This document shows, in pieces, positions 1 through 36,907 of a stretch of 36,907 nucleotides of DNA (positions within the stretch are counted from its first letter, which is position 1; the number at the start of each line of letters is the position of its first letter). The translations under genes were made by a program, and so were the position numbers. The DNA is from Clostridia bacterium. GTDB lineage: Bacteria; Bacillota; Clostridia; Oscillospirales; QAMX01. The notes beneath the pieces are model-generated. The model was not told where the DNA came from. It searched no databases and worked only from the letters and a program-made list of their open reading frames with translations. Location of the stretch: positions 1 through 36,907 of the forward strand of contig JAFXIE010000042.1 in assembly GCA_017533425.1 (NCBI GenBank), given 5' to 3'.

Positions 1-123
1 CTGCTTGTGGGTGATTATGTGCCGAAGCTTGATTTCATCGGCAGATGGCTCTATGTGGCAAGAAGCTTCATCCTCGACGGGCTGATGGATGTGGTCTATG
101 GCATATTAAATCTCTTTGCGTGA
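1..123 (+). CDS. C-terminal fragment of an unknown protein
   Basis: The first 40 codons of the window are open in frame 1 and end at TGA 121-123. The visible tail is hydrophobic/aromatic and ends GILNLFA. The start lies outside the window. It is followed 33 bases later by a strong bidirectional terminator, which fits the end of a plus-strand gene. I do not recognise the family from so short a tail. Confidence 0.55.
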   Translation: MLVGDYVPKLDFIGRWLYVARSFILDGLMDVVYGILNLFA

Positions 124-156
124 CGGCGCGCCGCAAAATATTTGATATTGAAAATT

Positions 157-193
157 AGCCTCGGCAAGGTTCTTTCCTTGCCGAGGCTTAATT
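157..193. terminator. Bidirectional intrinsic terminator
   Basis: A perfect 13-bp stem (157-169 with 176-188) closes a 6-base loop and is followed by a T-rich stretch on the plus strand and by an AT-rich stretch on the minus strand. It sits between the convergent ends of the unknown gene and the ABC transporter, so it probably serves both. Confidence 0.85.
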
Positions 194-214
194 ATTTGCG
201 AAAAAAGGGAGGAG

Positions 215-2140
215 TTACTTTGCCGGGAGGACGTCCGTTTCGTCGATCTCCACGTTGTAGCGGCTGGCCTGGGTGGAGAAGAGCTCGTAATAGCGTCCGC
301 CGAGATTCATCAGCTGCGCGTGGTTGCCGACCTCGAGAATGCGGCCGTATTCCAGCACGACGATCTTATCGGCGCCGGTGGCGCTGGACAGGCGGTGGGA
401 GACAAAGATGGTGGTCTTGTCCTGCCGCAGGGTATCAAACTGGTTGAAGATCTCCTGCTCCGCCATGGGGTCGAGGGAGGCGGTGGGCTCATCCAGGATC
501 ATGATATCCGAATCGCTGTAGAAGGCGCGGGAGATGGCGATCTTCTGCCACTGGCCGATGGAGGGCTCGATGCCGTCCTCCTCAAAAAAGCGCATCATGG
601 GAGTGTCAAAGCCCTTGGGCAGGCGCCGGATAAAGGCATCTGCCCCGGACATGGCGGCGCTTTCCCGCACGCGGGCGTCGTCCATGCCGCGGGAGGTGTC
701 GCCAAAGGCGATGTTTTCCGAAACGGTCACGGCAAAGCGGCCAAAATCCTGGAAAATGATGCCGAACATACGGTAAAGCTCCCCGGGATCGTATTCGCGG
801 ATGTCCTGGCCGTCCAGCAGAATGCGGCCCTCGGTGGGATCGTAGAGACGGCAGAGCAGCTTGATGAGGGTGGTCTTTCCGGCGCCGTTGAGGCCGACGA
901 TGACCACCGTTTCCCCGGGATTGATGGTGAGACACAGGTCGGAGATGACATCCCGGTCTGTGCCGGGATAGCGGAAGAAGACATGGTCAAAGACAATGGT
1001 ATGATCCGTATGCCGCGAAACCTCCCGGGCGGGGGAGAGGCTTGCGGCCACCGTCTTTTTCTCGCCCATAAAGGCGATCATGTTGTTGATGAAGAGGGTT
1101 CCCTCATAAATGTGCGCGGTGGTGGTGATGAGGCTTGCAACGCAGCTGGCAACGGAATTGAGGGCGCCGGTATAGAGGGAATAATCGCCCACCTGGAATC
1201 GCCCATCAAAGACTCCCTTTGCCACATAGGCAAAGAGCAGGCAATTGATGACGGTGGTGACCACAGTGGATGCAACATTCAGCCAGGTCTCCTGGTGGAT
1301 AAGCTTCTTAATGCCGGAAAAATAGCGGGCAAAGACAGTCTTGTAGCGGCCGATGAATTCGTCATAGAGATGGAAGATGCGAACCTCTTTGACCATATCC
1401 TTGTTGACGATGACATCGGAGTAGTAATTGAGCTGCCGCCGCTCCTTGGAATGGAAGAACATATAGCGCACGTTTTTGCGGCGGTAGACAAAGCTGATGA
1501 TGGTGGAGGGGACCGACATGAGGATGATGACAACAGGCGCCCAGGGGCTGACGGCAAAGAGCACACCGATAAAGCTTGCCATGCTGATGACCGTGGAAAC
1601 AACGCTGAAGGAGGAATTGAGGATCTCGATGGGGCGGTGGCCGGCTTCGCGGTTGGCATTTTCCATCTTGGCGTAGAAATCCGGCTGGTCAAAGCTCGAC
1701 ATATCCACCTCGCGGGCCTTGTTCATGATCTTGACCTTGATGTGGTTGGAAACCACCTCGCCGGATATGCGGGTGATCATGCCGGAGATGCGGCCGGCTA
1801 CGGAGTTTGCAAAGAGCCAGACGAAATAGGCGATGAGAGGTATAAGAACCTGGGTGAAATCCGACAATCTGCCGGCATAAGCCTCGGCAAGGTTGTTGAG
1901 AATGTCTGCGCCGATGAGGGCGCCGAGCACAGGCATCACACCGTTAAAGACCGACATGAATACCATGACAAAAAGAATGGAAGGGCGTGCCTCCCACACC
2001 AGTTTATAGATATAAAACAGGCGGGTGAAAAAATTCTTTACCACCGTTACGATGTATTTCGGTACCTCGCGCAGACTTTTGGGCTTTGGCACGCGGTATT
2101 GGTCATTGACACGGTTGCGTGGTGGGCGGAAATAGGCCAC
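215..2140 (-). CDS. ABC transporter, fused permease and ATPase
   Basis: A 641-residue half-transporter of the exporter type. An N-terminal membrane domain of about six helices (roughly residues 45-340) is followed by an ATPase domain. Walker A GLNGAGKTT is near residues 414-422, Walker B ILDEPT near 549, and the H-loop SHRLSS near 580. The signature motif near 528 reads SIGQW rather than LSGGQ; such W-Q-K variants occur in peptide/lipid exporters of Clostridia. It starts with GTG three bases after the preceding PH-domain gene and is the last gene of a three-gene operon. No partner half-transporter is visible, so a homodimer is the simplest reading. The substrate cannot be inferred; flavin reductase and PH-domain neighbours do not identify it. 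Confidence 0.93.
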   Translation of the reverse strand: MAYFRPPRNRVNDQYRVPKPKSLREVPKYIVTVVKNFFTRLFYIYKLVWEARPSILFVMVFMSVFNGVMPVLGALIGADILNNLAEAYAGRLSDFTQVLIPLIAYFVWLFANSVAGRISGMITRISGEVVSNHIKVKIMNKAREVDMSSFDQPDFYAKMENANREAGHRPIEILNSSFSVVSTVISMASFIGVLFAVSPWAPVVIILMSVPSTIISFVYRRKNVRYMFFHSKERRQLNYYSDVIVNKDMVKEVRIFHLYDEFIGRYKTVFARYFSGIKKLIHQETWLNVASTVVTTVINCLLFAYVAKGVFDGRFQVGDYSLYTGALNSVASCVASLITTTAHIYEGTLFINNMIAFMGEKKTVAASLSPAREVSRHTDHTIVFDHVFFRYPGTDRDVISDLCLTINPGETVVIVGLNGAGKTTLIKLLCRLYDPTEGRILLDGQDIREYDPGELYRMFGIIFQDFGRFAVTVSENIAFGDTSRGMDDARVRESAAMSGADAFIRRLPKGFDTPMMRFFEEDGIEPSIGQWQKIAISRAFYSDSDIMILDEPTASLDPMAEQEIFNQFDTLRQDKTTIFVSHRLSSATGADKIVVLEYGRILEVGNHAQLMNLGGRYYELFSTQASRYNVEIDETDVLPAK

Positions 2141-2143
2141 AGT

Positions 2144-2581
2144 TCACACCTCTTCTTCCGGATTGAACGCGCACTTTGCGCGGGCACAGAGGGCATCAAC
2201 AAAGTTTTTCTTTTCCTTGGGGGAGAGAAGCATCCGCCCGTCCTTTCCGGCGATGCGGTAGCGGATTTCAATACGGTCAAAGGAGAGGGCGGGGCCGAAG
2301 GTGAAATCCCGCGCATCCCGCACAAGCTTCAGGCAGCGCAGGGGAATGTCCTCCCGGACGAGATATGCGCAGCGCACCCGCAGCACCTGATCCGTCAGTG
2401 TGTAATGGGTGGTAAAAAGCAGGGGCAACAGCAGCGCAACATCCAGCCACCCAAAGAGCATAATGCAGAAGAGCACCGCCTCCCGGCTGCGGAAATACAG
2501 CACGGCGCCGAGGATGCCGAGACCTGCGCAGGCGCACAGCAGCAGATAAAACCAAATACTGACGCGGCTTTTGTATTTCAT
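2144..2581 (-). CDS. Small membrane protein with YyaB-like PH domain
   Basis: 145 residues. Two hydrophobic segments (about residues 8-30 and 36-57) are followed by a soluble region with the pattern YTLTDQVLRVRC, then a basic IPL segment, PALSFDRIEIRY and LLSPKEKKNFVDAL. That order matches the bacterial PH domain of the YyaB type (bPH_4 family), whose members are membrane-anchored and of unknown function. The gene begins three bases after the flavin reductase stop and ends three bases before the ABC transporter start, so translation is probably coupled. The role is unknown; an accessory of the exporter is only a guess. Confidence 0.8.
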   Translation of the reverse strand: MKYKSRVSIWFYLLLCACAGLGILGAVLYFRSREAVLFCIMLFGWLDVALLLPLLFTTHYTLTDQVLRVRCAYLVREDIPLRCLKLVRDARDFTFGPALSFDRIEIRYRIAGKDGRMLLSPKEKKNFVDALCARAKCAFNPEEEV

Positions 2582-2584
2582 GGC

Positions 2585-3091
2585 TTATTCCTTTACAAGA
2601 CACTCGACGATCTCGCCGAAATAGGCGCGGTGATAGTCGCGCTTTGCGTATACCGTGGCCTCCACGCCGTCGTCATAGAAGGAGAGGGGATCGATATCGG
2701 CGGCATAGAGCTTGCGGCAGACGAGCACCAGCCGCGCCTCCTCAAAATAAACCTGGCTGTCGCCGAGGTGGGGCGTGAGACCGGTGGCGGCCATCTTGTC
2801 GGTGTCGCGGCCGGAGGTCCTGCCGCAGAAGCTCAGGGCATCGCGATAGTTCTCGTCAAAGAAGCAGCAGGTGAAATAGGGGGACTTTTCCATAAAGCCG
2901 TAGGTGTGGCGCTGGGGGCGCACAAAGGCCTGCACCACGGGCTTGTTCCAGAGAACGCCGGCGGTGGCCCAGGAGGCGGTCATGGTGTTGAAATCCTCGC
3001 CGCAGGCGGCGGAGAGAAGCATCCAGTCGTCTCCGATGAGCTTGAAGATGTTATCGGGAATCTGCCGGGGATCTATAGCGCGAAAACGCAT
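2585..3091 (-). CDS. Flavin reductase-like FMN-binding protein
   Basis: 168 residues. The N-terminal half contains the WMLLSAACGEDFNTMTASWATAGVLW-type strand-loop of the flavin reductase/flavoredoxin fold, followed by a strand ending VRPQRHTYGFM that normally contacts FMN, and YFTCCFF. Members use flavin to reduce small molecules or pass electrons from NAD(P)H. It is the first gene of the operon with the PH-domain and ABC genes and lies behind a perfect-consensus promoter at 3126-3154. The physiological acceptor cannot be told from sequence. Confidence 0.85.
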   Translation of the reverse strand: MRFRAIDPRQIPDNIFKLIGDDWMLLSAACGEDFNTMTASWATAGVLWNKPVVQAFVRPQRHTYGFMEKSPYFTCCFFDENYRDALSFCGRTSGRDTDKMAATGLTPHLGDSQVYFEEARLVLVCRKLYAADIDPLSFYDDGVEATVYAKRDYHRAYFGEIVECLVKE

Positions 3092-3125
3092 GATGATTCA
3101 TTTCCTTTCGGTCATTTCTGCGTTT

Positions 3126-3154
3126 ATTATACATTCCGCAGGGGCATATGTCAA
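3126..3154 (-). promoter_or_regulatory. Consensus sigma-A promoter of flavin reductase operon
   Basis: Read on the minus strand, TTGACA (3149-3154) and TATAAT (3126-3131) are separated by 17 bases, an exact consensus promoter. It lies 35 bases upstream of the flavin reductase start and back-to-back with the plus-strand promoter at 3163-3191. Confidence 0.88.
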
Positions 3155-3162
3155 AAGAAACC

Positions 3163-3191
3163 TTGCAGGAATGGGCGCTATGCGGTATAAT
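3163..3191 (+). promoter_or_regulatory. Sigma-A promoter of CBM9-like gene
   Basis: TTGCAG (3163-3168), 17-base spacer, TATAAT (3186-3191). The GGGAGG ribosome site (3213-3218) and ATG 3227 follow. Only 8 bases separate its -35 from that of the divergent promoter. Confidence 0.85.
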
Positions 3192-3226
3192 ATTTGCAAA
3201 AGTATTCCTTCAGGGAGGAAAAGACC

Positions 3227-3868
3227 ATGGAAAAGAGCTATCCGCTGGTGCGGATTTCAAAGGATGCGGATATTTTTGCCGCGGCAGAGAAGGGCATGCG
3301 CGCCGCCGTGGAGGAATACCGCTGGCAGTCGGATTACACCCCCCGGGCGGAGGCCTTTGTGGCGGTCAGCGAGGATGCGCTGCGCGTTTGCCTCACCGCA
3401 TGGGAACAGGAAATCCGCGCCGAAGGCTGTGCGAGAAACGATATGGTCTGTCAGGACTCCTGCCTGGAGTTCTTCTTTGCGCCGACGGAAGGAAAGCTCG
3501 CCTATTTCAATTTTGAATTCAATCCCCACGGTACCCTCTATGTGGGCTTCTCCCCGGAGGGCACCCGGGAGAGCTCCGCAAAGATCTGTGATGCCCCGGA
3601 CAATGCCTTCTTCCGGGTGGAAACCCGCCAGACCCTTGGCCGCGGGGATGGATCCCGCTGGCAGGTGGCCTTTGATGTGCCCTTTGTATTTATCCGCCGC
3701 TTTGTGCCGAATTTTGACATTGTGCAAAACGGCGGCCTCCGCGGAAATTTCTACAAATGCGGCGATCTGACGGCAACACCCCATTGGGGCAGCTGGAATC
3801 CCGTCGGAACGGGGGCTCCCGACTTCCACCGGCCGGAATATTTTGGCAAAATGCCCCTGGAGGGGTGA
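3227..3868 (+). CDS. Carbohydrate-binding family 9-like protein
   Basis: 213 residues from ATG 3227, chosen because GGGAGG lies 8 bases upstream and the promoter -10 is at 3186-3191; an upstream in-frame ATG at 3194 has no ribosome site and would sit at the transcription start. The protein has the CBM9-like pattern: a series of beta strands, DSCLEFFFAP near the middle, FNFEFNPHGTLY, and RWQVAFDVPF followed by GNFYKCGD near the C-terminus. There is no signal peptide, unlike CBM9 modules of secreted xylanases. Stand-alone cytoplasmic members are common hypothetical proteins in gut Clostridia and Bacteroidota. It precedes a sugar oxidoreductase, so carbohydrate sensing or binding is plausible but unproven. 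Confidence 0.75.
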   Translation: MEKSYPLVRISKDADIFAAAEKGMRAAVEEYRWQSDYTPRAEAFVAVSEDALRVCLTAWEQEIRAEGCARNDMVCQDSCLEFFFAPTEGKLAYFNFEFNPHGTLYVGFSPEGTRESSAKICDAPDNAFFRVETRQTLGRGDGSRWQVAFDVPFVFIRRFVPNFDIVQNGGLRGNFYKCGDLTATPHWGSWNPVGTGAPDFHRPEYFGKMPLEG

Positions 3869-3876
3869 AAAACCTG

Positions 3877-3905
3877 TTGCAATACGCAAATAAAAGGGGT
3901 ATAAT
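3877..3905 (+). promoter_or_regulatory. Sigma-A promoter of Gfo/Idh/MocA gene
   Basis: TTGCAA (3877-3882), 17-base spacer, TATAAT (3900-3905), followed by an AGAGG ribosome site and ATG 3950. It shows that the oxidoreductase can be transcribed independently of the upstream gene. Confidence 0.82.
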
Positions 3906-3949
3906 TTTGATATTGCCCTTTGTAAATTAATGAAAAGAGGATTGTTGAA

Positions 3950-5035
3950 ATGAGCAAACTCAAAGTTGCGATCATCGGCTGCGGCGGCATTGCCAACGGC
4001 AAGCATATGCCCTCTCTCGCCCAGGTTCCCGAGGTTGAAATGGTTGCCTTCTGCGACATCGTCGTGGAGAGAGCCGAGAAGGCCGCGAAGAAGTTCGGCA
4101 TCGAGGGTGCCCGCGTGTATGCCGACTATACGGAGCTTCTGAAGAAGGAAGAGCTGGACGTTGTCCATGTCTGCACCCCCAACCGTTCCCACAGCTTCAT
4201 CACCGTCGCTGCCCTGGAGGCCGGCTGCCACGTGATGTGCGAGAAGCCCATGGCCATCAACTCTGAAGAGGCGCAGAAGATGCTGGATGCAGCTGCCCGC
4301 ACCGGCAAGAAGCTGACCATCGGCTATCAGAACCGCTATCGCTCCGATTCCCAGCTCATGAAGCAGCTGTGCGAGGACGGCACCGTCGGCGATATCTACT
4401 ATGCCCGCGCCCATGCCATCCGCCGCAGAGCCGTTCCCACCTGGGGCGTTTTCCTCAATGAGTATGAGCAGGGCGGCGGCCCCCTCATCGACATCGGAAC
4501 CCATGCGCTGGATCTGACCCTCTGGAATATGAACAACTACAAGCCCCTTTACTGCGTCGGCACCACCTACCATAAGCTCAACGGCGACACCGAAACCGGC
4601 AACGCCTGGGGCGACTGGGATCCCGAGAAGTTCACCGTTGAGGATTCTGCATTCGGCTTTATCGTCATGGAGAACGGCGCCACCATCGTGCTGGAGTCCA
4701 GCTGGGCGCTCAACTCCCTGGATGTCCGCGAGGCCAAGTGCTCCCTGTCCGGCACCAAGGCCGGTGTGGATATGGAGGGCGGCATCCGTGTTAACGGTGT
4801 CATGCACGGCCGTCAGTATGTGACCACCCCCGACCTGAATGCCGGCGGCGTCGCCTTCTATGAGGGCAACGGCAGCAAGGATCCCGCCGTCATCGAGGCT
4901 ACCCAGTGGGTCCATGCCATTCTCAACGACACCGATCCCTGCGTCCTTCCCGAGCAGGCCATCGTCGTCACCAAGATCCTGGAGGGCATCTACGAGTCCG
5001 CAAAGACCGGCAAGCCCTACTACTTCAACAAGTAA
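3950..5035 (+). CDS. Gfo/Idh/MocA family NAD(P)-dependent oxidoreductase
   Basis: 361 residues. The Rossmann nucleotide-binding loop IIGCGGIANGKH is at residues 7-18, the family lysine motif CEKP is near 97-100, and the GTHALDLTLW segment carrying the catalytic histidine is near 183-192. Enzymes of this family oxidise or reduce a sugar, inositol or sugar-derived hydroxyl with NAD(P)H in the cytoplasm. The C-terminal half forms the open beta sheet that binds substrate, so the exact sugar cannot be assigned. It has its own promoter and is followed by a hairpin terminator at 5050-5084. Its codon use is notably biased to C-ending and AAG/GAG codons, consistent with higher expression than its neighbours. 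Confidence 0.93.
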   Translation: MSKLKVAIIGCGGIANGKHMPSLAQVPEVEMVAFCDIVVERAEKAAKKFGIEGARVYADYTELLKKEELDVVHVCTPNRSHSFITVAALEAGCHVMCEKPMAINSEEAQKMLDAAARTGKKLTIGYQNRYRSDSQLMKQLCEDGTVGDIYYARAHAIRRRAVPTWGVFLNEYEQGGGPLIDIGTHALDLTLWNMNNYKPLYCVGTTYHKLNGDTETGNAWGDWDPEKFTVEDSAFGFIVMENGATIVLESSWALNSLDVREAKCSLSGTKAGVDMEGGIRVNGVMHGRQYVTTPDLNAGGVAFYEGNGSKDPAVIEATQWVHAILNDTDPCVLPEQAIVVTKILEGIYESAKTGKPYYFNK

Positions 5036-5049
5036 GATCAGCAAAATTA

Positions 5050-5084
5050 GAGGGAGATGTGCCGCCGGCATATCTCCCTCTTTA
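5050..5084 (+). terminator. Intrinsic terminator after the oxidoreductase
   Basis: A 9-bp GAGGGAGAT/ATCTCCCTC stem (5050-5058 with 5072-5080), with a further GCC/GGC helix inside, is followed by TTTAT. The short U-run suggests leaky termination, which would feed the HAD gene just downstream. Confidence 0.65.
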
Positions 5085-5105
5085 TCGGATTCGGAGAGCA
5101 TCAAA

Positions 5106-5711
5106 TTGATTTCCAATTACATTTTTGATTTTGGCAATGTCCTTGCCCGCTTTTATCCCAACGAGAGATTTCTGCGGGAACATCCCGACCGGGAAGAGGC
5201 TGCGCGCATCCTTGCGGTGGTTTTTGACCGGAAATACTGGGATCGGCTGGATGAAGGCACCATTTCGGAGGCCGAGGTTGTTGCAGGCATCCGCAGCGAG
5301 CTTCCCGGAAAGGCAGGGGAGACGGCCTGCCGGCTCTATGAGCGGTGGATCGTCGACCGTGAGCCGGTGCCCGGGATGCCGGAGCTGGTGCGCGACATTC
5401 ATGCCGCCGGCGGAAGGCTCTTTCTTTGCTCCAACATCAGCATCCGCTTTGCCGAGGAGTACGCAACCAATCCCTGGATCGGCCCTCTCTTTGCCCTCTT
5501 TGACGGTCTGGTCTTTTCCGGCCCCCTGCATATCACAAAGCCCGGGCGGGAGATCTTTGCGCATCTTCTCAAAACCTACGATCTCAATCCTGCCGAATGT
5601 ATCTTCATCGACGATTCGCAGAAGAACATCGATGGCGCCGCGGCGGCAGGCATCTCCGGCTATCTCTTTGACGGGGACGCGGATCGGCTGCGGAAGCATC
5701 TTGGATTATAA
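5106..5711 (+). CDS. HAD-family phosphatase (YihX-like)
   Basis: 201 residues from a TTG start at 5106. TTG is chosen because GGAG at 5093-5096 is correctly spaced and the protein then begins ISNYIFDFGNVLARF, the expected N-terminal HAD nucleophile motif; no ATG or GTG is suitably placed. The motif is DFGNV rather than DxDGT, as in the YihX/epoxide-hydrolase-like subfamily. Motif II is LCSNIS near residue 105, motif III lysine is in HITKPGREIF near 140, and motif IV is FIDDSQKN near 165. The family includes glucose-1-phosphate phosphatase, but the substrate here is unknown. No separate promoter was seen; readthrough from the oxidoreductase is likely. Confidence 0.85.
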   Translation: MISNYIFDFGNVLARFYPNERFLREHPDREEAARILAVVFDRKYWDRLDEGTISEAEVVAGIRSELPGKAGETACRLYERWIVDREPVPGMPELVRDIHAAGGRLFLCSNISIRFAEEYATNPWIGPLFALFDGLVFSGPLHITKPGREIFAHLLKTYDLNPAECIFIDDSQKNIDGAAAAGISGYLFDGDADRLRKHLGL

Positions 5712-5712
5712 G

Positions 5713-5744
5713 AAAAAAGCACTTGCAGATGCAAGTGCTTTTTT
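5713..5744. terminator. Bidirectional intrinsic terminator
   Basis: A 14-bp stem (5713-5726 with 5731-5744) with a 4-base loop has six A at its left edge and six T at its right edge, so it works in both directions. It ends the HAD gene on the plus strand and the tRNA operon on the minus strand. Confidence 0.93.
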
Positions 5745-5745
5745 A

Positions 5746-5823
5746 TGGGGTGGATGATCGGGCTCGAACCGACGACCCTCAGGGCCACAACCTGATACTC
5801 TAACCAACTGAGCTACATCCACC
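5746..5823 (-). tRNA. tRNA-His (GTG)
   Basis: Read on the minus strand the cloverleaf has acceptor GTGGATG/CATCCAC, an extra G at position -1 facing C73 as expected for tRNA-His, anticodon loop TTGTGGC (anticodon GTG), a GGTTCGAGCC T-arm and encoded CCA (5746-5748). It is last in a three-tRNA transcript. Confidence 0.95.
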
Positions 5824-5826
5824 ATA

Positions 5827-5903
<77 letters not shown>

Positions 5904-5925
5904 ATATAAATAGGAAAAGTGCGTA

Positions 5926-5999
5926 TGGAGCGGGTGATGGGAATCGAACCCACACGACCAGCTTGGAAGGCTGGGATTCTACCATTGAACTACACCCGC
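5926..5999 (-). tRNA. tRNA-Gly (TCC)
   Basis: Minus-strand cloverleaf with acceptor GCGGGTG/CACCCGC, anticodon stem CCAGC/GCTGG enclosing CTTCCAA (anticodon TCC), T-arm GTGGGTTCGATTCCCAT and encoded CCA at 5926-5928. It is the first tRNA of the transcript. Confidence 0.95.
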
Positions 6000-6029
6000 A
6001 TAACCGACCAGCTCAAAATCAGCCTGTAG

Positions 6030-6058
6030 ATATTACCACATTTTACTCCCGATGTCAA
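6030..6058 (-). promoter_or_regulatory. Promoter of the tRNA operon
   Basis: On the minus strand TTGACA (6053-6058) and TAATAT (6030-6035) are 17 bases apart. The -10 ends 30 bases before the first base of tRNA-Gly. It lies immediately after the terminator of the CorC/HlyC-type gene. Confidence 0.85.
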
Positions 6059-6062
6059 GAGG

Positions 6063-6098
6063 AAAATAGAACATCCGCAGATATTTCTGCGGATGTTC
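6063..6098 (-). terminator. Terminator of the CorC/HlyC-type gene
   Basis: A perfect 13-bp stem (6069-6081 with 6086-6098) with a 4-base loop is followed on the minus strand by TATTTTCC. It begins 11 bases after the stop codon of the membrane protein gene. Confidence 0.85.
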
Positions 6099-6109
6099 TT
6101 AAGAATGCG

Positions 6110-7447
6110 TTATTCCTCTTCTGCCTCGGGATCGGTTTCGGGGGGAAGCTTGGTTACATAGGCTTCTTCAATGCAGCGATCCTCGATTCGGATAACCTCG
6201 ATAAAGAGTCCGGCGACGGTGCAGTTAAACTGTGCGCCATCCTCGGGATAAACGGTCTGGGTGCTCATGGCAAGACCGCCGAGGGTGTCATATTCGTCCT
6301 CGGGCAGCTCCATCTCCAGCTCCTCCGCGAGATCCCGCAGCTCCACGGAGCCCCGCAGATGCCAGCGATCCTCACCGACCTTTTCGATGGGGGGAGGGGT
6401 GTCATCATCCTCTGCAAAGATATCGCCGACGATCTCCTGCAGAAGGTCATTCATGGTGATGATGCCCTCCACGCCGCCGTATTCATCCAGCACCACGGCG
6501 AAATGGCAGCGGCGCTTCTTCATATCCGCGAAGAGCACATCGGCCTTGACGGAGCCGGGAATAAAGAAGGGCTTTGTAACGGCCTTTGCCATAACGTTTT
6601 CACGGCTTTTATCGTTAAGCCGCAGGTATTCCTTGGCGCTGAGGATGCCGACGATGTCATCCACGCCTTCGCCGCAGATGGGGAAGTTGGAATGGCGGGA
6701 TTCGTAGATGGTCTCCCGCCAGGTATCGTCGCTGTCCTCCATGAGGAGCATATCCACGCGGGTCCGGTGGGTGGCGATATCCTCGGCGGAAACATCGTCA
6801 AATTCAAAAACCTTCTGCAGCAGCTGCTTTTCATCCTCGTCGATGTTGCCATGTTCGGCGCCGGCATCGATCATAAGAAGGATATCCTCCTCAGTGGCCG
6901 TTTCCTCCTCGGCATGGGGATCCACGCCGAAAAGACGAAGCACACCGTTGGTGGAAATGCTCAAAAGCCAGGCCACCGGCGCAAAGAGCCGGGAGAAGAA
7001 GGAAAGAACGCCGGACATGGAGAGGGCAAGCCCCTCGGGATTCTTCATGGCGAGGCGCTTGGGAACGAGCTCGCCGAAGACCAGCGTCAGGAAGGAGAGA
7101 ATGAGGGTGATAACGATGACGCAAAGCACATCCAGGGTTTCCACCGGCAGTGCAGTGAAGCCTGCGGCATAGAGCGCATCTACCAGGCGTTCGGAGAAAT
7201 TGTCCGCAGCGAAGGCGGAGCCGAGGAAGCCGGAGAGGGTAATGGCAACCTGAATGGTGGCAAGGAAGCGCTCGGGCCGGCGGGTGATGCGCATGAGGCG
7301 CTTGGCCTTGCGGTCACCCTGCTGGGAAAGCTTATCGAGCTTGGCATCATTTACGGAGATAACGGCGATTTCCGCGCAGGCGAAGAAGGCATTGAGCGCG
7401 ATGAGGATGATTTGCAGAAGAAGCTGCAATAATAAGGGGTCGTCCAC
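6110..7447 (-). CDS. CNNM/CorC-HlyC family membrane protein with CBS domains
   Basis: 445 residues from GTG 7447. This start is preferred over an in-frame TTG at 7477 because AAAGGACAGG lies 9-16 bases upstream and the protein then begins directly with its first hydrophobic segment. Order: four-helix DUF21/CNNM membrane domain (about residues 1-185), two CBS domains (about 200-330, including VLDEYGGVEGIITMNDLLQEIVGD), and a C-terminal CorC/HlyC domain with YDTLGGLAM near 390. The family is linked to magnesium and cobalt efflux and is often mislabelled hemolysin. The gene is monocistronic between its own promoter and terminator and has an unusually structured leader (7508-7657), which suggests regulation by a metal or metabolite. 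Confidence 0.92.
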   Translation of the reverse strand: MDDPLLLQLLLQIILIALNAFFACAEIAVISVNDAKLDKLSQQGDRKAKRLMRITRRPERFLATIQVAITLSGFLGSAFAADNFSERLVDALYAAGFTALPVETLDVLCVIVITLILSFLTLVFGELVPKRLAMKNPEGLALSMSGVLSFFSRLFAPVAWLLSISTNGVLRLFGVDPHAEEETATEEDILLMIDAGAEHGNIDEDEKQLLQKVFEFDDVSAEDIATHRTRVDMLLMEDSDDTWRETIYESRHSNFPICGEGVDDIVGILSAKEYLRLNDKSRENVMAKAVTKPFFIPGSVKADVLFADMKKRRCHFAVVLDEYGGVEGIITMNDLLQEIVGDIFAEDDDTPPPIEKVGEDRWHLRGSVELRDLAEELEMELPEDEYDTLGGLAMSTQTVYPEDGAQFNCTVAGLFIEVIRIEDRCIEEAYVTKLPPETDPEAEEE

Positions 7448-7507
7448 GGTGTGTAACCTGTCCTTTCTTTGGTACAACGGGTGAAATCTTCACGGAAATT
7501 GGAGCGC

Positions 7508-7556
7508 AAAAAAGCATGCCCGCGCAAAATACATCCCAAAGGATGGGCGGGTATGC
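7508..7556 (-). terminator. Terminator hairpin inside the CorC/HlyC gene leader
   Basis: On the minus strand GCATACCCGC (7547-7556) pairs with GCGGGCATGC (7514-7523) with one mismatch. The space between carries a small CATCC/GGATG hairpin, and six T follow at 7508-7513. It lies about 60 bases upstream of the start codon and downstream of the promoter, so it can only act as a conditional terminator. Confidence 0.8.
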
Positions 7557-7633
7557 CAAATTCTACAATATGTAAGTGCGGCATGATCGGCCGCCGTCAC
7601 TATTGTTGCCTTCGGTATTAAAAGCAAACACCC
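7549..7633 (-). ncRNA. Candidate riboswitch-like leader with three-way junction
   Basis: The leader RNA can fold into P1 (GGGUGU 7628-7633 with AUACCC 7549-7554), P2 (UUGCUUU 7621-7627 with AAGGCAA 7606-7612, 8-base loop) and P3 (CAAUAGUGA 7597-7605 with UUAC-a-UAUUG 7566-7575, 2x2 internal loop, then GCGGC/GCCGC and a 7-base loop). The 3' strand of P1 is also part of the 5' arm of the terminator at 7508-7556, so P1 and the terminator exclude each other. This is the layout of an on-switch. I did not recognise the M-box, yybP-ykoY manganese or NiCo consensus in it. Pairings are hand-derived. Confidence 0.5.
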
Positions 7634-7651
7634 CATTTCGATGATATTCAT

Positions 7652-7679
7652 ATTATACAGCATTTTACCGTTTTGTCAA
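7652..7679 (-). promoter_or_regulatory. Promoter of the CorC/HlyC gene leader
   Basis: On the minus strand TTGACA (7674-7679) and TATAAT (7652-7657) are 16 bases apart. Transcription should start near 7645, giving a leader of roughly 200 bases before the GTG start. Confidence 0.85.
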
Positions 7680-7715
7680 TACATTTTGCGCAAATCCAAA
7701 GCCTGCGGATGGGCA

Positions 7716-7744
7716 TTGACAAACCTCTGCCGTCATTTTATAAT
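7716..7744 (+). promoter_or_regulatory. Consensus promoter of the hydrolase-dehydrogenase operon
   Basis: TTGACA (7716-7721), 17-base spacer, TATAAT (7739-7744). It is divergent from the promoter at 7652-7679, with 36 bases between the two -35 boxes, and precedes an AAAGGA ribosome site and ATG 7790. Confidence 0.88.
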
Positions 7745-7789
7745 GAAGTAGAATTGTGTTTTATCGCAAAAGAGGCGAAAGGAACCCTT

Positions 7790-8683
7790 ATGTTTGATCT
7801 GATTCAGGTAGCAGAGCACACGTACTATGTGGATTGCCCCGTTCGCGTCGGGGTTTGGGAGCAGGCTGGCGAGGCCATTCTCATCGACAGCGGAAATTCT
7901 CCCGAAAGCGCTGCCCGCATTCACGCAAAAATCCGCGATGCGGGCCTGCGTGTGCGCCACATTCTCAACACCCACTGCCATCCCGATCATATCGGCGGCA
8001 ACCGCTATTTTTCGGAGACCTGCGGGGCGACCTGCTGGTGCTCCTCCAAGGATGCGGCCTTCTGCGCCGTCTCGGAGCTGGGCACGGCCATTATGTACGG
8101 CGGCCGCCCGCCGGAGCGCCTGATGCTAGACCGCTTTATGAAGGCGGAGGACTGCCCCTGCCGCGAGGCGGAGGAATTCCCCTTCCCGGAGGGGATGGAG
8201 CTTGTCGATCTTGCCGGCCATTCCATGTTCCAGAAGGGCGTGCGAACCCCGGACGGAGTTTGCTTTATGGCCGACTGCGTGGCATCGGAGAAGGTGCTGG
8301 ATCGCTTTGTCTTTACCTATGCCTACGATATTGCCCGCTATCGGAACACCCTTACCCGCCTCACCGGCTGGGAGAAGGGCATCTATATCCCGTCCCACTG
8401 CGAGCCCTGCGAGGATATCGCTTCCCTTGCAGCCTATAACCTTGCAAAGCTGGAGGAGCGCCTTGCGGAGATTGTCGGTCTCCTGGCACAGCCCATGACG
8501 GCGGAGGAGCTCCTCACCGCCCTGTTCCGCCGGCATAAGCTGCGCATGACCCTCTCCCAGCGCTATCTCATCGGCAGCACCCTGTCGGGAATGCTGTCCT
8601 ATCTGATGGACTGCGGAAAAATTACGACAAAATCGGATGACGGCCGCCTGCTTTGGCTGAATTCGGAGGTAGAGACGCGATGA
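7790..8683 (+). CDS. Metallo-beta-lactamase-fold hydrolase
   Basis: 297 residues from ATG 7790, which has AAAGGA 7 bases upstream; the frame is open further upstream but that part contains the promoter. The metal-binding motif THCHPDH is near residues 60-66. Further ligands are expected in LAGHSM near 146, MADCV near 161 and PSHCEP near 203. The protein resembles glyoxalase II-like and related MBL hydrolases in length and motif order. The C-terminal 90 residues are helical and may form a substrate cap. It overlaps the following dehydrogenase by ATGA, so the two are translationally coupled. A thioester or ester hydrolase whose product feeds the dehydrogenase is an attractive but untested idea. 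Confidence 0.88.
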   Translation: MFDLIQVAEHTYYVDCPVRVGVWEQAGEAILIDSGNSPESAARIHAKIRDAGLRVRHILNTHCHPDHIGGNRYFSETCGATCWCSSKDAAFCAVSELGTAIMYGGRPPERLMLDRFMKAEDCPCREAEEFPFPEGMELVDLAGHSMFQKGVRTPDGVCFMADCVASEKVLDRFVFTYAYDIARYRNTLTRLTGWEKGIYIPSHCEPCEDIASLAAYNLAKLEERLAEIVGLLAQPMTAEELLTALFRRHKLRMTLSQRYLIGSTLSGMLSYLMDCGKITTKSDDGRLLWLNSEVETR

Positions 8684-9636
8684 AAATGGTCGTTTTGGAT
8701 GGCTATGCCCTCAATCCCGGCGACAATCCCTGGGATGCCCTGGCAGCCCTCGGCGAGCTTACGGTCTATGACCGTACTACCCCGGGGGAGGTCATTTCCC
8801 GCGCCGCGGATGCGGAGATTCTCTTCACAAACAAGACGGTGCTGGGGGAGCATGAATTTGCCGCCCTGCCCAGGGTGCGCTATGTGGGCGTTCTTGCCAC
8901 CGGCTACAATGTTGTGGATATTGCCGCCGCAGAGAAGCGCGGAATCACCGTAACCAATGTGCCGACCTACGGGACGGCCAGCGTTGCGGAGCATACCTTT
9001 GCCCTCATTCTGGAGCTTTGCCGCCATGCCGGCGCACATGACCGCTTTGTGCAGGCGGGCGGCTGGTCAAAAGCTCCCGATTATTCTGCGAGCATCACCC
9101 CGCAGACCGAGCTCTTCGGAAAGTGCCTCGGTCTCGTGGGCTTTGGGCGCATTGCCCGCCGCACGGCGGAAATTGCCCGCGCCTTCGGGATGAATATCCT
9201 GTCCTGCACGCCCCATCCGCCGGAGGATGCGCCCTGGGTGGAATTTGTTTCCCTTGCGGAGCTTTTGCGCCGGTCGGATATCCTATCCATGCACTGTCCG
9301 GCAAAGCCGGAGACGGTGGGGATGTGCAACGCGGATTTCTTTGCCGCAATGAAGCCCACAGCCTTCTTTATCAATACCTCCCGCGGTCAGCTGGTGGAGG
9401 AGAGGGCGCTGCGGGATGCCCTGGAGAGCGGCGGCATTGCCGGCGCGGCGCTGGATGTGCTCTCTGAGGAGCCGCCGGGAGAAAGCCTTCTCATCGGCGC
9501 GAAAAACTGCATCGTAACCCCGCATATTGCCTGGGCGACGCTGGATGCCCGGCGGCGGCTGATGGCCGTCTGCGCGGAAAATCTTGCCGCCTATCTTGCG
9601 GGCGCGCCCACGAACTGCGTGACCCGCTCGAAGTAA
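8680..9636 (+). CDS. D-isomer 2-hydroxyacid dehydrogenase (HprA-like)
   Basis: 318 residues from ATG 8680, overlapping the previous stop (ATGA), with GGAGG at 8665-8669. The NAD-binding loop GLVGFGRIARR is near residues 150-161. Catalytic residues fall in NTSRGQ (Arg, near 235), SEEPPG (Glu, near 263) and TPHIAWA (His, near 282). The opening VVLDGYALNPGDNPWD resembles glycerate dehydrogenase/hydroxypyruvate reductases of this family, which act on small 2-hydroxyacids such as glycerate, lactate or glyoxylate. The exact substrate is not determined by sequence. Confidence 0.93.
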   Translation: MKMVVLDGYALNPGDNPWDALAALGELTVYDRTTPGEVISRAADAEILFTNKTVLGEHEFAALPRVRYVGVLATGYNVVDIAAAEKRGITVTNVPTYGTASVAEHTFALILELCRHAGAHDRFVQAGGWSKAPDYSASITPQTELFGKCLGLVGFGRIARRTAEIARAFGMNILSCTPHPPEDAPWVEFVSLAELLRRSDILSMHCPAKPETVGMCNADFFAAMKPTAFFINTSRGQLVEERALRDALESGGIAGAALDVLSEEPPGESLLIGAKNCIVTPHIAWATLDARRRLMAVCAENLAAYLAGAPTNCVTRSK

Positions 9637-9647
9637 AGGAGAAGAAA

Positions 9648-10232
9648 ATGACCCAGAGAGAGCTGATTTCCTTCCTCGGCCTTGTGGAGCCGCTGAAGCA
9701 CCGCCTGCGCCATGCCTGGGGCGCCGACGGCCGGCAGGAAAGCGTTGCCGAGCACAGCTGGCGCCTTGCGCTGATGGCGGAGCTGCTGCGGGAGGAATTT
9801 CCCGATACCGATATGAACCGCGTGGTCGCCATGTGCCTGGTGCACGACTTCGGCGAGGCCGTCACGGGGGATATTCCCGCATTTTTTAAGACCGATGCCC
9901 ATGAGGCGGCGGAGGATGCGGCGGTGGAGCAGCTTCTCTCGCAGCTTCCGGAGGATGTGGGCGGGCGCCTTCGCGATCTTTTTGCCGAGATGGAGGATAT
10001 GCGGACACCGGAGGCAAAGCTCTGGAAGGCGCTGGACAATATGGAGGCGGTGCTGACCCACAATGAAGCCCCTCTGGAGAGCTGGATCGAGCTGGAATAT
10101 ACCGAAAATATCCGCTATGGGGAGAGCACCGTGGCCTTTTCGCCCTGGATGCAGGCCCTGAAGGCGGAGCTCAATGCGGACAGCGCCAGGAAGATCGCCG
10201 AGGAGGGCGAAAAACTTGAGAATTGCCCTTGA
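9648..10232 (+). CDS. HD-domain 5'-deoxynucleotidase-like protein (YfbR/HDDC2 type)
   Basis: 194 residues with AAAGGAG just upstream of ATG 9648. The HD metal-binding signature is present as ESVAEHSW (His near 35), LVHDFGEAVTGDIP (His-Asp near 66-67) and a later Asp in KALDNMEA near 128. This motif order is that of YfbR/HDDC2 phosphohydrolases, which dephosphorylate deoxynucleoside monophosphates. It is the last gene of the hydrolase-dehydrogenase operon, 11 bases after the dehydrogenase. The -35 box of the aromatic operon promoter (10229-10234) overlaps its stop codon. Confidence 0.87.
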   Translation: MTQRELISFLGLVEPLKHRLRHAWGADGRQESVAEHSWRLALMAELLREEFPDTDMNRVVAMCLVHDFGEAVTGDIPAFFKTDAHEAAEDAAVEQLLSQLPEDVGGRLRDLFAEMEDMRTPEAKLWKALDNMEAVLTHNEAPLESWIELEYTENIRYGESTVAFSPWMQALKAELNADSARKIAEEGEKLENCP

Positions 10233-10257
10233 CAGGCGATTTTCAGAGGAGTATAAT
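10229..10257 (+). promoter_or_regulatory. Consensus promoter of the aromatic amino acid operon
   Basis: TTGACA (10229-10234), 17-base spacer, TATAAT (10252-10257). Transcription should start near 10265, about 25 bases before the leader peptide ATG. Confidence 0.9.
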
Positions 10258-10290
10258 ACTCTCATAATTTGTGAATACGGAGCCGAAAAC

Positions 10291-10380
10291 ATGTCCCGTC
10301 AGTTTTTTGCAGCGAAATATTCCTTTTACTTTTACTTTACCAACCCTGAAGTACGAGTGATTTCGCGTGCAGAAATGTAA
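10291..10380 (+). CDS. Phe/Tyr-rich leader peptide of the aro operon
   Basis: A 29-codon reading frame with its own GGAG ribosome site (10279-10282) 8 bases before ATG 10291. It contains five Phe and three Tyr codons, including the run YSFYFYF at residues 10-16, and stops at TAA 10378-10380. It lies between a consensus promoter and an intrinsic terminator, upstream of aroF. This is the classic arrangement of a ribosome-mediated attenuator: stalling at Phe/Tyr codons when the charged tRNAs run low would change RNA folding downstream. The composition matches the operon's product, since pheA is in the operon. The peptide itself probably has no other job. Confidence 0.88.
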   Translation: MSRQFFAAKYSFYFYFTNPEVRVISRAEM

Positions 10381-10454
10381 GGACTAAGGCATAGCATCGT
10401 TGGTTCGTTTACATCCGTCCGCGCAGTGAAATCACTGCGCGGCTATTTTTATTT
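10356..10454 (+). promoter_or_regulatory. Attenuator: antiterminator and terminator of the aro operon
   Basis: The terminator is an 11-bp stem (10419-10429 with 10432-10442) followed by CTATTTTTATTT. The antiterminator uses AGTGATTTC (10356-10364, within the last codons of the leader peptide), which is perfectly complementary to GAAATCACT (10428-10436), in the terminator itself; GC/GT extends the helix by two. A ribosome stalled on the Phe/Tyr codons at 10318-10338 leaves 10356-10366 free and favours readthrough. A ribosome that reaches the stop at 10378 covers part of it and lets the terminator form. Confidence 0.82.
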
Positions 10455-10486
10455 CAAAAAACACTTTCGGAAAGGCAGAATGAATT

Positions 10487-11491
10487 ATGATTGCGATTAT
10501 CCGTCCCGATGTTGAACAGCAGAAGATTGACAGCCTGTGCGATTGGCTGCGCAGCCGCGGCCTTGGCGTTCATGTGGCTGTGGGCGAATTTCAGACCATC
10601 GTCGGCCTCATTGGCGATACGACAGCTCTGGATATCGGCCTGCTGGAGGGATTGGATATTGTGGAGCGCGTGCAGCGCATTTCCGAGCCCTTTAAGAGCG
10701 CGAACCGCAAGTTCCATCCCGATGATACCGTCATCGAGGTGGGCGGCGTCAAGCTGGGCGGCGGAAATTTTGCCATGATCGCCGGCCCCTGCTCGGTGGA
10801 AAACCGGAATCAGATCCTGCAGGTTGCCCGCTCCGTCAAGGAAAGCGGCGCCGGCTTTCTGCGGGGCGGTGCCTTCAAGCCCCGTACCTCTCCCTACGAC
10901 TTCCAGGGTCTTGCCGCGGAAGGCATTGACCTGCTTTTGGAGGCAAAGCGGGAGACGGGGATGCCCATCGTAACGGAGATCATGAGCGCCCACCATCTGC
11001 CCCTCTTTGAGCATGTGGATGTCATCCAGGTGGGAGCAAGAAATATTCAGAACTTCGAGCTTCTCAAGGAGCTGGGACATATCGATAAGCCGATTCTCTT
11101 AAAGCGCGGCATTGCCGGCACCCTCAAGGAGCTTTTGATGAGCGCGGAGTATGTTATGGCCGGCGGAAATGAAAAGATCATTCTCTGCGAGCGCGGCATC
11201 CGTTCCTATGAGACGGCCACACGCAACACCCTGGATCTTTCCGCCGTTCCGGTGCTGCATGAGCTTTCCCATCTGCCTGTGGTGGTCGATCCGAGCCATG
11301 CCACCGGCGTTGCCCGCCTGGTTCGTCCCATGGCGCTGGCTGCCGCCGCGGCGGGAGCCGACGGCCTGATGATCGAGGTGCACAACGATCCCCGCAATGC
11401 CCTCTGCGACGGCGCCCAGTCGCTGACACCGGAGGAATTTGCCGATGTTGCGCGCCGGGTGCGGGAAATCCGCAGCATTATCCATGATTGA
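10487..11491 (+). CDS. aroF: 3-deoxy-7-phosphoheptulonate synthase (DAHP synthase)
   Basis: 334 residues. The enzyme condenses PEP with erythrose-4-phosphate, the first step of the shikimate pathway. An N-terminal ferredoxin-like regulatory domain (about residues 1-75) precedes a TIM barrel with IAGPCSVEN near 98, [11 protein letters not shown] near 125, KRGIAGT near 205, CERGIR near 228 and VVDPSHATG near 265. This is the AroA-I-beta type of Bacillota and Thermotoga, whose N-terminal domain commonly confers feedback inhibition by Phe or Tyr. It is the first structural gene after the Phe/Tyr attenuator. An AAAGG ribosome site lies 11 bases before ATG 10487, rather far. Confidence 0.96.
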
Positions 11492-11505
11492 GAGGGTATC
11501 GAGCT

Positions 11506-12561
11506 GTGAAGTGTATTACTGTTTCTGCCTCCTCGGCCTATGATGTGCTGGTGGGAGCAGGGCTGCTGGACAGCCTTGGCCGCATCGTGCGTGCGGTGCT
11601 CAATGTGCCCACGGCGGTGCTCGTTTCGGACAGCCGGGTGGATGCCCTCTACGGCGACCGGGCAGAATCTGCGCTGCGTGCAGCGGATTACCGGGTGATC
11701 CGGTATGTCTTCCCCGCGGGGGAGGGCTCAAAAAACACGGCAGAATATGTACGGATGCTGGAATTTTTTGCGGCGCAGGGGGTGGATCGAAGCTCTTGCG
11801 TCATCGCCCTCGGCGGCGGCGTTACGGGAGATCTGGCGGGCTTTGCGGCGGCCACCTATCTCAGGGGAATTCCTGTGGTTCAGGTGCCGACCAGCGTGCT
11901 TGCCTGTGTGGATTCCTCTGTGGGCGGCAAGGTTGCGGTGGATCTCACGGCGGGAAAGAATCTTGCCGGTGCCTTCCATCAGCCCCGTGCCGTGGTCTGC
12001 GATACACAGCTTTTGGACACCCTTTCTCCTGATTTTTACATCGACGGCTGCGCCGAGATCCTGAAATACGGCATGATCTGCGACCGCGCGCTGCTGGATG
12101 GGCTGACCGGCCCGGATTTTGACCGGGAGGAGATCATCGCCCGCTGCATTTCCCACAAGCGGGATATCGTTTGCCGGGATGAATTTGACAGCGGCGAGCG
12201 TCAGCTGCTCAATTTCGGCCACACCTTCGGCCATGCCGTGGAGCGGCTGTCCGATTACCGCATTTCCCACGGCCGCGCCGTCGCCATCGGTATGGCGATC
12301 ATGTCAAGGGCGGCAGCAAGAATGGGAATCTGCCCGGAGGCAGATGCCCGGCTGTGCTGCGAAAAGCTTGCGGCCTTCTCCCTGCCCACGGAATGTGAAT
12401 ACACGCCGGAGCAGCTGGCAGCGGTGGCGGCAGGGGATAAAAAGCGCCGGGGGAACAGCGTCACCTTGGTGGTTCCCAAGGAAGCGGGACGGTGCGTATT
12501 AAATCCCGTTCCCATGGATCGGCTTGCGGACTATGCCCGGCTGGGACTGGAGGCGCTTTGA
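11506..12561 (+). CDS. aroB: 3-dehydroquinate synthase
   Basis: 351 residues from GTG 11506, chosen because AGAGGG lies 9 bases upstream; an in-frame TTG at 11488 has no ribosome site. It converts DAHP to 3-dehydroquinate using NAD and a divalent metal. Signatures are GEGSKN near 71, the long glycine-rich block [17 protein letters not shown] near 103, [15 protein letters not shown] near 131, and metal ligands in ILKYGMI (Glu before it), [11 protein letters not shown] and HGRAVAIGM. Length is normal for the family. It follows aroF by 14 bases and its TGA overlaps the aroA start. Confidence 0.96.
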
Positions 12562-13808
12562 TGATCGCGCATATTCTGCCATCTGCGCTTTCCGGCTGCG
12601 TCCGGGCGCCGGCCTCCAAATCGGCGGCGCACCGCGCCCTCATCTGCGCGGCTCTGTCCGAGGGGGAGACGGAGATTCTCTGTCCCGGCTCGAATGCGGA
12701 TATTGAGGCCACGCTGCGGTGCCTTACCGGCATCTCGGCGTCGTGCGAGCGCACGGAGTCGGGCTTTGTCATCCGCGGAGGAAAGGCTGCGGGAGAGGCC
12801 GCGGTGGATTGCGGCGAAAGCGGTTCCACCCTGCGTTTTCTCATTCCCGTGGCGGCGGCCTTAGGCACGCAGTGCGATTTTTACTGCGCCGGAAGGCTTC
12901 CCCAGCGCCCCCTGGACGGGCTGCGGGAGACTCTTGCGGCAAACGGCGTCAGCCTCTCCGCCCCCGGCGAAAACCCTGTGCGGGTGCGGGGCGGATTTGG
13001 CGGCAGCCGGTTTACCCTGCCGGGCAATATTTCCTCCCAGTTTGTCAGCGGGCTTCTCTTTGCCCTGCCGCTGCTGCCAAATGGGGGCGAAATTCGCATA
13101 GAGGGCCCCCTTTCCAGCGCAAATTATGTGGAAATGACACTGCAGGCGCTGAAGCAATTCGGCATTTCCGTCACGCGCACGCCGGAGGGGTTCTCCCTTC
13201 CCGGCGGCTGCCGCTATAAGACCCCCGGCCGCCTCTCCATCGAGGGGGATTGGTCGGGCGCAGCCTTCTGGCTGTGTGCCGGACAGGCGGTATCCGGGCT
13301 TTCTGCCCATTCCGCCCAGGGCGACCGGGCCATTCTGGATGTTCTTGCCCGCATGGGCGCAGAAATTGACCGCACGGAGGATACCGTTTCCGCCCGCGGC
13401 GCCCTTTGCGGCACGGTGGTGGATGCCGATCCCATTCCCGATCTCGTTCCGCCCATTGCGGCGGCGGCGGTGCACGCGGCGGGGGAGACCCGCATCGTCA
13501 ATGCCGCCCGCCTGCGGGATAAGGAAAGCGATCGTCTCCGCACCACGGCGGCGGCACTCAATGCCCTCGGCGCCCGGGTGGAGGAGCTGCCCGACGGTCT
13601 CATCATTTCCGGCGGCAAGCCCCTGACCGGCGGAACCTGCGATTCCTGCGGGGATCACCGCATCGCCATGGCGGCGGCGGTGGGCGCCCTGCGGGCCGAA
13701 GGGGAGAGCCACATTCTCGGCGCGGAATGCGTGGCAAAGTCCTATCCCGGCTTTTGGCGGGATCTTGCCCGGCTGGGTGGCCGGGTCACTCTGGAAGAAG
13801 GAGCGTAA
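12561..13808 (+). CDS. aroA: 3-phosphoshikimate 1-carboxyvinyltransferase (EPSP synthase)
   Basis: 415 residues from ATG 12561 (TGATG overlap with aroB, GGAGG seven bases upstream). It transfers the enolpyruvyl group of PEP to shikimate-3-phosphate. Motifs: ASKSAAHRAL near residue 17, DCGESGSTLRFL near 87, PGNISSQFVSGLL near 153, RLRDKESDRL near 313 and CGDHRIAMAAAVGAL near 367. The length is slightly below the usual 425-440 residues but all substrate-contact motifs are present. Codon use is strongly GC-rich. Confidence 0.96.
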   Translation: MIAHILPSALSGCVRAPASKSAAHRALICAALSEGETEILCPGSNADIEATLRCLTGISASCERTESGFVIRGGKAAGEAAVDCGESGSTLRFLIPVAAALGTQCDFYCAGRLPQRPLDGLRETLAANGVSLSAPGENPVRVRGGFGGSRFTLPGNISSQFVSGLLFALPLLPNGGEIRIEGPLSSANYVEMTLQALKQFGISVTRTPEGFSLPGGCRYKTPGRLSIEGDWSGAAFWLCAGQAVSGLSAHSAQGDRAILDVLARMGAEIDRTEDTVSARGALCGTVVDADPIPDLVPPIAAAAVHAAGETRIVNAARLRDKESDRLRTTAAALNALGARVEELPDGLIISGGKPLTGGTCDSCGDHRIAMAAAVGALRAEGESHILGAECVAKSYPGFWRDLARLGGRVTLEEGA

Positions 13809-13813
13809 GTAAC

Positions 13814-14899
13814 ATGGCTTCATCCTTTGGAAATCGTGTGAAGATCACAATATTCGGTCAGTCCCATTCCGCCGGCATCGGTGTTACGGTGGAGGGACTT
13901 CCCGTGGGTGAGCGCGTTGATATGGATGCCCTCGCGGCCTTCCTTTCCCGCCGGGCTCCCGGGGGAGAGCTGGCAACGCCGCGAAAAGAGCCGGATCTGC
14001 CGGAAATCCTCAGCGGCCTTGTGGATTGCGTCACCTGCGGCGCGCCCCTAACGGCCATCATCCGCAACACCAACACCCGCAGCGGCGATTATGCCGCCAT
14101 TGCAAACACCCCGCGCCCCGGCCACGCCGATTATACGGCGGAGGTAAGATACGGAGGCTTCCAGGATAAGGCGGGCGGCGGCCATTTTTCCGGCCGTCTG
14201 ACGGCGCCGCTGTGCATCGCCGGCGGCATTGCCCTGCAGATGCTTTCCCACCGCGGGGTGGAAATCGGCGCCCATATTTCAGCCCTGGGCGGGGTGAAGG
14301 ACACCCCGTTTGACCCCGCATCTGTCAGCCGGGATGAGCTTTTGGCGGTGAAATCGGCCGCATTCCCCACCCTTTCCGGGACTGCCGGAGAGGCCATGTG
14401 CGAGAAAATCCGCGCCGTCCGGGCAGCGGGGGACTCGGTGGGCGGCATTATCGAATGCGCTGCCGTCGGCTTGCCTGCGGGCATCGGAGATCCCATGTTT
14501 GACGGCATGGAAAACCGCATTGCCGGGCTGGTTTTCGGCATTCCCGCCGTCAAGGGCGTGGAATTCGGCGCAGGCTTTGCCGTGGCCGATATGACCGGAT
14601 CGGAAAACAACGACCCCTTTATCGAAACCGACGAGGGCATCCGCACGGCGGGCAATAACCACGGCGGCATCCTCGGCGGCATCACCTCCGGCATGCCCCT
14701 CATCTTCCGCGCCGCCTTTAAGCCCACCCCCTCCATCGCAAGAGAGCAGCAGACGGTGGATATGATCCATGGCGGCGCGGCGACCCTTGCGGTGCGCGGT
14801 CGGCATGACCCCTGCATTCTGCCGAGAGCCGTGCCCTGTGTTGAGGCGGCGGCAGCGCTCGCAATTCTTGACGCCTGGTGCGAAACAAATTGGATGTAA
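13814..14899 (+). CDS. aroC: Chorismate synthase
   Basis: 361 residues from ATG 13814 with AAGGAG upstream. It converts EPSP to chorismate with reduced FMN, without net oxidation. Motifs: FGQSHSAGIGVTVEGLP near residue 14, RNTNTRSGDY near 84, RPGHADYT near 99, GGGHFSGRLTA near 121, GIRTAGNNHGGILGGITSG near 276 and RGRHDPCILPRAVP near 329. It supplies the substrate of the pheA product encoded next. Confidence 0.97.
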   Translation: MASSFGNRVKITIFGQSHSAGIGVTVEGLPVGERVDMDALAAFLSRRAPGGELATPRKEPDLPEILSGLVDCVTCGAPLTAIIRNTNTRSGDYAAIANTPRPGHADYTAEVRYGGFQDKAGGGHFSGRLTAPLCIAGGIALQMLSHRGVEIGAHISALGGVKDTPFDPASVSRDELLAVKSAAFPTLSGTAGEAMCEKIRAVRAAGDSVGGIIECAAVGLPAGIGDPMFDGMENRIAGLVFGIPAVKGVEFGAGFAVADMTGSENNDPFIETDEGIRTAGNNHGGILGGITSGMPLIFRAAFKPTPSIAREQQTVDMIHGGAATLAVRGRHDPCILPRAVPCVEAAAALAILDAWCETNWM

Positions 14900-14913
14900 A
14901 GTGAGAGATCAGC

Positions 14914-16059
14914 ATGGAACTGAAAGATATTCGTTGTGAAATTGACAAAATCGACGAGGAGCTTGTCAAGCTCTTCTGCCGCCGGATGGACATTGCCGCC
15001 GATGTAGCGGCCTGCAAGAAGGAAATGGGTCTTCCCGTGTACGATCCAGCCCGGGAGCGCGACAAGCTCTGCGGTGTGGCGGATGCGGCGGGGGAGGAGA
15101 ACCGCACGGCGGTGTGCGCCCTGTATGAGCTGCTTTTCGAGCTTTCCCGTGCAAAGCAGGACGGCATTCTCTGCCCTGCCTCCGAGCTGGAGCGCGCCAT
15201 TGCGGCTGCCCGGGAGTCCACGCCGGAGCTCTTCCCGGCACGGGCACAGGTGGCCTGCATGGGCGTCGAGGGCGCCTATGCCCAGATCGCCTGCGAAAAG
15301 CTCTTTTCTCTGCCCGGCATCGTCTACTGCCGCAATTTCAAGAGCGTTCTGGCCGCTGTCCGGGACGGTCTGTGTCGCTACGGCGTGCTGCCCATTGAAA
15401 ATTCCACCGCAGGCTCTGTCAAAGAGGTGGCAGATCTCGTGGCGGAATCGGGAATGTATATCGTGCGCAGCGTCCGCCTGAAGGTGGATCACTGCCTCGT
15501 GGCGAAGAAGGGCTGCACCCTTTCCGGCATCCGGGAGATATATTCCCATCCCCAGGCCATTGCCCAGTGCGACCACTTCCTGCATGGGCTCAAGGATGTC
15601 CGCATCACCCCCTGCGAGAATACGGCGATGGCTGCGCGCATGGTGGCGGAGCCGGAGCGCAAGGATGTGGCCGCCCTTTCCTCGGCAAACTGCGCCGGTC
15701 TCTACGGCCTTGCCGTGCTGCAGGACGATGTGCAGGATCGCGCCAACAACTACACCCGCTTTGTCTGCATCTCCAAGGAGCTGGAAATCTATCCCGGCGC
15801 CGACCGCACGAGCATTATGCTGGCGCTGCCCAACAAGCCCGGCGCTCTCTACCGTGTCCTGGCTCGCTTCTCCGCCCTGGGCGTCAATATGGTCAAGCTG
15901 GAAAGCCGCCCCGTGCCGGAGCGCGATTTTGAATTTGTATTCTATCTGGATCTCGATAAGCCCGTCGTGGCGCCGGAGCTGACCGCCCTGCTGCGGGAGC
16001 TTTCCGGCTCCTGCCGCGAGTTCCGCTACCTCGGCAGCTATTCGGAGATGAACGGCTGA
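14914..16059 (+). CDS. pheA: Bifunctional chorismate mutase / prephenate dehydratase
   Basis: 381 residues in three parts. An AroQ-class chorismate mutase occupies about residues 1-85 (IRCEIDKIDEELVKLFCRRM, then YDPARE). Prephenate dehydratase spans about 110-285, with GVEGAYAQIA, LPIENSTAGSV and NNYTRF. A C-terminal ACT domain (about 296-380) carries KPGALYRVLARF and the LESRP Phe-binding motif, so inhibition by phenylalanine is expected. The enzyme turns chorismate into phenylpyruvate. Its presence explains why the operon leader is rich in Phe codons. Its TGA overlaps the aroE ATG. Confidence 0.96.
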   Translation: MELKDIRCEIDKIDEELVKLFCRRMDIAADVAACKKEMGLPVYDPARERDKLCGVADAAGEENRTAVCALYELLFELSRAKQDGILCPASELERAIAAARESTPELFPARAQVACMGVEGAYAQIACEKLFSLPGIVYCRNFKSVLAAVRDGLCRYGVLPIENSTAGSVKEVADLVAESGMYIVRSVRLKVDHCLVAKKGCTLSGIREIYSHPQAIAQCDHFLHGLKDVRITPCENTAMAARMVAEPERKDVAALSSANCAGLYGLAVLQDDVQDRANNYTRFVCISKELEIYPGADRTSIMLALPNKPGALYRVLARFSALGVNMVKLESRPVPERDFEFVFYLDLDKPVVAPELTALLRELSGSCREFRYLGSYSEMNG

Positions 16060-17279
16060 TGCGCTGCGGACTCATCGGCCGCAAGCTCGGCCACTCCTTT
16101 TCCCCGGAGATCCATCGGGAGCTGGCGGATTATCCCTATGCCCTCTATGAGCTGGAGCCGGAGGATGTGGAATCCTTCGTCCGCCATGGGGAGGCGGAGG
16201 CCTTCAACGTCACCATTCCCTATAAGGAATTGGTGCTGCCCATGATGGATGAGCTTTCTGAGACCGCCCGGCGCATCGGCTCGGTCAATACGGTGGTTCG
16301 CCGTCCGGACGGAACCCTCTACGGTGACAACACCGACGCCGAGGGAATGCGCTGCATGTTTTCCCGGGCGGGCTTTTGCATGAAAGGCAAAAAGGTGCTG
16401 GTGCTTGGCAGCGGCGGTTCCTCCCGCACGGCGGTGGATGTGCTGCGGGGACTGGGCGCCAGCCCTGTGGTCATTTCCAGGTCGGGGGAGAATCATTACG
16501 GAAATCTCCATCTCCATGCGGATGCGGCCTACATTGTCAACACAACGCCGGTGGGCATGTACCCCGCCTGCCCGGCGCGTCCGCTGGATATCGACCTCTT
16601 CCCGCGGCTGGAGGGCGTGGCGGATATCATCTATAACCCCGCCCGCACCCAGCTTCTTTTGGATGCGGAGGCGCGGGGCATTCCCTGCACAAACGGGCTT
16701 TCCATGCTGGTTTCCCAGGCGAGGGCTGCGGCTGAAATCTTCCTCGGTGAGAGCATTTCGCCGGAGAAGGTGGAGGAGATCATTCGAAAGATCGAGACGG
16801 CCACCCAGAATATCATTCTCATCGGTATGCCGGGCTGCGGAAAAAGCACCGTGGGAGCGCTGCTGGCAAAGGCCCTCGACAGACCCTTCCTTGATGCGGA
16901 TGCAGAGCTTTCCCGCGAGGACGGACGTCCCGTGCCGGAGATCATCCGGACGGATGGGGAAGAGGCCTTCCGCCGGAAGGAGACGGAGGTCTGCCGCCGG
17001 CTCGGAATGCGCAGCGGCTGCGTGATCGCCTGCGGCGGCGGTGTCGTGACGCGGGAGGAAAATTATCCCCTGCTGCATCAAAACGGCAGAATTGTGTATA
17101 TCGACCGGCCTGTGGAGGAGCTTTCCTGCGAGGGACGACCCATTTCGCAGGCAAAATCCCCCGCGGTGCTGGCCGCGGAGCGCATCCCCCTCTACAGGGC
17201 GTGGTGTGATATCTGCGTGGCATCCGGGGAGAGCCCGGAGCTTACGGCAAAGGAAATTCTAAAGGAGCTGAATCAATGA
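16059..17279 (+). CDS. aroE: Fused shikimate dehydrogenase - shikimate kinase
   Basis: 406 residues forming two enzymes. The shikimate dehydrogenase part (about 1-245) has GHSFSPEIH near 10, the catalytic-lysine motif FNVTIPYKE near 48, GDNTDAEG near 87, the NADP loop LGSGGSSRTA near 115 and NTTPVGMYP near 163. The shikimate kinase part (about 250-406) has Walker A GMPGCGKST near 256, DADAELSRE near 277, EEAFRRKE near 301 and the shikimate-contact CGGGVV near 326. It reduces 3-dehydroshikimate and then phosphorylates shikimate at two sites on one chain. These are usually separate proteins; such fusions are known but uncommon. Separate aroE or aroK genes are not in this window. Confidence 0.94.
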   Translation: MRCGLIGRKLGHSFSPEIHRELADYPYALYELEPEDVESFVRHGEAEAFNVTIPYKELVLPMMDELSETARRIGSVNTVVRRPDGTLYGDNTDAEGMRCMFSRAGFCMKGKKVLVLGSGGSSRTAVDVLRGLGASPVVISRSGENHYGNLHLHADAAYIVNTTPVGMYPACPARPLDIDLFPRLEGVADIIYNPARTQLLLDAEARGIPCTNGLSMLVSQARAAAEIFLGESISPEKVEEIIRKIETATQNIILIGMPGCGKSTVGALLAKALDRPFLDADAELSREDGRPVPEIIRTDGEEAFRRKETEVCRRLGMRSGCVIACGGGVVTREENYPLLHQNGRIVYIDRPVEELSCEGRPISQAKSPAVLAAERIPLYRAWCDICVASGESPELTAKEILKELNQ

Positions 17280-17728
17280 AAATTCTCATTCTCAACGGCC
17301 CCAACCTCAATCTCCTGGGGCGACGGGAGCCGGATATTTACGGCCATCGCGACTATGCGGCGCTGACGGCATATATCGGCGAAACCTGCCGCCGGATCGG
17401 CGCGGAATATGAGGTTTTTCAGACCAATCACGAGGGTGTTCTGGTGGATATGATCCAGGGCGCGCTGGAGACCGGGGTGGATGCCATTGTTCTCAATCCC
17501 GCGGCCTACACCCACACCAGCATCGCCATTGCCGATGCCCTGCGGGCGGTGGAGATCCCCACCGCGGAGGTGCATCTCTCCGATGTGGATGCCCGGGAGC
17601 CCTATCGCCGCATTTCCTATGCCGGCGAGGCCTGCGTGGCCACCTTCAAGGGCAAGGGCTTTGAAAGCTACGGCGAGGCCATTTGCTATATGGCGGAATA
17701 TGTGAGGAATTCCAAAGATGCGCATTGA
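17276..17728 (+). CDS. aroQ: Type II 3-dehydroquinate dehydratase
   Basis: 150 residues. The opening LILNGPNLNLLGRREPDIYG carries the catalytic tyrosine, NPAAYTHTSIAI near residue 76 carries the catalytic histidine, and VHLSDVDAREPYRRISY near 101 binds substrate. It dehydrates 3-dehydroquinate to 3-dehydroshikimate. The start ATG overlaps the aroE-aroK stop (ATGA), and its own 3' end overlaps the amidohydrolase start by 11 bases. The usual histidine just before ARE in the last motif is replaced by aspartate. Confidence 0.96.
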   Translation: MKILILNGPNLNLLGRREPDIYGHRDYAALTAYIGETCRRIGAEYEVFQTNHEGVLVDMIQGALETGVDAIVLNPAAYTHTSIAIADALRAVEIPTAEVHLSDVDAREPYRRISYAGEACVATFKGKGFESYGEAICYMAEYVRNSKDAH

Positions 17729-18515
17729 TTTTCATACCCACGCCTTCCCGGATAAGCTGGCGGCGCGGGCTGTCGGCAGCCTGTCGGATGCCTCCGGCGG
17801 GCTTCCGCCCTGCACGGACGGAACGGTGGAGGGCCTGCGGGCCTCCATGCGCGCCGGCGGGGTGGATATCTCGGTGGTGGCAAATATTGCCACAAATCCC
17901 CGCCAGATGCACGCGGTGAACGATTTTGCCGCATTAATCAACGGCGAAGATATTGTCTCCTTCGGCTCGGTGCATCCCGATGCCCCCGATGCCCTGGAGG
18001 AGCTTTCCCGCATTCATGCCCTGGGGCTGAAGGGCGTCAAGCTGCATCCGGAATATCAGGACTTTTTTGTGGATGATGCGCGTATGCGTCCCATCTACGA
18101 GAAAATTTCCGAGCTGGGGCTCATCACCCTCTTCCATGCCGGGGGAGATCTCGGCTTTCCCGGCCCCTACCGGGCAACACCGGAGCGCATGGCTCGGGCG
18201 CTTGCTTGGTTTTCATCCCCTGTGGTTGCCGCCCATTGGGGCGGTATGTTCATGGGGGAGGAGGTTTTGCGCCATCTCTGCGGCCGGGATATCTATTTTG
18301 ACATCTCCTTCGGCCAGGGATGCATCCCGCCGAGCCTTGCCCGCCGCATCGTGGACACCCACGGATGCCACCGCCTTCTCTTTGGCACGGACACCCCCTG
18401 GCATAGCCCGGCGCAGGAGCTGCGCCTGCTGGATGCCCTGGGGCTTGCGGAGGGGGAACGCTCGGCCATTGAGGGGGGCAACGCCGCTGCCCTTCTCGGC
18501 ATCTGCGGGGCGTAG
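17718..18515 (+). CDS. Amidohydrolase-family (TIM-barrel) metal hydrolase
   Basis: 265 residues. Metal-binding motif DFHTHAFP at residues 4-11, a lysine/His strand GVKLHPEYQ near 97, FHAGGD near 137, AHWGG near 174 and the final metal aspartate in FGTDTPWHS near 226. This is the amidohydrolase-2 pattern (ACMSD/TatD-like decarboxylases and hydrolases). It overlaps aroQ by 11 bases and is therefore the last gene of the aromatic operon. No amidohydrolase is a required step of aromatic amino acid synthesis, so its substrate is unknown; processing an aromatic or cyclic acid side product is speculative. Confidence 0.85.
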   Translation: MRIDFHTHAFPDKLAARAVGSLSDASGGLPPCTDGTVEGLRASMRAGGVDISVVANIATNPRQMHAVNDFAALINGEDIVSFGSVHPDAPDALEELSRIHALGLKGVKLHPEYQDFFVDDARMRPIYEKISELGLITLFHAGGDLGFPGPYRATPERMARALAWFSSPVVAAHWGGMFMGEEVLRHLCGRDIYFDISFGQGCIPPSLARRIVDTHGCHRLLFGTDTPWHSPAQELRLLDALGLAEGERSAIEGGNAAALLGICGA

Positions 18516-18545
18516 ACGAGGGCACTCGCAGGAAAAATTTTCGCC

Positions 18546-18574
18546 TTGCATTCCATGCCCATCCGTGGTAAAAT
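18546..18574 (+). promoter_or_regulatory. Promoter upstream of the SLH-GH25 gene
   Basis: TTGCAT (18546-18551), 17-base spacer, TAAAAT (18569-18574). Predicted transcription start near 18581, directly before the hairpin at 18589-18632. Confidence 0.7.
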
Positions 18575-18588
18575 TGTAGGCAATTAAG

Positions 18589-18632
18589 GCCCGTCTTCCC
18601 GAAGCGGGAAGGCGGGCTGCTTTTGTCGATTT
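18589..18632 (+). terminator. Terminator hairpin between the aro operon and SLH-GH25 gene
   Basis: A 13-bp stem with one G-T pair (18589-18601 with 18605-18617) and a 3-base loop is followed by TGCTTTTGTCGATTTTTG. It can terminate the aro operon. Because it also lies after the promoter at 18546-18574, it may act as an attenuator of the lysozyme gene. Confidence 0.75.
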
Positions 18633-18659
18633 TTGTCCGGCCTCAAAGGAGTTTATGCC

Positions 18660-20222
18660 ATGAAACACAGACGAATTTCCGCCCTGGTGCTCATCCTCGC
18701 TCTGCTCGCGGGTATTTTTGCCTTCCCCGCATCGGCGGCCTACAGCGATGTGCCAAGCTGGCACTGGGCCCGTGCCGCCATTGAAAAATGGAGCGAGTAC
18801 GGCGTGATCAACGGATCTTCGGGCAAATTTTTTCCCGACCAGAGCATCACCCGAGGTGAAATGGCCGTCATTCTGAACAATCTCATGGCTTACCGGGATC
18901 TCGCGCCCAATACCTTTACCGACCTTCCGGATACCTGGTACACCGATGCCGTTCTGAAGGTCAATGCCAAGGGCGTCATGCTCGGCAGCGGCGGCAAGGT
19001 TCGTCCGCTGGATCCCATCACCCGGGAGGAGGCCTTCTGCCTCATCGCCCGCGCCCTCAATATCCAGCCCGCAGCGGAGGGGAAAATTGAGTTTTCCGAT
19101 GCAGGCTCGGTTTCTTCCTGGGCCTACAACACCCTCAGCGCCATGATCGGCGCCGGGTATGTCCATGGCAGCGGCGGAAAGCTGCGCCCCAAGGACAATC
19201 TCTCCCGGGCGGAGGCTGTTTCCGTGCTCAATCAGATCGTCGGTCTCGTTGTCAGCGAGAACCGCGTGTATACCGGTGAGGTCAAGGGCATCTGCGTGGT
19301 CAATTGCCTGGATGGCGCCACCCTGCGGGATATGAATGTTGACGGTGATCTCATCATCTGCGACAGCCTGCCGAATATTTACAATGTGCGGCTGGAAAAT
19401 GTCATGTGCCATGAGCTCATTTATCTGAAACCCACCGAGGACGGCGCCTTTGCCGAGGAGCCGGACAGCGGCGACAGCGTTGTGCAGGACGGAAAGATCG
19501 TCTATGGCAACAACAAGCTGAATATTCTCCCAAATGTCCCTAAAAACACCCTGAAGGACAGCGCCTTTTCCACCGATAAGAATGGCGTTATCACCTATAA
19601 GGCTGCCGGCGTCAAGGCGGTGCAGGGCATTGATGTTTCCTCCTGGCAGGGGGTCATCAACTGGAAGAAGGTTGCGGCGGACGGAATTGATTTTGCCATC
19701 ATCCGCGTGGGCTTCCGCGGATACACCGCCGGCGGCATGAGCGAGGATAAATACTTTGAGGCGAATATCCGCGGTGCCCTGGAGGCCGGACTGGATGTCG
19801 GTGTGTATTTCTTCTCCCAGGCCATCTCCACAAAGGAAGCGGTGGCGGAGGCAAACTTCGTCCTTGCGCGCATCAAGGATTATAAAATCACCTATCCCGT
19901 CGTCTTTGACTGGGAGGATGTCAACGATCGCGACGCCCGAACCTATAAAATGAGCAAAAAGACCCTCAATGACTGCGCGGTGGCCTTCTGCGAGCGCGTG
20001 AAGGAGGCGGGCTACATTCCCTCCGTCTATTTCGGCACCTCCAAGGGGCTGCTGGACTTTGATCTTGACCGGCTGAAGGAATATGACTTCTGGTATGCCC
20101 GGTATAAATCGGACACGCCGCGATTCTACTATGCCTTTGATATCTGGCAGTACACCTCCACGGGACTTGTGGACGGGATCGACGGCTATGTTGACCGGAA
20201 TATCTGCTTTAAGACCTATTGA
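18660..20222 (+). CDS. Secreted SLH-domain GH25 lysozyme
   Basis: 520 residues from ATG 18660 (AAAGGAG eight bases upstream). A signal peptide (basic start, hydrophobic core, FPASAA cleavage region near residue 27) is followed by three SLH repeats (about 29-75, 85-133 and 140-190; each with a YSDV/FTDL/FSDA start and an ITRGE, ITREE or LSRAE end). These should bind the protein to secondary cell-wall polymer. A middle region of beta character (about 200-315) is unassigned. The C-terminal GH25 muramidase domain (about 318-520) starts VQGIDVSSWQG and carries the catalytic pair in FDWEDV near 416, then ends with DIWQYTSTG and DGYVDRN. It probably remodels peptidoglycan at the cell surface. Confidence 0.93.
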   Translation: MKHRRISALVLILALLAGIFAFPASAAYSDVPSWHWARAAIEKWSEYGVINGSSGKFFPDQSITRGEMAVILNNLMAYRDLAPNTFTDLPDTWYTDAVLKVNAKGVMLGSGGKVRPLDPITREEAFCLIARALNIQPAAEGKIEFSDAGSVSSWAYNTLSAMIGAGYVHGSGGKLRPKDNLSRAEAVSVLNQIVGLVVSENRVYTGEVKGICVVNCLDGATLRDMNVDGDLIICDSLPNIYNVRLENVMCHELIYLKPTEDGAFAEEPDSGDSVVQDGKIVYGNNKLNILPNVPKNTLKDSAFSTDKNGVITYKAAGVKAVQGIDVSSWQGVINWKKVAADGIDFAIIRVGFRGYTAGGMSEDKYFEANIRGALEAGLDVGVYFFSQAISTKEAVAEANFVLARIKDYKITYPVVFDWEDVNDRDARTYKMSKKTLNDCAVAFCERVKEAGYIPSVYFGTSKGLLDFDLDRLKEYDFWYARYKSDTPRFYYAFDIWQYTSTGLVDGIDGYVDRNICFKTY

Positions 20223-20227
20223 AAGCG

Positions 20228-20267
20228 CATCGGCGCACCGTATTTGCGGTGCGCCGATGGATTTTTA
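20228..20267 (+). terminator. Terminator of the SLH-GH25 gene
   Basis: A perfect 13-bp stem (20228-20240 with 20247-20259) with a TATTTG loop is followed by GATTTTTAT. It lies in the gap between the convergent lysozyme and EamA transporter genes. Confidence 0.9.
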
Positions 20268-21182
20268 TGCGGTTTTCTTTTCCTTTGCCGGCGGTGCCAG
20301 CTGAATGAGCAGGATGGCGCCGAAGACCAGCAGGCAGCCGAGTCCCTCCCGCAGGGTCAGCCGCTCATTGAGAATGAGCCAGCCGCCGATGACGGCAAAG
20401 ACCGATTCAAGGCTCATGATGAGGCTTGCGATCTGCGGCGGGCAGCGCTTCTGGGCGAGGATCTGCAGGGTATAGGCAATGCCGCTGGAGAAGACGCCGG
20501 TGAAAATGATGGGCTGCCAGGCGGCAAGAATGCCGGGAAGCTCCGGGGTTTCCATCAGGAAGGCAAAGAGGGTGGAGACCACCGCATTGACGGCAAACTG
20601 CAGGCAGGAGAGGCGAATTCCGTCGGTGGAGGGGACGAAATGATCCACCGTCAGAATGTGCGCCGTGTAGAAAAGGGCGCAGGCAAGCAGCAGCAGATCC
20701 CCCGTCCGCAGCGAGAAGCCCTCGGTAATGCAGAGAAGATACATACCCACGGTGGCGATGCCGACGCTGATCCAGCCGAGAAAATGGGTGCGCCGGCCGA
20801 GAAAGAGGCCGAAAATGGGAACAAAGACAATGTAGAGGGCGGTGAGAAAGCCGGATTTTCCGGCGCTGGTCTCGACGATGCCCATCTGCTGCAGATTGGA
20901 GGCAAGGGCCAGCAGAATACCGCAGGCAAGACCGCCGACATAGAGGCTGCGGCGGCTGTGGGAAGCTGCCATGCGGAAGGGCTTGCGCCCGGCAAAAATA
21001 TCCGAAAGGGCAACCACCGGCGCCAGGGCAGCGACGCCCACATAGGAGCGCACGGCGTTGAAGGTGGAGGGGCCGATGTGATCCATGCCCTGCCGCTGCG
21101 CCACAAAGGCAAAGCCCCATATAAAGGCAGCCACCACAAGCATGAGGGCGCCGATGAGCTGATTTCTTCTGGTTGCGTTCAT
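20265..21182 (-). CDS. EamA/DMT-family transporter
   Basis: 305 residues with about ten hydrophobic helices in two repeated EamA units. The first unit opens LMLVVAAFIWGFAFVAQRQG, the typical N-terminal helix with the WG motif; the second begins about residue 155 with GDLLLLACALFYTAHI. A short lysine-rich tail KEKKTA ends it. Members export amino acids, sugars or nucleosides or transport other metabolites; the substrate cannot be predicted. The start ATG at 21182 has a GGGAG ribosome site. The gene is alone on the minus strand between convergent and divergent neighbours. Confidence 0.92.
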   Translation of the reverse strand: MNATRRNQLIGALMLVVAAFIWGFAFVAQRQGMDHIGPSTFNAVRSYVGVAALAPVVALSDIFAGRKPFRMAASHSRRSLYVGGLACGILLALASNLQQMGIVETSAGKSGFLTALYIVFVPIFGLFLGRRTHFLGWISVGIATVGMYLLCITEGFSLRTGDLLLLACALFYTAHILTVDHFVPSTDGIRLSCLQFAVNAVVSTLFAFLMETPELPGILAAWQPIIFTGVFSSGIAYTLQILAQKRCPPQIASLIMSLESVFAVIGGWLILNERLTLREGLGCLLVFGAILLIQLAPPAKEKKTA

Positions 21183-21230
21183 CTTGAAACTCCCAATTTC
21201 ACAAAATACCGTAATATTTTATCATAAGAT

Positions 21231-21259
21231 TTGAAATTATGGAAGCATTATAGTATACT
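21231..21259 (+). promoter_or_regulatory. Promoter of the MinD-like gene
   Basis: TTGAAA (21231-21236), 17-base spacer, TATACT (21254-21259), 58 bases upstream of ATG 21318. The intergenic region is clearly AT-rich relative to the genes. Confidence 0.75.
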
Positions 21260-21317
21260 AATACAGGAAAAAATCGCGGTATCTTTTCGGTACCCCAAAG
21301 GAAGAGAGTGGGAAAGC

Positions 21318-22031
21318 ATGTCAAGGATCATACTCATAGCCTCCGGCAAGGGCGGAACGGGGAAAACCACCCTGGCGGCCCGGCTGGCCTGCGCCATGTG
21401 CGACGCGGGCAGGAGGGTGGCCGCCGTCGATCTGGATGCGGGCATGGGAAACCTCGATATTGCCCTGGGCATGCACGATGCCGCCCTCTTCTCCATATCG
21501 GAGGTGCTTTCCGGCGCGGTCAGCTATGAAAATGCCGCTGTGCCGGTGCATGGACGGCCGAATCTTTGCCTGCTTTGCGCGCCTCCGGCGGGATATGTGC
21601 CGCCGGCAGAGGCTCTTGCCGCCTTCATCGCCGCCCGGCGGGCGGAGGATACGGATATCATTTTGGACTGCGGCGCGGGGCTTGGCGATGCGCTGGGCGC
21701 TGCCCGCGCGGTGGCCGATCTCGGCCTGGTCGTCACCCATGCGGAGACGGCCTGCCTGCGGGATGCCGCGGCGACCGCCCTCTTTCTCTCCGAGCGCGGG
21801 AGCCTGAGCCTCCGCCTTGTCTGCAACCGCCTGCCCGTAAGGCGGCCGCTGCAGCGGCGCATGGCATACCATGTGGATGCCTGTATGGATGAGGTGGGGC
21901 TGCCCCTTGGAGCCATTCTCTTTGAGGATCGCAGGCTTGTGCGCACCCTCCTCGGCGGCGGCACGGCAGCATCGCGCATTCCGGAGGAGATCCGGGCGCT
22001 GGCCGAGCGGATTATTTCCCGCAATTTTTAA
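21318..22031 (+). CDS. MinD/ParA-family ATPase
   Basis: 237 residues from ATG 21318; an upstream in-frame ATG would lie before the promoter -10. The deviant Walker A is GKGGTGKTT at residues 10-18, followed by AVDLDAGMGNLDIALG near 38 (switch region) and ILDCGAGLGD near 115 (Walker B). VVTHAETACLRDAA near 136 and LVCNRL near 168 align with the MinD motifs VTxPExxxxRDA and NR. The C-terminus EIRALAERIISRNF may be a short amphipathic helix, but it is less basic than a typical MinD membrane anchor, and the protein is about 30 residues shorter than MinD. In many Clostridia minD lies near mgsA, as here. No minC or minE is present, so MinD identity is likely but not certain. Confidence 0.82.
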   Translation: MSRIILIASGKGGTGKTTLAARLACAMCDAGRRVAAVDLDAGMGNLDIALGMHDAALFSISEVLSGAVSYENAAVPVHGRPNLCLLCAPPAGYVPPAEALAAFIAARRAEDTDIILDCGAGLGDALGAARAVADLGLVVTHAETACLRDAAATALFLSERGSLSLRLVCNRLPVRRPLQRRMAYHVDACMDEVGLPLGAILFEDRRLVRTLLGGGTAASRIPEEIRALAERIISRNF

Positions 22032-22042
22032 TGCGTTTGCCA

Positions 22043-22071
22043 TTGTGCGAATGAGAAAAATGTGTTATAAT
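22043..22071 (+). promoter_or_regulatory. Promoter of mgsA
   Basis: TTGTGC (22043-22048), 17-base spacer, TATAAT (22066-22071), 69 bases before the mgsA start. It lies 12 bases after the MinD-like stop. Confidence 0.75.
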
Positions 22072-22139
22072 ATCAACGGTTTTAGATGATGAGACAGAAA
22101 TGTGCTGTCGGATTCCATTGACAGGGAGGTATCCACCGG

Positions 22140-22538
22140 ATGAACATTGCATTGATTGCCCACGATAAGAAAAAGGAGCTGATGGTTCAGTTCTGCATTG
22201 CCTATTGCGGCATTCTCGCCAAACACGATCTTTGCGCCACTGCGACCACCGGCAAGCTTATCTCCGAGGCTACAGGCCTTGAAATTGACCGCTTTCTTTC
22301 CGGCCAGCAGGGCGGCGATCAGCAGATCGGTGCCCGCATTGCCTACGATGAAATTGATATGGTCGTTTTCCTTCGGGATGTCAATTCCTTCGCCACGGAA
22401 CCCGATGTGGATGCCATGATCCGCCTGTGCGATGAAAACAATATCCCCATCGCCACAAACCTTGCCACGGCGGAAATGCTCGTTCTCGGCCTTGCCCGCG
22501 GCGATCTGGATTGGCGCGAGCTGGTTCGCAAAAAGTAA
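22140..22538 (+). CDS. mgsA: Methylglyoxal synthase
   Basis: 132 residues with GGGAGG upstream of ATG 22140. It converts dihydroxyacetone phosphate to methylglyoxal and phosphate, a glycolytic bypass used when phosphate is low or sugar flux is high. Motifs: IALIAHDKKKELM at residues 3-15, ATATTGKLI near 33, the phosphate-binding SGQQGGDQQIGA near 55 with the catalytic aspartate in GGD, VVFLRDVNS near 75 and IPIATNLATAEML near 102. Typical members have SGPLGGD, so QQ is a small deviation. The length is near that of Bacillota homologues. Confidence 0.95.
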   Translation: MNIALIAHDKKKELMVQFCIAYCGILAKHDLCATATTGKLISEATGLEIDRFLSGQQGGDQQIGARIAYDEIDMVVFLRDVNSFATEPDVDAMIRLCDENNIPIATNLATAEMLVLGLARGDLDWRELVRKK

Positions 22539-22549
22539 CGCGTATTTAT

Positions 22550-22590
22550 CCCCGGAGGGTGCGGCAAAGCGCTTCCGGGGCTTTTCTTTT
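22550..22590 (+). terminator. Terminator of mgsA
   Basis: CCCCGGA (22550-22556) pairs with TCCGGGG (22574-22580), with imperfect pairing inside, followed by CTTTTCTTTTT. It overlaps the region just before the next gene's ribosome site, so readthrough is needed for that gene unless it has an unseen promoter. Confidence 0.75.
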
Positions 22591-22603
22591 TGGAAAGGAG
22601 TGC

Positions 22604-23518
22604 ATGACCTTGAATGAATTGCATCTCTTTATTGTAAATCCCGGTGCAGGGAAGGGGAAGGAGCAGAAAATCCTGCCCGACCGCATCCGCGCCGCGGCAG
22701 ATTCTCTTGGAGTTTCGGCAGAAATCTTCATTCCCACAGCGCCCGGTGCGGCGGCAGCCCATGTCCGAAAGCGGGCAAAGGAAACGGATTTTCTCCGGGT
22801 GTATGCCTGCGGCGGCGACGGCACCGTCAATGAGGCTGCCAATGCCCTCTGGGATCTGCCCAATGCCGCGCTGGGCGTTTATCCCTGCGGCTCGGGAAAC
22901 GATTATGTAAAATCCCTGCCCGGCGGCCCCTGCCGGGATCTCGCGGCTCTGATGCAGGGCGAAACCGCGATGGTAGACCTGGTGGATGTCAACGGCATGA
23001 AGTGCTGCAATATGACAAATATCGGCTTTGATGCGCTGGTTGCCCATCGGATGGGGCTTTTCCGCCGAGTGCCCTTCATCAGCGGTCCGCTGGCCTATTC
23101 CCTTGCGGTGGCGGTGGGACTCATTTCCCGCATGAGCTGGCAGATTCGCGCCGAATTCGATGACAATGAGGTCGTTGAGGGCGCCTTTATGCTCAGTGCC
23201 ATCGGCGTTGGCCGCGTCTGCGGCGGAAAATATAAGGCTCTGCCTACGGCAAGCCTGACGGACGGCCTGATGGATGTCTGTATGCTTCGCCGGGTTCCGC
23301 GGTGGAAATTCCCCGGGCTGATCGGCGTCTATAAATCCGGCACCCATCTGGAGGATCCCCGCGTGGCGGATATCGTTACATACCGGCGCTGCAAAAGCCT
23401 GCGGCTGCGCTTTAACCGCCCGGCCTGCCGTTCGGTGGACGGAGAGCTGGAAAAGGGATGCGAATTCACGCTGAAGGTGCTCCCCGAGGCGCTGCGGCTC
23501 ATACTTCCCAAGGCATAA
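22604..23518 (+). CDS. Diacylglycerol kinase-family lipid kinase (YegS/DgkB-like)
   Basis: 304 residues. Motifs: LFIVNPGAGKGKEQ near residues 8-21, ACGGDGTVNEAANAL near 66 (the GGDGT nucleotide site), LGVYPCGSGNDY near 91 and the C-terminal VDGE strand near 282 characteristic of this family. Members phosphorylate diacylglycerol, sphingoid or related lipids at the membrane. The start is ambiguous: AGGAG (22596-22600) is only 3 bases from ATG 22604 but 9 bases from an in-frame TTG at 22610, which would remove two residues. It lies behind the mgsA terminator with no visible promoter of its own. Confidence 0.93.
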   Translation: MTLNELHLFIVNPGAGKGKEQKILPDRIRAAADSLGVSAEIFIPTAPGAAAAHVRKRAKETDFLRVYACGGDGTVNEAANALWDLPNAALGVYPCGSGNDYVKSLPGGPCRDLAALMQGETAMVDLVDVNGMKCCNMTNIGFDALVAHRMGLFRRVPFISGPLAYSLAVAVGLISRMSWQIRAEFDDNEVVEGAFMLSAIGVGRVCGGKYKALPTASLTDGLMDVCMLRRVPRWKFPGLIGVYKSGTHLEDPRVADIVTYRRCKSLRLRFNRPACRSVDGELEKGCEFTLKVLPEALRLILPKA

Positions 23519-23522
23519 ATAT

Positions 23523-23566
23523 CCCCCGTTTCCGATATGATGTATCGGGAAACGGGGGTTTTATTT
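23523..23566 (+). terminator. Terminator of the lipid kinase gene
   Basis: CCCCCGTTTCC plus GATA (23523-23537) pairs with TATC and GGAAACGGGGG (23543-23558, one bulge), followed by TTTTATTT. The 3' arm's GGGGG also lies 8 bases before the spmA ATG, so the hairpin may mask the spmA ribosome site. Confidence 0.88.
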
Positions 23567-24127
23567 ATGCTTTCATACATCTGGATTGGCATGATGGCCG
23601 CTGCGGTGGCGATGGGGATCTGTACCGGACGGCTTGCCGAGGTGGGCGGTGCGGCCATGGCCGGTGCGCAGGACGCCGTGGAGCTGATCTTCTCCCTTGC
23701 AGGGCCCATGCTGTTATGGTCCGGGGCGGCGGAGTTGATGCGCCGGGGCGGCGTGCTGTCGGCTCTGTCGCGGGCGGTATGGAGGCCGATATCCGGCATT
23801 CTGCGCCTTCCGGCGGTGGAGAATGAGCTTCGGGAAAATATCTGCCTCAATGTCTCCGCAAACATTCTCGGCCTTGGCAATGCCGCGACCCCGCCGGGGC
23901 TTGCGGCGGCAAAAGCCCTGGGAAGCCGCAAAGGGGACTCCCTGGAGCGTTTTATCATTTTGAACACCGCCTCCCTGCAGCTCATCCCGACAACGGTGGC
24001 GGCACTTCGCGCAGGCCTTGGGGCAGAGTCCCCCTATGACATTTGTCCCGCGGTATGGCTCACCTCTGCCGCAGCGCTGGCGGTGGCGATGTTTTGCGCG
24101 GTGCTGTGCGGGAGAGGGAAAAAATGA
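23567..24127 (+). CDS. spmA: Spore maturation protein A
   Basis: 186 residues from ATG 23567; upstream in-frame ATGs at 23537 and 23540 lie inside the terminator hairpin and are unlikely. It is a multi-helix membrane protein of the nucleoside-recognition (Gate) fold. Recognisable segments are YIWIGMMAAAVAMGICTGR near 4, ENICLNVSANILGLGNAATPPGLAA near 100 and ILNTASLQLIPTTVAALR near 140. SpmA and SpmB act together in spore core dehydration and coat maturation. The stop overlaps the spmB start (ATGA). It is the strongest evidence here for a sporulating organism. No sporulation promoter was identified with confidence. Confidence 0.93.
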   Translation: MLSYIWIGMMAAAVAMGICTGRLAEVGGAAMAGAQDAVELIFSLAGPMLLWSGAAELMRRGGVLSALSRAVWRPISGILRLPAVENELRENICLNVSANILGLGNAATPPGLAAAKALGSRKGDSLERFIILNTASLQLIPTTVAALRAGLGAESPYDICPAVWLTSAAALAVAMFCAVLCGRGKK

Positions 24128-24648
24128 AGCTCCTTTCAGCCGCGTCCGCCCTTTTGCCGGCACTGATACTACTGATATCGGCTCTCCTTGCCGCGCGCCG
24201 GTGCAATGCCTTTGATGCTTTTGCCGCCGGCGCAGAGGAGGGCATCGGTATGCTCAAACGGCTTTTGCCCACCCTCTGCGGGCTGCTTTGCGCCACCGCC
24301 ATGCTGCGGGCAAGCGGCCTGCCGGAGGCAATTGCCGCCCTTCTGCGGCCGATCACAGAGCCCCTCGGCATTCCGGAGGCCTGCGTGACGCTCTTTTTGC
24401 TCCGTCCCTTTTCCGGCAGCGCGAGCCTTGCCCTGGCAAAGGACTGCATGAGCGCCGCCGGTGTGGATTCCTTCGCCGGCCGGGTGGCCGCCGTGCTGAT
24501 GAGTGCCAGCGAAACCACCTTATACACCGCTGCGGTCTATTCTGCTGCCGCGGGGCGGCGGGTGAGCCGCTATGTCATCCTCTGCGGGCTTGCGGGGGAT
24601 CTCGCGGCGATGGTCTTCAGCGTTCTTTGCGTGCGCGGGCTGCAATAA
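24124..24648 (+). CDS. spmB: Spore maturation protein B
   Basis: 174 residues, with GGGAGAGGG upstream of ATG 24124 and an ATGA overlap with spmA. It is a membrane protein of the nucleoside-recognition fold. GIGMLKRLLPTLCGLLCATAMLRASG is followed by LLRPFSGSASLAL and VAAVLMSASETTLYTAAVY, the conserved SpmB segment. It is the functional partner of SpmA. It converges on the rhamnoside operon, with 45 bases between the stop codons. Confidence 0.93.
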   Translation: MKLLSAASALLPALILLISALLAARRCNAFDAFAAGAEEGIGMLKRLLPTLCGLLCATAMLRASGLPEAIAALLRPITEPLGIPEACVTLFLLRPFSGSASLALAKDCMSAAGVDSFAGRVAAVLMSASETTLYTAAVYSAAAGRRVSRYVILCGLAGDLAAMVFSVLCVRGLQ

Positions 24649-24697
24649 AGAGCAATGCGCGAGGGACCGGGCGTCGCTCGCGCATGCAAATGCTCAT
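24646..24697 (-). terminator. Possible weak terminator of the rhamnoside operon
   Basis: On the minus strand TGCGCGAG (24677-24684 side) pairs with CTCGCGCA (24656-24663 side), with an outer GAGCA/TGCTC helix, followed by only TTTATT. It overlaps the end of spmB, and the U-run is short, so activity is uncertain. Confidence 0.4.
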
Positions 24698-26646
24698 TTG
24701 ACCCAGCGATCCGATGCAAAGGGAAGGCTGGCGGTATCAATTCCGTCGCAGGAGAGTACCGGCTCCGGGGCATCGATGCCGTTGACGGTGCGGTACATGA
24801 CCATCTCGGAAATGGGGGAATAGGAGATGGCAAAGGAAAGGCCGGGACGGTCAAATTTTGCATCGCACATGGTGGGGAAATTGTCGTAGCTGCGCATATG
24901 GCTCTCAAAGCGCCAGGAGGCAAGCAGCGCCTCCATATCCGCTGGGGCGCATTCTGCGCTGTCGCGCACCTCCAGGATAAAGCCGTTTCGCGTGCAGTGC
25001 AGCTCCTCCTCGGTGAAGGCTCTGGCCTCACCCTCGTAGTTGTAGAGAGAAATGACCAAAAAGTCGCCCACCGTGCGGATGCGCATGGCCACATCCCGCC
25101 CGTGGTTATCAAAGACCAGCGGCACAAGGCCGATCTGCACGGGACCGTCGGAAATGCGAAGGGGATGCGCCTCCCCGGCATAAAGCTCGCCGCGGCAGAG
25201 CTTTATCGGCTGTGCGTTGACGGAGATTTCCTCCGGCATGCCGTAGATGCAGGGAAGGATGATGTCGAGGGCGAGGCTGGTGCAGCCCTCACAGCCCCAG
25301 ATCTTGGGCTTGTAGAGCAGAATACCGGTGTTGTCCTGCGAGATGCCGAGCTTTCGACCCTGGTCGAGATAATGCTCGGAGGCGCTATGAAAGCCGCAGG
25401 GGTAGGTGTGCGCCTCGCCGATGGGGAGATCGTTGATGTTGTATTTGCAGAAGAGGGTGGAAATATCCCGCTGGGAGGTCACCGGACGGCGGCGGTAGAT
25501 AAGCTGGGCAAGGTTTGTCTGCACGCCGGAGGAGAAATCGGCATCGCCGAAGCCGACGGCATAGTTTTCCGTCATGTAGGTGTGCACCGCGGACTTTCCG
25601 CCGGGATAGAGAATCTTCGGCTCGGGGGCAATGTCGATGCGATCGCGGCATTCGGTGGTGGCGGAAAAGCGGAAGGGATAGCGCTTTTTCAGGGCAAGAT
25701 CTGCAAGATATACCGGCAGGTGGTAGACCGAGCGGGCATGGGAGGCAAGCTCGGAGATCATGTAGGCATAGCTGTTGTGGATGAGCTCACCCTCCGCACC
25801 GCCCCAGCGGGTGAGAAGGGTATTGGTGATGTTGACGGGGCTGCGGTCTCCGAAGAGGAGGTAGAAGAGCTGACGCGCGCCGCCGGTATGTCCCGCGCAG
25901 TCCACAAGGTAGGTGCGGGAGTTCGGACCGGCGAGCTGACAGGTCTCCGCGTGGTAGTGGGCGCAGAGATCCAGAAGCATCCGTTCCTCGCAGAGGAGCG
26001 CCCTGCGGCGGATCTCGGAATCGGAGGCATATTCTGCCACATCGGCCACGGGGGATAGGGCAATGCAGAGATAGGTGGGGCTGGTATATTCCGAGGCAAG
26101 TCCGCGCCGGGAGAACATCCCCTCCAGCTGGGAGAGAAGCCGCAGACCCTTGGCATAGGCATCCGCATCGCCCACAAGCTCCCCGCCGAGGATGCCGCAG
26201 GCCATATCCATGCTGGGGAAGTTGTCGTTGATGCCCTGGTAGGCAACGTTATCGGAAAGGATCTTCCGGCAGTGCCGGGCGATGACGGTGCGGAAAATCT
26301 CCTGCACGTCCTCCGCAATGGCCTCCGGATGGGTCAGGAGGGTTGGGATCAGGGTGCGCACGGAGAAGGAGCCGGCAAGGCGCTCCTCCCGGAACATGCG
26401 CCGCCAGATCTCGTTTGCGCAGGGGTAGAGATCGGTTCTGCCTGCATTGACAAAGGCCGAGGCAAGCCAGCCGCGCATCTGCTGGGCAAAGGCGTTGCGG
26501 GTGTAATTCTCCCGCGGGCAGCCTTTGAACATATCCGGCCAGAAAAGATCCTCGCCCATGTTCTGCGCGGCAAGCTCCGCGATCCGGGAGAGAATTTCCT
26601 GCCGACGGGCGGCCTGCCCAGCGGCATCGTAAAGATCCCGGTTCAT
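24694..26646 (-). CDS. Unclassified protein, predicted alpha/alpha-toroid carbohydrate enzyme
   Basis: 650 residues without a signal peptide. The first 330 residues are helical in regular pairs and contain INDNFPSMD near 141 and EYTSPTYLCIAL near 190. The latter resembles the ENSPTY-type motif of six-hairpin glycosidase-like hypothetical proteins. The second half is rich in beta strands, as in enzymes with a C-terminal beta sandwich. I could not place it in a CAZy family; it lacks the GH78 and GH127 signatures that I know. Its ATG overlaps the GH78 stop by four bases, so it is probably produced with the two rhamnosidases and may act on the same glycoside. Confidence 0.7.
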   Translation of the reverse strand: MNRDLYDAAGQAARRQEILSRIAELAAQNMGEDLFWPDMFKGCPRENYTRNAFAQQMRGWLASAFVNAGRTDLYPCANEIWRRMFREERLAGSFSVRTLIPTLLTHPEAIAEDVQEIFRTVIARHCRKILSDNVAYQGINDNFPSMDMACGILGGELVGDADAYAKGLRLLSQLEGMFSRRGLASEYTSPTYLCIALSPVADVAEYASDSEIRRRALLCEERMLLDLCAHYHAETCQLAGPNSRTYLVDCAGHTGGARQLFYLLFGDRSPVNITNTLLTRWGGAEGELIHNSYAYMISELASHARSVYHLPVYLADLALKKRYPFRFSATTECRDRIDIAPEPKILYPGGKSAVHTYMTENYAVGFGDADFSSGVQTNLAQLIYRRRPVTSQRDISTLFCKYNINDLPIGEAHTYPCGFHSASEHYLDQGRKLGISQDNTGILLYKPKIWGCEGCTSLALDIILPCIYGMPEEISVNAQPIKLCRGELYAGEAHPLRISDGPVQIGLVPLVFDNHGRDVAMRIRTVGDFLVISLYNYEGEARAFTEEELHCTRNGFILEVRDSAECAPADMEALLASWRFESHMRSYDNFPTMCDAKFDRPGLSFAISYSPISEMVMYRTVNGIDAPEPVLSCDGIDTASLPFASDRWVK

Positions 26647-29261
26647 TTTTTTGCATTCTCCTCGGTGGGGAGGACGGGGTAGGCAATTTCATACTCGCCG
26701 GAGGGAAGCCGGGTGCACGCGCCCGCCGCGGCAAAGGTCTTTCCGTTCTGCAGAATGGTGATGCCGCCGAAATCGGCGCAGCGATAGGGAATGAAATTTG
26801 CCTCGGTATTTGCGGGGATGCTCACCTGCAGCCTTGCGGTGCCTTCATCGAGGGTCCAGTCGCAGCAAATGGTGCCGCGGATGGATTCAAAGCGGATGGA
26901 AGCCTCCGTCAGCCCGCCGCCGCCCACGGCAGGGGCGATGTCAAAGACCTTGTAGGCGGGAGAATCCTTGCGCAGGCCGATGCCGCCGATGTGGCGGTAC
27001 ATCCAGTTGCCGATGGAGCCGTAGGCATAGTGGTTGTAGGAGTTCATGGTGGCAGACCAGAAGCTGCCGTCGGGGCGGATGCCGTCCCAATGCTCCCACA
27101 TGGTAGTGGCGCCCATGCGCACGGAGAAGAGCCAGGAGGGGAAGGTCTCCTGCAGCAGGAGGCCAAAGGCCTTTTCCTCCTCGCCGATGGCGGAGAAGGT
27201 GTGGCAGAGGTAGGGGGTTCCCACAAAGCCGGTGGTCAGATGGTTGCCCGAGAGCCGCAGGGAGGCGACAAGCTCCTTTTTGCAGTGCTCCAGCGCCTTG
27301 CCATCCACCAGGTCAAACCAGATGGCAAGAATAAAGGCGGTCTGGTTGCGGGGGCCTGCGGCAAGACGGCCGCCGGGGGTGACAAAGTCGCGCCTGAAGG
27401 CGGCGCGTACCCGCTCATAGAGCCGGCGGTATTTCTTTGCATCGCCGGAAAGGCCGAGAATCTCGGCGGTTTCGGCGGTCAGACGGGTGGAATAGGCGTA
27501 AAAAGCGTTGGCGATGAGATCGGTGGAGGTGCCGCCGTTGCAGGTGCTGCTGTCGCCGTCCATTCCCAGCCAGTCGCCAAACTGGAAGTGGCCGTTGAAG
27601 GTATAGGGATCATCTCCCCAGGCCTTCATGTAGCCGATCCACTTTTTCATGGCGGGATAGTTGTCGCGCAGGATGCGCTTATCGCCGTAGGCCAGAAAGA
27701 TATCCATGGGGATGATGGTGACGCAGTCGCTCCAGGCGTTGGAGGCATTCTGCTTGATCATGGAGTTGGGAATAATGAAGGGAACGGCGCCGGCCTCGGT
27801 CTGATCGGCCCGCAGGTCGCAGAACCATTTGGTAAAGAAGGCGCCGCTCTGCATATTCTGCAGGGCAGTGGAGGCAAAGACCTGGGCATCGCCCGTCCAG
27901 CCCAGGCGCTCGTCTCGCTGGGGACAGTCGGTGGGCAGATCGACGAAGTTGCCCTTCTGTCCCCAAAGAATGTTGTGCTGCAGCTGGTTGAGGAGGGGAT
28001 GGGAGCAGGAGAAGGTGTTGGTTTCCGGAAGCTCGGAATGGATGACCACGCCGGTGAAATTGGAAAGCTCCGGCTCGCCGGGGAAGGCATCGATACACAC
28101 ATAGCGGAAGCCGTAGAAGGTCAGCAGCGCCTCAAAGGTATCCTCGCCGCCGGAGGTGATGTAGGAGGCCACGGCGCGGGCGGTGCGGTAGTTTTCAAAG
28201 TAGGCGTTTCCGTCCTTGTCCAGCACCTCAAAGTGACGCAGTCGGATCTCCCGACCGGGGGCAGCCTTTGCGCGCACGCGCACATAGCCGACCATATTCT
28301 GGCCGAAGTCCAGCACCCGCTCTCCCTTGGGGGTGGTGATGAGCGCAATGGGCTCGATCTCCTCAATGGGGCGCACGGGCTGCACCTGCTGGCCGACGAG
28401 CATATCATACCCGCGATCCAGCAGCGCAACGGGATGCTTAGGAAGATTGCGGCGGCGGGCATCGATATCCTCGCCGTGGTAGATCTGGGAATAAAGCACC
28501 TCGCTCTCCGCCCAGGTGAATTTTTCATCGGAGAGGATACGGCGGGTGTGTCCGTCTTCAAAGGTCATATCCAGCCGGCAGAGGAGGGCGGTGCGGTCGC
28601 CGTAAATGTTGCGGCGGTTCTTGCCGATGAGATTTCCGGTAAACCAGCCGGGGCCGACAATGGCCGAAAGCTCATTTTTGCCGGCAACGAGAAGCTCGGT
28701 GACATCGTAGGTCTGGTACTGCTGGTGCTTGTTGTAGCTGGTGTAGCCTGGAGCCATGAGATCGGGGGCGACATACTGGCCGTTGAGCTGGGCGCGGTAA
28801 ACGCCGCAGGCGGTGATGTACAGGCGGGCTTTCACAGGGGCTTTCGCAAGGCGGAAGGCGCGCATATAGCGGGGAACAACGTCATCCCCGGCATTTTCCT
28901 CCGGGCGGGTGATCCATTTTGCCCGCCAGGCGGTGCCGAGAAGGCCGGTCTCAAAGAAGGCCGGCTCGGAAACTGCCTCCCGGCCGAGATTGTCCCGGAC
29001 AGTGAAGCGGTAGAAGTAGCGGGTGGCGGGGGAAAGCTTCAGCTCTGGCTCAACGAAGAGCGTCTCGTCGGTCTCCGTATAGCCGGAATCTGCGCAGAGG
29101 GAGGAAAAATCCTCGGAAAGGGAGACCTCCAGCCGACGGGCGGTCTGGCGGCTGCCGGGTTCATCGGAGCGAAGCTTGTAGGAAAGGCGGGGATGCAATT
29201 CATCGATGCCGATGGGATTCTGCATGTATTCGCAGGTCAGTCCGTAGATTTCAAGAGCCAT
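26643..29261 (-). CDS. Alpha-L-rhamnosidase (GH78)
   Basis: 872 residues, no signal peptide, so cytoplasmic. N-terminal beta domains (about 1-330, starting LTCEYMQNPIGIDELHPRLSY and including KAKWITRP-like AKWITRPEE near 117) precede the alpha/alpha six-barrel. The catalytic block DCPQRDERLGWTGD near residues 444-457 matches the GH78 acid cluster, and TMWEHWDG near 722 carries the expected general base glutamate. A C-terminal beta sandwich ends the protein. It releases L-rhamnose from rhamnosides such as flavonoid glycosides or pectin oligosaccharides. It follows the second GH78 gene by 26 bases. Confidence 0.95.
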   Translation of the reverse strand: MALEIYGLTCEYMQNPIGIDELHPRLSYKLRSDEPGSRQTARRLEVSLSEDFSSLCADSGYTETDETLFVEPELKLSPATRYFYRFTVRDNLGREAVSEPAFFETGLLGTAWRAKWITRPEENAGDDVVPRYMRAFRLAKAPVKARLYITACGVYRAQLNGQYVAPDLMAPGYTSYNKHQQYQTYDVTELLVAGKNELSAIVGPGWFTGNLIGKNRRNIYGDRTALLCRLDMTFEDGHTRRILSDEKFTWAESEVLYSQIYHGEDIDARRRNLPKHPVALLDRGYDMLVGQQVQPVRPIEEIEPIALITTPKGERVLDFGQNMVGYVRVRAKAAPGREIRLRHFEVLDKDGNAYFENYRTARAVASYITSGGEDTFEALLTFYGFRYVCIDAFPGEPELSNFTGVVIHSELPETNTFSCSHPLLNQLQHNILWGQKGNFVDLPTDCPQRDERLGWTGDAQVFASTALQNMQSGAFFTKWFCDLRADQTEAGAVPFIIPNSMIKQNASNAWSDCVTIIPMDIFLAYGDKRILRDNYPAMKKWIGYMKAWGDDPYTFNGHFQFGDWLGMDGDSSTCNGGTSTDLIANAFYAYSTRLTAETAEILGLSGDAKKYRRLYERVRAAFRRDFVTPGGRLAAGPRNQTAFILAIWFDLVDGKALEHCKKELVASLRLSGNHLTTGFVGTPYLCHTFSAIGEEEKAFGLLLQETFPSWLFSVRMGATTMWEHWDGIRPDGSFWSATMNSYNHYAYGSIGNWMYRHIGGIGLRKDSPAYKVFDIAPAVGGGGLTEASIRFESIRGTICCDWTLDEGTARLQVSIPANTEANFIPYRCADFGGITILQNGKTFAAAGACTRLPSGEYEIAYPVLPTEENAKK

Positions 29262-29287
29262 TTTCTTTGTCCTTTCACCGCTAGATT

Positions 29288-31465
29288 TCAGATTTCCTCT
29301 GCCGGGAGAATGAATTCATTCGTTCCTGCGGAGAGAAGGAATTCCTCGCCGCCAAAGCGAAGGGTTGCATTCATGCCGGGATCGAGCACAATAGAGAGGT
29401 GAATATCCTCCTCAAAGATGCGCCAGTCGACGGAGACCCGTCCCGCGGCGGTGAGCTGCGAGCCGCGGGCGCTGGGAATGCGGCGGCTGAAGACGGGGGC
29501 GATGACCATGTCGGAATAGCCGGCGGAATCCTCCGCCTGCCGGATGCCGAGAAGCCGCGAGAAGAAATACTGAACAACCGAGCCGAACATCGGGTGGGAA
29601 AGGGAGCGGGATTCGTCCTTCCACTCCTCAAAGAGGGTGGTGGCGCCAATCTCCATCCAGTGGCCGAAGGAGGGAGCCTCCCGGCCGCCGAGGATATCAA
29701 AGGCAAGGTCTGCATAGCCGTGGTCGATGAGCACCTTAAAGAGCAGATCGGTGCCGAAAATGCCGGTGTCGAGCTTGCGGGTGGCGGAATAGTGAGCCAC
29801 GGCGGACTCCAGCGCCCGGTCGTCGGCAATACCGAGATCCAGGGCAAAGAGATTTGCGCCCTGAATATTTCCGCACCAGTCGCCGGTGGCCTCGTCGAGG
29901 AAGTTTTCCTTCAGCACGGCGATCTTTTCTGCCTCGCGGGCAGCCAGGGCGCGCTCGCCCGCAATATCGCCGCACAGCAGGGCGATCTCTCTGACCCGGC
30001 GGAGGGTACGGATGTAGAAATAGCCGTTGACATAGGGGGCGGGAATGGCGATCGCCTCGGGGGTGCACCAGTCGCCAAGGCACCACTCGCCCGGCTGATC
30101 GGAGGTGATGAGCCCATTCTCGCTGTGCGCCTCAAGATAGTCAAAATAGTGGAGCATCTGGGGATAGAGCGCCTTGGCAGGCTCGGCATCGCCGAAGGCC
30201 TTCCAGTACTGCCAGGGCACCTCCGCAATGGCGCAGCCCCAGCCGCCGGGGCCTCCGCCGGAGCGAATATAGGGGGCGGTGTACTGCACATGGCCGCTCT
30301 TTTTGTCCTGGCAGTCGGAAATATCGCCGATCCAGCGCAGGTAGAAATCTTTTGCATCAAGAACGGTCATGACCGCTGGACAGGCCAGCTGGCCGTCACC
30401 GGTGTAGCCACGGCGCTCGATGTGGGGGCAGTCGGAGGGAATGCCGCCGTGCATATTGCACAGCTGGGTGCGCAGGAAGGCATCATAAATCCAGTTGAGC
30501 ACAGGCTCTGCGCAGGAAAATTCGGAGGTCACCGGGACATTTGCATGGACAACGAGCACATCCTCGCAGACCGCCTCGCCCTCCACCGTGAAGTAGCGGA
30601 AGCCGTGCCAAAGGGAGCGGCTGCGCCAGACTCTGTTCTTGCCATCGGTTATATAGGTACAGATCTGCCGGTGGATGCGGGTCTCATCTAGCACATCCCC
30701 GCAGAGGTTTTCTGACATGGTGAGGGTGATGGTCTGGGGCGCGCCGCCGGTTTCGCGCAGCACCGGCCAGCCGGTGATATTCTCGCCCGCGTCGTACAGG
30801 GCAGCACCCTCGGGGGTGGTGCCGATGCGGCGGGGGCGGATGTGGCGGATGACACGGTCGGCAGGGGAGGTCTGAATATAGAAGGGACCCTCGGGACCGC
30901 CGCAGAGGGAAACGGATTCCCAGGCGGATGCATCAAAGGATACCTTCGAGAAGCCGTCGGCCAGGAAGGCGGCATCCTGATGCTCTGCGCGGACATAGTC
31001 GGTCTCTTCAATTTCGCTTCTGCGCCAGCGCATATCGGCATCGGAGCAGACGGAAAGAACCTCGCCTGCGCTGCGGATGACCAGGCGGAAGACAAGCTTT
31101 GTGGGGTGCTCGCTGCGATGGCCGTACCAGCCGGGATAAAGACGGACGCCCAGGCAGTTTTCGCCCTCGCGCAAAAGCTCGGTCACATCATAGCGCATCA
31201 CATAGACCCGGTGGCCGGTTTCCTCGCCAAAGCGCTCCTCACAGGCGCGTTCCGGACGGGGCTCATAGTCGCTCACGGCGGGGGCAAAGAGATCCTCGGA
31301 GATGCGGGCGCCGTTGATGAAGCCCTCAAAATGGCCGAGACCGCAGATGGTCAGCTCTGCATGATCCGCCGCAGGGGTAGTAAAGACCTTACGCATATAG
31401 GGTGCGGTGCATTTGCTCGCGGGAGTGACCCAGGAAGCACCGCCGAAAAGCTCGGAAAACTGCAT
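29288..31465 (-). CDS. GH78-family alpha-L-rhamnosidase-like protein
   Basis: 725 residues, no signal peptide. The N-terminal beta region contains YMRKVFTTP near 22, the LGHFEGFINGARI strand typical of rhamnosidase N domains near 42 and NCLGVRLYPGWYG near 102. The catalytic block is SDCPHIERRGYTGD near 344-357, in which Asp, Glu and Asp are spaced like the GH78 acid cluster, and TTLFEEW near 611 supplies the general base. It lacks one residue relative to the DCPQRDER form of its neighbour, so the two are divergent paralogues with likely different specificity. It is the first gene of the operon, with GGAG before ATG 31465. Confidence 0.9.
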   Translation of the reverse strand: MQFSELFGGASWVTPASKCTAPYMRKVFTTPAADHAELTICGLGHFEGFINGARISEDLFAPAVSDYEPRPERACEERFGEETGHRVYVMRYDVTELLREGENCLGVRLYPGWYGHRSEHPTKLVFRLVIRSAGEVLSVCSDADMRWRRSEIEETDYVRAEHQDAAFLADGFSKVSFDASAWESVSLCGGPEGPFYIQTSPADRVIRHIRPRRIGTTPEGAALYDAGENITGWPVLRETGGAPQTITLTMSENLCGDVLDETRIHRQICTYITDGKNRVWRSRSLWHGFRYFTVEGEAVCEDVLVVHANVPVTSEFSCAEPVLNWIYDAFLRTQLCNMHGGIPSDCPHIERRGYTGDGQLACPAVMTVLDAKDFYLRWIGDISDCQDKKSGHVQYTAPYIRSGGGPGGWGCAIAEVPWQYWKAFGDAEPAKALYPQMLHYFDYLEAHSENGLITSDQPGEWCLGDWCTPEAIAIPAPYVNGYFYIRTLRRVREIALLCGDIAGERALAAREAEKIAVLKENFLDEATGDWCGNIQGANLFALDLGIADDRALESAVAHYSATRKLDTGIFGTDLLFKVLIDHGYADLAFDILGGREAPSFGHWMEIGATTLFEEWKDESRSLSHPMFGSVVQYFFSRLLGIRQAEDSAGYSDMVIAPVFSRRIPSARGSQLTAAGRVSVDWRIFEEDIHLSIVLDPGMNATLRFGGEEFLLSAGTNEFILPAEEI

Positions 31466-31494
31466 GGCAATAATCTCCTTATCGGTTTTGGTTT

Positions 31495-31523
31495 ATTGTA
31501 ACATTATTGCAGGGGGATGTAAA
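31495..31523 (-). promoter_or_regulatory. Promoter of the rhamnoside operon
   Basis: On the minus strand TTTACA (31518-31523), 17-base spacer, TACAAT (31495-31500), 30 bases before the ATG at 31465. Its -35 lies 31 bases from that of the divergent promoter at 31554-31582. Confidence 0.8.
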
Positions 31524-31553
31524 GCAAAAAAGATATGGATTTCCCGGCAAAAC

Positions 31554-31582
31554 TTGCGCGCCCGGCAGATTTGTGCTACAAT
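31554..31582 (+). promoter_or_regulatory. Promoter of the small membrane protein gene
   Basis: TTGCGC (31554-31559), 17-base spacer, TACAAT (31577-31582), followed by GAGGTG and ATG 31649. Confidence 0.75.
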
Positions 31583-31648
31583 CTCTCATGCGCCGTTGGC
31601 GGAGATGCTGCCGCCGGCGCAAAACAGCGATTTTACGAGGTGTAAGGC

Positions 31649-31837
31649 ATGAGGCGCAAATGGCAGCTCATCGCATCGGTATTTCAGCTCACCGTCGGCC
31701 TTGCCGCAATTCTTGCGGCGATTATCGCCCTCATTGGCGGCGAGAATATGTCAAAATGGATCGTAACGGTTCTGCTGTCCGCCGCGTATGTTGTGCTGGG
31801 CATCATCGGGATCATGGATTATAAATCGAATAAATAA
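31649..31837 (+). CDS. Small two-helix membrane protein
   Basis: 62 residues with two hydrophobic segments (about 8-28 and 36-54) separated by a short GGENMSK turn, and a basic start and end. A GAGGTG ribosome site precedes ATG 31649, a promoter lies at 31554-31582 and a strong terminator follows, so it is a real monocistronic gene. I do not recognise the family; similar tiny membrane proteins are common in Bacillota. Confidence 0.8.
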   Translation: MRRKWQLIASVFQLTVGLAAILAAIIALIGGENMSKWIVTVLLSAAYVVLGIIGIMDYKSNK

Positions 31838-31848
31838 CCAAAAAAACG

Positions 31849-31884
31849 AACCCCCGACAGATTTCAGGATCTGTCGGGGGTTTT
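31849..31884. terminator. Bidirectional intrinsic terminator
   Basis: AACCCCCGACAGAT (31849-31862) pairs with ATCTGTCGGGGGTT (31869-31882) around a 6-base loop. The A-run at 31840-31846 and T-run at 31881-31884 flank it. It ends the small membrane gene (plus) and the Smr-domain gene (minus). Confidence 0.92.
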
Positions 31885-31888
31885 CAGT

Positions 31889-32275
31889 TTATTTGCTGCG
31901 GCTTACAAGCACCACCGTGATGCCGTTGTTATGGCGCTGCAGATCCCGGTCCCGGGCAAGCTCGGGATGGGTCTGAAGGGCCTTCTGGGTGCGGGCGTCA
32001 AAAATATCAAACTTTTCGCCTTCAATGTAGTCGAGAATAAAGCCGTTGAGCTTACAGCCGTCCAGATGCCGCCGGATGGCAATGCGAAGCTTTCCGCCGG
32101 AGCCGGAGGAACCGTAGCCGTGGATGAGCTTCATGACGGCGATGCCGCGCTCGGTGGCGGCCTCCAGCTCCTTTTTGAAGCGGTTGATGGCCTCATGGCA
32201 GAGGGGAAGCCCATCCTCCAGATTGACGGTGTAAACCGCGTCGTCGCAGACCTGCGGCTGCTTTTTCCGTGCCAT
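31889..32275 (-). CDS. Smr-domain protein
   Basis: 128 residues. VNLEDGLPLCHEAINRFKKEL near 17 and MKLIHGYGSSGSGGKLRIAIRRHL near 47 form the Smr (MutS2 C-terminal-like) core with the HGxG motif. Stand-alone Smr proteins are putative nucleases acting on DNA or RNA. It begins two bases after the malic enzyme stop, so the two are co-transcribed. No functional link to malate metabolism is apparent. Confidence 0.82.
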   Translation of the reverse strand: MARKKQPQVCDDAVYTVNLEDGLPLCHEAINRFKKELEAATERGIAVMKLIHGYGSSGSGGKLRIAIRRHLDGCKLNGFILDYIEGEKFDIFDARTQKALQTHPELARDRDLQRHNNGITVVLVSRSK

Positions 32276-32277
32276 CG

Positions 32278-33450
32278 CTACAGGCGGGCGACGCCGCTTT
32301 CCCGGGCAGCGGCCGCAACGGCGGCAGCCACGGCGGGACCGACCCGGGGGTCAAAGGCGGCGGGCAGAATGCAGTCGGCGGAAAGCTCACCCTCGGAGAC
32401 GAGGGCGGCGATGGCCTCGGCGGCGGCGATCTTCATTTCATCGTTGATGTCGGATGCGCGGACATCCAGCGCCCCGCGGAATATGCCGGGGAAGGCCAGC
32501 ACGTTGTTGATCTGATTTGGGTAGTCGGAGCGGCCTGTGCCCACAACGGCGGCGCCGGCGGCGCGGGCAGCATCGGGCAGGATCTCCGGGGTGGGGTTTG
32601 CCATGGCAAAAATAATGGGATCCTTTGCCATGGTGGAAATCATCTCCGGCGTCAGCACGCCGGGGGCGGATACGCCGACAAAGAGGGTGGCCTTACGGCA
32701 GGCATCCGCAAGCTTTCCCTTAAGCTTGCGGGGATTTGTCATGCCCGCCAGGGCTTCCAGCGCCTCGCCGTTTTCCGGACGGCCGGCATAGACGATGCCG
32801 TCCTTATCGCAGACGGTGACATCGGTCAGGCCGCGGGAGATCAGCAGCTTTGTAATGGCCGTTCCGGCGGCGCCGGCGCCGCAGATGACAGCGCGGTGCT
32901 CCGAGAGGGGACGCCCGGTCAGCCGGCAGGCATTGGTCAGCGCGGCAAGCACCACCACGGCGGTGCCGTGCTGGTCATCGTGGAAAACGGGAATGTCGCA
33001 GACCGCCTTGAGCTTTTCTTCGATCTCAAAGCAGCGGGGGGCGGAGATATCCTCCAGATTGATGCCGCCGAAGGAGCCTGCAAGGAGGCTCACGGTGCGC
33101 ACGATCTCGTCGGGATCCTTGGAACGGATGCAGAGGGGGAAGGCGTCAACATCCGCAAAGGTCTTAAAGAGGGCGCATTTGCCCTCCATGACCGGCATAC
33201 CGGCCTCGGGGCCGATGTCGCCGAGACCGAGCACGGCGGTGCCGTCGGTGATGACGGCCACCAGGTTATGCCTGCGGGTGAGGGAATAGGAAAGGTCGGG
33301 GTTTGCGCAGATGGCGCGGCAGGGTTCGGCGACGCCGGGGGTATAGGCCAGGGAAAGCTCGGCAGCGTTTGTGACCGGTGCGCGGCTGATGACCTCAATT
33401 TTTCCCTGCCATGCGCCATGGGCTTCCAGGGCCTGCTTGTTGATATCCAT
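32278..33450 (-). CDS. Malic enzyme (malate dehydrogenase, decarboxylating)
   Basis: 390 residues. It oxidatively decarboxylates malate to pyruvate with NAD(P). LSLAYTPGVAEPCRAI near residue 33 holds the catalytic tyrosine; LGDIGPEAGMPVMEGKCALFK near 76 holds the catalytic lysine; metal ligands lie in EDISAPRCFEIE near 135 and FHDDQHGTA near 157; and the NAD loop GAGAAGTAITKLL is near 190. This is the short bacterial form without the extra C-terminal phosphotransacetylase domain. Its ATG has GGAG eight bases upstream and lies 76 bases after the kinase stop. Confidence 0.95.
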   Translation of the reverse strand: MDINKQALEAHGAWQGKIEVISRAPVTNAAELSLAYTPGVAEPCRAICANPDLSYSLTRRHNLVAVITDGTAVLGLGDIGPEAGMPVMEGKCALFKTFADVDAFPLCIRSKDPDEIVRTVSLLAGSFGGINLEDISAPRCFEIEEKLKAVCDIPVFHDDQHGTAVVVLAALTNACRLTGRPLSEHRAVICGAGAAGTAITKLLISRGLTDVTVCDKDGIVYAGRPENGEALEALAGMTNPRKLKGKLADACRKATLFVGVSAPGVLTPEMISTMAKDPIIFAMANPTPEILPDAARAAGAAVVGTGRSDYPNQINNVLAFPGIFRGALDVRASDINDEMKIAAAEAIAALVSEGELSADCILPAAFDPRVGPAVAAAVAAAARESGVARL

Positions 33451-33470
33451 GAATTTTGCTCCGTGTCATA

Positions 33471-33504
33471 AAAAGGTATCACGGGCCGGACGAACCGGCC
33501 CGTG
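33471..33504 (-). terminator. Terminator between the kinase and malic enzyme genes
   Basis: A 10-bp stem (33480-33489 with 33495-33504) is followed on the minus strand by ATACCTTTTTAT. It should end the fucose isomerase-kinase transcript. No promoter for malic enzyme was found between it and the ATG 20 bases on, so some readthrough is implied. Confidence 0.75.
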
Positions 33505-33526
33505 AAGTTGCAATTTAGGGGTGAAT

Positions 33527-35196
33527 TCAGGCTCTGGCCTGCTTTTTGATGGCCTTCAGGCGCTTCATAACGTCGTTTGCACCACGGCCGAAGTAGTCGT
33601 GCAGTGCCTCATACTCGGCGTAAAGGGCATTGTAGGCGGCAACATTGTCGGCGTTGGGCGCATAGCGGGTGTCCTTAAGCTTGGACATATGCTCTGCGGC
33701 CTCGCCGATGGTATCCCAGCCGCCGGCTGCCTTGCCCGCGGCCACGGCGCCGAACATGGCGGAGCCAAGGCACAGGCCTGGGGGCTGCCGGAGATGCCGA
33801 TCTCGCGGTTGCAGACGTCGGAGTAGATCTGCATCATCAGCTCGTCCTTCTCGGCGATGCCGCCGGCGGCGATGATGCGATCGATGTGCACGCCGCCCTT
33901 TTCGAAGGTCTCGATGATCTTGCGGGTGCCGAAGGCGGTGGCCTCAATGAGGGCGCGGTAGATCTCCTCAGGCTTGGTGGTCAGGGTCATGCCCAGCAGA
34001 ACGCCGGTCAGATCCACATCCACCAGCACGGAACGGTTGCCGTTCCACCAATCCAGCGCAATGAGGCCGGATTCGCCGACGGAGAGCTTCTTTGCCTTCT
34101 CACGGAGGTATTTGTGGATGGAGATTCCCTCGGCGGCTGCGGCCTCGTGATAGCTGGCGGGCACGCAGTTCTTGACAAACCAGTCAAAATGGTCACCGAC
34201 GCAGGACTGACCGGCTTCATAGCCGAGATAGCCGCCGATGATGCCGTCCTCCACCACGCCGCAGATACCGGGAACATTGACCTCGGTATCGCCAAGCAGC
34301 ATATGGCAGGAGGAGGTGCCCATGATGATGAGCATGGTGCCGGGGGTGGTGATGCCGGGGGCGGGAACCGCCACGTGGGCATCGATGTTTGCAACGCCGA
34401 CGGCGGTGCCGGGCTTCAGGCCGGTGAGGGCTGCGCCGGAGGCGGAAATTTCGCCCGCCTTGTCGCCGATGGCGAGAATGGGACCGGAAAGCTTGTCGCA
34501 GACGACATTTTCCAGCCGGGGATCCAGCGCCTTGAAGAAGGCAGAGGAGGGGAAACCGTCCTTTTTGCTCCAGATGGCCTTGTAGCCGGCTGCGCAGGCA
34601 TTGCGGGTGAGCTTACTCGTCAGCTGCATGGTCAGCCAGTCGCCGGCTTCGATGAAGTGGGCGGCCTTTTCATAGATCTCCGGAGCCTCATCCAGCGTCT
34701 GCCAGATCTTGGGGAAGATCCACTCGGAGGAAACCTTGCCGCCGTAGCGGGCAAGCCAGGGCTCCCGGAGCTCTTCGGCCTTGCGGTTGATGATCTCTGC
34801 CTTGTCCTGGGCTGCGTGGTGCTTCCAGAGTTTGACGTAGGCATGGGGCTCCTTCTCATATTCGGGGAGGAAGCAGAGGGGGGTGCCGTCGGCAAGGATG
34901 GGGAGCACGGTGCAGGCGGTGAAGTCGATGGAAACGCCCACCACGTCCTCCGCCGAAACGGAGGCCGCAGTGAGAACTTCGGGAATGACCTTGGCCACCA
35001 CATCCAGGTAATCCTTCGGATGCTGCAGCGCCCAGTCGGGAGCAAGACGGGTGGTTCCGTCGGGGAGGTATTCATCCATCACGGCGTGGGGATAATTCAT
35101 CACCGCGGTGGCAAGCTCCTCGCCGGTAACGACATCCACCAGCAGCGCACGGCCGCTGAGGGTGCCGAAATCGAGACCGATACTGTATTTAGCCAT
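33527..35196 (-). pseudogene. araB: Ribulokinase-family (FGGY) sugar kinase, one-base frameshift
   Basis: The N-terminal 480 residues read as a ribulokinase: [15 protein letters not shown] near 7, [15 protein letters not shown] near 88, [12 protein letters not shown] near 284 and [19 protein letters not shown] near 450. After SGSPQACAL the frame runs into unrelated sequence. The correct C-terminus ([16 protein letters not shown] onward, to TGA 33527) is present in another frame. Restoring one base at about 33765-33766 (CC to CCC on the plus strand) joins them into 556 residues, the normal family length. It may be a real recent mutation or an assembly error in a short homopolymer. It follows fucI by 22 bases and has AAGGAG before its ATG. 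Confidence 0.88.
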
Positions 35197-35218
35197 AACT
35201 GTTCGGCTCCTTAAACTG

Positions 35219-36907
35219 TTACTTTACGTTGTTGTAGAGGGGACCGTAGTTTGCGCAGGCGCGATAATCCGCACCCTCGAGATCCTTGGTGCCGAAGGCG
35301 CCCCAGGCGGTGGGACGGTAGATCTTTTCCTCGGGAACGTTGTGCATGCTCACGGGGATGCGCAGCATGGAGGCAAGGGTGATGACATCTGCACCGACGT
35401 GGCCGTAGCAGAAGGCGCCGTGGTTGGCACCCCAGTTGGCCATGACGGAGTAAACATCCTTGAAGGCGCCTTCGCCGGTCAGGCGGGGAGCAAACCAGGT
35501 GCAGGGCCAGGTGGGATCGGTGCGATCCATGAGGGTGGTGTGAACATCCTCAGGCAGCTCGCAGCTGACGCCCTCGGCGATCTGCAGCACGGGGCCGAGA
35601 CCCTTGACGTTGTTCAGACGGATCATGGTCACAGGCATGCCGCCGCGGGTCTTGAAGGTGGAGGAATAGCCGCCGCCGCGGAAGTAGTCGGTGGCTGCGG
35701 GGCTCCACTTGGTGGCCTTCAGGCACTTGTCGGCCTCCTCGGCGCTGATCTCCCAGAAGGGCTTCATGCCGGGCTTGCCGTTGACCTCCATCTCGCCGGA
35801 GCCGTCCAGAGCGGCAGCGCCGGAGTTGATGAGGTGGATGATGCCGCCGGCGGCGTCGCCCTCCAGCTCATAGCCGGTGACGCGCTTGACAGACTCGGGG
35901 CTCCAGTAGGTGCGAACGTCGGCAAAGATGGAGGGAGCGTTGGTCAGCAGGTAGCCAAAGAGCTGGGAGATGCCGTTGTAGCTGTCGTTCTCGGTGGCAA
36001 CGATGTAGGGGGCGCGGACGCCGTTCCAGTCAAAGGAGGAGTTGAGCATAGCCTCGAGGAAGTCACCGTTGGGACGGAAGTCGGTCCACTGACGCTGACC
36101 CTGGAAGCCGGAGGCGATGGCATTGTGGCCGTTGGACTCCTCAATGTAACCCATGCGGGCGAGCTTGGGATTGCCTTCCATCAGGTCGCGGGCGATGAGC
36201 ATCATCTTGACGCAGGTCTCCCACTCCTTGTCCTTCTGCTTGCGGGTGTGCTGCTTCTCGGGGACGTTGCGATCCTCGCCCTCGGCGCAGTTTTCCTTGA
36301 CCCAGGCCAGGGCCTTCTTGTACTCGGCCTTGTCGTAGATGCCCTGCTCCATGCGGCGGTCAAACTCGCAGAGGTCGATGTACTCGGTGCGCATGCCGAG
36401 ATAGTCATACAGGAAGTTGTCATTGACGATGGAGCCGGCGATACCCTTGGAAACGGTACCCATGGCGAGGTAGCTCTTGCCCTTCATGATGGCGACGGCG
36501 AGACCGGCGCGGGCGAAGGAGAGCAGCTTCTCGGCGGCATCCTCGGGGATGGTGTTGTCGGCGAGATCCTGCACCTCATGGCCGTAGATGGAGAAAGCGG
36601 GCAGACCTCTGTGGTTGTGGGCGGCGAGGGCGGCGGCGAGATAGACTGCGCCGGGACGCTCGGTGCCGTTGAAGCCGAAGATGGCTTTGGGACGGGTGGG
36701 ATGCATGTCGAGGGTCTCGGTACCGTAGCACCAGCAGGGGGTGACGGAGATGGTCAGTCCGACGTTCTCCTTCTCAAATTTGGACTCGCAGAGGGCAGCC
36801 TCGGCAACACCGCCGATGGTCTTGTCTGCAATGACGCACTGCACGGGAGAGCCGTCGGGGTAGCGGAGATTTGCGCTGAGCAGATCCGCAACAGCCTTGG
36901 CAAGACC
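35219..36907 (-). CDS. fucI: L-fucose isomerase, N-terminus cut by the window edge
   Basis: The reading frame is open to the last base of the window and begins outside it; about 562 residues of an expected ~590 are present. [42 protein letters not shown], the [14 protein letters not shown] strand, [25 protein letters not shown] and [13 protein letters not shown] match the family; the glutamate and aspartate metal ligands lie in EESNGH and PNGD. It interconverts L-fucose and L-fuculose (and often D-arabinose/D-ribulose) in the cytoplasm. The following gene is a ribulokinase-type, not fuculokinase-type, kinase, so the actual sugar is open. Confidence 0.93.

Follow-up and report, generated by a model that had tools for sequence, protein, structure and literature searches.

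The leader ahead of aroF in the window, the 36,907-nucleotide stretch of a Clostridia bacterium contig analysed here, is very probably a classical ribosome-mediated transcription attenuator with a predicted response to starvation. While this mechanism is already known, the match between the control codons and the content of the operon behind them is new. Across Clostridia, the element is likely to be one ancient aroF leader-peptide attenuator whose Phe:Tyr mix has been repeatedly retuned as operons gained or lost pheA and tyrA, duplicate DAHP synthases having become Phe- and Tyr-responsive isozymes by leader codon replacement, Tyr-dominated attenuators included.

Leader and operon in the window

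The window genome is a gut-type Clostridia metagenome assembly of 151 contigs and 86% completeness. The elements of the leader, the first of which begins within the last bases of an HD-domain gene (9648-10232), are as follows.

10229-10257, + strand: predicted sigma-A-type promoter, TTGACA-17-TATAAT, 12/12 consensus positions
10279-10282, + strand: GGAG Shine-Dalgarno sequence of the leader ORF
10291-10380, + strand: leader peptide ORF of 29 codons, MSRQFFAAKYSFYFYFTNPEVRVISRAEM, ATG at 10291, TAA at 10378-10380
10304-10317, + strand: region 1, 5' strand of the 1:2 helix, pairing in the MFE fold with 10361-10366 and 10368-10375
10318-10338, + strand: control codons Y-S-F-Y-F-Y-F, F/Y enriched over shuffles in this frame only
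10356-10375, + strand: region 2, with the antiterminator strand (10356-10366) and the 1:2 partner (10361-10375)
10426-10436, + strand: region 3, the antiterminator partner, made of part of the terminator 5' arm, the loop and the first 3'-arm bases
10419-10450, + strand: intrinsic terminator, stem 10419-10442 followed by a T-rich tail

The promoter, the 29-codon peptide with its YSFYFYF run and the terminator had been named in the original prediction and were all recovered. Transcription is predicted to start at about 10264. The terminator stem has 10 pairs and a 4-nt loop and is followed by CTATTTTTAT. The nine-base complement proposed between 10356-10364 and 10428-10436 proved exact, and the antiterminator helix extends to 11 bp (10356-10366 with 10426-10436) with one G-U pair. 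Overlooked in that earlier reading was the 1:2 helix (10304-10317 with 10361-10375), which occurs together with the terminator in the most stable structure predicted for the leader when untranslated and completes the full classical three-helix layout of 1:2, 2:3 and 3:4. The leader folds more stably than its dinucleotide shuffles (z = -5.3). Pairing of the segment after the F/Y run with its own terminator reached -24.7 kcal/mol, compared with -14.2 for the terminators of other loci and -13.3 for shuffles, and was unmatched by any swapped terminator or shuffle. No NCBIfam or Pfam model was found for the leader peptide, whose control codons amount to F5Y3. The sequence hallmarks of an attenuator were found in the leader, namely a translatable leader ORF with a Shine-Dalgarno sequence, tandem codons for the end product of the operon, mutually exclusive terminator and antiterminator and a 1:2 helix, and the antiterminator strand sits just downstream of the control codons, as attenuation requires.

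Behind the leader, the genes from aroF to an amidohydrolase-family gene form a run of close or overlapping genes, and no promoter-like sites were found inside the operon between 10480 and 18900.

10487-11491, + strand: aroF, DAHP synthase with ferredoxin-like domain (NF006421, TIGR01361, PF18152)
11488-12561, + strand: aroB (TIGR01357)
12492-13808, + strand: aroA, true start probably near 12570 (TIGR01356)
13727-14899, + strand: aroC, true start probably near 13841 (NF003793, TIGR00033)
14914-16059, + strand: pheA, chorismate mutase-prephenate dehydratase-ACT, the sole copy detected in the genome (NCBIfam/Pfam matches)
16059-17279, + strand: aroE-aroK fusion (NCBIfam/Pfam matches)
17276-17728, + strand: aroQ, type II dehydroquinase (NCBIfam/Pfam matches)
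17718-18515, + strand: amidohydrolase-family gene, last of the run (PF04909)
18588-18618, + strand: probable operon terminator of 14 pairs

Shikimate dehydrogenase and shikimate kinase are fused into a single ORF in this operon, which the amidohydrolase-family gene closes just ahead of the 14-pair terminator. AroF is 94% identical in a relative of the same genus, Clostridia bacterium isolate RGIG1911 (Goat_Cecum). In a sister genome, the aroF ORF is split by a frameshift in the assembly (G010:C32:42569-43569; L004, L020), which may reflect faulty sequencing or real damage to the gene.

From the observed parts, together with their conservation, covariation and geometry, we infer that the promoter is used, that ribosomes stall and in which direction the operon responds. 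Transcription would start near 10264 and a ribosome would translate the 29-codon leader. With ample charged tRNA-Phe, and probably also tRNA-Tyr, the ribosome would reach the stop at 10378 and cover part of region 2, the terminator (10419-10442) would form and the operon would be off. A ribosome stalled on the YSFYFYF codons would lie over region 1 and leave region 2 (10356 onwards) free to pair with 10426-10436 before the terminator 3' arm is synthesised; with the antiterminator formed, RNA polymerase would read through into aroF-aroB-aroA-aroC-pheA-aroEK-aroQ.

In the folding calculations the ribosome was modelled as masking RNA to 13 nt past the A site, the 13-nt front being an assumption. 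For stalls at codons 10-16, the antiterminator had a modelled probability of 0.98 when the transcript ended at 10436. Full-length equilibrium folds of the stalled state gave it only 0.30-0.58, with the terminator still favoured at most stall positions. Once the ribosome had reached codon 20 or gone further, up to the stop, the terminator probability was 1.00. Since the equilibrium favours the terminator even when the ribosome is stalled, the switch would depend on the antiterminator folding first, as is also the case in other leader attenuators. The antiterminator also formed early without any ribosome (0.82 at 10436), so that the 1:2 helix, which is present but modest in its effect here, may be a weak guard, and shut-off by this helix alone is uncertain at the window locus.

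Leaders across Clostridia

AroF loci were drawn from the family, the order, a named genome collection and the class, and leaders were recognised as upstream ORFs with a purine-rich ribosome-binding site and at least five F/Y in 10 residues. Such a leader ORF was present in 71 of the 101 aroF loci of the family and order (70%), compared with 2.6% of dinucleotide shuffles, while no Trp enrichment was found in the leaders of these loci. The run occurs in the ORF frame alone, with 6.8 F/Y per 10 codons versus 1.8 and 2.1 in the two remaining frames. Members of the window genus have nearly the same peptide. Between genera it diverges except in its F/Y content, and the number, order and spacing of F and Y vary. 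Sequence outside the helices is not conserved, but the in-frame F/Y codons are kept. The sample from the class, in which the closest AroF proteins are over-represented, had F/Y-rich ORFs at 19 of 28 readable loci, in genomes from other orders. No leader could be recognised at about 30% of the order's aroF loci, some of which carry T-boxes. As judged from these sequences, the leader element is widespread in the class Clostridia and no local oddity.

An RNA sequence, GGYAAGGCYT, recurs after the F/Y run across several families, with Lys always encoded by AAG (L056, L068, L072, L074, L078, L098, L136 and L139-L143). It looks like an RNA-level element and may belong to region 2 or mark a pause site for RNA polymerase.

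Covariation was assessed in 69 leaders with a terminator. The own antiterminator averaged -20.4 kcal/mol, compared with -15.1 for swapped terminators (p 1.4e-12) and -14.9 for shuffled segments, and the 1:2 pairing averaged -28.5 kcal/mol, compared with -19.6 for swapped (p 2e-12) and -20.2 for shuffled, although the relatedness of the genomes means that these p values overstate the evidence somewhat. Many families contribute to the effect; 65 distinct best antiterminator helices occur in the 69 loci, and almost every genus has helix sequences of its own. The distance from the last F/Y codon to the start of region 2 is 11-27 nt in 33 of 40 helices of at least 9 bp (hand count), whether region 2 lies inside the ORF or beyond its stop, and this is the spacing that a stalled ribosome would leave free.

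Terminator equilibrium probability alone separated the stalled (0.81) from the finished ribosome (0.89) only weakly, and the measure adopted in its place was how much of the terminator 5' arm is captured while the 3' arm is still unsynthesised. At that stage, upstream RNA captured 0.75 of the 5' arm and loop when the ribosome sat on the F/Y codons and 0.26 when it had reached the stop, while swapped partners gave 0.49 and 0.26, respectively (p 4e-14, with the same caveat of relatedness). Both comparisons that the original prediction had proposed came out in its favour, as F/Y runs are kept in related aroF leaders and the helix changes in a compensatory way with the terminator, own partners pairing better than swapped ones. 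Conservation, covariation and geometry support its stalled-ribosome model, in which Phe/Tyr codons are combined with an antiterminator strand.

Control codons and operon content

Operons were sorted into classes according to the genes that follow aroF. The Tyr share of the control codons, Y/(F+Y), tracks the end product of the operon in these sequence comparisons. In the family and order set, its median was 0.75 in aroF-tyrA operons (n=9), 0.40 in operons with both genes (n=38) and 0.18 in those with pheA only (n=15). The aroF-tyrA class comprises loci for which no pheA turned up within about 8.5 kb or, at three loci, before the contig ended; a few of these operons contain other aro genes. The classes differed significantly (Kruskal-Wallis, p 4e-7; 8e-5 when each genus contributes a single value). 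In an independent set of named genomes the medians were 0.81, 0.44 and 0.30 for tyrA, both and pheA (n=6, 23 and 9), respectively, and the pooled medians were 0.75 for aroF-tyrA, 0.43 for tyrA with pheA and 0.23 for aroF...pheA. Cultured carriers of such leaders include Oscillibacter valericigenes, which has both genes, and Bittarella massiliensis, with a Tyr-rich leader before aroF-tyrA. Mapped on an AroF tree with 100 loci, operon class shows a minimum of 24 changes. Phylogenetic contrasts gave r=0.71, with the expected sign in 47 of the 51 contrasts with an operon change, while sign tests restricted to supported pairs that are independent in the tree stood at about 5 to 0 in the expected direction, too few pairs for p<0.05.

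The window genome itself carries both kinds of leader. Its second aroF (L056, contig C46) lies on the reverse strand at 3776-4765 with tyrA directly after it (2914-3747), and is preceded by the leader MTRFCYSGYAYRFAYYYGKASSGAANQMV, which is F2Y6 and has a terminator. The single detected pheA therefore stands behind an F5Y3 leader and the single detected tyrA behind an F2Y6 leader. With three Tyr codons remaining, the window leader is Phe-biased and not Phe-only. The same pair of leaders was found in both other genomes of the genus and in a genome of another family (G123).

Alternative explanations and known systems

The nascent F/Y-rich peptide might itself arrest the ribosome in response to a small molecule, in the way TnaC senses tryptophan, rather than through codon starvation. 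The short stretch after the F/Y run (GKAF/GKAY or EVRVIS) that recurs in several lineages would suit such an arrest peptide, but the codons of the GKA stretch are themselves fixed, with AAG for Lys in every listed locus, which points to RNA. An arrest peptide is very unlikely also in view of the free variation of F/Y number, order and spacing, the divergence of the rest of the peptide and the tracking of operon product by the F:Y ratio. More unlikely still is an incidental ORF whose hairpins belong to a riboswitch, a T-box or a protein-binding attenuator. While the strong structure and the T-boxes of some aroF operons of the order could be taken in its favour, it is the in-frame F/Y codons that are conserved and not the sequence outside the helices, and neither the window leader at gathering score nor any of ten related leader loci matched Rfam at the leader. 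A functional small protein with the terminator as a constitutive transcription filter would accord with the near identity of the peptide within the genus, but peptides from different genera show no sequence relationship and the antiterminator strands covary with the terminators, which leaves this explanation scarcely credible. Ribosome-mediated attenuation remains the preferred reading.

Among individual Rfam models, Phe_leader (RF01859) did not match the window leader at gathering score or at E<=1, and T-box (RF00230) did not match it either, though the same search finds T-boxes elsewhere in the genome. A plant snoRNA hit on the minus strand of the leader (E<=1) was rejected as chance. The window genome has nine T-box-like matches, one of them above the gathering score. 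Matches precede pheS and trpB, so that leader peptides and T-boxes appear to share the aromatic pathway, and the contrast with T-boxes drawn in the original prediction is real within this genome. Two of the genome's T-box matches (L048, L053) precede AMP-binding (acyl-CoA ligase-like) genes, an unusual target if real. In family f12 and one genome of f3, T-boxes (RF00230) replace leader peptides before aroF (L147-L150, L128), an exchange of regulators at one gene; these leaders control the same genes, with uncharged tRNA bound directly and no leader peptide.

Leader-peptide attenuation is the known mechanism of E. coli pheL and trpL. The E. coli pheA leader (PheL, RF01859) and the trp and his leaders form the same 1:2, 2:3 and 3:4 helices, and their control codons likewise lie between region 1 and region 2. 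Unlike PheL, the window leader precedes a whole shikimate-pheA operon, mixes Phe and Tyr codons and has no match to RF01859. In C. glutamicum, a leader of aroF, aroR, was reportedly described by Neshat et al. in 2014. Like the window leader, aroR lies upstream of a DAHP synthase operon; its Phe-Tyr-Phe leader is reported from experiment to act by ribosome-mediated attenuation (PMC11802643, PMC4046766). It answers Phe limitation and not Tyr (PMC11802643), so that Tyr sensing by the window leader must not be assumed. It differs in its phylum and its short F-Y-F run, and no operon-dependent F:Y tuning is described for it. The uORFC-13-1 motif before Acholeplasma aroF, a uORF with Phe codon(s) and a terminator, is a proposed attenuator known only from Acholeplasma and unassigned environmental sequences (PMC8632094); it is set apart by its description, which includes no Tyr component or F/Y tuning. 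His leader attenuators occur in the Bacillus cereus group, Eubacteriales and Erysipelotrichales (PMC9413887). They are also classical leader-peptide attenuation in Bacillota, but with His codons, the his operon and a sporadic distribution.

Tyrosine genes are listed as T-box regulated, and no Firmicutes aminoacyl-tRNA synthetase gene was then known under classical attenuation (PMC1262725). Of the "notable variation" that had been claimed for the window leader, the contrast with T-boxes stands within this genome, while its novelty is reduced by precedents for Phe/Tyr aroF leaders outside Proteobacteria (C. glutamicum aroR, Acholeplasma) and by the His leaders of Firmicutes. No aroF leader attenuators in Clostridia and no Tyr-dominated leaders were found in the literature, mostly non-subscription, that was searched.

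The tie between codons and operon content amounts to a natural series of codon-swap experiments. It would allow a test of whether leader Tyr codons sense tRNA-Tyr, for which C. glutamicum aroR was negative (PMC11802643). For abundant gut Clostridia, in which T-boxes are usually expected, these leaders would represent a class-wide regulator, unlisted in Rfam, for the entry enzyme of aromatic amino acid synthesis.
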